Assembly: GCA_030019255.1 (NCBI GenBank)
Contig: JASEFK010000003.1
Span: forward strand, 207,095-271,094
Length of the DNA stretch: 64,000 bases
Source of the DNA: Actinomycetota bacterium
Lineage (GTDB): Bacteria > Actinomycetota > Geothermincolia > Geothermincolales > RBG-13-55-18
Direction: 5' to 3'
Numbering within the stretch: position 1 is the first letter of the stretch; every line of letters begins with the position of its first letter. The position numbers and the translations under genes are program-made. The notes beneath the pieces are model-generated. The model searched no databases. It was not told the DNA's origin and saw only the letters and a list, made by a program, of their open reading frames with translations. This document shows positions 1 through 64,000 of the stretch, piece after piece.

Positions 1-32
1 GCTTCCCTCAGGTCCTCCGCCACCTTGGCCAT
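1..32 (-). CDS. 5' end of an unidentified gene cut by the window edge
   Basis: Only the first ten codons lie in the window, reading M-A-K-V-A-E-D-L-R-E. The ATG (complement of 30-32) is preceded on the minus strand by GGAGGTGGGTCGA, a strong ribosome binding site at good spacing, which is the main reason to call a gene. It follows the acyl-CoA synthetase gene on the same strand after a 407-base gap. Too little protein is visible to name a function. Confidence 0.4.
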   Translation of the reverse strand, partial: MAKVAEDLRE

Positions 33-439
33 TCGACCCACCTCCCTTCAGGTCTTCCACCAGGACCACCCACGCGATGCTTGCCATCCCGCCGGAAGCC
101 GTCTTCACCTGCGTTCCCGTAACCCGGGCACCGAACGAAGGACCACGGGCCGCCGGTATCCTCCTCGGTCTTGCGCCATATGCGGGAATCGTTCCCTTTC
201 CCCTTTCCACGGGTCCCCCTCCCACGACCCGATGCGGAAGGGCCAACGGGTCCGAAGCCTGTCCACCGGTCACGCCGGCGAGGTGGGAGCGGCTTACCGA
301 CCTCCCCCGCCGGATTCCGGCGCCCGGGAGGGGAGCTGTCTTGCTCCCGTGACCGGGAGCCGTTCCCGAGCGCCGCGACCCCCCACGCATTCCACTTAAC
401 CCCCATCCGTGCTCCACTCCCGGGGTTCCTCGCCTCGCC
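33..439. other. intergenic stretch, no gene seen
   Basis: High-GC sequence between the stop of the acyl-CoA synthetase gene and the ribosome binding site of the edge gene. Open frames exist on both strands but are low-complexity, rich in Arg/Gly/Pro, and lack ribosome binding sites or recognisable motifs. No clear terminator or repeat was seen. Confidence 0.5.
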
Positions 440-1849
440 TCACCGGTCGTCGTACCTGCGCTCCGCGCTGCGCGCCAGGGCCCAGGCAGCCTCCACGCTC
501 CTCTCGATGGAAAAATATACTGGTATGCCAATATCTTCCAACTCAGCAAACCAGCGCTCACCGTCCTCCCGGGAGGCGCCCAGGAAACAGGCCAGCACCG
601 GCTTCTCCGGGTGTTCTTCCCTCGCCTCCCCCAGGAGGGCGGCGGCGTCGAACTCCGACTCCGGTACCAGGGTGAAGAGTACAACCAGCAGGTGCACGTC
701 CTCCTGGTCCGCCATGGCCCGCAGGACTTCCCGGTAGCCTCCCTCCACCCCGGAGGAGAGGGTCGCCGACCAGATGTCGGCGGGGTTCCCCAGGGGAGCC
801 CAGGCGGGAACATTCTTCCTTATCCGGTGCAGGGTCTCCTCCCGCAGGGGCGGAAGGCCGAGTCCCCTCCTGCGGCAGGCATCCGCCGCCAGCACCGTCC
901 CCGCGCCGGTTATGGACACCACGCCCACGTTGGACCCCCGGGGTGGAGGGCAGTAGGAAAGGGCCTTGGCGCAACCGAAGAGGCCTTCCAGGTCCTCCAC
1001 CTGGACCACGCCCGCCTGGGCCAGGGCTCCCCGGTAAACGGCGTCCTCTCCGGCCAGGGAGCCAGTGTGCCCGGCGGCCATTCGAGCCCCGAGGTCGGTC
1101 CTTCCCCCCTTGAGGAGCACCACCGGCTTGCGCGCCGTGACCTGCCTGGTCAGCTCCCAGAAGCGGCGGCCGCGCCCCAGGCCCTCCGTGTACACCGCCA
1201 CCACCCCGGTCTGCGGGTCATCTCCCAGGTAGGAGAGGACGTCAACCTCGTCCACGTCGGCCTTGTTCCCCAGGCAGGCCACCTTGGCCAGGCCGAAGCG
1301 TTGGGTGGAGCTTATCCAGCGCGCGAAGCCGCCGGCGAAGAGACCGGTCTGGGCCACGATGGAGATGTTTCCGGGCCTCACCGGCTCGAGGGTCATGAGG
1401 GAAGTCGCCAGGCCCGATTCCGTGGACAGGGTACCCACGCTGTTGGGCCCCATGAGGCGCATGCCGGAGCGCCGCGCCGTCTCCACCAGCTCCTCCTGCA
1501 TCCTTCGCCCCTCCTCGCCGTCGTCGGCGAAGCCCGCCGCGGAGACGATGACCCTCTTCACGCCCGCCGTGGCGCACTCCTCGACGAATTCACGGGTTCC
1601 CTCGCGGGGAAGGACGGATACGGCAAGGTCCACCTCTTCCCCCACCGCCCGCAGGTCGGGATAGGCGGAAAGCCCCATCACCTCGCCTCCATCGGGGTGA
1701 AGGGGATGGACGCGGCCCCGGTAGCCGAGGCGGATGAGGTTGGAGAGGACCACGTTCCCCAGCTTCATGGCCGTCTTGGAGGCGCCGGCCACCGCCACGC
1801 TGCGGGGGTTGAAGAAGCCCTCCATCTCCGAGATCACGTCGCCGGTCAT
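440..1849 (-). CDS. ADP-forming acyl-CoA synthetase, alpha-type (CoA-binding and succinyl-CoA-ligase-like domains)
   Basis: The 469-residue protein matches the alpha part of ADP-forming acetyl/acyl-CoA synthetases, which convert acyl-CoA + ADP + Pi to acid + CoA + ATP in anaerobes. The N-terminal CoA-binding Rossmann domain starts NPRSVAVAGAS; GMRLMGPNSVGT is the conserved CoA-ligase loop; AAGHTGSLAGEDAVY carries the histidine that is transiently phosphorylated in this family. A ligase-CoA domain fills the C-terminus. There is no ATP-grasp (beta) domain, and the gene beyond the 407-base gap is unidentified, so the beta subunit is either elsewhere or beyond the edge. It starts at ATG, 84 bases after a small membrane-protein gene and the CrtI-like gene on the same strand. 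Acyl substrate unknown. Confidence 0.85.
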   Translation of the reverse strand: MTGDVISEMEGFFNPRSVAVAGASKTAMKLGNVVLSNLIRLGYRGRVHPLHPDGGEVMGLSAYPDLRAVGEEVDLAVSVLPREGTREFVEECATAGVKRVIVSAAGFADDGEEGRRMQEELVETARRSGMRLMGPNSVGTLSTESGLATSLMTLEPVRPGNISIVAQTGLFAGGFARWISSTQRFGLAKVACLGNKADVDEVDVLSYLGDDPQTGVVAVYTEGLGRGRRFWELTRQVTARKPVVLLKGGRTDLGARMAAGHTGSLAGEDAVYRGALAQAGVVQVEDLEGLFGCAKALSYCPPPRGSNVGVVSITGAGTVLAADACRRRGLGLPPLREETLHRIRKNVPAWAPLGNPADIWSATLSSGVEGGYREVLRAMADQEDVHLLVVLFTLVPESEFDAAALLGEAREEHPEKPVLACFLGASREDGERWFAELEDIGIPVYFSIERSVEAAWALARSAERRYDDR

Positions 1850-1933
1850 GCCTCCCTCCCGTGCGCGTTATCGAGGATGCGGCGAGTTCGCGGCGCTCCT
1901 ACTTGTATGGTGATGAACGATCCCGCGCGAACC

Positions 1934-2083
1934 TCACACGAAGTAGCGGAAGGGCATCTTGGGAAGCTGGGTGATGAGGAGCTTGGGATACCTCCAGTCG
2001 GATGGTTCGGTGGTGGCGGCCAGCCATGCTGCCAACCCCGCCGCCGCGCCCAGCGCCAGCATCAACCTCGTCCTCTTCTTCAA
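1934..2083 (-). CDS. tiny single-pass membrane protein ending in RYFV, paired with the CrtI-like gene
   Basis: A 49-residue product from a TTG start preceded by GGGAGGGAGG seven bases upstream; an upstream ATG in frame would give 61 residues but has no ribosome binding site. It has a basic N-terminus (KKRTR), one hydrophobic alanine-rich helix at about residues 7-22, then a short tail ending PKMPFRYFV. The tail closely resembles the end of the 64-residue product at 33412-33606 (VPYLPGRYFA). Both genes lie immediately downstream of, and on the same strand as, a CrtI-like flavoprotein gene. No known family is recognised; a membrane anchor or partner of the flavoprotein is inferred from the repeated pairing. 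Confidence 0.65.
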   Translation of the reverse strand: MKKRTRLMLALGAAAGLAAWLAATTEPSDWRYPKLLITQLPKMPFRYFV

Positions 2084-2405
2084 GCTATCGCCTCCCTCCC
2101 CCACCTTCGTGAGCGGCACGTCCTTCCCCGTTCTTTCCGTACCCAGGCCGCTTTCCGCGCTCCCGCCCCCGTTTTCCGATCCGCGGGCTCCAATCCCGAT
2201 GGATCCCCTGGGTTCCCGGTGTCTTCACGGGTAGCGTCCCCGCGGCACCTCCATTTCCCGCCGGGCCCGGAAAGCCGCTCCACAAGCCGCCTTCTTGAAC
2301 CCCTGGTCCGACCCCTCCTCTACGCCCGTCGCCTCCCAATTTCCGACTTCCCCCGGGGCCCGGGCTGCCCCAATCGAGACGCCGTCCCGGGCACCCTTAA
2401 AGGCT

Positions 2406-3926
2406 TCAGGCGTTGTCCCTCACCACCAGCCCCCCGGTGATGATGCCCCCGGCCACCACCGCCGGCACCCCTCCCCCGGGATGGGTGGAGGCTCCCGCCA
2501 GGTACAGGTTGCGGATGCACTTGGAGCGGTTGGCGGGGCGGAAAACGGCCATGTGGCTGATATCCGTCTGGATGCCGTACACCGCCCCACCGGGATGCAG
2601 GAGCATGCGCTCCAGGTCCTTGGGGGTAGCCATGTCCCGGTAGACCACGTGCTCGGAAAGGTCGGGTATCACGTAGCGCTCGATGGTCTCGACGGCCAGG
2701 TCTATATACCTCTCCTTGAAGCGGTCCCAGTCGTTCCCGGCCAGGTTGTAGGGAGCCAGGCCCATGTGGGTGAGCACGTGCTTTCCGGGAGGGGCCAGGT
2801 TGGGGTCCACCTTGGAGGCCCAGGAGATGAGCCCCATGACCTCGATGCGCCCGTCCTTCTCGTAGAGCTTGCCCTTCAGGTAGTAATCGCTCCAGTAATC
2901 GTTCATGGCCCGGGGATCGGTGAGGGTCAGGGTATGGTGGGCGCGCAGGGGCGGCTCGTAGTCCACGCCCAGGTAGATCATGGGGCAGGGCATGGAGAGA
3001 ACCAGGGAGGTCACCCCCCTCCACACGTGCCAGGGTATGTGTTCCCTCCCGATCATGTCCATGTACAGCTTCTTGGCGTTGATGGCCCCTATCACGTTCC
3101 GGGCGGTGATCTCCGTTCCATCCCAGAGCTCCACCCCAACCGCCCGGCGGTTCTCCACCATCACCCGCACCACCCGGGCCCCCAGCCGGGTCTCTCCGCC
3201 CAGGTCGTGGAAGGCCTGCTGGATTCCGGCGGGGATGCGGATCATCCCTCCCTCCGGATAGAAGATGCCCTCGTGTTCCAGCAGTCCCACCACGGCGTAC
3301 AGCCCGGCGCACATGTCCGGGGGCAACCCGGCGTAGAAGGACTGGAAGGCCATGGAAGCCAGGACGTCCTGGTGCTTGAAGTACTTGGCCACCACCTTCT
3401 GGTGGGTGGTGACGAACATGGGAAGCACGGTAAGCAGGCCGGGATACCTGGCGACGAGGCGCAAGGTGTCCATGAAGCCCAAGGAAGGGGCGTAGAAGAA
3501 ATTGTCCACCAGGCCCCGTATCTTGGGCGCGTAATCCTCGGCAAACTTGAGGAAGGCCCTGGCGTCCTCCGGGGAGAACTCGGCGATGACCCGTGCCGTG
3601 TCCTCCACCGAGGTGGGATAGGCGAAGCGTACTCCCCGCGTGTTGTCGCAGTAGTCGTAGAGGGGATCCACGGGGATGAGGGGAATGTACTTTTCGCGCG
3701 GCAGCTCCAGGCGCCGGAAGAGCTCCTCGAAGGCGCGGGTCACCTCCACCACGCTGGCACCCACGTCGAAATGAAATCCCTCCGGGGTCTCGAAGGTGGA
3801 ACAGCAGCCCCCGATGCGGTTCGACTGCTCGAGGACCAGGGTCTTCATCCCCGCCTTCTGGCAGAGTGCGGCGGCGGTAAGTCCCCCCACCCCCGCGCCG
3901 ATCACCACCACGTCGTAGTCGGGCAC
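2406..3926 (-). CDS. phytoene-desaturase-like (CrtI family) FAD-dependent oxidoreductase
   Basis: A 506-residue flavoprotein of the CrtI/retinol-saturase type. The N-terminal dinucleotide fold VVVIGAGVGGLTAAAL is followed by an acidic LVLEQ and the family motif GGCCSTFE; the C-terminus carries GASTHPGGGVPAVVAGG, the FAD-contacting end typical of the family. GTG start with AAGGGG upstream. It is a paralogue of the proteins at 33732-35228 and 35679-38327. No phytoene synthase or other carotenoid gene is in the window, so carotenoid desaturation is not supported; an oxidation, saturation or isomerisation of a lipid or polyprenoid is as likely. A good TTGCAA/TATAAT promoter lies upstream. Confidence 0.85.
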   Translation of the reverse strand: MPDYDVVVIGAGVGGLTAAALCQKAGMKTLVLEQSNRIGGCCSTFETPEGFHFDVGASVVEVTRAFEELFRRLELPREKYIPLIPVDPLYDYCDNTRGVRFAYPTSVEDTARVIAEFSPEDARAFLKFAEDYAPKIRGLVDNFFYAPSLGFMDTLRLVARYPGLLTVLPMFVTTHQKVVAKYFKHQDVLASMAFQSFYAGLPPDMCAGLYAVVGLLEHEGIFYPEGGMIRIPAGIQQAFHDLGGETRLGARVVRVMVENRRAVGVELWDGTEITARNVIGAINAKKLYMDMIGREHIPWHVWRGVTSLVLSMPCPMIYLGVDYEPPLRAHHTLTLTDPRAMNDYWSDYYLKGKLYEKDGRIEVMGLISWASKVDPNLAPPGKHVLTHMGLAPYNLAGNDWDRFKERYIDLAVETIERYVIPDLSEHVVYRDMATPKDLERMLLHPGGAVYGIQTDISHMAVFRPANRSKCIRNLYLAGASTHPGGGVPAVVAGGIITGGLVVRDNA

Positions 3927-3942
3927 CGGTATCCCCTTACCA

Positions 3943-3996
3943 GATAGTATTGGTGACTTATCGTTTTTATTATACTATCCGATTTTGATCTTGCAA
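3943..3996 (-). promoter_or_regulatory. sigma70-type promoter with overlapping inverted repeat, for the CrtI-like gene
   Basis: On the minus strand TTGCAA (complement of 3991-3996) and TATAAT (complement of 3969-3974) are separated by 16 bases, about 45 bases upstream of the GTG start. The 8-base repeat GATAGTAT / ATACTATC at 3943-3950 and 3972-3979 brackets the region from the -10 box to the transcription start, a plausible repressor site. Confidence 0.6.
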
Positions 3997-4196
3997 CCCT
4001 TCGGAAACGGCCGACCCTTATTGACCGCCGACTCCCTTTTCTCGGGCGGCAACCCGGAAGGAACGCACGGGGTCATCCAAGATCCTCTCAAAGGGCAGGA
4101 GCCCTTGCGCATCAATACCCGACTCGAAGTCCCGAATCCCATCTCCCCTACGGAATATAGACGGTCGCGGACCCCTTGCCGGGCCACGCGGCGGTG

Positions 4197-4215
4197 CATG
4201 GAATATATTTCCATG
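4197..4215. promoter_or_regulatory. 19-bp perfect palindrome upstream of the fatty-acid operon
   Basis: CATGGAATATATTTCCATG is a perfect inverted repeat about 100 bases before accA, in the divergent region between the CrtI-like gene and the acc-fab operon. Its AT-rich centre in very GC-rich surroundings is typical of a transcription-factor operator. No matching second copy was found in the window, so the regulator is unknown. Confidence 0.5.
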
Positions 4216-4318
4216 GTAACCCTTTTCCCACCCTCGCGTTTTCATGCGTAGAAAGACCCGCCGAACCAGGCCGCAGGGAGGGCAGGAAGATCTCTTTTCC
4301 AGGAGGTGACCCTGCACC

Positions 4319-5155
4319 ATGCGTGCCTGGAAAACGGTTCAACTCGCCCGCCACCCCGCGAGGCCCTGCGCCGGCGAGCTCGTGGAGCTTGTGGCCGATT
4401 ACTTCTTCGAGCTGCGGGGTGACGGCCGCGGCCGCGACGACCCCGCCGTGCTCGCCGGCCTGGCCTCCATCGCCGGCCATCGGCTGGCCCTGGTGGCCGT
4501 GGACAAGGGCAGTGGCAACGTCGAAAGGAGAAAGCGCCGGCAGGGGATGCCCCTGCCCGAGGGACTCCACAAGGCCGGGCGGGTCTTCTCCCTGGCGGCC
4601 AAGCTCCGCCTGCCCCTCCTGTGCCTGGTGGATACCCCCGGTGCCTTCCCCGGCCCGGAGGCCGAGGAGGGCGGACAGGCTCGGGCCATATCCGGGAACC
4701 TCTCCCGGCTGCTTTCCCTTCCCGTTCCCATCCTGGTGATCTTCACCGGGGAGGGGGGCAGCGGGGGTGCCCTGGCCCTGGGCATCGGGGACACGGTGCT
4801 GATGATGGAGAACGCCTACTTTTCGGTCATCACCCCGGAGGGATACGCTGCCATTATATGGAAAGACGCCGGGCGGGCGGGCGAGGCCGCGGAGAGCCTG
4901 GGCCTTGCCGCCGCCGACCTCGTGCGCCTGGGGCTGGTGGACGGGGTGATCGAGGAGCCGGGCGGCGGGGCCCACGCGGACCCCCGGGCCGCGGCCCTCA
5001 ACCTGCGCCGCGCGGTGGATGAAAACCTTTCCCTCCTGGAGGCCATCCCCGTTCCCCGGCTGCTGGAGCGCAGGAAGGAACGTTACCGCCGCATCGGGGG
5101 CTTCCTGGAGGCGGAGGAGGTGGAGGATGGAAGCCTTCTGGCCGCCGGCGGCTGA
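4319..5155 (+). CDS. accA: acetyl-CoA carboxylase carboxyltransferase subunit alpha
   Basis: AccA forms with AccD the carboxyltransferase that moves CO2 from carboxybiotin to acetyl-CoA to make malonyl-CoA. The 278-residue protein shows the crotonase-fold landmarks CLVDTPGAFPGPEAEE (about 102-117) and FTGEGGSGGALALG (about 142-155), which form the oxyanion and CoA site. It is slightly short at the N-terminus compared with the roughly 320-residue enterobacterial protein. Start chosen at the ATG 12 bases after AGGAGGTGACC. It is the first gene of a ten-gene fatty-acid synthesis operon; its end overlaps the next start by 29 bases. Confidence 0.93.
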   Translation: MRAWKTVQLARHPARPCAGELVELVADYFFELRGDGRGRDDPAVLAGLASIAGHRLALVAVDKGSGNVERRKRRQGMPLPEGLHKAGRVFSLAAKLRLPLLCLVDTPGAFPGPEAEEGGQARAISGNLSRLLSLPVPILVIFTGEGGSGGALALGIGDTVLMMENAYFSVITPEGYAAIIWKDAGRAGEAAESLGLAAADLVRLGLVDGVIEEPGGGAHADPRAAALNLRRAVDENLSLLEAIPVPRLLERRKERYRRIGGFLEAEEVEDGSLLAAGG

Positions 5156-5819
5156 GCTGCGGGACCTCATCATCGAGGTTGCCCGGGACATGGATTCCAA
5201 CCTGCTGGTCGAGTTCCGTTTCCGGGCCGGTCGCCTGGACGGGGTCATGATCCTGCGAAAGGGCGGAGGGGGCGGGGAAACTCCTTCCCCGGAACACGGG
5301 GGAAGAGACGACCCCGGGGCATGCAGGCCACGCGCGGAGAAGGCGTGGACGTGCCTCCACCCGGACCCGGAAGCGCCCGAAGGTCCCTCCCCCGCTCCGG
5401 CGGGCGGACAAGGATATGGAAAAGCATGCCATGCGTGGTCCGGTTGCCTCCCCCGCCCGCTTCCCGGGGGGAACATGCCCGCTCACGGGAGGGGAGCGTC
5501 GGAAAGACCCCGACTTGGCGCTACCGGCCGACCGGCAGGGGAAGCAATTCACGGGAGCCATGCCACCGCGGAGGAACCCCGCGCCCGGAAAAGGTTCCTC
5601 GTGCTGCGTTCGCCGGAGGTGGGCGTGTGGTGCGGTGACCCTCGAGGAGAGCACGACGAGATCCTGGAGGCGGGCGCCGTGCTGGGCCGCGTGCTCACCC
5701 TGGCCGGTGACGAGTTGGTACGCGTTCCCCGCGGGGGAAAGGCGGCGAGGAGACTGGCGCGGGAGGGCGATCCCGTGGGGGTGGGGGAACCCCTGATCCT
5801 CTGGGAGGTGATGGAGTAA
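5127..5819 (+). CDS. biotin-carboxyl-carrier-like protein lacking the biotinylation motif
   Basis: A 230-residue product from the ATG after GGAGGTGGAGG, inside the end of accA. The N-terminus (AELRDLIIEVARDMDSNLLVEF) resembles the start of AccB, and the C-terminal about 75 residues (LVLRSPEVGVWCGDP to EPLILWEV) follow the biotinyl-domain pattern. Where AccB has the biotinylated AMKM hairpin this protein has LAGDELVRV, so there is no lysine for biotin. The middle (about residues 40-150) is low-complexity, Gly/Pro/Arg-rich linker. It ends in TAATG, coupling it to fabD. It may be a structural subunit of the carboxylase or a decayed duplicate; assignment to the biotinyl fold is by pattern only. 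Confidence 0.6.
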   Translation: MEAFWPPAAELRDLIIEVARDMDSNLLVEFRFRAGRLDGVMILRKGGGGGETPSPEHGGRDDPGACRPRAEKAWTCLHPDPEAPEGPSPAPAGGQGYGKACHAWSGCLPRPLPGGNMPAHGRGASERPRLGATGRPAGEAIHGSHATAEEPRARKRFLVLRSPEVGVWCGDPRGEHDEILEAGAVLGRVLTLAGDELVRVPRGGKAARRLAREGDPVGVGEPLILWEVME

Positions 5820-6724
5820 TGAGGCCGGTATACGTCTTTCCGGGGCAGGGAAGCCAGCACCCGGGCATGGCCTCCGGGAGAACCACGCGGGACCCCGATG
5901 CGGCGCGCGTCTTCCGGTTGGCCTCCGAGATCTCGGGGATGGACATCGCCTCCCTGTGCCTGGAGGGAGACCCTTCCCTGCTGGCCCGCACGGACGTCTG
6001 CCAGCTCTCGGTGGCGGCCGTCTCCCTGGCCTGGCTCACCCTCCTGGAAAAGGATGGTTACCGCCCGAAGGCGGTGGCGGGACACAGCCTCGGCGAGTAT
6101 TGCGCCGCCTGCGCCGCGGGATGCCTGGGCGCGGAGGACACCCTGCGCCTGGTCTGGACGCGCGGCAGGGCCATGCTGGAGTGCGCCCTCGAAAGGCCCG
6201 GCTCCATGCTGGCGGTGATCGGCCTGGGCGAGGAGGAAGTCCGGTCGCTGGTGGAGGAGGCGCGGGAAGACGGTTTCCTCCACCTGGCCAACCACAACAG
6301 CGAACTCCAGTGCGTGGTGGCCGGAGACACCGCCGCCCTGGAGCGTATGGAAGCATTTGCCAGGAAAAGTGGCGGGCGCACGGTGAGCCTCAAGGTCTCC
6401 GGGGCCTTCCACACCCCGGCCTTCAGGTCGGCCGCCGCGGCGGTGGAGGAAGCCCTGCAGTCCATGCCGGTGAAGGACCCCTCCGTGCCCTTCTTCTCCG
6501 GCTACTCGGGAACCGCCCTGGAGGACGGCGACTCCGTGGCCCGCGCCCTGGTGGAAGGCATGTATTCCCCCGTGCGCTGGCGGGACGTGCAGCGCGCCCT
6601 GCTCCCCCTGGCCGCGGAGGGCCAGGTGGAGGTGGGCCCGGGAAAGGCGCTCAACATCATGGCCCGCCGGGATCACCCCCACCTTGCCGTGTACCACGTT
6701 TCGGAACTGGTGGGCGGCGGATGA
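5819..6724 (+). CDS. fabD: malonyl-CoA:ACP transacylase
   Basis: FabD transfers malonyl groups from CoA to acyl carrier protein. The 301-residue protein has the family entry motif VFPGQGSQHPGM, the nucleophile elbow AGHSLGEYCA (Ser90) and the second catalytic residue in SGAFHTPAF (His198). Length is normal. The ATG overlaps the preceding stop (TAATG), and its own TGA overlaps an ATG upstream of the accC start, so translation is coupled along the operon. Confidence 0.95.
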   Translation: MRPVYVFPGQGSQHPGMASGRTTRDPDAARVFRLASEISGMDIASLCLEGDPSLLARTDVCQLSVAAVSLAWLTLLEKDGYRPKAVAGHSLGEYCAACAAGCLGAEDTLRLVWTRGRAMLECALERPGSMLAVIGLGEEEVRSLVEEAREDGFLHLANHNSELQCVVAGDTAALERMEAFARKSGGRTVSLKVSGAFHTPAFRSAAAAVEEALQSMPVKDPSVPFFSGYSGTALEDGDSVARALVEGMYSPVRWRDVQRALLPLAAEGQVEVGPGKALNIMARRDHPHLAVYHVSELVGGG

Positions 6725-6747
6725 TGCCGATGGACCTGGGAGTAGGC

Positions 6748-8070
6748 ATGACTTTCGGGTGCATCCTAGTGGCCAACCGGGGGGAGATCGCCCTGCGGGT
6801 GCTCCGTACCCTCAGGGAGATGGGCATCCGGGGTGTGGTCGCCCTTTCCTCCCTGGACCTGGCCGATCCCCCTCCCCTGGCCGACCGGATCATCTGCGTG
6901 GGTCCCGGCGAGCCGGAAAGGAGCTACATGGACGCCCACCGGCTGCTCACCGCCGCCGTGGCCTGCGGTGCGGAGGCGGTGCACCCGGGATACGGCTTCC
7001 TCTCCGAGGACTCCCGCTTCTCCCGGCTCTGCAGGGAAATGGGGCTCGCCTTCATCGGTCCCTCCCCGGAAACCCTGGACCTCCTGGGAGACAAGGAAGC
7101 GGCCTGCCGCCTGGCCGGTGAAGTGGGCATACCCCACCTCCTCTTCTCCAGGGTGGACGGCGAGGCGGAAGCCCGCCGCGTGTCCCGGGAGCTGGAATAC
7201 CCGGTGGTCATCAAGCCCGCGCGGGGAGGCGGCGGGAAGGGCATAAGAGTGGTCCGCGAGGAACGCGATTTCCTCCGCCTCTTCCGGGAAGCGGCGGCGG
7301 AAACCCCCTCCCGCAACCGGGAAGCGGGGTTTTACGTGGAGCGCTTTCTACCGGGAGCCAGGCACCTCGAGGTGCAGGTGATGAGGGACGGGCGGGGTAG
7401 GACGGCGACCTTTCCCGTCCGCGACTGTTCCCTGCAGTACCGGAACCAGAAGTGGGTGGAGGAGACCCCCGCCGCGCGGTGTACCGCCGCCCTGGTGAAG
7501 GGCATGGCGCGGGACGCGGCGAGGCTGGCGGAGGCCTCCGGCCTGGTGGGCATCGCCACCGTGGAATTCCTGGCGGCCGGTGATGGTTATTTCTTCCTGG
7601 AGGTCAACCCGCGCCTGCAGGTGGAACACGCGGTCACGGAGTTGGTCACCGGCGTAGACCTGGTGAGGGAGCAGGTCCGCCTGGCGGGGGGCGAACACCT
7701 CGAGGAACCGCCTCCGCCCCGCGGACACGCCGTGGAGGCCCGCCTTTACGGGCTTTCCCGGGGAGCGAGACCGCGACTTGTCCTCCCCGGTGGACCCGGG
7801 ATAAGGGTGGATACCGCGCCGCAGAACCCCCGGGCGCTCCTGCGCTACGACCCCCTCCTGGCCAAGATATGCGCCTGGGGACCGGACCGTGCCCCCGCCG
7901 TGGCCCGCCTGCGGCGCGCCCTCGAGGAAACGGAGGTCGAAAACGCAAATACCAATCTATGCCAGCTACTGCGACTGGTCACCTCGGAGCCTTTCCGCTC
8001 CGGCGACTACCATCTCCAGACCATGGAAAGCGTGACCGGGGGGAAACCTTGGATCACTTGCGGGGAATAG
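6748..8070 (+). CDS. accC: acetyl-CoA carboxylase biotin carboxylase subunit
   Basis: AccC uses ATP to carboxylate biotin on the carrier protein. The protein opens with CILVANRGEIALRVLR, has VHPGYGFLSED, the ATP-grasp glycine loop ARGGGGKGIRVV (about 158-169) and the active-site stretch EVNPRLQVEHAVTE (from about 285). Start set at the ATG after GGGAGTAGGC because it puts the family's N-terminus in register (440 residues, near the usual 447); in-frame ATGs at 6721 and 6724 that overlap the fabD stop are possible. RDCSLQYRNQKWVEE is a mild variant of the usual RDCSxQRRxQKxxEE. The last codons lie in a direct repeat shared with the next gene. Confidence 0.93.
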   Translation: MTFGCILVANRGEIALRVLRTLREMGIRGVVALSSLDLADPPPLADRIICVGPGEPERSYMDAHRLLTAAVACGAEAVHPGYGFLSEDSRFSRLCREMGLAFIGPSPETLDLLGDKEAACRLAGEVGIPHLLFSRVDGEAEARRVSRELEYPVVIKPARGGGGKGIRVVREERDFLRLFREAAAETPSRNREAGFYVERFLPGARHLEVQVMRDGRGRTATFPVRDCSLQYRNQKWVEETPAARCTAALVKGMARDAARLAEASGLVGIATVEFLAAGDGYFFLEVNPRLQVEHAVTELVTGVDLVREQVRLAGGEHLEEPPPPRGHAVEARLYGLSRGARPRLVLPGGPGIRVDTAPQNPRALLRYDPLLAKICAWGPDRAPAVARLRRALEETEVENANTNLCQLLRLVTSEPFRSGDYHLQTMESVTGGKPWITCGE

Positions 8071-8270
8071 GGAAGCTTATGCGCCGGGAGGGCAAGGCGG
8101 GAAGGTCGCATCGACCGGATGGATCCGCAAGTGGTTGTCCATCGCCTCGGCCGAGGAGCCCCGAACCTTGCCATTCGAGGGAGAAACGTACCAGGACCAC
8201 GAAAGCCGATGTCGGGAGGAAAAATTGGATTACCTGCGGGGAATAGGGGAGTTCATGCGCCGGGAGGGCA
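8049..8270 (+). repeat. imperfect 46-bp direct repeat at the accC / accB-like junction
   Basis: The stretches 8049-8094 and 8225-8270 are identical at 41 of 46 positions, 176 bases apart. The second copy is the translation start of the accB-like gene (TTG-GAT-TAC-CTG). The first copy is the same start region lying across the accC stop, also behind a G-rich ribosome-binding-like stretch, but its frame runs out after 65 codons inside the second copy. This looks like a duplicated 5' end of the accB-like gene, one copy now non-functional. Confidence 0.8.
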
Positions 8271-8620
8271 TCCGGGAGCTGGAGATCGAGGACGGCGAAT
8301 GCCGGATATACCTGCGCCTCGCCCTCCCGGAGGAAGCGGCTCCCGGGACCGCAGAACGGGAACGGGAGATCATCACCGCCCCCCTGGCGGGCATCCTCCA
8401 CCTCTCCCACCCCGGGGAAAAAGGTCCCTGCTGCGCGCCGGGGGAGGGCAGGAGACGAGGGGAGGTCCTCTTCTACGTCGAGGCCCTCAAGCACCTCAAC
8501 GAGGTCCACGCGCCCTTCGACCTGGTGGTGGAGGAGGTGCTGGTCGCGGACGGTGCACGGGTGAGCGAGGGCCAGGCCGTACTCCGCGTGAGAAAGGAGG
8601 CGCCGGGTTGGGGGGAGTGA
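8225..8620 (+). CDS. accB: biotin carboxyl carrier protein (AccB-like) with an EALK motif
   Basis: A 131-residue protein with the two-part AccB layout: an N-terminal helix and strand (RGIGEFMRREGIRELEIEDG) and a C-terminal biotinyl domain from ITAPLAGILHLSHPG to GQAVLRV. The biotinylation hairpin reads YVEALKHLNEVHAP, so the acceptor lysine (Lys89) is present, but the usual EAMKM is EALKH. Start chosen at the TTG five bases after GGGAGG, matching family length; an in-frame ATG at 8135 would add 30 residues of unlike composition. Translation is coupled to fabH: the stop TGA overlaps a GTG and sits just before the fabH ATG. It is probably the functional carrier, since the other AccB-like protein has no lysine. 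Confidence 0.8.
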   Translation: MDYLRGIGEFMRREGIRELEIEDGECRIYLRLALPEEAAPGTAEREREIITAPLAGILHLSHPGEKGPCCAPGEGRRRGEVLFYVEALKHLNEVHAPFDLVVEEVLVADGARVSEGQAVLRVRKEAPGWGE

Positions 8621-8622
8621 CC

Positions 8623-9675
8623 ATGACCGCCTGCGGTTCCTTCCTCCCGGGGCACGCGCTGCACAACCGGGACCTGGAAGGCTTCCTGGACACCAGCCAC
8701 GAGTGGATATTCTCCCGCACGGGAATCGCGGAGCGGAGAATCGCGGGGCCCGGGGAGGACAACCTAACCCTCTCCCTGGAGGCCTCCCGGCGTGCCCTGC
8801 GACGGGCGGGGCACAAGGGAAGGGACGTGGACCTGGTGGTGGTGGCCACCACCACCGCCGACCGCATGGTCCCCTCGCTGGCCTGCAGCCTGCAGAGAGA
8901 GCTGGGGGCACGCGGCCCGGCCTTCGACCTCAACGCCGCCTGCAGCGGTTTCATCTACGCCCTGGCGGTGGCCTCCCGTTTCCTGGAGACGGGCGCGGCG
9001 AGGAGGGCGCTGGTGGTGGGAACGGAGACCCTTTCCCGTATCCTGGACTGGAAGGACCGCTCCACCTGCGTCCTCTTCGGCGACGGGGCCGGGGCGGCGA
9101 TACTGGAGCCCTGCGGGGACGGGGAGGGCATCATCTCGGTCTGCCTGGGCGCCGACGGGGAGGGTGACCGGCTCATCCGCGCCGAGGGAGGAGGGGCACG
9201 GATGATGGCCTCCCTGCGCGGCAACCTGGACGGAGGCGAGGCCGGCCTGCGGGAACATCTCCCCTTCCTGGCTCGTGCCTGGGAGAAAGGGGACCCCTTC
9301 CTGCGCATGGACGGAAGGGAGGTCTTCAAGTTCGCGGTGCGCAAGCTCGAGGAGGTGGTGCGGGACCTCTGCGGACGGGCCGTCGTGGACCCCCGCGAGG
9401 TGGACCTCATTATCCCCCACCAGGCCAACCTGTGCATCATCGAGGCGGCGTCAAGGAGGCTGGGCGTCCCCCTGGAACGCTTCCACCTCAACCTGGAACG
9501 CTGCGCCAACACCTCCGCCGCCTCCATACCCCTGGCCCTGGATGACGCCCTTGGCCTGGGAAAAATTGACAAAGGAGACCTGGTCCTGCTGGTGGCCTTC
9601 GGCGCCGGCCTCACCTGGGCCGGCGCGCTCATGAGGTGGACAGGTAAGGCTTACGGAAAGGAGGAAAGATATTGA
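8623..9675 (+). CDS. fabH: 3-oxoacyl-ACP synthase III
   Basis: FabH starts fatty-acid chains by condensing an acyl-CoA with malonyl-ACP. The 350-residue protein carries the Cys-His-Asn triad: FDLNAACSGF (Cys107), IPHQANLCII (His266) and RCANTSAAS (Asn296). Residues 26-37, HEWIFSRTGIAE, match the family's substrate-pocket start. It is slightly longer than the 317-residue E. coli enzyme because of an insertion near 200-220 and a short C-terminal tail. A GTG six bases upstream (8617) is an alternative start. Its TGA overlaps the TTG of fabG. Confidence 0.94.
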   Translation: MTACGSFLPGHALHNRDLEGFLDTSHEWIFSRTGIAERRIAGPGEDNLTLSLEASRRALRRAGHKGRDVDLVVVATTTADRMVPSLACSLQRELGARGPAFDLNAACSGFIYALAVASRFLETGAARRALVVGTETLSRILDWKDRSTCVLFGDGAGAAILEPCGDGEGIISVCLGADGEGDRLIRAEGGGARMMASLRGNLDGGEAGLREHLPFLARAWEKGDPFLRMDGREVFKFAVRKLEEVVRDLCGRAVVDPREVDLIIPHQANLCIIEAASRRLGVPLERFHLNLERCANTSAASIPLALDDALGLGKIDKGDLVLLVAFGAGLTWAGALMRWTGKAYGKEERY

Positions 9676-10415
9676 GCGCTGAGGGAAGGACGGCGCTGGT
9701 GACCGGCGGCTCCCGCGGCATCGGGCGGGCCATCGCCCTGAAACTGGCGGAGGGCTGCTCGCGTATTGCCATTAATTACCATAAGAACCACGCGGCGGCC
9801 GAGGCATGCCTGGAGATGCTCTTCGCGGCGGGGGTGGAGGCCATGGCGCTACCGGCGGACGTGTCCCGTCCCGAGGAGGTAAAGCCGATGATGGAGCGAC
9901 TGGAGAGGACGTGGGGCGGGGTGGACATCCTGGTCAACAACGCCGGGGTCCGCCGCGACGGCCTGGCCGTCCGCCTGGGAGACGAGGACTGGGACCGGGT
10001 GCTGGACACCAACCTGAAGGGGGCCTTCAACTGTTCCCGCGCCGCCCTTCCGGGCATGATCCGCCGCCGCTGGGGACGGATAGTGAACGTATCCTCGGTG
10101 GCCGGCCTGGTGGGTAACCCCGGGCAGGTCAACTACTGCGCCTCTAAGGCCGGACTCCTGGGGCTCACGCGCAGCCTGGCCCGGGAGGTGGCACGCCGCA
10201 ACATCACCGTGAACGCCGTGGCTCCCGGCCTTATCGCCACGGAGATGGTGGAGGATCTGGCCGGGGAGTGGCGGGAGCTCATTACCTCGCGCATTCCCCT
10301 GGGAAGGGCGGGTTCACCCGAGGAGGTGGCGGAAGTGGTAGCCTTCCTGGTTTCTGAGGCAGCCTCCTACGTCACCGGCCAGGTTATCTGCGTGGACGGG
10401 GGGATGACCTGTTGA
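9672..10415 (+). CDS. fabG: 3-oxoacyl-ACP reductase
   Basis: FabG performs the first NADPH-dependent reduction of each elongation cycle. It is a 247-residue short-chain dehydrogenase: nucleotide motif TGGSRGIG (11-18), VNNAG (88-92), and the catalytic Ser142, Tyr155 and Lys159 in NVSSVAG...NYCASKAG. C-terminal VTGQVICVDGGM is the usual ending. TTG start after GGAGGAAAGATA, overlapping the fabH stop; its stop overlaps the TTG of accD. Confidence 0.94.
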   Translation: MSAEGRTALVTGGSRGIGRAIALKLAEGCSRIAINYHKNHAAAEACLEMLFAAGVEAMALPADVSRPEEVKPMMERLERTWGGVDILVNNAGVRRDGLAVRLGDEDWDRVLDTNLKGAFNCSRAALPGMIRRRWGRIVNVSSVAGLVGNPGQVNYCASKAGLLGLTRSLAREVARRNITVNAVAPGLIATEMVEDLAGEWRELITSRIPLGRAGSPEEVAEVVAFLVSEAASYVTGQVICVDGGMTC

Positions 10416-11218
10416 GCTCCGTCCGGGAGATGCTGAGGCGTAGAGAGAGGGCCTCCCGGCTCTGGAAACCCTGTGCCGGTTGTGGACTGCGGGTGGAGGT
10501 CGAGGTGCTGGCCGGAAACCTCGGTGTCTGTCCCCTGTGCGGACACCACCACCGCCTGGCTCCCCAGGAGCGAGCCGCATGGCTCTTCGACGCCGGAACC
10601 TTTCGACCCCGGCGTCACCGCATGCGTTCCACCGACCCCCTGGGGTTCTACGCCCACTCGGACGACGGCGCCGGGCCCGGCCCCGAGGAGCCGGTGATCT
10701 ACGGGCCGGGAAACATCGCCGGCAGACGGTGCGTGGCGGCGCTGATGGATTTCTTCCAAGCCGGCGGATCGCTGGGCGCGGTGGCCGGGGAGCTCATCTG
10801 CCGGGCTGGAGAGCTCGCCCGGAGCGAGGAACTGCCCCTCCTCCTGGTCACCGCCTCGGGAGGGGCGCGCGTGCAGGAGGGCACGCTGGCCCTTCTGCAG
10901 ATGGCCAAGACCATGGTGACCATGAACGAATTGCACGAAGAAGGGATCCCCGTGATTGCCCTGCTCTGCGATCCCACCTGCGGGGGGGTCGCCGCCAGCT
11001 TCGCTTATGCCGCCGACTTCATCCTGGCGGAGCCGGGGGCCCTCATCTGTTTCACCGGCCCGCGGGTGGCGGAGCAGGCGGCAGGCATCAGGTTTCCGGA
11101 AGGCTTTGCGCGGGCGGAACGGCTGCTGGAGCGCGGTCTGGTGGATATGGTGGTCCCGCGACGCGAGCAGCGTCGGGTAATCGGTGACCTGCTGGCCTTC
11201 CTGGAGGGAAGGGGGTGA
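10412..11218 (+). CDS. accD: acetyl-CoA carboxylase carboxyltransferase subunit beta
   Basis: Partner of AccA. The 268-residue protein has the N-terminal zinc ribbon CAGC...CPLC (Cys21, 24, 40, 43), then the crotonase-fold carboxyltransferase domain with TASGGARVQEGTLALLQMAK and PVIALLCDPTCGGVAASFA. C-terminal PEGFARAERLLERGLVD is the family's closing helix. TTG start overlapping the fabG stop. Typical AccD has four Cys with this spacing, so this copy looks intact. Confidence 0.93.
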   Translation: MSSVREMLRRRERASRLWKPCAGCGLRVEVEVLAGNLGVCPLCGHHHRLAPQERAAWLFDAGTFRPRRHRMRSTDPLGFYAHSDDGAGPGPEEPVIYGPGNIAGRRCVAALMDFFQAGGSLGAVAGELICRAGELARSEELPLLLVTASGGARVQEGTLALLQMAKTMVTMNELHEEGIPVIALLCDPTCGGVAASFAYAADFILAEPGALICFTGPRVAEQAAGIRFPEGFARAERLLERGLVDMVVPRREQRRVIGDLLAFLEGRG

Positions 11219-11375
11219 GGGAAAACCTCAGCGGGGAGGGAGGTTTTCGCGATTCCTCATCGCGGGCCGAATGCGTCGGATTTCCTTCCCACATGCACGG
11301 GAACGTTGGGTCATCGGGTCGGCAGGCCGGAAGATGACGGCATGGCCGGCCCGGAGAGGAGGAAAGGAGGACGAG

Positions 11376-11639
11376 GTGGACGAGCAGGCGCTATTCCGGA
11401 AGGTCCAGTCCGTGCTGGCCGAGAGGCTGGCCCGGGACCCGGGGGAGATAACCCGGGAATCGCGCCTCCAGGAGGACCTGGAGGTGGACTCCCTGGACCT
11501 GGTGGACCTCTCCATGGTCCTGGAGGACGAGTACGGCATCGACATCCTGGAGGGAGAAGTCGGCGACATCGTGACCGTGGGCGACGTGGTCAGGCTGGTC
11601 CTGGATCGCCTGCTGCAAAAGGAAGGTGAGGTGAAGTGA
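11376..11639 (+). CDS. acpP: acyl carrier protein
   Basis: An 87-residue acidic protein with the phosphopantetheine attachment motif [10 protein letters not shown] (Ser39) in the DSL context used by holo-ACP synthase. GTG start chosen because GGAAAGGAGG sits five bases upstream and the length matches the family; upstream in-frame starts would add unlike sequence. It follows accD after 157 bases, the only sizeable gap in the operon, and its stop overlaps the GTG of fabF. Confidence 0.92.
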
Positions 11640-12898
11640 GGCGCCGCGTGGTCATCACGGGCATGGGACCGGTGACCTCCCTGGGCATGTGTCTTTCCAG
11701 TTTCTGGAATGCCTTGAAGGAGGGGCGCTCGGGGATCTCGACCATCACCTCCTTCGATCCCCGCGGGCTTCCCAGCCGCATAGCGGGGGAGGTCTCCGAC
11801 TTCGATCCCCAGGCCTTCATGGACGGCAAGACCGCCCAGCGCCTGGACCGCTTCTGCCAGTTCGCGGTGGCCGCCGCCCGCCTGGCTCTCGACGACGCCG
11901 GCCTCCCGGAAGGGAGGGAGCTGGAGGAGGCGGGGGTGGAGGACCACCGCGCCGCGGTGGTGGTGGGCTCGGGCATCGGGGGGATGTCCACCCTGGAAAG
12001 CCAGCACCGGGTGATGCTGGAGCGGGGGTATGCCCGCGTCAGTCCCTTCACCATCCCCATGATCATCCCCAACATGGCCGCCGGGGTGCTGGGCATGGTC
12101 CTCGGCTTCCGGGGACCCAACCTGTGCACGGTCACCGCCTGCGCCGCCGGTGCCCACGCCCTGGGCGTGGGTTTCCAGCTGGTGGCGGGAGGTTGGGCGG
12201 ACCTCTGCCTGGCGGGAGGGGTGGAGGCCAGCGTAACCCCCCTCTCGGTGGCCAGCTTCTGCTCCATGCGCGCCCTCTCCACCCGCAACCACGACCCGGA
12301 AGGGGCCAGCCGGCCCTTCGACGCCGATAGGGATGGCTTCGTCATCGCCGAGGGGGCCGGCCTCCTGGTGCTGGAGAGCCTGGAAGGCGCCCTGGAAAGG
12401 GGAGCCCGCGTATACGCGGAGCTGGCCGGCTTCGGGATGAGCTGCGACGCCTACCACATGACCGCCCCGGACCCGGAGTCGCGGGGGGCCGCGCTGTGCA
12501 TGGAGGAGGCCCTGCGCTCGGCGAAGATGCGTCCCGAGGAGGTGGGCTACATAAACGCCCACGGGACTTCCACTCCCTACAACGACCGCGCGGAGACCCT
12601 GGCCATCAAGAAGGTCTTCGGCGAGCTGGCCTACCGCATCCCGGTCTCCTCCACCAAGTCCATGACCGGCCACCTCCTGGGAGCGGCGGGGGGCGTGGAG
12701 GCCATCGCCACGGTCATGGCCCTCCACGAGGGGGTACTTCCACCCACCATCAACCTGGAGAACCCGGACCCGGAATGCGACCTGGACTACGTCCCCGGGG
12801 AAAGCCGCCCGGCCGAGGCGCGGGCGGCCCTGAGCAATTCCTTCGGCTTCGGTGGCCACAACGCCTGCCTGGCCTTCCGGGCCTGGGAAGGAGAATAG
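11636..12898 (+). CDS. fabF: 3-oxoacyl-ACP synthase II
   Basis: FabF elongates acyl-ACP with malonyl-ACP. The 420-residue thiolase-fold enzyme has [14 protein letters not shown] (Cys169), [13 protein letters not shown] (His309), [15 protein letters not shown] (Lys341 and His346) and [14 protein letters not shown] at the C-terminus, all family landmarks. GTG start overlapping the acpP stop. Last gene of the operon, followed by a GC-rich hairpin and convergent with moeA. Confidence 0.95.
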
Positions 12899-12900
12899 AA

Positions 12901-12933
12901 GGCGGGCGGGAGCGGGGCGGCGTTCCGCCCGCC
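12901..12933. terminator. GC-rich hairpin after fabF
   Basis: GGCGGGCGG at 12901-12909 and CCGCCCGCC at 12925-12933 form a perfect 9-bp stem with a 15-base loop three bases after the fabF stop. There is no T-tract, so it may act as a bidirectional or assisted terminator between the convergent fab operon and moeA. Confidence 0.5.
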
Positions 12934-13079
12934 TCGCCGCTGGCTCCCGGGAGACAAGCGGAGCCCGCGGAAAGCGACCGGAAAGGCGGAAGGGGCAGGG
13001 GCGACGCCGAAGGCAAGTATCCCAGGAGGGGGAGCGTTTTCCTTGCCCCGCGAGGAGGAGGTTTCCCGGCCTGGCGATT

Positions 13080-14288
13080 TCAGGGGCGCAGGAGCTGGAT
13101 GGTCACCTCCGAACCGGGCTCCAGGCGCCCCACTTCCTCCGGCAGGACGGCCAGGGCGTTGCCCAGGACCATGGACTTCAGTATCCCGCTCCCCTGGGGC
13201 CCGGTGGGGCGCGCGTGCCAGCGACCGTCCCTCCACTCCGCGATCACCCGGATGAACTCCGTCCGCCCCGTTCGCCTCCCGATGGGGGCATCCAGGACGG
13301 CGGTGACCTGGGGACGGAAGAGGGAGGAGCGTCCCATCATCTTGAGCAGGGCGGGACGGACGAACTGCTCGAAGGAGACCATCACCGAAACGGGGTTCCC
13401 GGGGAGGCCGAAGAGGGGCTTTCCCCCGATGTGCCCGAAGGCCTGGGGCTTTCCCGGGCGCATGGCCACCTTCCAGAAGTTCATCTCGCCCAGCTTTCCC
13501 AGGACGTCCTTGACCATGTCGTAATCTCCCACCGAGACCCCACCGCTGGTGACGAAGAGGTCCACGCGGTCCAGGTTGTCCATGATGGTCCGCTCCAGGA
13601 GGGCGGCGTCGTCGCGCACGATGCCCAGGCGCAGCGGTTCCCCGCCCGCCTCCCGGACCATGCCATAGACCGTGTAGCTATTGGAGTCCCGTATCTTTCC
13701 GGGAGGGAGCTCCGCCTCCACCTCCACCAGCTCGTCCCCGGTGGAGATGATGCCCACCACGGCGCGCCGGAAGCAGCGCACCCGGGCGTAACCCAGGGAG
13801 GCCAGCATCCCCAGCTCGGCGGGACCCACCGGGGTCCCGGCGGCGATGACCCTCTCCCCGGCCCGCACGTCCTCCCCCGCGCGGCGCACGTTGTCTCCCC
13901 TGGAAACTCCTTCCACCACCAGCACCCGCCCCTCCTCGGCGCGGGTCACCTCCACCGGGACCACGGCGTCCGCTCCCGGCGGTAGGGGTGCCCCGGTCAT
14001 GATGCGCAGGGCCTGGCCGGGTCCCACGGCCACTTCCGCTGTGTACCCCGCCGGGAGGTCCCCGAGCACCTCCAGCTCCACCGGGCTGTCCTCCGCTGCC
14101 CCGCTCACGTCCTCCGCCCGCACGGCGTAACCGTCCATGGCCGAGTTGTCGAACGGGGGGATGTCGTTGACCGCCACCACGTCATCGGCCAGGGTCATCC
14201 CCAGCGCCTCCAGCAGGGGGACCTCCACCGGCTCCAGGGGCCGTATGGTCTCCAGTACCCTACGCCTGGCTTCCTCCACGCTCAGCAT
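13080..14288 (-). CDS. moeA: molybdopterin molybdenumtransferase
   Basis: MoeA inserts molybdate (or tungstate) into adenylylated molybdopterin. The 402-residue protein begins MLSVEEARRRVLETI and shows DIPPFDNSAMDGYAVR, IMTGAPLPPGADAVV, ISTGDELV, DSNSY and FVTSGGVSVGDYD, then GLPGNPVS before the C-terminal domain, all classic MoeA motifs. Start set at the ATG after AGGAGGAGAGACAAG; an upstream in-frame ATG adds 13 residues without a better site. It is last in the minus-strand Mo/W gene group, 82 bases after a TupA-like gene, consistent with use of the imported oxyanion. Confidence 0.94.
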   Translation of the reverse strand: MLSVEEARRRVLETIRPLEPVEVPLLEALGMTLADDVVAVNDIPPFDNSAMDGYAVRAEDVSGAAEDSPVELEVLGDLPAGYTAEVAVGPGQALRIMTGAPLPPGADAVVPVEVTRAEEGRVLVVEGVSRGDNVRRAGEDVRAGERVIAAGTPVGPAELGMLASLGYARVRCFRRAVVGIISTGDELVEVEAELPPGKIRDSNSYTVYGMVREAGGEPLRLGIVRDDAALLERTIMDNLDRVDLFVTSGGVSVGDYDMVKDVLGKLGEMNFWKVAMRPGKPQAFGHIGGKPLFGLPGNPVSVMVSFEQFVRPALLKMMGRSSLFRPQVTAVLDAPIGRRTGRTEFIRVIAEWRDGRWHARPTGPQGSGILKSMVLGNALAVLPEEVGRLEPGSEVTIQLLRP

Positions 14289-14370
14289 CTTGTCTCTCCT
14301 CCTACCCTGCACCTCGATCCCGGCCACCCGGGGCCGCCTTTTTCCTCACAGCGCAGGAGAATACCCTGCT

Positions 14371-15189
14371 TCACTCCGGCGGAGACCAGTCGCCTTTTTC
14401 CATATATTTCCTGGCCTCCTCCGAGAGCAGGTAATCGGCGAAACACCGCGCACCCTCGGCGTCAGTGTCCGGGTAAACCAGGGTTCCGACGGCCATTACG
14501 TGGTAGGGATTGGGAAGCTCCCCGTTCATCCCGAAGAGGGGCTCTGACTCCAGGTCCGGGGCCAGCCTGAGGAAGGTGCTGCTGTCCGCCAGGGTGTAGG
14601 CACCCTCCCGGGAAGCCTGGGCCAGCACCTGCTCCATGTCCCCCTCTACCACCCTGACCCAGTCGGTCGTCTCTCCCGCTTGCATGCCACTCAGGAGAAA
14701 GAAGATCCTGGACGCGGTCCCCGATTCGTCCGACCGCACCAAAAAAACCCTTCCGGAGGTGGCTATCCTCTCCAAGGCCTCCTCCGGGCTCCCCGCCTCC
14801 CTCACCCCGGCGGGATCGTCTGGCGGTCCCACCAGGAGGTAGGAATCGCGCATCACCTCCAGCCTGAATTCCAGGTAGCCGTTCCTCTCCAGGCGTTCCT
14901 CCTCCTCGGGGACGTGCAGGAGCAAAAGGTCGCACTCCCCGTGGACGGCCATCTCCAGGCCCTCGGCGTCGGAAACCGTTAAAAGCTCCACCCGGCTCCC
15001 GGTGCGCGCCTGGAAATCCTCAATCCAGGCCTCCAGGATGCCGAATCCCTGCAGGTCCGAGGTGGCCGCCAGGACCAGCGGTCGCCCGCCGTCCCCCTCG
15101 CAACCCCCGAGGGCGAGGGAGGAGAGGACGAGCAAAGCCGGCAGGAGTGCCGCCAATAAATGCGACTGCCGGAATCCTTTCCTCTTCAT
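14371..15189 (-). CDS. divergent TupA-like substrate-binding lipoprotein
   Basis: A 272-residue extracytoplasmic binding protein with a lipobox (SLALGGCEG) after a basic, hydrophobic signal. It aligns along its length with the TupA at 17680-18525: LDAWI-like start, GLEMAVHGECDLLLLH, SYLLVGPPDDPAGV, VRSDESGTAS, EGAYTLADSSTFL. The oxyanion-binding TTTS of TupA is here AATSD, so the ligand may differ from tungstate. It is separated from tupC by 522 bases and sits directly before moeA. It could be a second Mo/W receptor using the same permease, or a sensor. It has no permease or ATPase of its own here. Confidence 0.8.
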   Translation of the reverse strand: MKRKGFRQSHLLAALLPALLVLSSLALGGCEGDGGRPLVLAATSDLQGFGILEAWIEDFQARTGSRVELLTVSDAEGLEMAVHGECDLLLLHVPEEEERLERNGYLEFRLEVMRDSYLLVGPPDDPAGVREAGSPEEALERIATSGRVFLVRSDESGTASRIFFLLSGMQAGETTDWVRVVEGDMEQVLAQASREGAYTLADSSTFLRLAPDLESEPLFGMNGELPNPYHVMAVGTLVYPDTDAEGARCFADYLLSEEARKYMEKGDWSPPE

Positions 15190-15711
15190 GCCTGGTGTCC
15201 TTCCTCGGTCATGCCCGCTGAATCAGTGCGGGGGCTACGTACGTCACCTATCCAGTATTCACCCTCTCCGTCTTCCCGTCAAAAGCCCCGAATTACCCTC
15301 AAAATCCTGAGGTCGGATGAACAATCCCAAACACATTCTTGTGAATTCTATGGAAGTAATACTCTGGGCTTCGGGACCCTAAAGCGTATATTAACCGCCG
15401 AATATGTCCACTCGGGAAGGGGCGGGGGTCCGGATGGTCCTGTAAGGCGGAACGCGAACGCCACGACGGTACCTTTTTCCAATCTCGAAAAGCCCGAATG
15501 CCTTCCCGCCCTTTCAAGTCGCCCTTTCGTGAACTCAGAAAGGCACCGGTCTCTCGGGTTGAAAAATCGATGTACCGGCCCCCCGTTCTCCCCTGCCCGG
15601 CAAGGCTGGTCGGCAATCCGAGATAGTCCCTCGTTCCCCGGCGTGGAAAGGTTTTCTCCCCTCTTGCCCGTCCTTATGTTCAGCCTCCAAGACCGACCCA
15701 TCCCGTGCTCA
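15190..15711. other. 522-base intergenic region before the second TupA-like gene
   Basis: No convincing gene: the open frames lack ribosome binding sites and family features. It is less GC-rich than its neighbours, with an AT-rich patch near 15330-15410 that could hold the promoter of the TupA-like gene. The aptamer found upstream of tupA and the MobB-like gene is not present here. Nothing further could be assigned. Confidence 0.5.
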
Positions 15712-16815
15712 CTACTCCCGTGCCCCGCTGAAGGGCATTATATGGAGGGAGGTGGCCTTCAGGGCGGCGGTGAAAGCCTTCCCCGGGGCGATGCCCATCT
15801 CCTCCCGGGAAGGGCGGGTCACGTGGGCGGTGAGGGGGAACCCGCAGTCCAGGCGCACCTTCACCATCCCTCCCATCTCCCGCACCTCCAGGACCCGGGC
15901 GGAAAGCCGGTTGCGCGCCGAACCGGCCTCCTCCCCGGGGACGTGGAGGACCACCTCCTCGGGATGCACCAGGACCTTCACCCGGGAGCCTACCGGGAAA
16001 TCCCCCAGGGCCAGCAGCTCCCCCTCCCCCACCCGAATGCGCACCATCTCTCCCTTCCCAGCCACCACCTCGCCTTCCAGGAGGTTCTCCGCCCCCAGGA
16101 AGGAGGCCACCTCCTCGGAAACCGGTCGGGCGAAGACCTCCCCCGGCTTCCCCACCTGTTGGAGCGTTCCGCCTATGAGCACCGCCAGGCGGTCGGCGAC
16201 CTCCAGGACCTCGTGGTAGTCGTGGGAGACGTAGACGGCGGTGACCCCCGCCTCCCGCACCAGGAGGGGGAGGAGGCGCAGCATCTCCCGGCGGGTGGGA
16301 AGGTCCAGGTTGGAGAGGGGCTCGTCCAGGAGCAGCAGGCGGGGCCTGAGGATGAGGGCCCGGCCCAGGGCCACCTTCTGGGCCTCCCCGCCGGAGAGGG
16401 TGCGCACGTCCCGGGAGGCCAAGTGCTCCAGGCCCAGGCGCTCCAGCATCTCCCGCACACGTGCTTTTCTCTCCGCTCGGGGCATCCCCCTGACCTTCAG
16501 CCCGTAGGCCAGGTTGTCCTCCACGGTGCGACGGAAGAGGATGGGGTCCTGGAAGATCATGGTCATCTGCGCCGCCAGCTTCCGCCGCTCCCCGCGCTCC
16601 AGCGTGGAGAGCTGCTTCCCGTCCCAGAAAACGATCTCCCCCCTGGTAGGTCTTTCCAGCAGGTTGATGATGCGCAGGAGGGTGCTCTTCCCCGAGCCGT
16701 TGGGCCCCACCACGGCGGTGACCGACCCCTCCTCTATGTCCAGCTCTCCCACCTGGAGCACGCGCCGTCCGTCGTACTCCCGCTCGACGCCGCGCAGGGA
16801 CAGGAGGGGAGTCAT
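15712..16815 (-). CDS. tupC: tungstate ABC transporter ATP-binding protein
   Basis: A 367-residue ATPase: Walker A VVGPNGSGKST, Q-loop MIFQDPILF, signature LSGGEAQKVALGRAL, Walker B LLLLDEPLSNLD and switch His in VSHDYHE. The last about 125 residues form a TOBE/Mop-type oxyanion-binding extension (GAENLLEGEVV onward), as in Mo/W transporters, often used for feedback. Start is the ATG whose bases overlap the tupB stop. Expected complex: two TupC, two TupB and the lipoprotein TupA at the membrane. Confidence 0.9.
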   Translation of the reverse strand: MTPLLSLRGVEREYDGRRVLQVGELDIEEGSVTAVVGPNGSGKSTLLRIINLLERPTRGEIVFWDGKQLSTLERGERRKLAAQMTMIFQDPILFRRTVEDNLAYGLKVRGMPRAERKARVREMLERLGLEHLASRDVRTLSGGEAQKVALGRALILRPRLLLLDEPLSNLDLPTRREMLRLLPLLVREAGVTAVYVSHDYHEVLEVADRLAVLIGGTLQQVGKPGEVFARPVSEEVASFLGAENLLEGEVVAGKGEMVRIRVGEGELLALGDFPVGSRVKVLVHPEEVVLHVPGEEAGSARNRLSARVLEVREMGGMVKVRLDCGFPLTAHVTRPSREEMGIAPGKAFTAALKATSLHIMPFSGARE

Positions 16816-17579
16816 GCCACCTCCCTCCCCCTCAGCCTGGAGAGGATGCCCCTGGCTACCCTGCCCGGACCGTGGAAGGCCGTGCCCTGCTGGAGGAGGG
16901 TCATGAACCACACCAGTAGGAAGGTGATGCCCAGGAGGATGACCCCCAGGGCGATGGCCCGCACGCTGTCGCCGCGACCGACCTCCAGCACGGTGGCCGT
17001 GGTCAGGGTGCGAGTGTAGGGCTGGCCGTTGAGGAGCAGGTTGCCCCCCACCATCATGGCCGCCCCCACCTCGGAGATGACCCCCCCGAAACCGGCGATG
17101 ACCGCGGCCAGGAGGGAAAGGCGGTTCTCCCGCAGCAGGGTCAGGGCGGCCCTCATCTCCCCGGCCCCCAGGGACCTGGCCTGAAGCCTTATCCGCGGGT
17201 CGGCGTTCTGCAGCGCGGCCATGGTTATCCCGGCGATGAGGGGCATGGCCAGCACCACCTCGGCCAGGATGATGGCCTTGGGGGTATACAGCCACTCCAG
17301 GAAACCCAGTGGTCCCCTTCTTTTGAGGAAGAGGTAGACGAAGAGCCCCACCACCACCGGGGGGAGGCCCATTCCGGCGTTGACCAGGGTGACCAGGAGC
17401 CGGCGGCCCCGGAAACGGTAGAGGGCCAGGACCGACCCGAGGGGGATACCCAGCAGCATGCCGACCAGGGTGGCCAGGGCGCACACGTAGAGGGTGAAGA
17501 GGGTGATCCTCATGACATAGGGGTCCAGCCTGGCGATGAGCCTGACGGCCTCCACCAATCCCTGCCATATCTCTCCCAT
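16812..17579 (-). CDS. tupB: tungstate ABC transporter permease
   Basis: A 255-residue inner-membrane permease with about five or six hydrophobic segments (first at about 25-50). The EAA-type loop for ATPase contact is SLGAGEMRAALTLLRENRLSLL; GFGGVISEVGAAMMVGGN is typical of TupB/CysT-like permeases. It starts at ATG, 100 bases after tupA, and overlaps tupC by four bases, indicating one transcript tupA-tupB-tupC. Confidence 0.92.
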   Translation of the reverse strand: MGEIWQGLVEAVRLIARLDPYVMRITLFTLYVCALATLVGMLLGIPLGSVLALYRFRGRRLLVTLVNAGMGLPPVVVGLFVYLFLKRRGPLGFLEWLYTPKAIILAEVVLAMPLIAGITMAALQNADPRIRLQARSLGAGEMRAALTLLRENRLSLLAAVIAGFGGVISEVGAAMMVGGNLLLNGQPYTRTLTTATVLEVGRGDSVRAIALGVILLGITFLLVWFMTLLQQGTAFHGPGRVARGILSRLRGREVA

Positions 17580-17679
17580 CTTTTCCTCCCGGACTTAATG
17601 CGCCGTTTACCTCTCCGTCCCGGCCGCCGCTACCCAGGTCACCGCGCGCAACCTCGCACCCCCGAGCATTGTTCCCCCG

Positions 17680-18525
17680 CTACAGGGCGTCGGGGAAGAA
17701 AAGAGGTTCCCCGTACTCCTTCACGCCGAAGGTCTCCAGCAATTCCTGCGCTTTCCTCCCGGTGACGAAATCGGAGAAGGCCCGCGCCCCGGCCTGGTTC
17801 ACGTCCGGCCACCTCTCCGGGTTGACCTCCATGACATGATAATAGTTGAAAAGAAGGGGGTCACCTTCCAGGAGCACGACCAGGTCGAGGTCCTTCTTCA
17901 GCTTGAGAAAGGTCCCCCTGTCGGTCAAAGTATAGGCCTTCTCCTGGGAAACGATGCGCAAGGTGTCTCCCATGCCCTTCCCGCTCTCCATGTACCAGGG
18001 GCCTGAAGGAGCCAGGCCGGCCTCTTCCCACAGGCTCAGCTCCTTGGTATGGGTTCCGGAATTGTCTCCCCGGGACACGAATTTGGCTCCCGCCTTAACG
18101 ATCTTCTGCATGGCATCCGACGCTTTCACACTTGACCCCACGCCGGCCGGGTCCTCGGGGGGACCCACGATAACGAAATCGTTATGCATCACCGCCCGAC
18201 GGTTGACGGCATAGCCTTCCTCCACCATCTTTTCCTCGTCCCCGGGGCTGTGCACCAGCATGACATCGCACTCACCGTTGCGGCCCATCTCCATGGCCTT
18301 GCCGCTTCCCACGGCGATAACCTTGACGGAGTAAGGGTATTCCTCCTCGAACATGGGTATCCAGGCGTCGAGCAACCCAGAGTCCTGGGTGCTGGTGGTG
18401 GTGGCCAGGATGAGCTCGGCTCTCGGCGCCTCTTCAGCGGCCCGGTTGCCGCATCCCGTGATCCATACCGTCACCGCCAGGGCCAGGACCAGGGCCAACA
18501 TGAAGGTTTTCCTCGGCCTGCGCAT
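17680..18525 (-). CDS. tupA: tungstate-binding lipoprotein
   Basis: A 281-residue binding protein with signal and lipobox (VTVWITGCGN) and the TupA ligand signature LATTTSTQDSGLLDAW directly after it. Further family motifs are VGSGKAMEMGRNGECDVMLVHSP, MHNDFVIVGPPEDPAG, FVSRGDNSGTHTKE and KAYTLTDRGTFL. Start is the ATG after GGAAGCAGAAG; a longer frame runs back into the leader RNA but lacks a start site. It is expressed behind the leader aptamer and terminator at 18781-18924, so synthesis probably responds to Mo/W cofactor or a related ligand. Confidence 0.92.
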   Translation of the reverse strand: MRRPRKTFMLALVLALAVTVWITGCGNRAAEEAPRAELILATTTSTQDSGLLDAWIPMFEEEYPYSVKVIAVGSGKAMEMGRNGECDVMLVHSPGDEEKMVEEGYAVNRRAVMHNDFVIVGPPEDPAGVGSSVKASDAMQKIVKAGAKFVSRGDNSGTHTKELSLWEEAGLAPSGPWYMESGKGMGDTLRIVSQEKAYTLTDRGTFLKLKKDLDLVVLLEGDPLLFNYYHVMEVNPERWPDVNQAGARAFSDFVTGRKAQELLETFGVKEYGEPLFFPDAL

Positions 18526-18780
18526 CTTCTGCTTCCTTCCCCTTTCGCATGCTTTCCTACTTCTCTCTCCTGCTTCCCCTGCCTTGAACAAGCCAGCGAA
18601 CCATCCGGCTATTCCCCGCCGGGAGACCGGAAGACCCCTCCATGGTCCCGGAGGTGACCCGGTCCCGCTCACCGATCTTCCGTTCCTCCGCGTGCTCCTT
18701 GCCGCCCGTGAACGGGTTCGCGCGCTCCCGGACCTCACTCGGGAGGAGACCGGGAAGGTACCTCCGTAAAAGAAGGAGTG

Positions 18781-18803
18781 AAAAAGCCCGCTCGGAGGCG
18801 GGC
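18781..18803 (-). terminator. intrinsic terminator in the tupA leader
   Basis: On the minus strand GCCCGC-CUCCGA-GCGGGC forms a 6-bp GC stem followed by UUUUU. It lies 25 bases after the aptamer and about 255 bases before the tupA start, the place of a riboswitch expression platform. Its loop carries CCUCCGAG, a copy of the 5' strand of aptamer helix P1. Confidence 0.8.
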
Positions 18804-18828
18804 GTACCGGCAGTAAGCCGTTTTCGCC

Positions 18829-18924
18829 ACCTCCTTTCCAAGCACGGGAGGCATGGAGGTTTCCCCCCACACCCTATCGGCTCATATCCATAGCCCTACG
18901 GCCTTAGGAACGGAGCTCGGAGGT
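18829..18924 (-). promoter_or_regulatory. riboswitch-like aptamer upstream of tupA (Moco/Tuco class suspected)
   Basis: A 96-base leader element, homologous to 20133-20229. Read on the minus strand it is closed by P1 (ACCUCC / GGAGGU). It holds the exact 11-nt GAAA-tetraloop receptor CCUAAG-GCC-loop-GGC-UAUGG, a CUAUGG/CCgAUAG helix and a GAAA-capped hairpin (UGGGGG-GAAA-CCUCCA). A conserved CCUCCCGUGCUUGGAAAGGAG segment ends it. An intrinsic terminator follows. Helices are supported by paired differences between the two copies. Position before tungstate-transport genes suggests a molybdenum/tungsten-cofactor riboswitch; that family assignment is inferred from context and general architecture, not from a covariance-model match. 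Confidence 0.75.
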
Positions 18925-18964
18925 TTTCGGTTCTACACCAATGTCAAGGTACCGGGCAAGAACC

Positions 18965-19780
18965 TCAGAAACAGCCCAGCGAGCATTTCACTATCTTGAT
19001 GTTGAGGGCGTTGGCCGCCTTTCCCACCTCCAAGGGCGGCACACCCAGCTCCTCGGCCAGCTTCAGGGCCACGGCGCAGGGGATGCGCCCCTCCTCCGCC
19101 TTCTCCTTCACCGCTTGCAGGACCCTCTCCTCCACGTCCGGAGACATGAGCTCACCTCCCAGTTTTCCCGCGGTCCTCGAGAGCACCATTTCCCAGGCCC
19201 TTTCCCTTCCCAGCTCGGATACCATCACCAGCTTGGCCCGGGGATTGTGCTCCTTTATCCTCCTCTCCAACCCCAGGGCTTCCTCCCCGGGAATATCTTC
19301 CATCCCGTTGACCACCACGGTATGCGCCTTCTCCAGGGCCTCGAAGGCCGAGGGCTTGAAGTCGTCGAACCCGGTGGACATGACGAAGACGGCGTAGTCC
19401 GGCTCCAGGTGGCGCAGAACGCTGTTCCCTTCCACGATGACCACCGGGGCATCCAGGCGGGAGAGGGCTTCCCGGAGGTCCTGGGCCAGGGTCTCCGGGG
19501 TGGATCTCACCCACAGGACCGGGAAGGCTCCCGCCGCCCGCAACCTGGCGGTATCCGTGTCCGGCCGTTCCGGCTCCTCCCCCTCCTCCAGGATGACCTC
19601 TCCGGGCGGCCTCCTTTCGTGCACGGACACCTTCATGGCCGCGCAGGAAGGACAGCGCGAGGCGATGAAGGCAGCCAGGGAGCTCTTTCCCACGTCCTTG
19701 CCGGAGCCGGAGATGGTGATTATCTTCCTATCTTTTCCACGAAGCTCGTCATTTCGCCCCCGGGGGTCGGACGCCTCCAT
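18965..19780 (-). CDS. MobB-like P-loop NTPase with C-terminal helix-turn-helix-like domain
   Basis: A 271-residue protein with an N-terminal P-loop IITISGSGKDVGKSS (about 20-34) and downstream VVIVEGNSVL and VVNGMEDIP, in the style of MobB and related small NTPases that assist molybdopterin-nucleotide synthesis. The last about 60 residues (GRIPCAVALKLAEELGVPP to IKIVKCSLGCF) look like a small winged-helix or HTH module ending in two cysteines. Start is the only in-frame ATG before the P-loop; AAGGGG abuts it, so the true start is uncertain. It is preceded by the second copy of the leader aptamer, which ties it to Mo/W metabolism. Exact role unproven. Confidence 0.65.
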   Translation of the reverse strand: MEASDPRGRNDELRGKDRKIITISGSGKDVGKSSLAAFIASRCPSCAAMKVSVHERRPPGEVILEEGEEPERPDTDTARLRAAGAFPVLWVRSTPETLAQDLREALSRLDAPVVIVEGNSVLRHLEPDYAVFVMSTGFDDFKPSAFEALEKAHTVVVNGMEDIPGEEALGLERRIKEHNPRAKLVMVSELGRERAWEMVLSRTAGKLGGELMSPDVEERVLQAVKEKAEEGRIPCAVALKLAEELGVPPLEVGKAANALNIKIVKCSLGCF

Positions 19781-20085
19781 CCCCTTCCCAGGGGTACGAG
19801 AAATCTCGCCCTTCCTCCCATCTCCCCTCCCGCGGTCCCGGTCCGAAGCCGCGTAGGAAGAACCACCCTCCCTGGTAGTGACCACTCCAGGGATGCGGCC
19901 ATGGGCTTGGACTATCCCGACCGATGCCGCACGGCAGGAATCGTCCGTGCAGGAAGACATCATTTCAGCGTGGAGTTCATGATCCTCGATAATCCTGTAA
20001 GGGTACGCACAGATGGAACCACCAGTGGGACGGGAAAGGGTTGGGGGACCAGTCTCCCTTCGGTCCAATGCGGACGTAGGCTCCG

Positions 20086-20112
20086 AAAAAAGCCCGTCCG
20101 GAGAGGACGGGC
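20086..20112 (-). terminator. intrinsic terminator in the MobB-like gene leader
   Basis: On the minus strand GCCCGUCC-UCUCC-GGACGGGC forms a perfect 8-bp stem followed by UUUUUU. It sits 20 bases after the second aptamer copy. The stem-loop contains CUCUCCG, identical to the 5' strand of that aptamer's P1 helix, as expected for mutually exclusive folding. Confidence 0.85.
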
Positions 20113-20132
20113 GTACATCACCACTCATTTCC

Positions 20133-20229
20133 CTCTCCTTTCCAAGCACGGGAGGCACCGGCGTTTCCCCCGGCACCCTATCGGTCCAGCCCCATAGCCT
20201 CCGGGCCTTAGGCGACTGGACTCGGAGAG
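20133..20229 (-). promoter_or_regulatory. riboswitch-like aptamer upstream of the MobB-like gene (second copy)
   Basis: A 97-base element homologous to 18829-18924. P1 is CUCUCC / GGAGAG, a compensated change from ACCUCC / GGAGGU in the other copy. The tetraloop receptor CCUAAG...UAUGG is identical, its stem loop differs (CGGA for GUAG), and the GAAA hairpin has a different paired stem (CCGG / CCGG). The conserved 3' block CCUCCCGUGCUUGGAAAGGAG is unchanged. An 8-bp terminator follows at once. The same leader on two Mo/W operons in one window is strong evidence that this is a ligand-responsive regulatory RNA. Confidence 0.78.
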
Positions 20230-20481
20230 CGCCTGTATCGGGTGTCAAACCGCAAAGGCGAGGGTAATTATAGACCCGCGGTGGGAAGGAGAGCAAGTCG
20301 CGTAGCGCCCTCGACCCTAACCATCCGCGCCGATGCCGCCGAAAATATACCGTGATGACGAACGACGTTCGAACGGATGTATAATGTCCACGGCTTCCGG
20401 TGGAGGGGAACGACGGCCGGGACGCGGGCCCGGCGAGGTGCCCGGGGCTTGGCCGCCGCCGGCAGGAAGGGGGCTCCGGTC

Positions 20482-21924
20482 ATGGGCAAGCGGGACGAGG
20501 ACGAGGAACGCTACCGGGCCATCATAGAGAACCAGGCCCTGGGGATAAGCGAGGTAGACCCCGAGGAGAACTTCCTTTTCGCCAACCCTGCCGCCCACCG
20601 CATCTTCGGCGTGCCGCCGGGAAGCCTGGTGGGCCGCAACCTAAGCGAGTTCATGGACGAGGATTCCTTCCGCGTGATCCGGCTGGAGACCGAGAAAAGG
20701 AAGCGGGGTGAGAGCAGCACCTACGACGTGGCCATACGCAGGGGCGACGGGAAGAGGCGCATCATACGGGTCACCGCCTCCCCCCGCTTCGATGAGCGCG
20801 GCAATTTCATCAGCGCCCTGGCCATCTACTCCGACGTCACCGAGCTCAAGAAAGCGGAAGAAACCCTGTACCAGAGGGAGAGGTATTACCGCGCCCTCCT
20901 CCACAACGCGGCGGACATGATCAGCATCCTGGACGGGGAGTTCCGCTTCCGCTGGGGAAGCCGCTCCACCGCCCTCACCACCGGCTACGACCGGAGCATC
21001 TACGGACGGACGATTCTGGAATTCATCCATCCCGAGGACCTGGAAAAGGCGCGGGCGGACATGAACAAGGTTCTCGAGAATCCCGGCGTACCTCTGTACA
21101 TCAATTCCCGCTTCCGCCACGCCGACGGCAGCTACCACCACCACGAGGCCATAGTCACCAACCTCCTGCAAGATCCGGTGGTGGGGGGAATCATCATCAA
21201 CTCCCGTGACATCACGGAGAGGGTGGCCATGGAGGAGAAGCTGCGGGCCAGCGTCCGGGAGCTGGACGCCTTCGCCGCCACCGTGGCCCACGATCTGCGG
21301 GTCCCCCTTTCCCTCATCTCCGGTTATGCCGAGCTTTTGAGATATGCCGATACCACCGAGGAGGAGCGGGAGGCATTCCTGGATAACATTACCAAAGCGG
21401 CCCGGAGGCTGGAGGAGATGACCGCCTCTCTCCTGGCCTACGCCCAGGCGGGGAGCCCCGAGGGAAAGCTCACCAAGGTGGACCCGGCGACGGTCATAGC
21501 CGAGGTGGCAGAGGAACGCGGTGCGGAGCTGGACTCCCGCGGAATAGCGCTGGAGGTGGAGGGGAACCTCCCCAACATCCAGGCCGACCCGCTCAAGCTG
21601 CGGCAGGTCTTCTTCAACCTCCTGGACAACGCCATCAAGTACACCTCAGGATGCGATAACCCCCACGTCCGCATAGGCGGAAGGCGGGAAGGAGATATGG
21701 TCACCCTCTTCGTGAGCGACAACGGCTGCGGCGTGGATCCGTCCATGGCTCAAGACATCTTTCTGCCCTTCCGGCGCGGGACCGGGGAGGCCGGCGGCCT
21801 GGGCATCGGGCTGGCCACCGTGAAGCGGGCCGTGGAGGGTTGGGGCGGCAGGGTGTGGGTGGAATCCACGCCTGGGGAAGGCGCCTCCTTTTATTTCACG
21901 GCCCGTGCGGCGGATGCCGGTTAA
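20482..21924 (+). CDS. PAS-PAS sensor histidine kinase
   Basis: A 480-residue soluble kinase. Two PAS domains (about 10-125 and 135-255) precede a HisKA domain with the phospho-acceptor in AATVAHDLRVPLSLISGY (His270). The HATPase domain shows NLLDNAIKYT, VSDNGCGVD and GLGIGLATVKR. No membrane segments, so it senses a cytoplasmic cue. Start chosen at the ATG after GGAAGGGGG; an upstream in-frame ATG at 20377 adds an Arg/Gly-rich stretch unlike the family. No response regulator is adjacent; after its stop lies the short repeat GGTTAATAAAA x2. Confidence 0.9.
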   Translation: MGKRDEDEERYRAIIENQALGISEVDPEENFLFANPAAHRIFGVPPGSLVGRNLSEFMDEDSFRVIRLETEKRKRGESSTYDVAIRRGDGKRRIIRVTASPRFDERGNFISALAIYSDVTELKKAEETLYQRERYYRALLHNAADMISILDGEFRFRWGSRSTALTTGYDRSIYGRTILEFIHPEDLEKARADMNKVLENPGVPLYINSRFRHADGSYHHHEAIVTNLLQDPVVGGIIINSRDITERVAMEEKLRASVRELDAFAATVAHDLRVPLSLISGYAELLRYADTTEEEREAFLDNITKAARRLEEMTASLLAYAQAGSPEGKLTKVDPATVIAEVAEERGAELDSRGIALEVEGNLPNIQADPLKLRQVFFNLLDNAIKYTSGCDNPHVRIGGRREGDMVTLFVSDNGCGVDPSMAQDIFLPFRRGTGEAGGLGIGLATVKRAVEGWGGRVWVESTPGEGASFYFTARAADAG

Positions 21925-22021
21925 TAAAAGGGTTAATAAAAGGATATGAGGGTCGAAAGAATTCAGCCTCCCTGCGAAGTCCTCGGAACTAGGAGGCAAA
22001 CCGCTCGGCGCAAGTCACCTT

Positions 22022-22213
22022 TCATTCTATAAACTGGTAATTGGGGTCCTGCAAGCCGGCTTCCTCCATGACCTCGAGGAAGAGGTAGGTGAGGTCGTTG
22101 ACCGCGTCCCGCCCCTCCCGGTCGGTGCCTCCCACAATGGCTGCCTGGACCACCAGGTATCCCCCGTAGTACCGGCTGATCTCGTAGTTGGGGAGGAAGT
22201 GGCCGATCTCCAC
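22022..22213 (-). pseudogene. orphan fragment of a glycyl radical enzyme
   Basis: A 63-codon frame whose centre reads VVQAAIVGGTDREGRDAVNDLTYLFLEVMEE. This matches the internal PFL-family block seen in the full enzyme at 53964-56498 (TVTIGGLDRQGNDATNEVSHLFLEA). Neither the catalytic cysteine loop nor the glycyl-radical loop is present; the homology ends just after the DPNYQ position and a stop follows. A full enzyme needs over 750 residues, so this is read as a remnant of a lost gene. A short stand-alone protein is possible but has no known precedent to me. Confidence 0.55.
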
Positions 22214-22369
22214 TCCACGCCGCGGCTACCTCTATTATGCCATCTCCGATCAAGGCGGTGAGTGGGGATGTCGATTAATGCAAGGGGAGCCCGGAAGGAA
22301 GCTCACGGTCCCGGGCGTCAGGCCAAGCCCCACGGGTGGGGAACGGATCGAAGAACGGTAAGGGGAGAC

Positions 22370-24595
22370 GTGCTGAACGGCGAGGAACGGTCCACGGAAA
22401 GAGAGCGGCTTCGGGCGGGCTTCGAGTCCGCCTCCCGGCGCCTGCTGGCCAAGGCCACCCTGTCGGCGGTCACCATCCCCCTCCTGGTGCTGGCCCTCTT
22501 CTCCCTGACCATCTTCAGGTTCACCGCCCGCCAGTACCTCGTCTACCTGCTGGCCGTGGTGGCGGTGGTCCTTCCCCTGGCCGTTATCCTTGCCCTGGCC
22601 TACCTGGGGATGCAGCGCTCTATACTCGAGAGGCTCCTCTCTTGGTACGACCGGCCGCGGGACCCTTCCGACCTGGAGGACCGTCGCCTGGCGGTACGAC
22701 TGCAGAAAATCCTCCACGGCTCGGGCTTTCGCCACGGGCTCGTCGTGGCCGTGGGTATCTTCCTCAGTTTGACCTTGAGCGTAGCCCTCTTCGGCCGCTA
22801 CGCCGACTTCACGCCCTACCTCACCGTATCCTACATCGCCCTTGGCTTCCTGCTGGCCCTGGTGGATTTCCTGGTTACCGTGTTCCTCTCCCATCGCGAG
22901 ATGCGCCCGGTAATGGGAACCTTCCTCCGGGCCTGCCGGGGCTTCGGTTACCATACCGCCCCCGGGTTAGGGGGTAAGATCCTCGCCCTTTCCCTGGTCA
23001 TCATGTCCCTCACCCTGGGCATAGCCTGGATAGCCTCCGCCTACCTGGCCAGCGACCTGCTAAGGAATGAGGTGAAGGCAAGGAGCGGGGACGTCATCCG
23101 CCTGCTGGCCGGGGAGCTGGCCCCGCATGTCCGGGCAGGGGATAGAGCCGGCCTGGAGAGGGCAATGGAGGAACTCTCCCCGGGCCCGGGGGTGCGAGTG
23201 GCGGTGCTTAACGGGCGCGGGGAACCGTTCTTCGAATACCGTTCGGAGTTAATCGAGGACTCCGTCTGGCAGGAACTGGTAAGCGCCTGTGCGGCGCCGG
23301 GCGACGGCCCCTCCAGCGCGCTGCGCACGAAAGAGAACCGGGAGTACCTGGTCGCCTCCTCTCCCCTCGAGGGCCTTCCCGGATGGACAGTCTTCCGCGC
23401 CGAGCGCGTGGATCCCTCCTTCCATGCCCTGTGGAGGCTCACCCCCACCATGCTGCTCCTCTTGCTGGTGAGTGCCGGGGTGGCCGCCTTCCTCACCCTG
23501 GTCATATCACGTAACATCTCCGACCCCATGCGCAGGCTGGTGGGCTGCTGCCGGGTGGTGGCCTCTGGGGACCTGGACGTGGTGGTGCCGGTGGACTCCC
23601 TCGACGACCTGGGAGAACTTTCCTCCTCCTACGCGGAGATGCTCGAATCGCTACGCACCATCAGCCTCGGGCTGAGGGAGACTTCCGGCGAGGTGAGCGA
23701 GGGAGCGGAGAGCATCGTGGCCGTCTCCGAGGAGTTCATGGCCGCCATCGAGGAGCTGAACGCCCTGGTGCAGGACCTCTCCGGCCAGATCGAGGACGAG
23801 GTGCGGCAGATACGCAACCTGGAGGAGATCATGCTCGGCGTGGCGGAGACCATCTCCATGGCCCATTCCCAGGCCAGCCGCACCGTGGAGATCGGCCGCG
23901 ACGCGGAGAGGCTGGTCCTGGAGGGCAGGAAATGCGCCAGGGAGGCGGTGCAAAAGATAGCCGATTTCAAGGATCTCCTGGACACCTCCATGCAGGCCGT
24001 ACTCTCCCTGGGCGAGAGCTCCAAGAAGATAGACACCATTGTGGAGGTCATCACCCGCATCGCCGACCAGACCAACCTGCTGGCCCTCAACGCGGCCATC
24101 GAGGCCGCCCGGGTCCCGGAACACGGCAGGGGTTTCGCGGTGGTGGCCGACGAGGTGAAGAAGCTGGCGCAGGAGGCGGCGGCCTCCGCTCACCGCATCA
24201 GCGACCAGGTGAGGGCTATCCAGAAGGACGTGGAAAGGACCATCAGCCTCATGGAGAAAGGGACCATGGGCATGCACGTGGGCATGGAGACGGTCAGTCT
24301 CACCGACCAGTCCCTGGCTTCCATCTCCGAGGTGGTGGGGCAGATGGCCCGCATGGCGGAATCCATCGCCCGGGCCTCCGCCGAGGAGCTCGAGCAGAGC
24401 GAGAAACTGGCCGCTTCCCTGGAGGCCATGCACCAGCAGGTGGAGAGCACGGCCCAGGCCTACGAGGAGATAGGGAACTCCTCGGAGCAGCAGACCCAAG
24501 TGACCGCGGAGCTCACCGGCACGGCGGAGAAGCTGGCGGAAATAGCCCACCGCCTCCAGGACATGGTCTCCAGGTTCAAGGTCAGCCCGCGCTGA
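22370..24595 (+). CDS. methyl-accepting chemotaxis protein
   Basis: A 741-residue receptor. The N-terminal part has about five hydrophobic helices between residues 20 and 205, then a probable extracytoplasmic sensor region, a further membrane helix near 375-395, a HAMP domain ([14 protein letters not shown] onward) and a long coiled-coil signalling domain. The signalling hairpin tip reads [38 protein letters not shown] replaces the usual AG, otherwise standard for CheA/CheW contact. GTG start after AAGGGGAGAC. There is no C-terminal CheR pentapeptide and no che gene nearby. Its end overlaps the convergent amidase gene by 14 bases. Confidence 0.92.
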
Positions 24596-26015
24596 CCGGG
24601 GGGCGCCTGCTGGCCCATGGCCGCGCCTCCTCCAGCTGAGCGGCCAGGCGGAAGAGGACGGCCTCCTCCCCGAAGCGAGCCATGAAGTGCACCCCCACCG
24701 GAAGCCCTTCCCCGTTCCAGTACAGGGGCACGTTCATGGCCGGCTGCCCGGTTATGTTGCAGATGGGGGTAAAGGGCACGAAAGCCGCTGCCCTGACGAC
24801 GCCGTAAAGAGGGTTGTCCGGAGGCGAGTCGAAGGTCCCCAACGGCGGCGGGGGCTCGGCCACGGTGGGGGTGAGCCAGAGGTCGTATTCCTGGAAGCGG
24901 CGCGCGAAGTCCCGGGCTACCCTCTGCAGGGCGGTCACGGCGATAAGGTACTGGGCGGCGCTGAATCCCCGCCCCATCTCAATGAGCGCCCAGGTGAGGG
25001 GCTCGAACATCTCCGGCGCGGGGGTCTTACCCACCGCGTCGGCCATGCCGTCGGCCATCCAGGCCTGGGCCGCTCCCCACAGGGTCATGAAGTGGGGGGT
25101 GATGGCCTCTACGTCAAGGCCGAGCCCCTTCTCCTCCACCTCGTGTCCCAGCTCCGCGCACAGGCGCGCCGCCTCCTCCACTGCCTTCATGCAGTCCGGG
25201 TGCACCTGGGCCTCCCCCTCCCCGGTGGTATAGGCGATGCGCAGCCGTCCCGGGTCGGCTCCCACCTCCTCGAGGAAGGGGCGGGAGGGAGGGGGAGCCC
25301 AGTAGGGGTCGCCGACATCCGGCCCCGCGGTGACATCCAGGAGGGTGGCGCTGTCCCGCACGGAGCGGGTTACAGCGTGCTCCACCACTAGCCCGCTGAT
25401 GATGTCCCCCACCGCCGGGCCCAGGGGGTTGCGGGCCCGGGTGGGCTTGAGGCCGAAGAGCCCGCAGCAGGAGGCGGGGATGCGGATGGAGCCTCCACCA
25501 TCGTTGGCGTGGGCGGCGGGCACCATGCCCGCAGCCACCGCCGCCGCCGAGCCGCCGCTGGAGCCCCCGGTGCTCCTTCCCGTGTCCCAGGGGTTGCGCG
25601 TTGGGCCGAAGAGGTGGGGCTCGGTGGTGGGGAGGATACCGAACTCCGGCGTGTTCGTCTTGCCAATTATCACCAGGCCGGCCCTCTTCAGCCTGGCCAC
25701 CAGCTCGCTGTCGAAATCGGGGACGTAATCCTCGAAGAAGGCCGAGCCGAAGGTCATGCGCACTCCCCGGTAAGCGGCCAGCAGGTCCTTGAGGAGGAAA
25801 GGCACCCCGGTGAAGGGTCCCTCCGGGAGTTTTCCCTTCGCCTCCTCGAGGGCGCGCTCGAACATGGGCGTGACCACCGCGTTGAGCTCGGGGTTCAACC
25901 GTTCCACGCGACGGATGGCCGCCTCCACCAGCTCAGCCGGGCTCACCTCTCCCTTGCGTACCAGCTCCGCCTGGGCGGTGGCGTCCAGGTAAGCCGTCTC
26001 CTCCACCAGGGACAT
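24582..26015 (-). CDS. amidase-signature hydrolase
   Basis: A 477-residue member of the amidase signature family, which hydrolyses amide bonds with a Ser-cisSer-Lys triad. Lys is in [10 protein letters not shown], and the serine loop is [17 protein letters not shown] followed by [14 protein letters not shown]. Length fits single amidases of the aryl-acylamidase or 6-aminohexanoate-cyclic-dimer-hydrolase kind; no GatB or GatC is nearby, so a tRNA amidotransferase role is unlikely. ATG start after GGGGGGAGCGGAG. Substrate unknown. Confidence 0.88.
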
Positions 26016-26294
26016 CTCCGCTCCCCCCTTTCTCGCCGATCGTCGCCTCGCAGGAACCGGCGCGCCATGCGGTCACCCCCGGGACCGTCTGGACACGAAG
26101 CCCCCCGCGGCCCAGGCGCCTTTCGCGCGCCAACCGAAGGTCCACCTAATATTTACCCCCCGCGCCCGGCGCTCAATCGGGAGAAGGCCGTGTCCATGGA
26201 ATCCACACGAGGAAAGAAGATCGGATCCCATGAGGTCACGATTGTCATATGGCAAGTTCTTCCACTCACGACGTGTTCCGGGGTGTTGATCATC

Positions 26295-26338
26295 ATATCC
26301 AGATATCGCTCCGGGAATATCCAGATATCGCCCTGGGA
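26295..26338. repeat. 22-bp tandem repeat, two copies
   Basis: Two adjacent 22-base units (26295-26316 and 26317-26338) each begin ATATCCAGATATCGC and end GGGA, differing at two positions. Function unknown. Confidence 0.75.
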
Positions 26339-26424
26339 AGGAGAAAGGGGTGCAGGCCCCGCCGCCGGCCACCGGCTCTCCCCAAGATGACCGAAGATCG
26401 ACTCAATGAGGCGGGCGTACACTT

Positions 26425-26466
26425 GATCACCGTCACTTTACTAAAGATCACCGTCACTTTACTAAA
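26425..26466. repeat. 21-bp perfect tandem repeat, two copies
   Basis: Two identical adjacent units beginning GATCACCGTCAC and ending TTTACTAAA (26425-26445 and 26446-26466). Short tandem repeats of about 20 bp are found at the ends of IS21-type elements; a leftover end is one possible origin, but no transposase is adjacent. Confidence 0.8.
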
Positions 26467-26612
26467 AACCGGTCCCCTTCCTCGAGTTACCGATCCCCGA
26501 TCAACCCGTCGCGCCCCCAGGATGAGGGCGTGGTTGTTGGCCACCGTACCAGAACATGCCCCACGAGCGAAACCATCTGTCCGGTCTCCCATTGTGGTTA
26601 GACACCCCGACC

Positions 26613-27410
26613 TCAGGCGATGTCGGTCTCCGCGCGGCAGGCTCCGGCCAGCATCTCCACCGCCTCGCGGATGAGGCGCGAGACGTGCATCTGGGATATC
26701 TTGAGCTCGTGGGCGATACGGGTCTGGGTCATCCCCCTCCGCAGGCGCATTTCCAGTACCTGGCGGTGGCGGTGGGGAAGCCTGGAAAGGCCCTCCTCGA
26801 GCGTCACCCATTTTTCCACCTCCTCGAAGGCGGGGTCGTGTTCCCCCACCAGGGAGCCGAGGGTATCGCCCTCCTCCTCGCCGCACACGTAATCCAGGGA
26901 ATAGACGTTTCCGGAACGTTCCGCCGCCAGTACCTCGATCACCTCTTCCTCGGAGACGCCCAACCTCTCGGCCAGCATGGCCACGTCGGGGCGCCTGCCC
27001 TCCTGCTCCAGGGACCTCCATTCCGCTTCCACCCGGTGCCGGAGGTCGCGCAGGGGGCGGGGCATCCGTATCAGATCCAGGTGGTCCCGGTAATGCTTCT
27101 TGAGCTCCCCTTCTATGGTGGGATAAGCGAAGGTGATAAAGGATATGCCCCGCGAGGGGTCGAAGCGCTGGATGGCCTTCCACATCCCCAGCGCCGCCAG
27201 CTGGAAGGCGTCCTCGTAGGGGAGGCGGTCGGAATGGTACTTGTGGGCGAAACGGTGCAGCAGGTCCCGGTACCCCTCCAGGAACTCCTCCTTGGCCCGG
27301 GGATCGTCCCCCCGCCGGATGCGCTCTAGGAGCTCGGCCTCCCTCCGGCGCCGCGCCTTCCTCTCCTCCGGCGAAGCCTTGCTCTTGACAGCCCCCGTCC
27401 CGTCCTTCAT
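26613..27410 (-). CDS. group 3 RNA polymerase sigma factor (SigF/SigB/WhiG type)
   Basis: A 265-residue sigma factor with region 2 (LLHRFAHKYHSDRLPYEDAFQLAALGMWKAIQRFDPSRG, then FITFAYPTIEGELKKHYRDH), region 3 and region 4 with its helix-turn-helix MTQTRIAHELKISQMHVSRLI. The order matches sporulation, stress or motility sigma factors. Start is the ATG after AGGAGGTCGC; an upstream frame adds 20 residues. No anti-sigma or anti-anti-sigma gene is adjacent. It follows a set of two-component genes on the same strand and may be co-regulated with them. Confidence 0.9.
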   Translation of the reverse strand: MKDGTGAVKSKASPEERKARRRREAELLERIRRGDDPRAKEEFLEGYRDLLHRFAHKYHSDRLPYEDAFQLAALGMWKAIQRFDPSRGISFITFAYPTIEGELKKHYRDHLDLIRMPRPLRDLRHRVEAEWRSLEQEGRRPDVAMLAERLGVSEEEVIEVLAAERSGNVYSLDYVCGEEEGDTLGSLVGEHDPAFEEVEKWVTLEEGLSRLPHRHRQVLEMRLRRGMTQTRIAHELKISQMHVSRLIREAVEMLAGACRAETDIA

Positions 27411-27519
27411 GCGACCTCCTCGCTCATCTACCCTAAACCGCCGCCGTGACCGCGGCACAATGCGGCACAATCATTCCTTTTTCCCCGGCAGCTGAAGCCG
27501 GCGCAACGATGCGTGGGCC

Positions 27520-27993
27520 TCAGCTCCCGCCTTCCGAGGCGAAATCCTCCAGCTTCAGCCCCAGCCTCCGGGCCAGGAAACGCCCCAGGTAGCGTCCCCC
27601 GCGCGCCACCTCCCGCACCGCCTCCACCACCTCTTCCGGGGTGCAGTCCTTGCTCACATAGCCTGAGGCTCCCAGGGAAAAGGCCCTCCTCACGTAGAGG
27701 GGGTCCTCGTGCATGGAGAGGACCAGCACCCTCATCTCCGGCTGCATTTCCCTTACCTCCTCCAGGACCTCCAGCCCGCTGCGGTCGGGAAGGCTTATGT
27801 CCAGGATGAGAAGATCCCACTTCTCTCCTCGCACCCGCCGGAGCAGCTCCTCGGCGTTCTCCGCCTCTCCACATAAATCCAGATCCTCCTCGCCTTCCAT
27901 GATCCTTCTCAACCCGGCGCGGATGACCCGGTGATCGTCGGCCACCAGTATCCTCGTCCTCCCACCGCATCCCCCTCCGGAAGCACCCTCCAT
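27520..27993 (-). CDS. receiver-only response regulator (NarL type without HTH)
   Basis: A 157-residue protein with a complete receiver domain: acidic pair VADDHRV, phospho-acceptor Asp in LLILDISLPDRSG, LSMHE and the lysine in GYVSKD. It aligns well with the receiver of the NarL-type regulator at 28374-29009, but stops after GRYLGRFLARRLGLKLEDF, where a NarL protein would continue into a LuxR helix-turn-helix. No HTH is encoded downstream in any frame that I see. It could be a phosphate sink or protein-binding regulator for the adjacent kinase. Confidence 0.82.
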   Translation of the reverse strand: MEGASGGGCGGRTRILVADDHRVIRAGLRRIMEGEEDLDLCGEAENAEELLRRVRGEKWDLLILDISLPDRSGLEVLEEVREMQPEMRVLVLSMHEDPLYVRRAFSLGASGYVSKDCTPEEVVEAVREVARGGRYLGRFLARRLGLKLEDFASEGGS

Positions 27994-28230
27994 TCTCAAT
28001 TCCTCACCATCTTTCCCAGTCCGCTGCGCCGCCACCCGGACGCCGAACCACCATGCTCCCCTCCCGTTCTATCTCCCAGCAACCTCCGCCCCGAAGGGGT
28101 CTTCCGGTCTCGACCCTCCATGGTCTTTTCCTGTCCTTCGGCCCCACCCGGAAAGCGGATCGCCGCCCTTCACGCTTTACCGTATGCGGGAGGAGGGCAG
28201 GTGCGGTAGAGGAATGTGTCCGGTTCGAGT

Positions 28231-28328
28231 GTAGGAATTTTCTTACCAGTGGAGGGCGGGCATCGATTCAATGACGTTATCGGTGGGCAGTCTGTTCTTC
28301 CCAGTAGAAATTTTCTTATCAGTGGAGG
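28231..28328. repeat. 25-bp direct repeat, two copies 73 bases apart
   Basis: The units 28231-28255 and 28304-28328 match at 23 of 25 positions; both contain AATTTTCTTA and end CAGTGGAGG. They are AT-rich against a GC-rich background and lie in the 380-base gap between two response-regulator genes. Two copies with one 48-base spacer do not make a CRISPR array. Confidence 0.75.
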
Positions 28329-28373
28329 ATAGACGTCGAGGCACGGGAGATGCGAAGGGAGAAGGCAGCTGCC

Positions 28374-29009
28374 TCAGGGAAGGAGGCCGTTGCGCAGGGC
28401 GTAGCGGGTGAGTTGAGCGTTGTTCTCCATCCCCATCTTCTCGAGCACGCGGGCACGGTAAGTGCTCGCTGTCTTCACGCTGATGTTCATCTCCTGGGCG
28501 ATGTCCTTGAGGCGCTTTCCGGAGGCCAGCCCGAGCAGGACCTGGAACTCCCGCTCCGAGAGCCGCTGGTGCGGATGTTCCTCCACGGGGGACACCAGGT
28601 TTTCGGCCAGCCTCTCCGCCAGCCTGGTGGTTATGAAACGGCCCCCGGAGGCCACCTTGTGCAGGGCGGCCACCAGCTCCTCGGCCACCCCGTCCTTGGG
28701 CAGGTAGCCGGCAGCTCCGGCCTTCAAGGCCATGACCGCGTACTGGTCTTCGGGATAAACGGAGAGCACCAGTACCGGGAGGCGGGGAAAGGCCGCCTTC
28801 AGGTCTCTCAGGACCTCCAACCCGTTGCGGTCCGGGAGGTTGATGTCCAGGATCACCACGTCCCACCTCTCCTCGGACACGCGGCGCATGAGTTCCGCCG
28901 CCGAGCCAACCTCCGCGCAAGTTTCCACCCCGGGGTCTTCTTCCAGAATATGGATGATGCCCTTGCGCACCACCGGGTGATCGTCCACCACCAGGACCCT
29001 CATCTTCAT
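28374..29009 (-). CDS. NarL/FixJ-family response regulator
   Basis: A 211-residue two-domain regulator. Receiver: VLVVDDHPVV, Asp in VVILDINLPDRNG, YLPKD. C-terminal LuxR-type HTH: QRLSEREFQVLLGLASGKRLKDIAQEMNISVKTASTYRARVLEKM. Start is MKMRVL after GGGAAGGC; a longer frame exists upstream. It lies 76 bases downstream of the HisKA_3-type kinase on the same strand, so that kinase is its likely partner. Confidence 0.92.
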   Translation of the reverse strand: MKMRVLVVDDHPVVRKGIIHILEEDPGVETCAEVGSAAELMRRVSEERWDVVILDINLPDRNGLEVLRDLKAAFPRLPVLVLSVYPEDQYAVMALKAGAAGYLPKDGVAEELVAALHKVASGGRFITTRLAERLAENLVSPVEEHPHQRLSEREFQVLLGLASGKRLKDIAQEMNISVKTASTYRARVLEKMGMENNAQLTRYALRNGLLP

Positions 29010-29085
29010 GCCTTCCCTTTTCTCCGCGGACCGCTCCCCATCACCCGGAAACCGCGTATTCAACCGACCCGCGGTCCCGTCCCGT

Positions 29086-30471
29086 TCATCCGCAGGGGAT
29101 CCTGACCTCCACGACCGTTCCTCCGCCCACCCGCCGGTCTATCTTGAGGGCGCCGCCCAGGGCGTAAGCCCTCTCCCTCATGCCCAGGATGCCCAGGGCA
29201 TGGGGCGATTCTACCTCCTCTTCCTCAAACCCTTTTCCGTCGTCCTCGACGCGCATCACCAGTTCCCCTCCCTCCCGGAGGAGGCCGATTTCCACCCTGC
29301 CGGCCCCGGCGTGCCGGACCACGTTGGTCATCGCTTCCTGGGCGATGCGGAAGAGGGCCACCGCGGTGTCCCGGTCCGGGGCCTCGGCTCCCGGTTCCAA
29401 CCGGAGCAGGCATTCCACCCCGTTCATCTCCTCGAACCTCTTCGCCAGCCACTCCAGGGCGGCCGGGAGCCCCAGGTCGTCCAGAACGCTGGGGCGCAGC
29501 TCGGTGGCGATCTGGCGCACCGCCCCTATGGTCTCGTCCACCATCTCCGTGAGCTCGGCCAGCTTTTCCACCGCCGCCCCATCCGGGGCCAGCTTCCTGG
29601 AAAGGAGAGAGATCTCTATTTTCATCCCGGTCAGAGCCTGGCCCAGGGTGTCGTGGACCTCCCGGGCTATGCGCCGTTTCTCCTCCTCCCTCACCGACTG
29701 GAGGTGGGCGGAGAGGGTGCGCAGTTTCGCGGCAGCCTCCCGCAGTTCCTCCTCCCTGCGCCTGCGCTCCCGGATCTCTTTCTCCAGCTTCTGCACCGCC
29801 GATTCCAGGTCCCGGGTCCGCTTCCGCACCACCTCCTCCAGCTGGTTACGGTACCGGTCCAGCTCCCTCTCCGACCACATGCGCATGACTGCCACCGCGT
29901 AAAGGTCGGCCAGGCGCGAGATCGCCTCCAGGTCGAAGGAGACGTAATCCCGGACGGAGTTGGCCAGGGCGATCTGGCCCACCAGCATGCCGCCCATGAG
30001 GGCGGGCACGGATAGGAAGCGCCGGATGGGTATGTGGCCCTCGGGCACCCCGGTGGAACGGGGGTCCCGGGAAGGGGAGTTGGTCAGGATCGGCCTGCGG
30101 TTCTTGAGCACCCATCCCCACAGGCCCTTGAACTCCCGGAAGATGTAGTCCTTTTCCCGCATGCGGCATTGCTCCCAGACATCCCGGGTCATGGTGGGGC
30201 ATACAAGGTGGCCGGTCTCCTGGTCGATGTATCCCACGTAACCGAAGGGACTTCCGGTGAGCCTCTTGGCGTATTCCAGGACCTTCCAGGAAATCTCATC
30301 CAGGTCACTGGATACCAGGAGGGTGCGGGCCAACTCGGCCAGGGCCCGGTTCTGCTCCCTCTCCCGGACCAGGGCCTCCTCCAGCCGGGCGACATGGCTT
30401 TCCAGGCCGGCCGTGTCCTCGCCATCCCCGGCCCGGTAGCCCGGCGGATCGTTCTTCCGCTCACTCACCAA
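29086..30471 (-). CDS. GAF-domain sensor histidine kinase, NarX-like output
   Basis: A 461-residue kinase without membrane segments. A GAF-type sensor (about 40-215) is followed by a charged coiled coil (about 215-260), then a HisKA_3 dimerisation domain with EEKRRIAREVHDTLGQAL (His273) and a HATPase domain (FRIAQEAMTNVVRHAGA, VEDDGKGFE, LGILGMRERA). This output type pairs with NarL regulators, and one follows directly. Start TTG-GTG after GGGGAGG. The signal sensed by GAF is unknown. Confidence 0.9.
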   Translation of the reverse strand: MVSERKNDPPGYRAGDGEDTAGLESHVARLEEALVREREQNRALAELARTLLVSSDLDEISWKVLEYAKRLTGSPFGYVGYIDQETGHLVCPTMTRDVWEQCRMREKDYIFREFKGLWGWVLKNRRPILTNSPSRDPRSTGVPEGHIPIRRFLSVPALMGGMLVGQIALANSVRDYVSFDLEAISRLADLYAVAVMRMWSERELDRYRNQLEEVVRKRTRDLESAVQKLEKEIRERRRREEELREAAAKLRTLSAHLQSVREEEKRRIAREVHDTLGQALTGMKIEISLLSRKLAPDGAAVEKLAELTEMVDETIGAVRQIATELRPSVLDDLGLPAALEWLAKRFEEMNGVECLLRLEPGAEAPDRDTAVALFRIAQEAMTNVVRHAGAGRVEIGLLREGGELVMRVEDDGKGFEEEEVESPHALGILGMRERAYALGGALKIDRRVGGGTVVEVRIPCG

Positions 30472-31125
30472 GATCCGGAACCTCCCCGGTAGCTTGAAAC
30501 CGCTATCCCGAAAAGAACCTCAGGCTCACGCCCTTGAAGGGGGCTTCCGGCTCCGCTTCCGGCCTCCACGCCCATCGCCGCTTCTCTTGCCTTCCCCTGC
30601 ATGTCACCCGTCGCCCTCTCCGGGCCGGCCCCCCGAAAGGGCGCGGCTCTCGCGGACGTCAAGCGCACGGGCCCCGACCGTTTCCGCGGGGCCGGGCCAT
30701 ATTTGAATCATAGCATCATGGCCTCCATGACCGGATACCCGCTTGTATCATTCGGACGCTCCGAGTTTCCGGGGCACGGTGGCCTGGAAATTCCCGGCAA
30801 AGCCCTTCTACCCCTCCCGCAAGCAACCTCGAAAGACTTCCAGGGCGGCAAGACGGGCGCTTTTGCTCCGCCGGGGCAGGCTTTCGACGTATCCGCAGCC
30901 CAACGGCGGCAACGTCATCGCCGCGCACCACGGGCACTTTTCACCGCCGGGGATGGGCCGATGCTCCCGCTTTCCCCTAACCAGCGGCCTGCGCCTTCCG
31001 TGCCCCGGGGCCATAACGCCTGTGCTCTGGACTCCCCGTCATTTCGCCCGGGGCCGATTTCCCGGGCTGGCCGCATGTCCGGGAACCTCCCGGGCCGGTA
31101 TGGTGACCGGTAGGATTTTCTCCGG
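30472..31125. other. long intergenic region between two divergent kinases, no gene seen
   Basis: About 650 bases. Frames in it are Arg/Pro-rich and lack start signals or recognisable domains. The right end holds the promoter of the kinase at 31232. Nothing else could be supported. Confidence 0.5.
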
Positions 31126-31166
31126 ATACCTTATTTGAACAAACCCACACGACCGATATAAGGTAT
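31126..31166 (+). promoter_or_regulatory. promoter with 9-bp inverted repeat for the PAS-PAS-GAF kinase
   Basis: ATACCTTAT (31126-31134) and ATAAGGTAT (31158-31166) are perfect inverse complements flanking TTGAAC (31135-31140) and overlapping TATAAG (31157-31162), spaced 16 bases. The arms bracket the -35 and cover the -10, as a repressor or activator site would. The kinase start is about 65 bases downstream. Confidence 0.55.
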
Positions 31167-31231
31167 GGTTGGAAGCCGGGAATTGATCTCCGCCGGCCGC
31201 CGGAGGCGGAAAGAGGAGGTACGGGGCGAGT

Positions 31232-33268
31232 ATGGCGGACGAGGAAAACGCCGGGAAAAAGGGTCACCCAGGGGACTCACGGGAGGAGCTCCTGAAGAGG
31301 CTGCGGGAGTCGGAGGAGCGCTACCGCCTGGTCTTCGAGCACACCCCCATCGGCGTCTTCTATTATGACTGCGACATGGTGATAACCGACTGTAACCGGC
31401 GCTTCGTGGAAATGATGGGAAGCTCCCGGGAGAGGATCATCGGCCTGGACATGCATCAGCTCAGGGACCAGGGCCCGGTGCCGGCCATCGCCGAGGCCCT
31501 GGAGGGACGGGAGGGGACCTTCATCGGTCGCTACGAGTCCACCACCGGAACGGGAAGGATATGGGCCTCGCTGCGCACCGCCCCCCTCCGGGACCGGGAG
31601 GGGCGCATCATCGGCGGGGTGGGCATCGTGGAGGACATCACCGAGCGGGTGAACATGCAGCGCCAGCTGGAGGAGAGGGAACGCTTCCTGCGCCGCCTCA
31701 CCGACAACATGCTGGACCTCATCAGCCAGGTGGACGTGGAGGGTCGCTTCGTCTACCTGAGCCCCTCCAACCAGAAGGTGCTGGGTTACAAGCCGGAAGA
31801 GCTTATCGGCACCCACGTTTTCGAGCTGGTGCACCCCGAGGATCTCCCGCGGGTCACCGCCGCCTACCGGGATTCCGAGAAAAAGCTGGCCCCCGGGAGG
31901 GTGGAGTTCAGGGCCCGACGCGCCGACGGCGGCTACCTGTGGGTGGAATCGGTGGGCAACCCCCTCTTCGACGAGGAGGGGAACCTGCTGGGGGCCATCT
32001 TCGTCACCCGGGACATCTCGGAGCGCAAGAAGATGCAGGAACGCCTGGAGCGCCTGAACCGCTGCTTCCTGGAACTGGGCCCCGAATCGCTTTTAAACAT
32101 AGTAACTCTGGTGGACGCGGCTAGGGAGATCCTGGAACCCGCCCTGGTGGTCTACGGACGTGTGGATCGCGGCCGCTACCAGGTCTATGTTTCCGCCGAC
32201 CCCACCTGGAAGGGGTCGGCAAGCAAGGATGACGGCGGGCAGGGAGGTCCGAGCGATGTACCGAGGGCGGGCGGCGGATCCTTCCGCGAGGTGGAGGCCC
32301 CCGAGGAAATGGTCTGCTACCGGGTGGTGCGGGAACAGCGGGAGACCCCGGTGTGCTACGAGGACCTGGAACCAGCCGATTATTTCAGGTTGGGGCTGCC
32401 CGAGGGGGCCAAGGGACTCCGCTCCTTCCTGGGCTACCCGGTGCGGGTGGAGGGACGGGTGGTGGGATGCCTGGGCGCCTTCCGGGACCGGCCCGGACCC
32501 TTCGAACCCGAGGAGGCCTACCTCCTGGGCATGGTAGCCAGGGCGGTGGCCGGGGAGGAGGCGCGCCTCGCCCACCGGGAGGAGCTGCGCGACTTCATGG
32601 ATATCGCCTCCCATGAGCTGCGCCACCCCATGACCATCATCAAGGGATATACCTCTACCCTCAGGAAGTACCTGGAGCGCATGGACCACAAGGCGGTGCG
32701 GTCCATGCTCGGGGACATCGAGAGCGGGGTGGACAAGATGGAGAGGATGATCTACCAGCTCCTGGATGCCGCCCGCCTGGAACGGGGGAGGATCTCCCTG
32801 GAGATGGAAGAGGTGGACCCCGCCCGCCTGGCCGCGGACCTCCTGGAGGAGGCGCGCGCCAGGTGGCCGGAGAACCCTTTCACGCTGTGTGCCCCGGCCG
32901 GCCTTCCCTCCGTCCGCGCCGACTTAGAGAAACTGGGCCAGGTGCTGGTCATACTCCTGGAAAACGCGGTCAAGTACTCGCCGCCGGGTTCCCCGGTGGA
33001 GGTGGAGATTGGCCCGGGCGAGGAAGGAGAAGTGGTCTTCTCCGTCCTGGATCGAGGCCCGGGAATCGCTGAAGGGGAGTGGGAGAAGGTCTTCGAGCGC
33101 TTCTACCAGGCGGACGGGCCCCGGAAGCGGCCCACCCACGGGCTGGGGCTGGGGCTGTACATAGCCCGCCGCATGGTGGAGGCCCATGGCGGGAGGATAT
33201 GGTACGAGCCGAGGGAGGGCGGAGGTTCTTGCTTCCGCTTCACGGTCAGAACCGCTCGGGCGGGCTGA
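31232..33268 (+). CDS. PAS-PAS-GAF-type sensor histidine kinase
   Basis: A 678-residue soluble kinase: PAS (about 25-145), PAS (about 150-270), a GAF-like segment (about 275-445, beginning LERLNRCFLELG), HisKA with MDIASHELRHPMTIIKGY (His461) and a HATPase with LLENAVKYSPPG, VLDRGPGI and LGLGLYIARRMVE. ATG start after AGGAGG. It shares the unusual PAS/GAF-like/HisKA order and the LNRxxLxLG linker with the 956-residue kinase at 45629-48499, so the two are paralogues. No partner regulator is adjacent. Confidence 0.9.
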   Translation: MADEENAGKKGHPGDSREELLKRLRESEERYRLVFEHTPIGVFYYDCDMVITDCNRRFVEMMGSSRERIIGLDMHQLRDQGPVPAIAEALEGREGTFIGRYESTTGTGRIWASLRTAPLRDREGRIIGGVGIVEDITERVNMQRQLEERERFLRRLTDNMLDLISQVDVEGRFVYLSPSNQKVLGYKPEELIGTHVFELVHPEDLPRVTAAYRDSEKKLAPGRVEFRARRADGGYLWVESVGNPLFDEEGNLLGAIFVTRDISERKKMQERLERLNRCFLELGPESLLNIVTLVDAAREILEPALVVYGRVDRGRYQVYVSADPTWKGSASKDDGGQGGPSDVPRAGGGSFREVEAPEEMVCYRVVREQRETPVCYEDLEPADYFRLGLPEGAKGLRSFLGYPVRVEGRVVGCLGAFRDRPGPFEPEEAYLLGMVARAVAGEEARLAHREELRDFMDIASHELRHPMTIIKGYTSTLRKYLERMDHKAVRSMLGDIESGVDKMERMIYQLLDAARLERGRISLEMEEVDPARLAADLLEEARARWPENPFTLCAPAGLPSVRADLEKLGQVLVILLENAVKYSPPGSPVEVEIGPGEEGEVVFSVLDRGPGIAEGEWEKVFERFYQADGPRKRPTHGLGLGLYIARRMVEAHGGRIWYEPREGGGSCFRFTVRTARAG

Positions 33269-33411
33269 AACACCGGCGGCACCTTTTTAATAATCCCTGC
33301 AGCGGCTAATAGCTCCTTCCACCCAGGGAAGTTTTCCCTTCCGCTCCAGGTACCGTCTTGCCTCTCACACGACGAGGAGCTACCTTCTCGAGCGTTCGGC
33401 GAAGGGAATCC

Positions 33412-33606
33412 TCAAGCGAAATATCGCCCCGGGAGATAGGGGACCTGCTTCACCAGGTGCAGGATGAACCTCTTCCGGGACTCGTCCAGTCGGGCGAACT
33501 GCAGGACCAGGGCGGCCGCGATGCCCAGGGGCAGCAGCCTCTTGAGCAGGCCGCGAAATCCCTTCCTGGAATTTTCTTCCTCCACGATGACGGGAATCCG
33601 AGCCAT
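33412..33606 (-). CDS. small single-pass membrane protein ending in RYFA, paired with the second CrtI-like gene
   Basis: A 64-residue product: polar N-terminus (about 1-20), one hydrophobic helix around LLPLGIAAALVLQFA (about 24-38), then a basic tail KRFILHLVKQVPYLPGRYFA. ATG start with GGAGGTGAGAGACG. It lies 125 bases downstream of the CrtI-like gene at 33732-35228 on the same strand. Its last residues match the end of the 49-residue protein beside the other CrtI-like gene (KLLITQLPKMPFRYFV). Family not recognised; repeated linkage suggests it works with the flavoprotein at the membrane. Confidence 0.7.
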   Translation of the reverse strand: MARIPVIVEEENSRKGFRGLLKRLLPLGIAAALVLQFARLDESRKRFILHLVKQVPYLPGRYFA

Positions 33607-33731
33607 CGTCTCTCACCTCCCCGAAAAATCCTCGGCCATACGACCGTTTCCGGCACCGGACATGGTGAACCCGTCACCATTTTCGCATTCCCGCGCGTTC
33701 CCCTTCATCCCCTCCCTGCTATGCACCAGGC

Positions 33732-35228
33732 TCACTCGTACCTGTCCACCAGGTCGGCGGCGATGATGCCCGAGCCGATGGTGGTGGGGACACCGCCCCC
33801 GGGATGGGTGGAGGCCCCGGCCAAGTAGAGGCCTTTCACCGCCCTCGACCTGGAGCGGGGGCGGAAGACGATCTGCGCCGAGAGATCCTGCTGCAACCCG
33901 TAGATGGCCCCGCCGGGATTGCGCAGGCGCCGCTCGTAGTCCAGGGGGGTGAGTATCTCCGCCACCTTGACGTGTTCCTCCAGGCCGGGAACCGCTTTCC
34001 GGGAGAGCCAGGCCACGGCCTCCTCGAGGAAGCCCCTCTTCTCGCGATCCCAGTCCGTCCTCTCCAGGCGATAGGGTCCCATGAGGATGACGTTGAGGAC
34101 GTGGTGGCCCTCCGGGGCCAGCGAGGGGTCGGACATGGTGGGCCAGCACACCAGTCCGAACTGTTCCCGCGGAAGCAGGCCCCGGAGGCAGCTGTTCCAC
34201 CAGTAATCGTTCATCTCCTCCAAGGGAGCGGTGATGATGGTGTGATGGGCGTTGAGGGGCGGCTCGTAATCCACCCCCAGGCAGAGCATGATCGCGGAGA
34301 TGGAGGGCTGGTAGCTGCGGATGCCGTAACGCACCAGCGGGGGGAGGTGTTCCTCGCCCACCAGGTCCAGGTAGAGGGTCCGGGCGTTGATGTCGGAGAC
34401 CACCGCGTGGCAGGTGATCTCCGTCCCGTCCTCGAGGACCACCCCGCGCACCCGTCCCCCGCTTACCAGCACTCTTTTTGCCGCGGCGCCCAACCGTAGT
34501 TCCATGCCCCTTTCCTTCCCGCAACGCGCCAAGGCCCCGGGGATGGAGACCATGCCTCCCCTCGGATACCAGACCCCCTCGTGCTCGCTGTATCCCAGGA
34601 TGGCGAAGACGCCGGGAGCCAGCTCCGGGGGGAGTCCCACGTACCAGGCCTGGAAGGACATGGTCTCCAGGACCCGCGAGTCCTTGAAGTAGCGGGAGAG
34701 CACGCCCTGGTAGGAACCGGTGAAGAGTTCCCGGTACTTGAGCAACCCGGGGGTACGCGCGAAGACGCGCAGCAGGTCCCCGAAGCCGTTCATGGGGCTG
34801 GTGAAGAAGCCCTTGCGGGTCTCGGCCAAGAAGCCTCCCATGCGCCCGGCGAATTTTTGGTAATTCTTACCATCAGCCTCCGAGAGGCGGGAGAGGGCCT
34901 CCTCGGTGCCCTCTAGGGAGCGGGGGATGGTCACCTTCGTGCCGTCGCGCAGCACGCACGCGTACACCGGGTCGCAGGGGATGAGGTCCACCTCCTGCTG
35001 GAAGGTGGTCCCCAGGCGGCGGAAGGCCTCCTCGATGGGGCTGATGACCTCCACGATGGAGGCCCCCAGGTCGAACCGGAAGCCCTCCCGCTCGAAGGTG
35101 GAACAGCATCCACCCACCAGGTCACTCTGTTCCAGGACCAGCACCTTGCGCCCCTGCCCGGCCAGCACGGCCCCGGCGGATACCCCGCCGCATCCCGCGC
35201 CTATGACCACCACGTCGTAATCGGCCAT
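33732..35228 (-). CDS. phytoene-desaturase-like (CrtI family) FAD-dependent oxidoreductase
   Basis: A 498-residue paralogue of the protein at 2406-3926. VVVIGAGCGGVSAGAVLAGQG and LVLEQSDLVGGCCSTFE form the FAD site; the C-terminus has LYLAGASTHPGGGVPTTIGSG. The stretch LGVDYEPPL plus AHHT and MNDYW is shared with the first paralogue. Start is the ATG after AAGGAGGTTGGAGAG; an upstream frame adds 14 residues. A GTTGTC-AA-GACAAC palindrome lies about 35 bases upstream. The substrate is unknown; no carotenoid biosynthesis gene is present. Confidence 0.86.
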   Translation of the reverse strand: MADYDVVVIGAGCGGVSAGAVLAGQGRKVLVLEQSDLVGGCCSTFEREGFRFDLGASIVEVISPIEEAFRRLGTTFQQEVDLIPCDPVYACVLRDGTKVTIPRSLEGTEEALSRLSEADGKNYQKFAGRMGGFLAETRKGFFTSPMNGFGDLLRVFARTPGLLKYRELFTGSYQGVLSRYFKDSRVLETMSFQAWYVGLPPELAPGVFAILGYSEHEGVWYPRGGMVSIPGALARCGKERGMELRLGAAAKRVLVSGGRVRGVVLEDGTEITCHAVVSDINARTLYLDLVGEEHLPPLVRYGIRSYQPSISAIMLCLGVDYEPPLNAHHTIITAPLEEMNDYWWNSCLRGLLPREQFGLVCWPTMSDPSLAPEGHHVLNVILMGPYRLERTDWDREKRGFLEEAVAWLSRKAVPGLEEHVKVAEILTPLDYERRLRNPGGAIYGLQQDLSAQIVFRPRSRSRAVKGLYLAGASTHPGGGVPTTIGSGIIAADLVDRYE

Positions 35229-35262
35229 CTCTCCAACCTCCTTGGAGTCACCCATGAAAATC

Positions 35263-35276
35263 GTTGTCAAGACAAC
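35263..35276. promoter_or_regulatory. 14-bp palindrome upstream of the second CrtI-like gene
   Basis: GTTGTCAAGACAAC is a perfect inverted repeat 34 bases before the ATG. On the minus strand it includes TTGACA, so it would overlap a -35 box. Operator for an unidentified regulator. Confidence 0.45.
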
Positions 35277-35678
35277 TACTTGCAGGCCCGCTCCTTTAAG
35301 GTCTCCTGTTTAAGGACCAGAATCGATCACCTATCCGTGCTCTTACAATCGGACACACTTTACTTCGGGAGCCGGCCTCTCAATCAGTCCCTTTCCCTGT
35401 CCGGCACCTTCTTCTCCCCGATTTACCATCTGTCCCTGCATTTAATACCCTATACCCATTGGATACTGAATTTCGGCAGGCTTACCGAAAATTGAAACCT
35501 TGCAGGATGAAGCCCGGTGCTTTCAACGGCACAACACCGGTACACAGCCAATACGCCTACAGCATTCCGTCGTCTTCGGTCACCCCGTCGAGACTCGACC
35601 CTCAGACTTGTTTCGCTACCCCACGTCCATTACCGCATACCCCGGGGGTAGCTAAAAACAAGTTCGGACCCCTTGGAC
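35277..35678. other. intergenic region; hairpin after the CrtI-FNR-ferredoxin gene
   Basis: No gene seen. GCTACCCC (35615-35622) and GGGGTAGC (35645-35652) form an 8-bp inverted repeat just after the stop of the fusion gene and could end its transcript; there is no clear U-tract on the minus strand. A second AT-rich inverted repeat lies at about 35467-35492. The stretch is lower in GC than its neighbours. Confidence 0.45.
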
Positions 35679-38327
35679 TTAGATCCTTATCCTCAGGTCG
35701 GAGAGGGGGAAGGACATGCAGGGGTGGATGAAGCCGGCCCTCTCGTCCACCCAGCGCTTGAGCACCCTCTCGGGGACGAAGACCTTCCCCTCCACGAGCC
35801 TGGTGCGGCACACGCTGCACTCCCCGGCCCGGCACAGGGCCTCCACGGTGAGGCCTGCCCTCTCCAGGGAACACATGAGGGGGCTCCCCGCAGCGGGCGG
35901 AAAAGGTCCTTCCCGTCCGCTCCTCGGTCACCGTGAAGAGGGCCTCGGGGTCCGCCCCCGGCCAGCCGGGCTCGGTGGTGATGTCCTGGAGAGGGCCGTA
36001 GGCCTCGCGCTTGATCCTCCGCCGGGGCACCCCCAGGGAGAGAAGGGCCTCGGTGCATAGGGGGTAGAGGGGGGCGGGGCCGCAGAGGAAGAAGGTCTTC
36101 TCCTGCGGGTTCTCCACCAGGCAGGAAATGGTATCCTTGTCCAGCAATCCGCAGAGGCCGGCATAGCCCTCCGGGGGCTCGGAGATGACCAGGTCCATCC
36201 GGAACCAGTCCTCCCCTTCCGCGAGCTCCCGGAGCTCCTCGCCGAAGATCACGTCCCCGGGGTTCCGGCTCCCGTAGAGGAGGTGAATGCGGAAGGGCCC
36301 TCCCCTCTCCGCCCGCTCCCGGATGATGGAGGCGAAGGGGGTGATGCCCGAGCCCCCGGCCAGAAAGACCTGCTCCCGGGTGTCGGTGAGGGGCTCAGGG
36401 TAGAAGCTCCCCGCGGGACCGGTGGAAAGGAAGGTGTCCCCCACCCCCACCCGGTCCAGCAGGTAGTCGGAGACGAAGCCGTTCTCCACCCGGCGCACGG
36501 TGAGGTCCCAGTAGTCCCTGCCCGGGGGGGAGGAGATGGAATAGGGCCGGGAGGTGAGCACCCCGTCTATCTCGCAGAAGAGGTTTACGTACTGGCCAGC
36601 GCGGAAGGAGGGAAGCTTCCCTTCCGCGGCCTCCATCCTCAGGGTCCTGGTGCTCTCCGTCTCCTGGATGACCTCCGCCACCCGCAGCCTCACCCGGTCG
36701 GGGTGGAGGGAGGAGAGGGCTCTCTCCACCACTATGTTGGGGGTTTCCCTGAGCTCCACGCCCTCCACCTGCTTCTCCAGGTCCGCCCGCAGCCTGGTCA
36801 GCGCCTCCGCCGACGGTCCGCCCTTCTCCAGGTCCTTGAGGACCTGGCGGGCGGTGAGGTACCCGGAGTACAGGGAGGGCTCGTACCCGCCCCCGATGTT
36901 CACCCAGGCCCCCGCGAAGTAAAGCCCCTCCACGGGGCCCATGGCCGGCATGCGCGTGAGGCCCGTCCCGGCGAAGTTCTCGTCGAAGCCGATGATGCTC
37001 CCCCCCGGGTTGCGGGAATAGCGCATGTTGGTGAGCGGGGTGGCCACCTCGACGACCTCGATGTGCTCCCGGAGCCCGGGGGCCACGCGCTCCGCCAGCT
37101 CCAGGACGCGCTCCGCCACCCGCTCCTTGGCCTCGAAGTAGCGCTCCGGGGGCAGCCTCAGCCACGGCTCGGCGTTGGCGATGCAGGTGCACACGATGCA
37201 GGAGGTGCCGGGGGGCGAGAATTCCTCATCCACGGCGTTGTAGGCGGTGACGGCGATGTCCGAGGGCTCCATTACCTCCCCCGCCTGCATCCTCCTCCAG
37301 TTGCCGTCCACGTCGAACCCGTCGCTGTAGAAGGTCTCGTGGTGGGTGAGCCCCAGGTCGCGGCAGGGGCGGTCCACGCCCAGGTAGAGGTTGACCGTGG
37401 AGGCCCCGGCGGACCAGGCTCCCAGCCGGCGCAGGTACCAGTCGGGGGTGTTCTCCCGGCCCAGGAGCTGCAGGCAGGTGACGTAGGGGCTGGCGTTGCT
37501 CACCACCACGGGGCAGAGTATCTCCGTCCCGTCCTGGGCCACCACCCCCCTCACCCTTCCCTTGTCCACCAGGAGGCGAGACGCCCCGTTGCGCAGCCAG
37601 ACCTCGCCCCCCATCTCCTCTATACGGTCCATGAAGGCCTGGGAGAGGGCCTGGGACTTGCCCTTGACGTGCCAGGGGCCGAAGCGCAGGTAGCTCACCG
37701 TGCCCAGGGCGTAGGTGAGGAAGGAGATCCGGGAGGGCGGGCTGCAGTAATATCCGCAGATGACGTCCAGCACGGTGCGGGCCGCCGGTCCTTGATCAGC
37801 GGGTCCCTGACCTCCTGCAGGCTCTTGCCGAAGTAACGCAACAGAGTGGAAAATTCTTCCTGGTTCTCCATGACCATCTTCATGCCCACCCGGTTGGCGC
37901 GCAGGGCCTCGGAGGCGTAGCGGAACATGATGTCCGTGAACTCGCGTATCCCGTCCGTGTCGTCGGGGAAGCTCCCGCAGAGGGCCTCCACGTAGTTCTC
38001 CCGGCCGACGGGGACCACCACGTCCACGCCCCCCGGGAGCACGCAGCGGTAGAAATCGGGAATGGGTATGAACTCCACCTTTTCCGTGATTCCCAGCTCC
38101 TTGAACATCCTCCACAGGGGGCCGGGGTTCTTCTCGTCCCCCAGGCCGGAGAGCTCGTGCAGGGAGATCTCGAACTCGAAGCGCCCCCGCAGGAAGGAGG
38201 TGGCGTAGCCGCCCGGCACGTAATGCCTCTCCAGGACGAGCACCCTCCTCCCCTCCCTGGCCAGGTTGGCGGCGCAGGAAAGTCCTCCCAGCCCCGCCCC
38301 GATGACCACCACGTCGAAGTCCTTCAT
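35679..38327 (-). pseudogene. CrtI-like / flavodoxin-reductase-like / [2Fe-2S] ferredoxin fusion, interrupted by two frameshifts
   Basis: Three frames together encode one protein of about 882 residues. The N-terminus (VVVIGAGLGGLSCAANLARE, LVLERHYVPGGYATSF) is a CrtI-like flavoprotein to about residue 520. Next is an FNR-type reductase with RPYSISSPPGRDY (FAD) and GGSGITPFASIIRE (NAD(P)). The end is a plant-type [2Fe-2S] ferredoxin, CRAGECSVCRTRL with HPCMSFPLSDLRI. The frame is lost near 37787 (one C missing in GACCGGCGG) and regained near 35881 (one extra C in a C-run); the two cancel. Each part is otherwise intact, so sequencing error or very recent mutation is likely. The layout would let NAD(P)H electrons flow to or from the CrtI flavin within one chain. 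Confidence 0.82.
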
Positions 38328-38491
38328 CTCCTCCTACCTCCCGCTGACCTTGCCGGCATATGCCTCCGCCGTTCCCGTCACTTCATTCACCTACTTAGTT
38401 AGCCCGCCTTTCCATTACATGCAGCCGCCGATGACCGGATGCTCGATCCCCAGGAGTGCGGTCAGGCGTATCCTCAGCATTTTCCACCCCT

Positions 38492-39268
38492 TCAGGATCC
38501 GTCGCCCCCGGACGCCTTTTCCAGGAATTTCCTTACATCCTCCCGGTGTTCCGGGGACATCACCCGCAGGGACTGCACGTAGGCCTCCAGGTCCAGCTGG
38601 TCGCGCAGGTCCATCCCGTAGGCCGCGTTCACGAAGCGCTTGGTGTGGGCCAGGACCTCCGGAGGCCTCCCGGCCAGCCTGCGGGCCAGCTTCATCACCT
38701 CGTCCCCTATCTCCCCGTGGGGTATCACGCGGTTCACCATCCCTATGCGCAGCGCCTCCTCGGCGTCCACGATCCGGGCGGAGAGGGCGATCTCCTTGGC
38801 CCTCACCAGCCCCACCCGCCGGGCCAGGAAGTAGGCGGAACCGAAATCGGGCACCAGGGAAAGGCGCACGAAGCTGAGGTAGAAGCGGGCCCTCTCGGTG
38901 GCGTAGGTGATGTCCGAGGCCATGGCCAGGCCGAACCCGCCGCCCACCGCCCACCCGTCCACCTCGGCGATGTAGGGCTTGGGACCCTCGTGAAGCTCGT
39001 AGATGAGCGCCCCCATGCGGCGCATGTTGCGGTTGAGGTACTCGGGTTCCATCCTCTCCCCCATGATGGTGAGGTCCGCCCCGGTGGAGAAGTTGCCCCC
39101 GTCGCCTCGGACCACGATGACCCTCACCTCGGGGTCGTCCAGGACGTGCCGCAGACCCTCCATGAGGGGCTCGATCATCTCCGCCCCCATGGCGTTCATG
39201 TTGGGGCCGCTCATTGTGCAGCGGGCCACGCCGTCTTCCACCTCGATCCTGAAGGCCTCGCTTTCCAT
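38492..39268 (-). CDS. crotonase-family enoyl-CoA hydratase/isomerase, PaaG-like active site
   Basis: A 258-residue crotonase. Oxyanion-hole segments are NFSTGADL and VDGWAVGGGFGLAMASDI. The two glutamates of true enoyl-CoA hydratases are missing: the first site is GGGFGLA rather than GGGxELA, and the second region reads LVPDFGSAYFL, matching the LVPD aspartate of PaaG-type isomerases. A ring or double-bond isomerase is therefore more likely than a hydratase. ATG start. It lies 78 bases after the DUF35 gene and 164 bases before the CrtI fusion in a TetR-led operon, suggesting an acyl-CoA pathway that the flavoprotein joins. Confidence 0.85.
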   Translation of the reverse strand: MESEAFRIEVEDGVARCTMSGPNMNAMGAEMIEPLMEGLRHVLDDPEVRVIVVRGDGGNFSTGADLTIMGERMEPEYLNRNMRRMGALIYELHEGPKPYIAEVDGWAVGGGFGLAMASDITYATERARFYLSFVRLSLVPDFGSAYFLARRVGLVRAKEIALSARIVDAEEALRIGMVNRVIPHGEIGDEVMKLARRLAGRPPEVLAHTKRFVNAAYGMDLRDQLDLEAYVQSLRVMSPEHREDVRKFLEKASGGDGS

Positions 39269-39346
39269 CTTCTTCCTCCTGCCCTTTCCGCCATTTCTTG
39301 ATCCGCGAACCCACCCGTCTCGTTACCCAGTAGTCATCCGCCCGGT

Positions 39347-39829
39347 TCACCCCTCTAGCAGGGTGAAGTGCTTCACGTCCAGCATGCTCCCGGTGCGCTC
39401 CTCCTCGAAGACCGCCTTGACCCAGGCCCCCACTTTTATACTCCGGGGATCGGTCTCCTCCAGGTAATGCAGGATGTAGGTGTCCGCCCCGTCCAGCTCG
39501 ATGACCGCGTACCCGTAGGGCACCGGCTTCTTTTTGCCGGTGGAGGGATCTACGAAACTGAAGCTCACCACGGTGAAGGTGACGATCTCCCCCTCGTCGG
39601 AGACGGTCACCAGCTCGGTGAGCTCCACGAAGCTTGGTCCGCACACCCTGCGCGGGGGCACGTAGACCTTCCCGCAAAGGGGGCACCGCACCCCCACGAA
39701 GCGCTTGTTGTCCCGCAGTTCGGTGAGGAACTTGGACCCGTAAACGCCCGCCGACCAAGGGAAGGGCTGTTCCGCCTCCCTGCTCTCCAGCTTGATGAGT
39801 TCCTTCCTCTCATCGTTTATCTCCCTCAC
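39347..39829 (-). CDS. DUF35 / Zn-ribbon OB-fold protein of acyl-CoA metabolism
   Basis: A 160-residue protein with a rubredoxin-like N-terminal ribbon CPLCGKVYVPPRRVC, in which the usual fourth cysteine is replaced, followed by an OB-fold (VTVSDEGEIVTFTVV, PYGYAVIELDG, VGAWVKAVFEE). Such proteins are normally partners of thiolase- or HMG-CoA-synthase-like enzymes or MaoC-type hydratases and bind acyl-CoA. No thiolase is next to it here. It lies 21 bases after the TetR gene and before the crotonase gene, clearly in one operon. Confidence 0.82.
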   Translation of the reverse strand: MREINDERKELIKLESREAEQPFPWSAGVYGSKFLTELRDNKRFVGVRCPLCGKVYVPPRRVCGPSFVELTELVTVSDEGEIVTFTVVSFSFVDPSTGKKKPVPYGYAVIELDGADTYILHYLEETDPRSIKVGAWVKAVFEEERTGSMLDVKHFTLLEG

Positions 39830-39850
39830 TCCCCGCCTCCGCTGCGGACC

Positions 39851-40426
39851 TCATCCCCTCCGTTCGCAGCCGCGCAGGATGAGGTCGAAGAATATCTCCG
39901 CTATCTCGTCGGCGTTGTACTTGCCGTCCGGGTGGAACCACACGGAGAGCCAGTTGCACATCCCGGATATGGCCCGCACGGCCATGGGCACGTCCACCTC
40001 CCGGAACTTCCCCTCCCGGATGCCCTGTTCGAGGAGCTCCCGGTAGTAGGACTCGTACTCCCGGCTCAACCCGCGGATGAAGCACTTCTTCTCCGGGGGA
40101 AGCTCTCCTTCCTCGGCCAGGTACACGGCGAAGACGTCCCCGTGGGCGGAGAACATGCTCACGTGCCAGCGGAGGAGGCGGCGCAGTTTCTCCTCCACCG
40201 TGCCCGGCTCCTCCATGATCCGCTTGGCCCCCTCCATGAGGCGCTCGGTGGCCGACTCGCAGATGGCGTAGAGCAGGTCGTGCTTGTTGTCTATGTAGTA
40301 GTAGAGAGCCGGCTTGGTGACGTTGAGCTCGGCGGCGATGTCGTCCATGGTGGTGGCCCGGTATCCCTTCTCCCGGAAGAGGCGGGCCGCCACGGCCATG
40401 ATCTCCTCCCACCGCGTCTTGTTCAT
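39851..40426 (-). CDS. TetR/AcrR-family transcriptional regulator
   Basis: A 191-residue repressor. The N-terminal HTH is AARLFREKGYRATTMDDIAAELNVTKPALYYYIDNKHDLLY; the C-terminal helical ligand domain is of the FadR/KstR2 size class. It is the first gene of the TetR - DUF35 - crotonase - CrtI-fusion group, so an acyl-CoA is a plausible ligand. A 22-bp near-palindrome of TetR type lies 470 bases upstream at 40896-40917. Confidence 0.9.
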   Translation of the reverse strand: MNKTRWEEIMAVAARLFREKGYRATTMDDIAAELNVTKPALYYYIDNKHDLLYAICESATERLMEGAKRIMEEPGTVEEKLRRLLRWHVSMFSAHGDVFAVYLAEEGELPPEKKCFIRGLSREYESYYRELLEQGIREGKFREVDVPMAVRAISGMCNWLSVWFHPDGKYNADEIAEIFFDLILRGCERRG

Positions 40427-40895
40427 CTCTCCATGCCCTCCGCTTTAACGATCTTGGGTCGTCTCACCATCTCCTCGGGCTCGGACCGCTCGGTCACCCG
40501 TCACCTCGAGCCCGTCCCGAGAATCCCTTTCCTCAAGTCACCCCTCAACCGTGCCTCCCCCTTCCCCCGTCCGCCCGGCCCGCCACATCGCCCCCTCCCT
40601 CAGGCGTACAGCCCCAGGCTGGTGGCGATGATCTCGAGCATTTTCCTCGTCGAAGAAGAGCGATTTATCCACGTCCCCTCCTCGGTGCTCGCCGGCTGTT
40701 CTACCCTCTCTTTCACAGGATGCAGCTCCGTGCCCGCTTTCTGCTCCCGGTTCCAGCGGGTGGAAACAAGGCGCTCCTGTCTCTCTCCTCTCTTGCGCGG
40801 TTCCCCGGCCGAAAATCCGGCCTGACCGCCTCTTCCAGGAGCAGGAACTCCGCCGCGCCCAAGGCGAACGTTCCATCCCCATGCCCCATGGAGAT
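40427..40895. other. region upstream of the TetR gene, no confident gene
   Basis: A minus-strand frame of about 114 codons spans 40538-40882, but it is Arg/Gly-rich and matches no family I know. Fragments such as DKSLFFDEENARD and, in another frame, LEIIATSLGLYA suggest a decayed gene. If so, the TetR operator at 40896 once served that gene too. Otherwise this is a long leader. Confidence 0.35.
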
Positions 40896-40917
40896 ATTTA
40901 CTTAACGTTTGGTAAAT
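40896..40917. promoter_or_regulatory. 22-bp TetR-type operator
   Basis: On the minus strand ATTTACCAAACGTTAAGTAAAT is a near-perfect palindrome centred on ACGT (9 of 11 positions paired), in an AT-rich patch of GC-rich DNA. Size and symmetry fit TetR-family operators, and the nearest regulator gene is the TetR at 39851-40426. Confidence 0.55.
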
Positions 40918-41221
40918 TATTTTAAAACGCGGTTATTGTCAAGGTGCGCAAAAAGGATGCGGATGTAAAACCGGCCACCACGTTCCACCTGGACTTGGCT
41001 AGCCGATGCAGGTCGATAACGAGGGTTTTCCGCAGTCCCGCCGCCCGAAGACGGGGTAACGCCGCGGATAGTGCGCCCGCCACGCCCCACACCTTCCCCG
41101 CGACCGGACAAAGGGGAACCTACCTCCTTCCCGGATAATGCTCGGGAATCGACCCCGTTGAGGGAATGAGGAGGGAACCTCGTGGGGGACCCTCGGCAAG
41201 GGGACGAGAAGGCTCCCGGCT

Positions 41222-42415
41222 TCAGGAGCGGAAGTGGTAGCTGCCGTTGAGGAGGCGCCGGACGGCCACTTCCAGGAATTCCCTCTGGAGCCCGGGAGCC
41301 ACGCCGCCCCGCCTCTGCCAGGCCAGGACGGCGCGAAGCAAGCGCACCACCTCCAGCGGAGAGAGGCCGGAAAGCGCTTCCCGGAATTCCGGCCGCCCCT
41401 TCCCCGCCAGCAGGGAGAGGAGGGACCATTCCCGGGCCGTCCTCTCCCGCTCCGGCTTCACTTTTTCGCGGTAGACCTCGCCCGGTGAGCCCCTCCCGTC
41501 GCCGCGGGCCGCCTCGCCCGCCAGGTAGCCGGTGGCCAGGGCGGAGGATATGCCCTCCCCCAGGGCGTTCATGAACCCGGCCGCCTCCCCCGCCACCAGT
41601 ACCCGGCCGGTCCCCAGGCAGAAGCGGTTGCGCGCCGCGGGGAAGATGACCCGGCACCCCATCTCCATGGCCGGCCTCCCTCCGCCGAAGCCGAACTCCT
41701 CCCGCAGCATGGCATGGAAGGCCTGGCGCGCGGGGCGCAGCTTCCGGCCGCGCCGCACCGAGGTATCCACCACCACCAGGTCGTCCTTGGCATAGACCGC
41801 CGGGTAGACCCCGTAGTCGGCATTCAGGAACACGTGGAACACGTCTGGATCTAGGTCCACCCGGCAGGCGTGATACTCGTGCCGGGTGACGATCTCCGGA
41901 ACGCCGGCGGGAAACTCGGGGTCCAGCTTCCTGGCCACGCGCGACATTCCTCCGTCGGCGGCAATGAGCACTGCCGTCCTGAGCCTTACCGTCTTGCCAT
42001 TCCTTTCCAGGAGGAGCTCCACCCGATCGCTCCACTCCGCAAAATCCGAAAGGGTCGTGCCGTCCCAGACCTCCGCCCCGGACTCCCGGCACAGCCAGGC
42101 GTCGAACCTGTCTCGCCACACGTTGAGTCCCGGGACCTGTACGTCCACCCAGCGTCCCTTCGCGTAATGAAGGCGCTCCGACCGGATATGCAGCGGCCAG
42201 GCTCGGACCTCCTCGGGGATCTCGCCGTAATGGCGGGCCAGGAACTCCCGGGCCTCGGTAAAGATATAACCGGAACATGGCTTGGGCCGCGGAATTTTCT
42301 TTCTTTCCACCAGAAGGGTGCGCAGTCCGCCCTCCACCGCCGCCCGGGCGGCCGCCGCCCCGGCCGGCCCTCCCCCGACCACCACCACGTCGTAGTCCAC
42401 GCCCTTCATATCCAC
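41222..42415 (-). CDS. geranylgeranyl-reductase-family flavoprotein
   Basis: A 397-residue FAD protein with VVVVGGGPAGAAAARAA, then LLVERKKIPRPKPCSG (the PCSG motif with cysteine typical of the GGR family), and GRVLVAGEAAGFMNALGEGISSALATG (the second FAD motif). Family members reduce isoprenoid double bonds of lipids or chlorophyll side chains. GTG start; an ATG two codons later (42409) behind GGGGTGG is equally possible. No lipid operon is next to it. With the CrtI paralogues it suggests active polyprenyl or lipid redox chemistry. Confidence 0.87.
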   Translation of the reverse strand: MDMKGVDYDVVVVGGGPAGAAAARAAVEGGLRTLLVERKKIPRPKPCSGYIFTEAREFLARHYGEIPEEVRAWPLHIRSERLHYAKGRWVDVQVPGLNVWRDRFDAWLCRESGAEVWDGTTLSDFAEWSDRVELLLERNGKTVRLRTAVLIAADGGMSRVARKLDPEFPAGVPEIVTRHEYHACRVDLDPDVFHVFLNADYGVYPAVYAKDDLVVVDTSVRRGRKLRPARQAFHAMLREEFGFGGGRPAMEMGCRVIFPAARNRFCLGTGRVLVAGEAAGFMNALGEGISSALATGYLAGEAARGDGRGSPGEVYREKVKPERERTAREWSLLSLLAGKGRPEFREALSGLSPLEVVRLLRAVLAWQRRGGVAPGLQREFLEVAVRRLLNGSYHFRS

Positions 42416-42940
42416 CCCACAGTCACGTTATTCTCTTCCACCGGGGCAAGATTCCGTCACGAACTGTCTGTTTCCGACCATTACCATTATTGGCATAAAA
42501 TTACACCTTCACTCCGCAGTCACCCTCCTCTCCTCCACCGTTGCGCAGCTGCGCGGGAAATCTTTCATCGCCGGCCCCTCATGTTGCAACCCATCCCCTT
42601 GAAGGCTGCCCCGGTCTCTTCCCCCGCCTCACGGCCACAGCGGAATCGGCGGGAAACCGCTCATAACCAATGGCCGTGCGCAGCCCAGGCTCCTCGCCCT
42701 AACACTTTACCATATAAACGTTGTCTCTTTGTCTGAAGAATTCCGGGTGTTGCCCTCACGGAATCTCATTCGGGCGGACCGCGGTCGGGTGGTGTAAGAT
42801 ATTCAGGACTGGAACTGGCGGTAGGGCCCACCGGTCGTGGGAGTGGGGTCGTCCCGTGAACCGCATTGCTTCGTCTCACGGAAGTGCGGGTGCGACCCTG
42901 ATGAATCGGGCCTCGATTCGAGGGAAGGGGGAATCGCGCC
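42416..42940. other. intergenic region, no gene seen
   Basis: About 525 bases of divergent intergenic DNA between the GGR-like gene and the hydrolase gene. It is less GC-rich than the genes, with several AT-rich patches (42480-42510, 42700-42740) that could hold promoters. No clear operator, terminator or RNA was recognised. Confidence 0.5.
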
Positions 42941-44134
42941 ATGAAAAAAGGCAGGGTGGTGAAAGGTGGACTGCTGTTTTTGGGGTGCGCCGCGGGGGCG
43001 GCTGCTATGCGCTCCTTCGCCGGGATGCCACTGCCGGAGGAGGAAACCGACTACGCGGCGAGCCTAGAAACCCGCCAGGAAACGTTGCACACTCGTGACG
43101 GAGCCGTCCTGCGCTTAAAGAGGTACGTGAAAGAGGGAGGGCAGCCGGTCATCCTGGCCCACGGGTTCACGGGAAACGGGCTGGAGTTCGACCTTCCCCA
43201 CCGCCGCCAGAACCTGGCCGTGTTCCTGGCCGAAAACGGATACGACGTGTGGGTGTCCAGCTTCCGGGGTTGCGGCCGGGACCCCTACCGGAGCGAGGCG
43301 CCGCACTGGAGTCATTCCGTGGACCACCTGGCGGCCTTCGACGCCGAGGCCCTTGTCCGGGGAGTGGCAGAGGCCACCGGGAAAAGGCCCTTCTGGATAG
43401 GGCACAGCATGGGCGGTATGGTGCTCTATATGTACCTGCAGGGAGTGACCATGGAGGCGGGCCCCGACGAGGCCCTCTGCGCCGACCCGGACCTGGCCGC
43501 GGAGCGCAACCGTTCCCTGTTGGGAGGAATTGCCATCGGCAGCCCTCCGGGACTCCACCAGGGCGGCGGCGACTGGATAACCTTTCTCTCCCGTCTGCCC
43601 GCCTTCCGCGCCAACACCAGGGCCCTCATCGCCTACCTGGAGCGGATGGACCGCTCCTCTCCGTGCATCGACTTCGGCCGCCTGGGGGCCGTGTGCATTA
43701 AGACCCCCCGACTGGGGAAGCTGCTGGCCGTGCGGGGACCCGTCGCCCGTGCACTGTATAACGTGAAGAACGTGGACCCAGACGTGGGATACAGCCTGCT
43801 CCGGTGGGCTTCGGACAAGGTAACCGCCCGCATGACCATCCAGATATTGCGCCTGGGTCTGGACCCGGACTTCAGGTCCTACGACGGAACCTGGAACTAC
43901 ACCGCAGGGATGGAGCGCATCACCGCCCCGCTGTTCTTCATCACCGGGAGCCGGGACTTCGCGGGAGCGGACAACCTGCGCCTGCAGGGTTACGAGGCGG
44001 TATCCAGCTCCCTCAGGGATTACCGGTGCTACCCGGAATACGGACATACCGACCTGGTGATGGGGAAAAGGGTCCAAGAGGAGGTGTATCCCGAGATCCT
44101 GGAGTGGATGAGGAAGGTGGAGACCGGCAGCTGA
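42941..44134 (+). CDS. alpha/beta hydrolase, lipase-like
   Basis: A 397-residue protein. The N-terminal hydrophobic segment (about 8-24, GLLFLGCAAGAAAM) suggests membrane association or export. Hydrolase landmarks are ILAHGFTGNG (oxyanion), WIGHSMGGMV (nucleophile Ser at about 155), FITGSRDFAGADN (acid) and EYGHTDLVMG (His). The DVWVSSFRGCGRDP stretch resembles lysosomal-acid-lipase/esterase relatives. ATG start after AGGGAAGGGGG. Monocistronic; convergent with the next two genes. Confidence 0.85.
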   Translation: MKKGRVVKGGLLFLGCAAGAAAMRSFAGMPLPEEETDYAASLETRQETLHTRDGAVLRLKRYVKEGGQPVILAHGFTGNGLEFDLPHRRQNLAVFLAENGYDVWVSSFRGCGRDPYRSEAPHWSHSVDHLAAFDAEALVRGVAEATGKRPFWIGHSMGGMVLYMYLQGVTMEAGPDEALCADPDLAAERNRSLLGGIAIGSPPGLHQGGGDWITFLSRLPAFRANTRALIAYLERMDRSSPCIDFGRLGAVCIKTPRLGKLLAVRGPVARALYNVKNVDPDVGYSLLRWASDKVTARMTIQILRLGLDPDFRSYDGTWNYTAGMERITAPLFFITGSRDFAGADNLRLQGYEAVSSSLRDYRCYPEYGHTDLVMGKRVQEEVYPEILEWMRKVETGS

Positions 44135-44186
44135 AGCAGGCGCAGTGGCCTACGAGTCATCGGTATGAAGGTGATGGTAGTACCTG

Positions 44187-44516
44187 TCAGGGTTCCTCCT
44201 CTTCCTCCTCCATCCCTGGACCGGCTTCCTTCGCCTCGGCGATCCATCGGCTCAGCACCTCCACGATCTTTCGGGCCTGCTCCACGCTGGAGATGTTGAA
44301 CTTGGCCTGCTGGCGGTATTCTCCTCCCATCCTCCGGTACCGTCGCAGGGTGAAGCGGTCGGGGCCGTATCCCTCCCTCGACCTCTCCCACTGGCGGTAG
44401 CGGAAAAGGACGGTGGCCCAGGTGCCGCTGGAGATGATCTCCTTGTCCAGCTCCTGGACCACCTGTACCCCGTCCTCCTCGTAGTTGATGGTCACGTCCT
44501 CGATGTCCTCGAACAA
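44187..44516 (-). CDS. conserved-looking hypothetical protein
   Basis: A 109-residue acidic protein from a TTG start behind GGAGGGACC. Central residues ISSGTWATVLFRYRQWERSREG and RFTLRRYRRMGGEYRQQAKFNISS look like an ordered beta-rich domain, with a helix IVEVLSRWIAEAKE and a poly-Glu tail. It follows the exonuclease III gene by 21 bases on the same strand, so they are probably co-transcribed. I do not recognise the family. Confidence 0.75.
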   Translation of the reverse strand: MFEDIEDVTINYEEDGVQVVQELDKEIISSGTWATVLFRYRQWERSREGYGPDRFTLRRYRRMGGEYRQQAKFNISSVEQARKIVEVLSRWIAEAKEAGPGMEEEEEEP

Positions 44517-44537
44517 GGTCCCTCCTTCCCGTTCCCC

Positions 44538-45311
44538 TCACAATTCCAGCACCAGCCCCACGGGGCAGTGGTCCGAGCCCTCCACATCGGGGAGGATGAA
44601 GGCCTCCTTCACGCTGCCCTCCAGGTCGGAGCTGACGAAGAAATAATCGATGCGCCATCCCACGTTCCGCTCCCGGGCCCCGGTCTTCTGGTCCCACCAG
44701 GTGTAATGGCCGGGTTCCGAGTTGAAGAGGCGGAAGGTGTCCAGGTATCCACGCTCCACCAGGCGGTCCATCCAGGCCCGCTCTTCGGGGAGGAACCCGG
44801 AGACCTTGCTGTTCTCCTTCGGCCGGGCCAGGTCGATTTCCTTGTGGGCGGTGTTGAAGTCGCCGCCGATGACGATACCCCTGCCCTTCGCCCGCAGCGC
44901 CTCCACGTGCTCCAGGAAAGCCTCGTAGAAATCCAGCTTGTAGGCCAACCTCTCCCGCGACTGCTTCCCATTGGGGAAGTACACGTTGAAGAGAAGGAAA
45001 TCCCCGTAATCGGCCGAAAGCATCCGGCCCTCCTCGTCGAACCGGGGTATACCCATGCCACCGCGAACCGCTACGGATTCCGGGCGGGAATAGATGGCCA
45101 CCCCGCTGTATCCCCGCCTGCGGGGGGCGGAGAACCAGGCGCGGTAGCCCTCCACCTCGCGCAGCTCGCGCGGCAGCTGGTCCTCGTGGGCCCGGGTCTC
45201 CTGGAGGCAGAGCACGTCCGGCCGCGCGCCCAGGAACCAGCCCAGGAAGCCCTTGGCGTGGGCGGCGCGCAGCCCGTTCACGTTCCAGGAGACAAGGGTC
45301 AGCCGCGACAT
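44538..45311 (-). CDS. xth: exodeoxyribonuclease III
   Basis: A 257-residue AP endonuclease/3' exonuclease of base-excision repair. Motifs: [15 protein letters not shown] (metal-binding Asn), [12 protein letters not shown] (Glu), [25 protein letters not shown] (Asp/Asn), WRIDYFFVS and [13 protein letters not shown] (catalytic Asp-His). Full length for the family. ATG start. Followed by a small hypothetical gene in the same transcript. Confidence 0.95.
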
Positions 45312-45628
45312 GCCCCTATTTTACAACGGGCAACCTTACCGTATCCGGCCCCCTCCACGCCTCCCATTCCGGAACAGGATGATAAAGGGGAAAGCATGCC
45401 TGAGATCATAGTTGAAAAGCTCCCACCCCCATCCGCCCCTTCCGCACTCCATGATCTCAAAAGGATACGGGCACGAAAATCGCTCCTCCATGGCGGGCTC
45501 GATCCCCATCCCGAAGGGAAACGCCAAGGTGTCATGCACTCCGTTAAGCCACGGGGAAAATACGGGAATCTTATAGACGGAATTCGGGTATATTCAAAGT
45601 GGAAGGGCCGTGCGGCCGGGAGGTTAAG

Positions 45629-48499
45629 TTGGGCGGAGGAAAGGGCGGCGCCTGTAACGGCGGGAGGAATGATCCCTCCGGAGATTCCGGGCCCACACAA
45701 CAGGATCCGACGGAGGCCGGAGAACACTTCCGGGGCGGGGAGAAGGAGACCGCCTTCCCGGCCCGGGAAGTGGCCCTGGAGATCCTGGAGGCGATGCCGG
45801 AAGCCGTGGTCTGCGTGGACCGCGAGGCGCGCATCGTCTACCTCAACCAAGCCGCCGAGGAACTGTGGGGGTGCCGGGCGCGGGAGGCCTGCGGCGCGGA
45901 CATGGCCGGGCTGATGGTACCCGAGGATCGACGCGAGGTATTCCGCCAGGCCTTCCGGGACATGGCCTCCAGCACCGAGGACGGGTTGCTGGGAAGGAGA
46001 CACCGCTTTCCCTCCTATAGGAAGGATGGGACCCCCTTCACCGCCGAGGTCTCCCTCACCTCCTTTACCCACCGGGAAGAAAAATACTACCTGGCAGTGA
46101 CCCGCGACGTGACCGAACAGCAACGGACGGAGGAATCCCTGCGCCAGCTCAGCGAGCGTTACCGCGTCCTTCACGACAATGCCCGGTTCGCCGTCTTCTC
46201 CTACGACCGGAACCTCATCCTCACCGACATGAACCAGGTGGTCACCGACCTCCTCGGGTATTCGGAGGAGGAACTGCTGGGACGCAACGTCCTCGAGCTG
46301 GGGGTCCTGCACCCCGACGACTACCCGCGGGTGACAGCGGCCATGGGGCAGCTCTTCGCCGGCCATTCCGCGACCCGGGAGGACCTGAGATTCTTCCGCA
46401 GGGACGGATCCGTCATCATCGCCCACGTGATAGGGGTCCCGTTGACGGACGAGCGGGGCGAGGTTCTCGAGATCATGAACATCGCCCACGACGTAACCGA
46501 GCAGCGGCGCTTGGAGGAGGAACTGGAGTCCCACCGACGCCGCCTGAAGGAAGAGGTGAGGGAAAGGACGCATGAGCTAGAGGAGGCCCTGAAAGGGCTG
46601 GAACGCAGCGAAAGGTATTTCCGGGCCCTGACGGAGAACACCTACGACCTCATCGCCGTCCTGGACGAGGACCTGAAGATACGCTACCTAAGCCCCTCGG
46701 TGAAGAGGGTCTCGGGGTACACGCCCGAGGAAGTCGCCGGGAGGAGCAGCCTGGATTTCATCCACCCCGAGGACGTGCCCTCGCTGGTGGACCGTTTCAC
46801 CCACCAGCTGAAAAACGGCGGGGTGACGGAAAGAGCGGAATACCGCTGGCGGCATAAGGACGGCACCTACCGGTGGCAGGAGGCGGTGGCTTGCAACCTC
46901 ATGGAAGACCCCGCGGTGCGGGGCATCGTGGTCAACGCCCGGGACATAACCGAGCGCCGGGAGGCGGAGACGAAGCTGCGGGAGAGCGAGGAACGTTACC
47001 GGTCGTTGGTGGAGACCTCCCCAGACGCCATCGTGGTAACCGACCTCGAAGGGAAGATAAACATGGTCAACCGCGCCGTCGTCGAAATGCTCGGCTACCG
47101 GGATCCCGAGGAGGTACTGGGTCGTAACGTCCTGGAGTTCATTTCCATCGAGGATCATGCACGGGCGGTGGAGTCCATGCGCGCCCCCACCGAAGGGGAG
47201 CAAGTGCGCCGGGAAGAATACATAATGTTGAGGAAGGACGGGGCGCGTCGCTGGGTGGAGATAAGTGCCTCCCTCCTGCACGACGCGAGCGGTAAGCCCT
47301 CCGGTTTCATCGGTATCACCCGTGATATTACCGACAGCAAGCGGATAAGGACCAATCTCGAAACGCTTAACCGGACTCTCCTAAGCCTGGGCCATGATTA
47401 CATGAACAATATCTCCAACATCGTCCTCGCCGGACGGGAAATACTGGAGGCCAGGCTGGCACGTTACGGTAGGATACAGGGGGGGCGGTTCGAGGCCTTC
47501 ACCTCGGAGCGTCCCGAGGATGGCCTCCTGGTGCGGGAGAACCCGGAGAATTATCTGTGTTACAGGCTCATGCAAGCCGGGTTGAACACACCGGTATCTA
47601 CCAAGGACCTGGACCTCTCCCTTCTGGAAAAGGATCCCGACGCCGTCTCTATCCGGCCCCGTGAGATCCTGGCCTTTCCCGTGCACATCAAGGGCAAGCC
47701 CGTTGGATGCCTGTGTTTCTTCTTCACCGAGGAGCGGGATTTCACCGCCGCGGACATCGACATCCTGATCATGCTGGGCAGGGCCCTGGCCATCGAGGAG
47801 GACCGCTGGGAATACCAGGAAAGCCTGCGCGAGTTCGTGGACATCGCCTCCCACGAACTACGGCACCCCACCGCCCTGCTCAGTGGCTATTCCCAGCTGC
47901 TCAGGGAGCAGGGAGGGCAGATGGAGGAGGCCACCCGCGCGGAGGTCACTGAGGCTATAATTTCGGCCGCGGATCGATTGGCGGAGATCGCTGACGGCCT
48001 GGTTCACGCTTCACTCCTGGAGAGGAATCGGTTCACCATTCGGCGCAGCAGGCAGGACCTTGTAGGGCTGGCTCGCGGGACTATCTCCGAAATGGAGAAA
48101 CGTTTCCCGGAAAGGAACTTTCGCCTGGCTGTGAAGGGAGTTATGGGAACCTGCTCCCTGGACCCCCTGCGTATCCATGAGCTCCTGGTTATCCTCTTGG
48201 AAAACGCGGTGAAGTTCTCACCCCCGGATACGGAGGTGGAGGTGGAGGTAGAGGTAAAAGCCGACCCCGGAGGAGTCCTGGTCTCCGTTTTGGACCGGGG
48301 CAAGGGGGTCCGGGAGGAGAACCGGGAGCGCATCTTCGAGCGCTTCTACCAGGAGGAAAAGGCGCTCTACCATTCGGAGGGCCTGGGCCTGGGGCTCTAC
48401 CTGGCCCGCCGCATCGCCGAGGCCCACGGCGGGCGGATCTGGCACGAACCACGTCCGGGGGGAGGTTCCGTTTTCCGGGTTTTCATCCCCTATCTGTGA
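45629..48499 (+). CDS. multi-PAS sensor histidine kinase
   Basis: A 956-residue soluble kinase with four PAS domains (about 45-165, 170-300, 325-445, 450-570; the third follows a coiled coil), a GAF-like segment (about 575-735, beginning LETLNRTLLSLGHDYMNNI), HisKA with VDIASHELRHPTALLSGY (His742) and HATPase with LLENAVKFSPPD, VLDRGKGV and LGLGLYLARRIAE. TTG start five bases after GGGAGG; a GTG at 45599 is less well placed. It is the larger paralogue of the kinase at 31232-33268. No response regulator is adjacent. Confidence 0.9.
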   Translation: MGGGKGGACNGGRNDPSGDSGPTQQDPTEAGEHFRGGEKETAFPAREVALEILEAMPEAVVCVDREARIVYLNQAAEELWGCRAREACGADMAGLMVPEDRREVFRQAFRDMASSTEDGLLGRRHRFPSYRKDGTPFTAEVSLTSFTHREEKYYLAVTRDVTEQQRTEESLRQLSERYRVLHDNARFAVFSYDRNLILTDMNQVVTDLLGYSEEELLGRNVLELGVLHPDDYPRVTAAMGQLFAGHSATREDLRFFRRDGSVIIAHVIGVPLTDERGEVLEIMNIAHDVTEQRRLEEELESHRRRLKEEVRERTHELEEALKGLERSERYFRALTENTYDLIAVLDEDLKIRYLSPSVKRVSGYTPEEVAGRSSLDFIHPEDVPSLVDRFTHQLKNGGVTERAEYRWRHKDGTYRWQEAVACNLMEDPAVRGIVVNARDITERREAETKLRESEERYRSLVETSPDAIVVTDLEGKINMVNRAVVEMLGYRDPEEVLGRNVLEFISIEDHARAVESMRAPTEGEQVRREEYIMLRKDGARRWVEISASLLHDASGKPSGFIGITRDITDSKRIRTNLETLNRTLLSLGHDYMNNISNIVLAGREILEARLARYGRIQGGRFEAFTSERPEDGLLVRENPENYLCYRLMQAGLNTPVSTKDLDLSLLEKDPDAVSIRPREILAFPVHIKGKPVGCLCFFFTEERDFTAADIDILIMLGRALAIEEDRWEYQESLREFVDIASHELRHPTALLSGYSQLLREQGGQMEEATRAEVTEAIISAADRLAEIADGLVHASLLERNRFTIRRSRQDLVGLARGTISEMEKRFPERNFRLAVKGVMGTCSLDPLRIHELLVILLENAVKFSPPDTEVEVEVEVKADPGGVLVSVLDRGKGVREENRERIFERFYQEEKALYHSEGLGLGLYLARRIAEAHGGRIWHEPRPGGGSVFRVFIPYL

Positions 48500-48829
48500 T
48501 GTGCCTGCCCTCGATAGACGCGAACCGGAAACGGTGGCGGGACGTGAGAGCCGCCTACCTAGGCGCCCCGACGGGGCCGAAGGTCCGGAAACGGCAGGGT
48601 GCGTGCGGCTTCGAGCCTCGGCTTCCTGTTTCTTCCTCCTCCCGCCAACGGTCCCCCGCAGCGCAGGAGCCGGTCCGGCAAGGCCCGCGAAAAGACACGA
48701 AAGGGGCGGACGAGGACCCGTCTCGGACCTTCCGTTTCCTGGAAGTCAACGCCGGTGATACTCCCCGAGCGACGTGCCTTCGTGTTCCCGTCATGGCACC
48801 CGGAATCCGATTCGTATATCCTTGGGTCC

Positions 48830-49573
48830 ATGGACGTCGGAAAATGGAAGGAAGGTCGGTTCCTGGAGAGGCCCAATCGCTTCCTGGCCGTGGTAGAAGT
48901 GGAGGGAGAGAGGGCGGAAGTCCACGTGCCCGACCCGGGACGGTTGAGAGAGCTCCTCCTTCCGGGCGTACGGGTGCGCCTGCGGCCCGCCTCAGGACGA
49001 GGAAGGAGCACCTCCTGGGACCTCATCGGCGTGGAAAGCCCGCAAGGATGGGTGAATATCGACTCCTGGCTCCCTAACCTCCTCTTCGCCGAAGCCGTGC
49101 GCGAGAAACGATTGGAAGAATTTAAAAGCATATCCCGCCTCACGCCCGAGTATCGCTACGGCGAGAGCGTCCTCGACTTCCTCCTGGAAGGGGGCGGCCG
49201 TCCCTGCCTGGTTGAGGTCAAGGGCTGCACCCTGGCCGTGAATGGGGTGGCCCTCTTCCCTGATGCCCCTACGGCGAGGGGAACCCGCCACCTTGAAGAG
49301 CTCATGCGGGCTACGCGGGAAGGCTACCGCGCCTGCGCCGTCTTCGTGGTCAAGCATCCCGGGGCCCGGACCTTCGCCGCCAATGCGGAGACCGATCCTG
49401 TCTTTGCCGCCGCCCTCCACCGTGCCACCTCCTCCGGGGTGGAGGTCATCCCCTACCTGGCTCCCTGGAGGGGCCGGGATATCCGCCTGGAACGCCGCCT
49501 CCCCCTGGCGGAACCGGAATCTAGGATCACACCCCTTCGTCGCAAAGTTCCAGGAAGCGCTGCAGGAGGGTGA
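48830..49573 (+). CDS. sfsA: SfsA-family DNA-binding/nuclease-like protein
   Basis: A 247-residue SfsA protein. Family blocks: FLERPNRFLAVVEV, VHVPDPGRLRELLLPGVRV, YRYGESVLDFLLE, CLVEVKGCTLAVNGVALFPDAPTARGTRHLEEL, AVFVVKHPGARTFAANAETDP. The VEVKG and LDF core resembles restriction-type nucleases. Start at the ATG that begins MDVGKWKEGRF; it has no good ribosome binding site and upstream in-frame codons exist, so the start is uncertain. The last 47 bases overlap the convergent padR gene. Confidence 0.88.
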   Translation: MDVGKWKEGRFLERPNRFLAVVEVEGERAEVHVPDPGRLRELLLPGVRVRLRPASGRGRSTSWDLIGVESPQGWVNIDSWLPNLLFAEAVREKRLEEFKSISRLTPEYRYGESVLDFLLEGGGRPCLVEVKGCTLAVNGVALFPDAPTARGTRHLEELMRATREGYRACAVFVVKHPGARTFAANAETDPVFAAALHRATSSGVEVIPYLAPWRGRDIRLERRLPLAEPESRITPLRRKVPGSAAGG

Positions 49574-49916
49574 CCCTGGCCCGGATGGCCTCCACCCAGA
49601 GGGCGAGCCTTTTCCTTCCCTTCGGCGTAAGGCGGTAAACCTTCCTCTGGGGTCCCCTCTCCGCGCTCGTCCAGCGCGAGGTGACCAGGCCCTCCTCCTC
49701 CATGCGCCTCAGCCTGCGGTAGACGGCGCCCACGTCGGGCAGGGGTCCGGGCAGGGGCACCTCATCCATCTTCCGCATCAGCTGGTAACCGTGCGCCGGT
49801 CCACGGTTGAGCAGGAAAAGGATGCGCGGTTCGATGAACCTCTTCCCGGGTCCCTCCCGTATATATGCGTTTATGTCCGCGAGGATGTCGACCTGTTTCA
49901 GCTTGCTTCCGGCCAA
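49527..49916 (-). CDS. PadR-family transcriptional regulator
   Basis: A 129-residue winged-helix repressor. Core: RFIEPRILFLLNRGPAHGYQLMRKM, GAVYRRLRRMEEEGLVTS and RKVYRLTPKGRKRLALW, followed by a short dimerisation helix (PadR-s2 type). ATG start. Its promoter (TTGCAA, 17-18 bases, TATAGT on the minus strand) carries a perfect ATATGTC-ACG-GACATAT palindrome between the two boxes, and the divergent cupin promoter carries the same site. Autoregulation and control of the cupin gene are strongly suggested. Confidence 0.9.
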   Translation of the reverse strand: MAGSKLKQVDILADINAYIREGPGKRFIEPRILFLLNRGPAHGYQLMRKMDEVPLPGPLPDVGAVYRRLRRMEEEGLVTSRWTSAERGPQRKVYRLTPKGRKRLALWVEAIRARVTLLQRFLELCDEGV

Positions 49917-49966
49917 GGTCCCTCCCCGGTCCTGAAAAGGCCTTCCACTTCACCGCCCCAACTATA

Positions 49967-49983
49967 ATATGTCACGGACATAT
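49967..49983. promoter_or_regulatory. PadR operator on the padR promoter
   Basis: ATATGTC-ACG-GACATAT, a perfect 17-bp inverted repeat, lies exactly between TTGCAA (49986-49991) and the TATAGT -10 of the minus-strand padR promoter, about 50 bases before the padR ATG. Confidence 0.8.
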
Positions 49984-50079
49984 ATTGCAAATTCCGCGCA
50001 ACCCTGGGAAGGCGGTTCCCTAGATCCGCCGTTCGCTTCATCCGCCCCGGGACCGGTTGTGCCGGTGACCAATTTGGAT

Positions 50080-50116
50080 ATATGTCATTGACATACATCT
50101 ACTATACACATATATT
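50080..50116 (+). promoter_or_regulatory. cupin-gene promoter with overlapping PadR operator
   Basis: TTGACA (50088-50093) and TATATT (50111-50116) are spaced 17 bases, a near-consensus promoter. The inverted repeat ATATGTC-ATT-GACATAC (50080-50096) overlaps the -35 box and matches the site on the padR promoter in both arms. The cupin ATG is 33 bases downstream of the -10 box, behind AAAGGAGGTG. Confidence 0.82.
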
Positions 50117-50148
50117 AATCGCGAACCCCTTTCAAAGGAGGTGCCCTG

Positions 50149-50487
50149 ATGAAAGTGGTGAACGCGATGGAAGCGGAGGCCATACCCAACCCCCACGGCG
50201 TGCACGCTTCGAGGATCTACGACACCGACCACGCCCAGGCGGTACACATCCTGCTCCGGCCGGGGGAGAGCCTGAAGCGGCACGTCACCCCCGTGGACGT
50301 CTTCTTCTACGTCCTGGAAGGCGAGGGGACGGTGGAGATCGGCGAGGAAAGGAAGCGAGTAGGAAGGGATACCCTGGTGGAAAGCCCGGCCCGCATCCCC
50401 CACCGCTGGGTGAACGACGGGGAGGGGGACCTCCGTATCCTGGTGGTGAAGGTCCCGCGGCCGCGGGAGGAGACGAGGATACTGTAA
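50149..50487 (+). CDS. small cupin-domain protein
   Basis: A 112-residue single-domain cupin: LLRPGESLKRHVTPVDVFFYVLEGEGTVEIG is motif 1 and DTLVESPARIPHRWVNDG motif 2, with candidate metal ligands His45, Glu57 and His83 or so. Such proteins bind metals or small organics as sensors, enzymes or storage factors. Excellent ribosome binding site and promoter. It is controlled with the divergent padR gene and lies upstream of cooS; a metal- or redox-linked role with CO dehydrogenase is only inference. Confidence 0.85.
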   Translation: MKVVNAMEAEAIPNPHGVHASRIYDTDHAQAVHILLRPGESLKRHVTPVDVFFYVLEGEGTVEIGEERKRVGRDTLVESPARIPHRWVNDGEGDLRILVVKVPRPREETRIL

Positions 50488-50880
50488 GCCTGGAGCGGAA
50501 CGGTTACGTGGGGCGCTGGACGTCCGCCGCAGGGTAATCACGGCGCGCATGTGACCTTCCTGGCACGCCTCCGTGGCACAGGAGGAGCAACGCTGGAACT
50601 CCACCGCCCATGCCCTTCCGGTGCTCGCGGCATGACGAACGTCCGGTGCGGCCGCAGCGTCAGCCGATAAGGGTAAAGCCGGGACCGCCATCCGCTGGGT
50701 CCAAGCCTGCCACCGGAGGGAAGGCTGGCGTCGCCGTCGTAAGGACTCGCCCCTCTTTCCCGCGGGGATGGACTGCCGCGCGTTCCCGCCGCAAAGAAAG
50801 AAGGCGTTCTCCCGTTTATCCGGCTCCCTGGCGGGGAAACATAATCGACATACATCGAGGGAAGGCAAGGAGGTAAGGAC
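50488..50880. other. leader region of cooS with a PadR-like half site
   Basis: No gene seen. GACATACATC at 50847-50856 is identical to ten bases of the cupin operator (50090-50099) and lies about 25 bases before the cooS start, with CATAAT just upstream as a possible -10. A good ribosome binding site (GGCAAGGAGG) precedes cooS. The rest is GC-rich and featureless. Confidence 0.45.
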
Positions 50881-52785
50881 ATGGAAGAGGGACGCATTTC
50901 CTACCACGAGTCGGTAAGGCGCGCCTACCGGCGCCTGAAGGAGGACGGGATCACCAACATCTGGGACCGCTACGAGGCCCAGGGCCTCGGAAGCGACCCG
51001 GACAAGAGGTGCCCCTTCTGCATGGGCGGCGTGCGCTGTGACCTGTGTTCCAACGGCCCCTGCCGTGCCGACGCCGAGAAGGATAAGCGGGGGGTGTGCG
51101 GGATCACCGCCGACGGGATGGCCATGCGCATGATGGCCCTGCGCAACGTCATGGGGGCTTCCACCTATCATTATCACACCGAGCAGACCATGAAGACCCT
51201 GCGGGCCACGGCACAGGGCAAGACCCCCTTCTCCATTACCGAGCCCGCCAAGCTGCGCGACTTTGCTTCCCGCCTGGGATTGGACGTCTCCGGCAGCGAC
51301 GTAGAGGTGTCCCTGCGCCTCTGTGACTTCTGCGAGGCGGACTTCAACCGCAAGGCGGACCAGCCCAGCCTGATCGTGGAGGCCCTGGCCACCCCGGAGC
51401 GCAAGGAGATATGGAAGAAACTGGACATCTTCCCCGGCGGCATCTACGGGGAGATGATGCGGGTGACCAGCTCCTGCCTGACCAACGTGGACGGTTACTA
51501 CGCCAGCTTGGCCCTCAAGGCCATGCGCATGGGCATCGCCATGGCCTACCAGAGCCAGGTGGTCAACGAGTACTGCCAGGACGTGCTCTTCGGCATCCCC
51601 CGTCCCCATCCCATGCGCGTGAACCTGGGGGTGCTCGATCCCGATTACGTCAACGTGCTTCCCAACGGTCACGAGCCCTTCCTGGGGTTCGCCATGGTCC
51701 AGCTGGCCCGCAAGCCGGAGTGGCAGGAGAAGGCCCGCGCCGCCGGCGCCAAGGGCCTGCGGGTCATCGCCAGCATCGAGACCGGCCAGGAGATGATCCA
51801 GCGCTGGACCATGGACGAGGCCTTCCACGGCTTCACCGGCAACTGGATCATGCAGGAGGCGGTGCTCTCCTCGGGCTGCGTGGACCTCTTCGCCGCGGAC
51901 ATGAACTGCTCTATGCCTATCGACCCCATCTACGCCGAGCGCTACCGCTTCAGGCTGGTCCCGGTGAGCGACCTAGTGGCCTTCGAGGGGGTGAACGACC
52001 GTCTGGACTACGACCCGGAGCGGGCCGAGGAACAGGCGGCGCAGCTCCTGGAGATGGCCATCGAGAACTTCAGGGTGCGGCGCGGGGCGGTGGAGCCCCT
52101 CACCGGCCAGCCGGTGGGCGAGGCGGTGGTAGGTTTTTCCACGGAGAGCATCCTGGAAGCCCTGGGCGGTTCCCTGGACCCTCTCCTCGAAGCCCTCAAG
52201 GCGGGGACTATCCGGGGGGTGGCCGGGCTGGTCTCCTGCACCACCCTGCGGGACACCGGGCAGGACGTGCACAGCGTGGCCGTGGCCAGGGAACTCATCA
52301 AGCGCGATATCCTCATCCTCTCCATGGGCTGCGGCAACGCGGCCATGCAGGTGGCCGGCCTCTGCCTGCCCCAGGCCGCGGAGCTGGCCGGCCCCGGCCT
52401 CAGGTCCCTGTGCGAGAAGCTGGGCGTGCCGCCGGTGCTGAGCTACGGGACCTGCACGGATACCGGTCGGCTGGCGGACCTCCTGGCCGCCGTCTCCTCC
52501 GCCCTGGGCGGGGTGCCCATCCCCGACCTCCCGGTGGTGGCCGCTGCCCCCGAGTACATGGAGCAGAAGGCCACCATCGACGCCGTCTTCGCCCTGGCCC
52601 TGGGTCTCTACACCTACGTGAACCCGGTGCCCACGGTGACCGGGGGGCCGAAGCTGGTGGAGCTTCTCACCTCGGGGTGCCGCGAACTCACCGGCGGGCA
52701 GCTGCACCTGGAGAAGGACCCCGTGGAGGCCGCCGAGGGCATGCTCTCCCACATAGAGGAAAAGCGCAAGGCACTGGGAATCTGA
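50881..52785 (+). CDS. cooS: anaerobic (nickel) carbon monoxide dehydrogenase catalytic subunit
   Basis: A 634-residue CooS that interconverts CO and CO2. The N-terminal cluster cysteines are RCPFCMGGVRCDLCSNGPCR and RGVCG (Cys44, 47, 53, 56, 61, 73). Candidate C-cluster ligands are NGHEPFLG (His), ADMNCSMP, LVSCTTLRD, LSMGCGNAAMQ and SYGTCTDTGR, each aligned with the expected position although the wording differs from well-known CooS proteins. This marks a divergent clade. No cooF, cooC or acetyl-CoA synthase gene is adjacent, so its electron partner is unknown. A strong terminator follows the gene. Confidence 0.9.
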   Translation: MEEGRISYHESVRRAYRRLKEDGITNIWDRYEAQGLGSDPDKRCPFCMGGVRCDLCSNGPCRADAEKDKRGVCGITADGMAMRMMALRNVMGASTYHYHTEQTMKTLRATAQGKTPFSITEPAKLRDFASRLGLDVSGSDVEVSLRLCDFCEADFNRKADQPSLIVEALATPERKEIWKKLDIFPGGIYGEMMRVTSSCLTNVDGYYASLALKAMRMGIAMAYQSQVVNEYCQDVLFGIPRPHPMRVNLGVLDPDYVNVLPNGHEPFLGFAMVQLARKPEWQEKARAAGAKGLRVIASIETGQEMIQRWTMDEAFHGFTGNWIMQEAVLSSGCVDLFAADMNCSMPIDPIYAERYRFRLVPVSDLVAFEGVNDRLDYDPERAEEQAAQLLEMAIENFRVRRGAVEPLTGQPVGEAVVGFSTESILEALGGSLDPLLEALKAGTIRGVAGLVSCTTLRDTGQDVHSVAVARELIKRDILILSMGCGNAAMQVAGLCLPQAAELAGPGLRSLCEKLGVPPVLSYGTCTDTGRLADLLAAVSSALGGVPIPDLPVVAAAPEYMEQKATIDAVFALALGLYTYVNPVPTVTGGPKLVELLTSGCRELTGGQLHLEKDPVEAAEGMLSHIEEKRKALGI

Positions 52786-52806
52786 GCCCTGAAACCCCGG
52801 ATGTTC

Positions 52807-52840
52807 AGGCGCGGGTCGAAGGGACCCGCGCCTTTGCTTC
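52807..52840 (+). terminator. intrinsic terminator after cooS
   Basis: AGGCGCGGGTC and GACCCGCGCCT form a perfect 11-bp stem with a 5-base loop (52807-52833), followed by TTGCTTC. It lies 22 bases after the cooS stop. Confidence 0.85.
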
Positions 52841-53052
52841 CTCATCTCAAGACGGCCGGAGGCAGGCCTCCAGGAGCAACGTCCTCCCCGCCGGACCCTG
52901 CGCGCCGTCGATCGGAAAGCCGGGGCCCCGGAACAGGAGACCGTCCCTCCCCGATCCGGCCTGACCTCCCGTCTCCCGGGAGCGCCTCAAGCCCGCGCTC
53001 CGCAAACCCTCGTCCGGTCGGAAGGGACCGGACCCCGGCCACCGGGATGGCT

Positions 53053-53451
53053 TTATCCGGGGAGCTTCAGGGTCTCCACGACCTGTACCGGGACCTCCTT
53101 GTTCTTGAGGCCCGCCATGGCCGGGAAGCGGAGGGCCCGCTTCTTCCCGTCCCTGGTCCTTATGTACAGGGAGGTCTCCGAGAGCCTGGAGAGAAGCTGC
53201 ATGTCCACGGGCGCGTACTTGAACCCGCTGTGCACGGAGGCCGCCTCCAGCTCCGTGAGGGGGATGGACTCCTCCCCCTTGACTTTATTCATCATGGAAA
53301 GTATTACCAGGAAGAGCCGGCAATCAGTGAAAGCCACATAGTAGTATTTTACCCCCTTCCCCTACGCCCATCCCATGGTCACCACCTGCTCACCGGGCTG
53401 CAGGAAAGGGGTAACCTTCTCCTGCATGTCCGCTTCCGTGATCTTGACCAT
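53053..53451 (-). pseudogene. small PH-like/hypothetical protein gene with an in-frame amber codon
   Basis: A 132-codon frame that starts well (ATG behind AAAGGAGGGTGAG): MVKITEADMQEKV...GEQVVTMGWA. Codon 30 (complement of 53362-53364) is TAG. The same frame continues GKGVKYYYVAFTDCRLFLVIL and on to VETLKLPG. The pattern after the TAG (YYVAFTDCRLFLV) resembles PH-like domains. The strong ribosome binding site belongs to the part before the TAG and none precedes the rest. It is either a nonsense mutation, a sequencing error (TGG or CAG read as TAG) or amber readthrough. The downstream part alone could start at ATG 53337, without support. Confidence 0.65.
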
Positions 53452-53963
53452 CTCACCCTCCTTTGACTCGAGGACTTCTCATCGCCGCGCGGAAGGATCG
53501 TCATTCTTGCCGACAAGAAAAGGCAAACGTCAAACTTCTTTCCGCCGACGCCTTTTATACATTTTTTGGTTAAGAAACCAAGGTGAACCTTAGGGCCTCA
53601 GCCGAGAAAGTCGCGGGAGTCGCCGTGCTTCCTTTCGGGGAAATTCCATTTTGGGGTCACATCTTTAATCTTCCGTTGGAATGCTGAAACGGAGAAAAGA
53701 CATCGGGATCCGAAGATGGAAGATGCGCCCCCAATTTTGACCCCCTAGCGCCGTTCTGGATTGCTCGGCAGGGCGTTGCCCATTAAAATATACCTGACGG
53801 GGAGAATGGCAACCAGGCGGCAGCTTGAGATTTGAAAACGAATGTACGCTTGTTCGGCCGGTGGTTGGAGAGGAACTCTTGTTTTTGCAGTAAAAATGCT
53901 CAGGAAAAGCGGGTAAGACCTTCTCATTAGCGCTACGAACAAATCCGAGAATAGGGGGTATTC
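53452..53963. other. low-GC intergenic region with inverted-repeat debris
   Basis: No gene seen. The GC content drops sharply. Segments GGGGTCA...ATCTTCC (53653-53674) and its degenerate inverse (53718-53744) bracket about 90 bases, like the ends of a tiny non-autonomous element. The 3' part is the leader of the glycyl radical enzyme gene. Confidence 0.45.
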
Positions 53964-56498
53964 ATGATGACCCTGCTGCAAACGAGGGGGGTTCCATCGC
54001 AAAGGGCATTAAAGCTGAAGGAACGGCTGCTTTCCAGCCCTTATGAAATCGACATCGAGCGCGCGCGGTACTACACGAGGGTATGGAAAAGGATGGAGGA
54101 TGCGCCACCCTGCATGCGCGCGGCCTGTGCCCTGCGGGAGACCTTGCAGAACATGAGGATAAGGATAGATGAAGACGAACTGCTCGTGGGGGTGAAAACC
54201 TACAAGCGATTAGCCGGCGTCATACCGGTGGAGCGAGGCGAATTCAACAGCGTACTCGAGATGGAGCTGGATCAACTGCTCTCTAGGGAGAGACGCAGGT
54301 TTCACATAACGGACGAGGAGCGCAGGGAACTGGAGGAAGAAATACTTCCCTATTGGAAAGACAAGACGGCTCGGGCCAAGAAAATAGAGCTCTGGAAAAG
54401 GGAAGGCCTATATGAAACCCCGCTCCTGGGCCCCGTCTCCCTATACCGTATCGTCAGGGCTATGGGTCTCGGAAATGCGGCCAAGATCGCTTCCCTGACG
54501 ATGGGAGGCGGCATTAGGAACCTTCCGAAGGTTCCCCGCAAGCTCAGGGAATTGGCGGGGATCAGGCCCAACCTCGCCCTGACCGTCTTCGACGTGCAGG
54601 GACACCTGGTTCCGGGCCATAAAAGGGTACTGGAGATGGGCTTCGAGGGAATAGCGGACTTGGCAGCCCGGGAGCTGGAAAAACTGCAACCGGGAACCGA
54701 CGACTACGAGCATCGAAGGGATTTCCTGGAAGCAACCCAAGTGGCCGCCCGGGCCGTTTGCGATTATGCCCTTCGCTACGCGGATCTCGCCGAGAGGATG
54801 GCCGCGGCGACAAACGGCAAGCGAGGGGAGGAACTTAGGCAGATCGCTGAGCGATGCAGGCAGGTACCCGCAAAACCTCCCCGGAACTTCATGGAAGCCC
54901 TACAATCCCTTTGGATGACCCAGGTGGTTTTGTGCATCAGCTACGGCATGGCCGAGATACTATCCCCAGGCCGAGTCGATCAATACTTGTACCCGTATTA
55001 CCAGCAGGACCTGGATGCCGGTCGGATAACTCGAGAGAGCGCTCTTGAAGCCATCGAGGAATACTACGTTAAGCTGGGCACCTTTCTCATCATGCTGGTG
55101 GAGATCGGGAAGGATACCGCAAGCGAAATGGGAGTCGGATCCAACACGGTGACCATCGGGGGCTTGGACCGTCAAGGAAACGACGCCACCAACGAGGTTT
55201 CGCACCTCTTCCTGGAAGCCCATGAGAACTTGAGGGCCTTGGCGAACAACCTCTGCATAAGAATATCCTCCAAAACTCCCCGGGAATTCCTGAAGAAAGC
55301 CTGCGAATCCCACCGATATACCTCCGGCCACGCCTTCTTCAACGACGAGGTGATCGTGAAGGAACTCGTGGAGGACGGTTATTCGCTCGAAGACGCCAGG
55401 GATTACTCCATCGTGGGATGCGTGGAACCGACCTCCACCGGGAACAGCTTCGCCTGCACCGCGGGAAACGACATTTCCCTGGCCGGCGTGCTGGAGATGG
55501 CCTTGAACGAGGGTCGCATGCTTTTTTCCGGCCGCCGGGTTGGAGCTAAAACGCCTGATCCACGAAAGTTTACGAGCTTCGAGGACGTGAAAAGAGCGTT
55601 TGCCGAACAGCTGTCCTTTAATGTAAAGAAGCTGGTACGGGCAATTGAATTAAAGGATCAATCCTACGCCGAATCCTTTCCCAGCCCTCTTATCTCCTCA
55701 ACGCTCGAGGGTTGCCTGGAAAGTGGCAAAGACATGACCAGAGGAGGGGCACGTTATAACTACGGATCCATCACCGGCAGGGGCCTGGGTACGGTGGCCA
55801 ACTCCCTTGCTGCCATTCGGTGGGCCGTATTCGAGGAGAAAATTGTAACCATGGAGGAGCTTATCCAGGCACTGCGCAATAACTTCCGGGGAAGGGAAGC
55901 GCTGAGACAGAAGCTGTTGCGCATGGCCCCCAAGTACGGAAACGACGACGACCGAGTCGACGAGCTTGCCGCCTGGGTGTCCCGGTTGTTCTGTGACGAG
56001 GTGAGGAAGAACGCCTGCGGTAGGGGAGGTTTTTACCGTCCCGGTATATTCTCCTATGGAGTCCATGTGGTCGATGGCCTCTTCTTAGGCGCGACTCCCG
56101 ACGGAAGACTTGCGGGAGAACCGGTATCCAACGGAATATCGCCGGCCAACGCCACGGAGTACAACGGTCCCACGGCCGTTCTTCGCTCCGCCGCGCTCTC
56201 GACATGCGCCCCCTTGAGCGACGGAACGGCCCTGAACCTTAGGCTTTCCCCGACTCTTCTGGAATCCGATGAAGGCGTGGAAAAGCTTTCCTTCCTCATC
56301 GACGGGTATTTCGTCCTGGGAGGGAGGCACGTGCAGTTCAACGTGGTGGACACGGCGACCCTGAAGGACGCCCAGGCTCACCCCGAAAAATATCCCGACC
56401 TGGTGGTGAGGGTCTCCGGTTACTGCGCTTACTTCACCGATCTAGGTAAATCCATCCAGGACGAAATAATCGCCAGAACGGAATTCTCGAATCTATAA
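53964..56498 (+). CDS. glycyl radical enzyme (PFL/dehydratase family)
   Basis: An 844-residue glycyl radical enzyme. The thiyl loop reads SIVGCVEPTSTGN (Cys486, Glu488), the GCVEP form found in dehydratases and C-N or C-S lyases rather than the CC of pyruvate formate-lyase. The radical loop near the C-terminus is VRVSGYCAYFTDLG (Gly819), with a Cys where Ser is common. ATG-ATG start behind GGGGG. No radical-SAM activase gene is adjacent; two 4Fe-4S protein genes lie 1.5-2.8 kb away on the other strand. Codon use is clearly less GC-rich than in the first 50 kb, suggesting transfer. Substrate unknown. Confidence 0.9.
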   Translation: MMTLLQTRGVPSQRALKLKERLLSSPYEIDIERARYYTRVWKRMEDAPPCMRAACALRETLQNMRIRIDEDELLVGVKTYKRLAGVIPVERGEFNSVLEMELDQLLSRERRRFHITDEERRELEEEILPYWKDKTARAKKIELWKREGLYETPLLGPVSLYRIVRAMGLGNAAKIASLTMGGGIRNLPKVPRKLRELAGIRPNLALTVFDVQGHLVPGHKRVLEMGFEGIADLAARELEKLQPGTDDYEHRRDFLEATQVAARAVCDYALRYADLAERMAAATNGKRGEELRQIAERCRQVPAKPPRNFMEALQSLWMTQVVLCISYGMAEILSPGRVDQYLYPYYQQDLDAGRITRESALEAIEEYYVKLGTFLIMLVEIGKDTASEMGVGSNTVTIGGLDRQGNDATNEVSHLFLEAHENLRALANNLCIRISSKTPREFLKKACESHRYTSGHAFFNDEVIVKELVEDGYSLEDARDYSIVGCVEPTSTGNSFACTAGNDISLAGVLEMALNEGRMLFSGRRVGAKTPDPRKFTSFEDVKRAFAEQLSFNVKKLVRAIELKDQSYAESFPSPLISSTLEGCLESGKDMTRGGARYNYGSITGRGLGTVANSLAAIRWAVFEEKIVTMEELIQALRNNFRGREALRQKLLRMAPKYGNDDDRVDELAAWVSRLFCDEVRKNACGRGGFYRPGIFSYGVHVVDGLFLGATPDGRLAGEPVSNGISPANATEYNGPTAVLRSAALSTCAPLSDGTALNLRLSPTLLESDEGVEKLSFLIDGYFVLGGRHVQFNVVDTATLKDAQAHPEKYPDLVVRVSGYCAYFTDLGKSIQDEIIARTEFSNL

Positions 56499-57073
56499 CC
56501 GCGAGTCTTCCCCGTCGCCGGATACCGGGAGGGCCGGAATTGCCATACGGGCCGTAGTCGTTAGATATTCCCGCTTCCACCAAGGACTAGAGGGGAGGCC
56601 CATCCGGGGGCAACACGGCGAGGAAAATCGATGCCCGGTCCTTCATCACCCATCGGGTAAAGAAACATCCAACCGCCCACCAAGGCCGGCATTCTCGGCA
56701 AACTCCTCGGTTCACCTACACTCCTGAGCATATCCCCACGAATTACTGTTCCATTCCCGCTTGTCCGATCGTTGGCGTATAAAATTTGAGTTGGTCTCCG
56801 AAAAGGTGGATTATCCTCGTTTTCCCACGAATGCCACTCCGACTTGAGCTAGCGCGGCATTCTTCATATCCTGACACAGCCAGGCACGATTTAGAGCTAC
56901 CTGCCTGAAAACCGCACGAGTACAGGAAAATGGTCCAAGCAATACAAGGATAATCCTCCCCCGGCGCCGAAATATTTGGTAAATATAGCCATTCCAGGTA
57001 CCTACTTTCGTAGGATTCCGACATCGAAGAAGGAAAGGCGACCATCCCCGTTCAGACGCCCCTGGATTAGAGC
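56499..57073. other. intergenic region, no gene seen
   Basis: About 575 lower-GC bases between the glycyl radical enzyme and transposase debris. Frames are short and uncharacteristic. No clear terminator or promoter was recognised. Confidence 0.45.
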
Positions 57074-57700
57074 ATGGTCGCCCTGGCCGAGACGGGACCC
57101 CACCCCGAGATGGTGCCCGATATCTTCCCCTGGGAGGTCTTCGGGGAGCTGGAGGAAAGATACGAGAAGACGAGGAGGAAGTATAAACGCAGAGAGGCGA
57201 GGAAGAAAGGGGGGCTCAGGAGAAAGCGGGGAAGACCGCCGCCCTGCGCAAGAAAATTCCTCGAGGTAGAGGAATACGAGCTCTCCCAGTGCGAGTCGGA
57301 GGAGCCGGGCCCGGGTGGGATGCCCGCGCATCCCTTCCTCTCCCTCCTGCGCTGCTTTCTTCTCTTCTCGCCCTCTTCTACGAGTGCGAGGGAGGCGTGG
57401 AACATATCGCGAGGGAGCTAGAGCGCAATTCCCGCTTCGCGGAAGTATGCGGCTTTACCCGTAGGGAGACTCCCAGCCCCCGCTCCCTTCGCCGCTTTGC
57501 GCGCATCATGTCCACAGAAGGCCTGTGGACCGAGGTCTCGAGACTCGCGGTCGAGCACAACCTGGTGGAGGGGGTCATCCCCCGCAACCTCTCGGTGGCG
57601 GCCATAGACACCACCCACCACGACGCCTCCGCTAAGGTGAGGGGGGGTCGGTCGCGGCCTGGCGGACCTGCCCCCGCCTCTCCTCCTGTCCCGATCCCGT
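57074..57700 (+). mobile_element. truncated, frameshifted DDE-type transposase remnant
   Basis: Two overlapping frames together give an N-terminal transposase: first PDIFPWEVFGELEERYEKTRRKYKRREARKKGG, then after a shift near 57330-57370 LFYECEGGVEHIARELERNSRF, TPSPRSLRRFARIM and VAAIDTTHHDASAKV, in which DTTHHDA probably holds the first catalytic Asp. The homology stops at about 57640-57700, where a second, oppositely oriented transposase fragment begins. No terminal repeats were identified. Confidence 0.6.
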
Positions 57701-57704
57701 CTTC

Positions 57705-57929
57705 ACCCTTGACTGCTTCGTCGTAGACGCATCTGCCATTATTCCTGGTCTGGCGGGAAGCGCAACCGACCGCGCTCAATAGTCCAATGACCTGGTTCCG
57801 GTGGCATCTGTTCAGTGCGATGAACTCGTCCAAGATTCTCGTCCTCTCTTGTTTGGATGCTTTGTTATAGCGTTGCCTGATGGCATCCGTCAGTTCATTC
57901 TGGGACTGCTTGCTGATCTGTTTCCTCAT
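57705..57929 (-). mobile_element. 5' fragment of an integrase-type transposase
   Basis: The first 75 codons read MRKQISKQSQNELTDAIR, YNKASKQERTRILDEFIAL, RCHRNQVIGLL and GRCVYDEAVKG, which is the N-terminal helical region of an IS transposase with an rve-type integrase core. The frame then runs antisense into the other transposase remnant, so the catalytic domain is lost. The ATG has GGGGGGAGCGGC upstream. Confidence 0.65.
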
Positions 57930-58045
57930 GCCGCTCCCCCCAGTTTCTGGTAACAATTCTATGAGGCAACGGCATTATTTCGGCAGCAGAATCAGTGAGG
58001 CAATGCGGCCGGGGCTTTTAATTGTTGCTGATCGCTTGATCGGCA

Positions 58046-58456
58046 TCAAATCAGATTCTGCTTCAACGTCAGGGCGCCGCGGGGGCAAGCTTCCACGCAA
58101 ATACCGCAACCGGTGCATCGTGACTTAAAGGCGGTCAATAGCTCGTACGTCTCGCATATCTCCCCGGGTTTCCTCCCTCGCGGATGAACGAAAAAAACGC
58201 CTTCCGGGCAGAGCTTCATGCACTGAGCGCAGAGAAGCGGGTTCTCCAGGCATTTCTTCCCGTCAAGCTTTACCTGCGCGGTGGTGCCCCTTTCCCTTCC
58301 GCGACGCAGTGTACCGCCGACACGGTCGGCCACGCTCCTCACCTTGAGCATTATCTCTCCGGTAAAAATATCGCTCGTCCTCATGCCCAGAAAATGAAGC
58401 AGCGTGGTCGAAACCTCGAGTATCCTCGACGGTTTCTCCAGGAGATTTTCCCGCAT
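58046..58456 (-). CDS. two-cluster 4Fe-4S ferredoxin-like protein
   Basis: A 136-residue protein. The N-terminal about 60 residues are cluster-free (EVSTTLLHFLGMRTSDIF), followed by a first cysteine group CLENPLLCAQCMKLCPEG and a second, classic 4Fe-4S set CTGCGICVEACPRGAL. Start is MRENLLEKP, behind AGGAAGGGGG; longer frames overlap the preceding gene. It follows the 278-residue iron-sulfur protein by 26 bases in the same operon. Likely an electron carrier. Confidence 0.82.
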   Translation of the reverse strand: MRENLLEKPSRILEVSTTLLHFLGMRTSDIFTGEIMLKVRSVADRVGGTLRRGRERGTTAQVKLDGKKCLENPLLCAQCMKLCPEGVFFVHPRGRKPGEICETYELLTAFKSRCTGCGICVEACPRGALTLKQNLI

Positions 58457-58482
58457 TTCGACCCCCTTCCTAACCATGCACC

Positions 58483-59319
58483 TCAATACATATCCTTGTA
58501 CTTGGGCAAGGTTTCCCTTCCCACGAGGGTTATGGCACCCGTCGAACAAGCTCTTCGGCAAACTCCACAGCCGAAACACTTTTCATAGTCGACCGCCACC
58601 ACATCCGATTCCGGCGCGTAATGAAGGGCGCCGAACTGGCAGCGCTCCAGGCATTTCCCGCATCTGTTGCAGGACGACGTGTCCACGCGGGCCAGGTATT
58701 CTCCTTTCCGGGAGATCCTTTGTATACCCCAATCGCGCCTCGCCCTCATGAAAATGCAGGTGGGATACTCACACGAACATATACCGAGCAAGAACGGGGT
58801 TTTCAGGGTGGCCAAATGGTGCACCAACCCCTGCCTATCCGTCTCGTCGAGAAACTTTTCCGCTTCCTCCAGGGACAGGGGCTCGAACTCCGGCGTAAAA
58901 TCGATAAAATCGCTGAGCGGCCTGGCCCACGGGAAATTGACGCCGTAGAAAAGGCACATGGGCTCGTGGCGTTTCCCTCCCAGCATTCTTCGACAGACAC
59001 AGGAATACCTGGCGATACCGCCGTTTTCATCTGCCAGGCGCAGGGTGGCCTTGGCATCTTCCACGGGAACCACCTGCCCCCCGTGCCAGGTATTCACCCA
59101 ACCGTTGAGAATTCTGCGAAAAAGGCTCCTGAGAACCGGGACATGATTCATCACCCAGTCTACAGTCGGGAGAAGGGCACCGAGTTCCTCTTCCAAATGT
59201 AAAAAGTATTCTTCGCAGAATGCTTGCCTGTCCGGATCCCGTAACATGGTCTCCGAATAATTCTTCGCCTGCAGATACCATTTCTCACCGGCGCCATGGG
59301 CTATGCACCAATCGCACAA
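58483..59319 (-). CDS. 4Fe-4S protein with N-terminal cysteine-rich domain
   Basis: A 278-residue protein from a TTG start behind GAGGAGGG. The N-terminus has CDWCIAHGAGEKWYLQAKNYSE, the middle holds CVCR, MCLFYG and GICSCEYPTC cysteine groups, and the C-terminus has two 4Fe-4S motifs (CNRCGKCLERCQFGAL and CFGCGVCRRACSTGAI). This layout recurs in anaerobes as an electron-transfer or assembly protein. With the small ferredoxin after it, it forms a two-gene operon. No link to the glycyl radical enzyme is shown beyond proximity. Confidence 0.82.
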   Translation of the reverse strand: MCDWCIAHGAGEKWYLQAKNYSETMLRDPDRQAFCEEYFLHLEEELGALLPTVDWVMNHVPVLRSLFRRILNGWVNTWHGGQVVPVEDAKATLRLADENGGIARYSCVCRRMLGGKRHEPMCLFYGVNFPWARPLSDFIDFTPEFEPLSLEEAEKFLDETDRQGLVHHLATLKTPFLLGICSCEYPTCIFMRARRDWGIQRISRKGEYLARVDTSSCNRCGKCLERCQFGALHYAPESDVVAVDYEKCFGCGVCRRACSTGAITLVGRETLPKYKDMY

Positions 59320-59753
59320 TTATCATCCCTCCTCGCAGCCCATATTTTCCTCTTAACCTGCGGTCTCACATAGATCAAGAAAGGTTTTTCGATTTAACAT
59401 TTCAACCGACAGGCGAAAACATTCATGATCACGCGTCTGCTTCGCCACCTCCCCTGCAATTGTCCACCCAAATTCGCATCCTCATCCCCCAACATATTAT
59501 ACGTTTTTCGCCTTCTTACCTTGCATTTGACCTAACCTTAAACCTGACATTGTTATGGAGGCCTCCTATTCCGGGGCATCCCGTGAACCGGGCAGCCGAA
59601 CACCCCGGAACTTCGCCGGGGCATACACACTCTATTTTCGGTAACCGTCCGGGGCATGTTGGATGATTTGAGAACGTAATTATGTCCGGAAGACCCGTGG
59701 TGAATATGCGAGTTTCGGGGAGCACGATCCTTCATTTGGAGGGGAGATAAACG
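59320..59753. other. divergent intergenic region with short repeats
   Basis: No gene seen. CCGGGGCAT occurs three times in one orientation (59571, 59616, 59649). CCCCGG (59603-59608) and CCGGGG (59616-59621) could form a hairpin. AT-rich stretches at 59340-59400 and 59500-59550 may hold promoters for the iron-sulfur operon and the CAP-domain gene. Confidence 0.45.
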
Positions 59754-60496
59754 TTGAGAGCTTCCAAAAGAGCCAAGCTGCCGTTGCCGTTTCCGATCAT
59801 CTTCCTTGGTTTTCTCTTCTTCCTACTTTCCATTTGCCTTCCCGGCGGATGCTTGAAAAACGGAGGTGGCTGCCGGCCCATCCAGGTCGTTCAGCAGGAA
59901 AACAAGCAGCCGGAAGAGATTCAAACGCATGTCAGTCCCTCACGGAATGAGCCGGATAAAAGTCCCCCATCTGCGGTGGTAGCGGAAATGGAAAAGGCGG
60001 AGCGCGTGCGCCTCTTTCAATCTCGTTCCCGCCACCTCAATTTCATGATTTACTACCGGATCAACAAGGTGAGAAAAGCGCATAACCTGGGGGTTCTGGC
60101 CTGGGATTCCGATCTCGAACAAATAGCTTGAGAGCACAGCATGGACATGGCTACGAGAAATTATTTTGACCACGTCAGCCCTGAAGGAAAGGACTTCTCC
60201 AACCGTTATTGCGAATACGGGTACACCAGGTGAACCAGGATAGGCAACAGTGAATACATAGGCGGTGAAAATCTATTCCTCGACAGTGTCATTCGCTCTT
60301 ATACATCCGCCGGCAAGACAATGCGCATTTTAACCTATGACTTTTATAGCCTGGATGAGTTCGCGTCCAAGGTCGTAGATGGGTGGATGAACAGCCTGGG
60401 CACCGGGAAAACATCCTCACTCCCTTCACCCGCGAGGGTATAGGTGTTCACGTAACCGTCAAAGGCAACGTATACATCACCCAAAATTTCTCCTGA
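59754..60496 (+). pseudogene. CAP/SCP-domain secreted lipoprotein gene, broken by two stops and a frameshift
   Basis: Starts at TTG behind GGAGGGGAGATAAACG with a signal peptide and lipobox-like LPGGC. A proline/charged linker leads into a CAP (cysteine-rich secretory/SCP) domain: MIYYRINKVRKAHNLGVLAWDSDLEQIA, then TGA, EHSMDMATRNYFDHVSPEGKDF, TGA, GGENLF, KVVDGWMNS, and after a frame change NILTPFTREGIGVHV and VYITQNFS. All CAP blocks are present in order, so decay is recent. TGA is the normal stop in neighbouring genes, so recoding is unlikely. Confidence 0.75.
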
Positions 60497-60650
60497 AAAA
60501 CAGGCTCAACTTCTTCGCTCAGGTACCCCCACGGTCATTTTACATCTCGACCACTGCGAACATAGAACCCCCCTGAAATCGTCTCCCCTTTCCTCCGGCA
60601 GCGGATGTCCTGCTTTTCCGAGCAATAGTAAACTGCTGCTATTTTTCTTT

Positions 60651-61208
60651 CTAGTTTCCATTTCTCTTTTTCAGGGTTCTCAATAGGACAAGACCGAGCA
60701 AAATGAGGGGGGCGTTTTCCTTCGCCTTTATCCATAATTCCTCGATCCGTCTCTTCTGCTCCTCTCTCCTCGTTTGCAAGGCCTCCACGATTTCCAGGGC
60801 CACTTCCCTGACCTCTTCCACCTTCTCGCCCAACATCCTTCCCCGCGGGTCCCGGGAAAGATAATTTTTGAGATCCTGGGAAGCAATTTCCTTTATTTTC
60901 TTGAGCCTGGAGACCCCGACGGCGGTCGAGACACCTCCCGTGAAGATCATTCCAATCATCACGGCCATGGTGGATAACCACAACCTTTGGAAAAAGAGGT
61001 CGACCAGAAGGATGAGTAGAACTACGAATACGACACCGGCCAAGGAGATCGTCACCAGTCCGAACACGGCCAATCCGAGGGATAAGCTCGACTTGGCCAG
61101 ACTCTCTTTTACTGCCGAGGCAAGGACTTCCTTTTGTTCCTTCGCCTGTTGCAAGAAGTCTGCGACGATCTTCCTGCCCTTTTTCGCCTTTTGAACGATC
61201 TCCTTCAT
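60651..61208 (-). CDS. two-helix membrane protein, holin-X-like
   Basis: A 185-residue protein. A charged N-terminal helix (about 1-45), two adjacent membrane helices (about 50-75 and 78-102), a long charged amphipathic coiled-coil region (about 110-165) and a short C-terminal hydrophobic helix PLILLGLVLLRTL. The pattern resembles small putative actinobacterial holin-X/phage-holin-like membrane proteins, but no phage genes are near. Start is the ATG after GGAAGGTGAAG. Function unknown. Confidence 0.75.
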   Translation of the reverse strand: MKEIVQKAKKGRKIVADFLQQAKEQKEVLASAVKESLAKSSLSLGLAVFGLVTISLAGVVFVVLLILLVDLFFQRLWLSTMAVMIGMIFTGGVSTAVGVSRLKKIKEIASQDLKNYLSRDPRGRMLGEKVEEVREVALEIVEALQTRREEQKRRIEELWIKAKENAPLILLGLVLLRTLKKRNGN

Positions 61209-61293
61209 CTTCACCTTCCTTTCCTTGTCGCTTTGGTTCAAAAATGTAAAGATCGCTTGTTCCCTGAATCGATATCTCGCCGCCGCCTCTTCC

Positions 61294-63237
61294 TCAAGTG
61301 CCGGTTTGCACGTCGAAACGCTCGGCGAGAACTTGTAAGGCCAAGGATCGATCGATTTTCCCGGAGGCGGATCTGGGTACTCCGTCCACGAAGAACACGT
61401 GTCTCGGCCGCTTGTAACCGGCCATCCGCGCTCTGCAGTACTCGATTATTTCCTCCTCGGAAGCGCTCTCGCCTTCCCGCAACTCCACCAGGGCGGTTAC
61501 CGCCTGCCCCCAGCGTGGGTCGGGTACTCCCACGACGGCGACATCGTACACTTTGGGATGGGATTTTATGATCTCCTCCACTTCCTCGGAATAGACCTTT
61601 TCTCCCCCGGTGTTTATTAGATAACTTCCTCCCCTCCCGATGAGATTGAAGCTTCCTTTCTCGTCGACCGTCCCCTCGTCACCGACGAAAAACCATCTTT
61701 CACCGTCAATGACGCGGAAATCGTTCGCCGTTTTGCGGGGACACTTCCAGTACCCGAGGGCCATGTAGCCGCCGTACAGAAATTCCCCTATTTCCCCGGA
61801 ACCCGGCATCACATCCCTGTTCTTCTCCGGGTTGTACACTCGACAGGGAAAGACCTGCCTTCGATACAACCCTTTTCTCGATATGTTCGCTCCCGCGGGC
61901 CTGATTTTCTTATCCACGGAGGAAGTCACCGCTGCGAACGCCCCGCTTGATTCGCTTGTTCCCATGGAGTCCACGAGCAATACGCCGGGTATTCTTTCCA
62001 GCAATTCCTTCTTGATGTGAGGCGACCATCGGACACCGGACGAAACGATGGCCCAGAGGCTGCTCAAGTCATAGCGCCGACCTTCTTTCTCCGCTTTTCG
62101 CAGCTCTTCCACCAGGGGAAGCGCAAAGGCGTCGCCGACGATGACGCAGGTATGGACGCGGTGCCTCTCGATTGTTTCCCAGAACTCCCGTGGCACGAAA
62201 GGATGGGGGGTCGGCAGAAACACGATGGTGGCCGCGATGGAGCCGAGATAGGTGAAGGCCCCCTCGTACCCCGCACCATGGAACAGGGGAGCGGAACAGA
62301 GAAAACGAATGCCCTCCCTCTGCAAAGCTCCGAGTACTTTCAAGGCATAGGGATTACCGGCAGTGAACTTGAAAAAATTGAGAAACGCCGCCTTGCACGC
62401 CTCCGACTTCATGATCCGCCGAAAGGTCCCCGAGGTCAGCACGCGGTCGAGAGCCGCGACAATTCTTTTGTTGGAGGAAAAGAGCACCGATATCCCGTGC
62501 ACGGCATCGTCCGGTAATTCAGCCAGACGGTCGACGATGGGGATGATGTTGTTCACCAGCATCATGTCCAGCCCTCTTACCCTTTGCTCGCCGTCCCATA
62601 CGGTTCCCTTGGGAAAACCAGTCGTTCCTCCCGTATACATCAGGTAGCAAAAATCGTCGTTGAAAACATCGACACGGGGATTACTCTCATCGTCGGAAAG
62701 AAGACCGCCGTAAGAAATGGTGCCCGCCGGTACATCAACAACTTCCCTGCCTACACCGTAGACGATAACCTGTTTCAGCAAGGGAAGATCCTTTCTTACT
62801 TTCAGTGCGACGTCGACGTAGGGTTCCTCCACAAAAGCGACGACGGCGTCGGAGTCCTCGAGTATGTACTTGACTTCCTGCTCCACGAAACGAGGGTTCA
62901 CGTTCACAGGAACCGCCCCGATCTTCGAGGCCGCGAAATATATCTCCATCCATTCAATGGAGTTGAAACCCAGTATGGCGACCCTTTCCCCCTTTTGCAC
63001 CCCTAACCCCCGGAGACCATGCGCCAAGCGGTTGCATCTCCGGTTGAACTCGTTCCAGGTAAGCTTCCTCTCGCCCTGGATGAAGGCGGGTCTCCACCCG
63101 AAAAGCCGTGCGTACGTTTCCACCTTGTATTTCCAGGTGTGGTTTCTTTTTCTCCGGCCCGGATACACCTGGCGATAGTTTTCGAAATCGTCGTGTTCGA
63201 TTTCCCTGACTCCCAGCAACTTCCCTTGAGCCCCCAT
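61294..63237 (-). CDS. AMP-forming acyl-CoA synthetase (long-chain or bile-acid type)
   Basis: A 647-residue ANL-family ligase. P-loop YLMYTGGTTGFPKGTVWDG, then DSMGTSESSGAF, YGGYMALGYWKCP, GERWFFVGDEGTVDEKG, LIGRGGSYLINTGGEKVYSEEVE and the C-terminal lysine in SASGKIDRS. All catalytic motifs are present. It is about 80-100 residues longer than typical, with an insertion around residues 225-310 between the P-loop and LCSAPLFHGAGY. ATG start after AAGGGGGAGGTTGAG. A second acyl-CoA synthetase starts divergently at 63730, suggesting an acyl-activation locus that continues beyond the edge. Confidence 0.9.
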   Translation of the reverse strand: MGAQGKLLGVREIEHDDFENYRQVYPGRRKRNHTWKYKVETYARLFGWRPAFIQGERKLTWNEFNRRCNRLAHGLRGLGVQKGERVAILGFNSIEWMEIYFAASKIGAVPVNVNPRFVEQEVKYILEDSDAVVAFVEEPYVDVALKVRKDLPLLKQVIVYGVGREVVDVPAGTISYGGLLSDDESNPRVDVFNDDFCYLMYTGGTTGFPKGTVWDGEQRVRGLDMMLVNNIIPIVDRLAELPDDAVHGISVLFSSNKRIVAALDRVLTSGTFRRIMKSEACKAAFLNFFKFTAGNPYALKVLGALQREGIRFLCSAPLFHGAGYEGAFTYLGSIAATIVFLPTPHPFVPREFWETIERHRVHTCVIVGDAFALPLVEELRKAEKEGRRYDLSSLWAIVSSGVRWSPHIKKELLERIPGVLLVDSMGTSESSGAFAAVTSSVDKKIRPAGANISRKGLYRRQVFPCRVYNPEKNRDVMPGSGEIGEFLYGGYMALGYWKCPRKTANDFRVIDGERWFFVGDEGTVDEKGSFNLIGRGGSYLINTGGEKVYSEEVEEIIKSHPKVYDVAVVGVPDPRWGQAVTALVELREGESASEEEIIEYCRARMAGYKRPRHVFFVDGVPRSASGKIDRSLALQVLAERFDVQTGT

Positions 63238-63729
63238 CTCAACCTCCCCCTTCGAAATCGTGCAGCGTTCCGGTTGCCAAGGCGGCTTCCTTCTTTCCGG
63301 CGCTCTCCAGGCCCCTGACTCCGCCTCCTGCACTGTATGGCATGATCAAAGACCCGACGAATGAGTTTCTTTTTAAACCGACCGCCGCAAGGAAAAACCC
63401 CCATGCATTTTTTTCTACGGACAGCCTTCAAAATCCCCTCGGCCCCGCCTTATCCCGATAAAACAAACTCTAGTCCCCATCCGCTCCCGTTACCTCCGCC
63501 CATCCATGAAACAAGGATACGAGGGGCGGAAATTCACCCCCATATCCGGGTATCCTCGGCCTACCTTCCACAGGCATGAGGACAAATCACTCTTTGGATC
63601 AAGCATTTCATCCTTGCCGGCCGCCGTGGAAACCTAGGCCGGGAAGACGAAGGGGATGCCGTATCCACGCGCAACTAAACATGTAGATGCAGCTAAGTTG
63701 GTATTGCCATCCTTGAAGGAGGGGAAACG
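63238..63729. other. divergent intergenic region between two acyl-CoA synthetase genes
   Basis: About 490 bases, lower in GC, presumably with promoters for both genes. No operator, RNA or small gene could be supported. A good ribosome binding site (GGAGGGGAAACG) ends it. Confidence 0.5.
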
Positions 63730-64000
63730 ATGGACATGCCATGGTTAGAGGAAGACTGTGCGGTCGGCATTCCAACCACGTTAGAACCCTATCCCGAGAT
63801 TCCAACTCACCACTTTCTCGACCACGCCGCCGATAAATATCCCAAGATGGGATGTGTTCAATTGGGCTTGGAGCTCAGCTATCGAGATTTGAAGGAGAAG
63901 GCGGACCGACTGGTGAATGCTCTTCGCGAACTGGGGGTGGACAAGGGGGATCGGGTGGCTACCATGCTACCCATTTCCATGCAGTTCCTCATCGCCGACA
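63730..64000 (+). CDS. N-terminal part of an AMP-forming acyl-CoA synthetase, cut by the window edge
   Basis: The first 90 residues are visible from an ATG behind GGAGGGGAAACG. HHFLDHAADKYPKMGCVQLG, LSYRDLKEKADRLVNALRELGV and KGDRVATMLPISMQFLIAD match the start of long-chain fatty-acid-CoA ligases. The catalytic motifs lie beyond the edge. Divergent from the acyl-CoA synthetase at 61294-63237. Confidence 0.85.
   Translation, partial: MDMPWLEEDCAVGIPTTLEPYPEIPTHHFLDHAADKYPKMGCVQLGLELSYRDLKEKADRLVNALRELGVDKGDRVATMLPISMQFLIAD

Follow-up and report, generated by a model that had tools for sequence, protein, structure and literature searches.

The question raised by this locus is how two copies of one structured leader RNA, each followed by an intrinsic terminator, could control the genes beside them when one of the terminators lies inside the coding sequence itself. 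The window (the whole stretch of DNA that was analysed, 64,000 nucleotides of an Actinomycetota genome) carries both copies on its minus strand, copy B in front of tungstate-transport genes (tupABC) and copy A in front of a gene for a MobB-like protein. The reading that we favor, with a probability of roughly 0.7, is that both are OFF switches of the Moco/Tuco class without helix P3, and that copy A has its terminator in the coding sequence and is subject to ribosome-coupled antitermination.

The class of the two RNAs can be settled from their sequence. Both elements are matched by the Rfam model RF01055 (Moco RNA; Molybdenum/Tungsten riboswitch aptamer) over its full length (positions 1-135 of 135; E of about 1e-15), far above the gathering threshold of 36 bits, and they are the only two copies in the 2.9-Mb genome. 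A first-pass annotation of the same DNA had described the elements, their P1 differences, the receptor, the GAAA-capped hairpin and the terminators, all of which are present where it placed them. It had also suggested the Moco/Tuco class and named RF01055 as the model to compare, a suggestion borne out by the matches and by the absence of P3, as in the proposed Tuco subtype. The parts of the two aptamers are as follows.

20119-20239, minus strand: copy A, P3-less Moco/Tuco (RF01055) aptamer upstream of the MobB-like gene (Rfam, 73.3 bits)
20224-20229, minus strand: 5' strand of P1 in copy A, CUCUCC
20133-20138, minus strand: 3' strand of P1 in copy A, GGAGAG, within the Shine-Dalgarno-like AGGAGAGG (20139-20132); kept in 13 family members
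20207-20212, minus strand: 5' half of the tetraloop receptor in copy A, CCUAAG, a feature of the class
20196-20192 and 20167-20164, minus strand: 3' half of the receptor in copy A, UAUGG, and its GAAA loop
18815-18934, minus strand: copy B, P3-less Moco/Tuco (RF01055) aptamer upstream of tupABC (Rfam, 73.4 bits)
18919-18924 and 18834-18829, minus strand: 5' and 3' strands of P1 in copy B, ACCUCC and GGAGGU
18903-18908, minus strand: 5' half of the tetraloop receptor in copy B, CCUAAG
18892-18888 and 18863-18860, minus strand: 3' half of the receptor in copy B, UAUGG, and its GAAA loop

In both copies the GAAA loop caps P4 and the 11-nt receptor sits in a bulge of P2, while CGAUAGGG follows directly after P2, with no P3 stem. 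The docked tetraloop and receptor to which the first-pass annotation had drawn attention are thus present, but they are a published feature of the Moco RNA class (PMC2408646) and no sign of novelty. The P3-less "Tuco" subtype described in the sections of that report on the class shares the core sequence, P1, P2, P4, P5 and the GAAA tetraloop with its receptor; its members likewise precede tungstate-transport and Moco genes, occur in several copies per locus and use terminator or Shine-Dalgarno platforms. By sequence, the two RNAs add to a known class and, as a riboswitch find, are ordinary. A promoter scan found no sigma-70-type site. P2 of copy B, the TupA leader (18919-18888 of the window), contains a 3x3 internal loop, CUC CGU UCC / GGA UAU GAG, which is identical in four genomes of the family (the window and G006:C15, G010:C60 and G014:C162); the same four leaders differ from one another in P4 and at the tip of P2, and GAA/GAG occupies the loop site in other families of the class.

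The genes downstream of copy B are Mo/W transport and cofactor genes. They run in the order tupA, tupB, tupC, a second TupA-like protein and moeA.

17680-18525, minus strand: TupA-like tungstate-binding protein (NF041772, 218 bits, E 1e-64; equivalog cut-off 400 bits)
16812-17579, minus strand: TupB-like permease (NF038017, 237 bits; NF041773, 161 bits)
15712-16815, minus strand: TupC/WtpC-like ATP-binding protein (ABC_tran and TOBE; NF040840, 281 bits)
14371-15189, minus strand: second TupA-like binding protein (PF12849, 51.7 bits)
13080-14327, minus strand: MoeA-like molybdopterin molybdotransferase (PF03453, PF00994, PF03454)

Because its score falls short of the equivalog cut-off, the first of these is called TupA-like and not a certified TupA. 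The second TupA-like protein (14371-15189), between tupC and moeA, is diverged and has counterparts in most family members. The genome also encodes seven homologs of the AFOR tungstoenzymes beside this TupABC-type system, and no ModA was found in it. Across 99 relatives, counted with kinship ignored, a TupA-like protein was present in 44/44 genomes with RF01055 and in 4/55 without it, and the corresponding figures for ModA were 4/44 and 39/55.

The identity of the ligand is a less direct matter. The class is split by helix P3, and Regulski et al. 2008 (PMC2408646), in the part of the report that deals with this split, proposed that P3-less members sense the tungsten cofactor. In the relatives, RF01055 RNAs that contain P3 precede TupA in ten genomes, and P3-less RNAs precede ModA (G014, G028) and a MOT1-type molybdate transporter (G028), so the rule that no P3 means tungsten cofactor is not strict. 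The P3-less RNAs that go against it are L061 (G028:C55:13652-13770), L084 (G028:C170:3088-3206) and L072 (G014:C118:10099-10218), before the MOT1-type transporter or ModA. AFOR was present in 32/36 genomes with a P3-less RNA versus 3/8 with only P3-containing ones (Fisher p 0.005, with kinship ignored and with P3 status corrected by hand after automatic pattern calls), and its presence leans in the direction that the proposal predicts. We infer the tungsten cofactor as the probable ligand of copies A and B; that they respond instead to the molybdenum cofactor, or to either one, seems to us rather unlikely. The loose mapping of P3 status to tungsten and molybdenum genes in the phylum speaks for molybdenum, as does the E. 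coli Moco RNA, which, in the account of it given in PMC2408646, responds to Moco and not to Tuco. Against this stand the TupABC-type system and the seven AFORs of a genome in which ModA was not found. The 2008 proposal appears worth retesting in this group, where P3 status does not sort cleanly with tungsten and molybdenum transport genes and RF01055 tracks the TupA-like transporter in every genome that has it.

Several other arrangements of these RNAs were seen in the relatives. At L052 (G076:C13:14031-14364), L085 (G020:C20:10928-11326) and L068 (G049:C35:15931-16240), TupA is preceded by two RF01055 RNAs in tandem, one with P3 and one without; should the P3 proposal be right, such pairs would be switches with two inputs, the Mo and W cofactors. 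P3-less RNAs also precede the small subunit of [NiFe] hydrogenase, an enzyme with neither a Mo nor a W cofactor, at L037 (G013:C15:41479-41766), L106 (G014:C187) and L078 (G030:C74:4475-4592), those of G013 being a tandem pair about 490 nt upstream. Divergent P3-less pairs lie between two genes at L046 (G006:C8), L054 (G008:C29), L039 (G014:C127), L076 (G015:C102), L082 (G019:C3), L060 (G024:C103), L073 (G027:C246) and L067 (G028:C172), and the genes that flank the G006 pair encode Oxidored_molyb-domain proteins (PF00174).

Downstream of each copy stand a GC hairpin and a U-tract, and in each the 3' strand of P1 could pair over 8 bp with the terminator's 5' half, a pairing that excludes P1.

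20092-20112, minus strand: intrinsic terminator hairpin of copy A, GCCCGUCC-UCUCC-GGACGGGC, then U6 (20091-20086); paired changes in relatives
20100-20107, minus strand: candidate antiterminator of copy A, UCCUCUCC, able to pair with GGAGAGGG of the P1 3' strand (20138-20131)
18786-18803, minus strand: intrinsic terminator of copy B, GCCCGC-CUCCGA-GCGGGC, then U5 (18785-18781)
18794-18801, minus strand: candidate antiterminator of copy B, CCGCCUCC, able to pair with GGAGGUGG of the P1 3' strand (18834-18827)

We infer from this layout that the switches turn expression off. Binding of the cofactor would favor P1 and hide its 3' strand, making it unavailable for pairing with the terminator, and transcription would stop; with no cofactor bound, the strand would pair with the terminator's 5' half and let transcription go on. 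Copy B would thus be a conventional leader terminator that curbs tungstate uptake through tupABC when the cofactor is abundant. The complementarity on which this scheme depends was assessed in a sample of 100 elements from the relatives and the window, to which about 75 more were added by a scan of genome contigs. In the 104 leaders that had a terminator, pairing of the GGAAAGG block or P1 3' strand to the leader's own terminator, over its 5' half and loop, was stronger than to shuffled copies (mean z of -1.0; 27 leaders at p<=0.05 versus about 5 expected), a group figure that overstates the evidence since related leaders are not independent. For the individual copies the test gave p 0.01 for copy B and p 0.22 for copy A, so that copy B and the group show significant complementarity, and the antiterminator of copy A taken by itself is unsupported, pairing no better than shuffled sequence of the same composition. 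Free folds of both copies include the pairing between the P1 3' strand and the terminator, and forcing P1 to form costs 2.5 kcal/mol in copy A and 6.5 kcal/mol in copy B; this is what an OFF switch would need, with the energy of ligand binding paying for P1 and freeing the terminator. A swap of terminators between the copies was uninformative as a test of covariation, the P1 strand of copy B giving -18.6 with terminator A and -18.7 with its own.

The peculiarity of copy A lies in where its terminator stands relative to the gene.

18965-20128, minus strand: MobB-like P-loop gene from the start codon beside P1, 387 codons, Walker A near 19700 (open frame; in-frame starts in 13/13; SIMIBI fold)

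The P1 3' strand and its flanks (AGGAGAGG) are followed by GAA and then by ATG 20128, from which the frame crosses the hairpin and the U-tract, enters the P-loop protein and ends at 18965. The hairpin begins 16 nt downstream of the A of this ATG, and the terminator spans about codons 6-15, reading RPSSPDGLFS. The first-pass description of a terminator followed by a gene therefore holds for copy B but not for copy A, in which the frame starts before the terminator. In each of the 13 family members with the leader (G000, G001, G002, G004 and G006-G014), a start codon in frame with MobB stands 12-19 nt downstream of the beginning of the GGAAAGG block, and in the roughly 600 codons between start and Walker A in these 13 the MobB frame contains no stop, compared with 18 and 17 stops in the other two frames. 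In six of the genomes (G001, G008, G010, G011, G012 and G014) this start codon is the sole in-frame ATG, GTG or TTG upstream of Walker A, so a start at a standard codon after the hairpin is impossible in them and the hairpin must be translated. The window gene has further possible in-frame starts after the terminator (ATG 19963, 19960 and 19780), and in this genome, taken by itself, the case for a start at 20128 consequently rests on the relatives and on a count of 0 stops versus 4 and 5. Frames that stay open through the terminator occur in 40/104 leaders, the MobB ones included; outside the MobB leaders, most of these are short, do not match the frame of the gene or can be put down to a start further on, and none of them is claimed here.

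The hairpin itself appears to be maintained as a structure. Across the family 96.6% of its pairs can form, with changes on both sides at 4/8 pairs, and in G010 a change from U-A to C-G alters two residues (S to P and D to G), which suggests that pairing there outranks the peptide. G009 and G013 have a degraded U-tract, so not every member depends on the terminator, and a GC hairpin with a U-run is kept in 11/13. Since the frame is open through the terminator and a Shine-Dalgarno sequence lies in P1, this one leader probably joins masking of the start site with an in-gene terminator. In the passages of PMC2408646 on expression platforms, terminator and ribosome-binding-site platforms are separate types; copy A, unlike those, appears to carry both, with the terminator in the coding sequence. 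We regard the in-gene terminator as a new variant of expression platform that is well supported as an arrangement of sequence and unproven as a mechanism.

The mechanism that we propose for copy A gives the P1 3' strand a second role as the Shine-Dalgarno sequence of the start codon a few nucleotides downstream. With ligand, P1 would hide this sequence and block translation, leaving the terminator free to form; without it, ribosomes starting at ATG 20128 would run over the terminator and keep the hairpin open. The front of an initiating ribosome reaches approximately the position at which the hairpin of copy A starts. In E. coli, according to PMC4824070, an intrinsic terminator is repressed when translation comes close to it, and with the hairpin 16 nt past the start, a ribosome should likewise hold the terminator of copy A open when ligand is absent.

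It could be argued instead that the hairpin of copy A is mere coding sequence and no terminator, and that control is purely translational through the Shine-Dalgarno sequence in P1, which is how E. coli moaA is described in the section of PMC2408646 devoted to it. That mode is an established one, and G009 and G013 keep the frame despite their degraded U-tracts. However, a GC hairpin and U-run are kept in 11/13 members, with two-sided pair changes that alter the peptide, and the same hairpin stands outside the gene in outgroups; we consider this explanation unlikely. The moaA riboswitch resembles copy A in having its ribosome-binding site in P1; it differs in that it has P3, responds to Moco and not Tuco and, in that section of the report, is described with no terminator.

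A layout closer to that of copy A is known from the SAM-II riboswitch of Sinorhizobium meliloti metA (PMC9373788), which carries a Shine-Dalgarno sequence directly followed by a start codon (AUG1), then a Rho-independent terminator and an in-frame AUG2 from which translation begins. By analogy, the start codon beside P1 in copy A would go unused, the terminator would lie in the leader and the riboswitch Shine-Dalgarno would feed a later in-frame start. This layout has been shown experimentally for metA, and the window gene does offer later in-frame ATG codons, so that a start of this kind may apply to the window genome; we nevertheless think it improbable for the family, since six relatives have no ATG, GTG or TTG between the terminator and Walker A and would need a non-standard ATC or ATA codon, and in 13/13 the MobB frame has no stop ahead of Walker A. 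Copy A also departs from metA, in which no antiterminator was found, in that its P1 3' strand can pair with the hairpin. Searches of the open-access literature brought up no further riboswitch whose terminator is translated, metA being the nearest case. That the elements form a new riboswitch class, as the first-pass annotation had allowed, or an RNA unrelated to Moco RNA is refuted by full-length RF01055 matches at twice the threshold, and the chance left to it is negligible.

The outgroups suggest how the arrangement of copy A, as an in-gene terminator, may have arisen. In three genomes of the same order (G015, G016 and G017) a similar hairpin precedes an ordinary start codon (3/3), a layout with the hairpin before the gene that looks ancestral. 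In the protein tree the in-gene group forms one side of a 99/99 branch, with G004 and G009 on long branches and the root not fixed, which is consistent with a single change. We read this as a start that moved upstream to the P1 Shine-Dalgarno, after which the terminator would have become coding. The fuller account, in which one upstream shift of the start captured the terminator, the P1 3' strand serves as aptamer, Shine-Dalgarno and antiterminator, and the ribosome keeps the terminator open, seems to us about evenly balanced between right and wrong. If it is true, a single ligand event would shut the gene down at both levels, translation and transcription, at once. The 13 genomes with a translated terminator and the three outgroups make a natural before-and-after pair for asking whether the role of antiterminator in a riboswitch can be taken by a ribosome.

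The protein encoded downstream of copy A has no Pfam or NCBIfam assignment, and MobB is its best weak match. The label "MobB-like" in the first-pass annotation was reasonable but is weak: the window protein scores 13.2 bits against PF03205 (MobB), under the cut-off of 26.6, and the best ortholog reaches an E of 0.009 in Pfam, below the cut-off, and 0.0013 with TIGR00176. The protein has a Walker A motif (G-x4-GKS), and its AlphaFold model (pLDDT 91) gave cDPG synthetase (8e-7) and HypB (1.5e-6) as the best Foldseek matches; it is predicted to be a SIMIBI-type P-loop NTPase, nearest to HypB and cDPG synthetase. The P-loop protein (18965-19741 of the window), which belongs to no curated family, also has a helical C-terminal domain and ends in an invariant CSLGCF.
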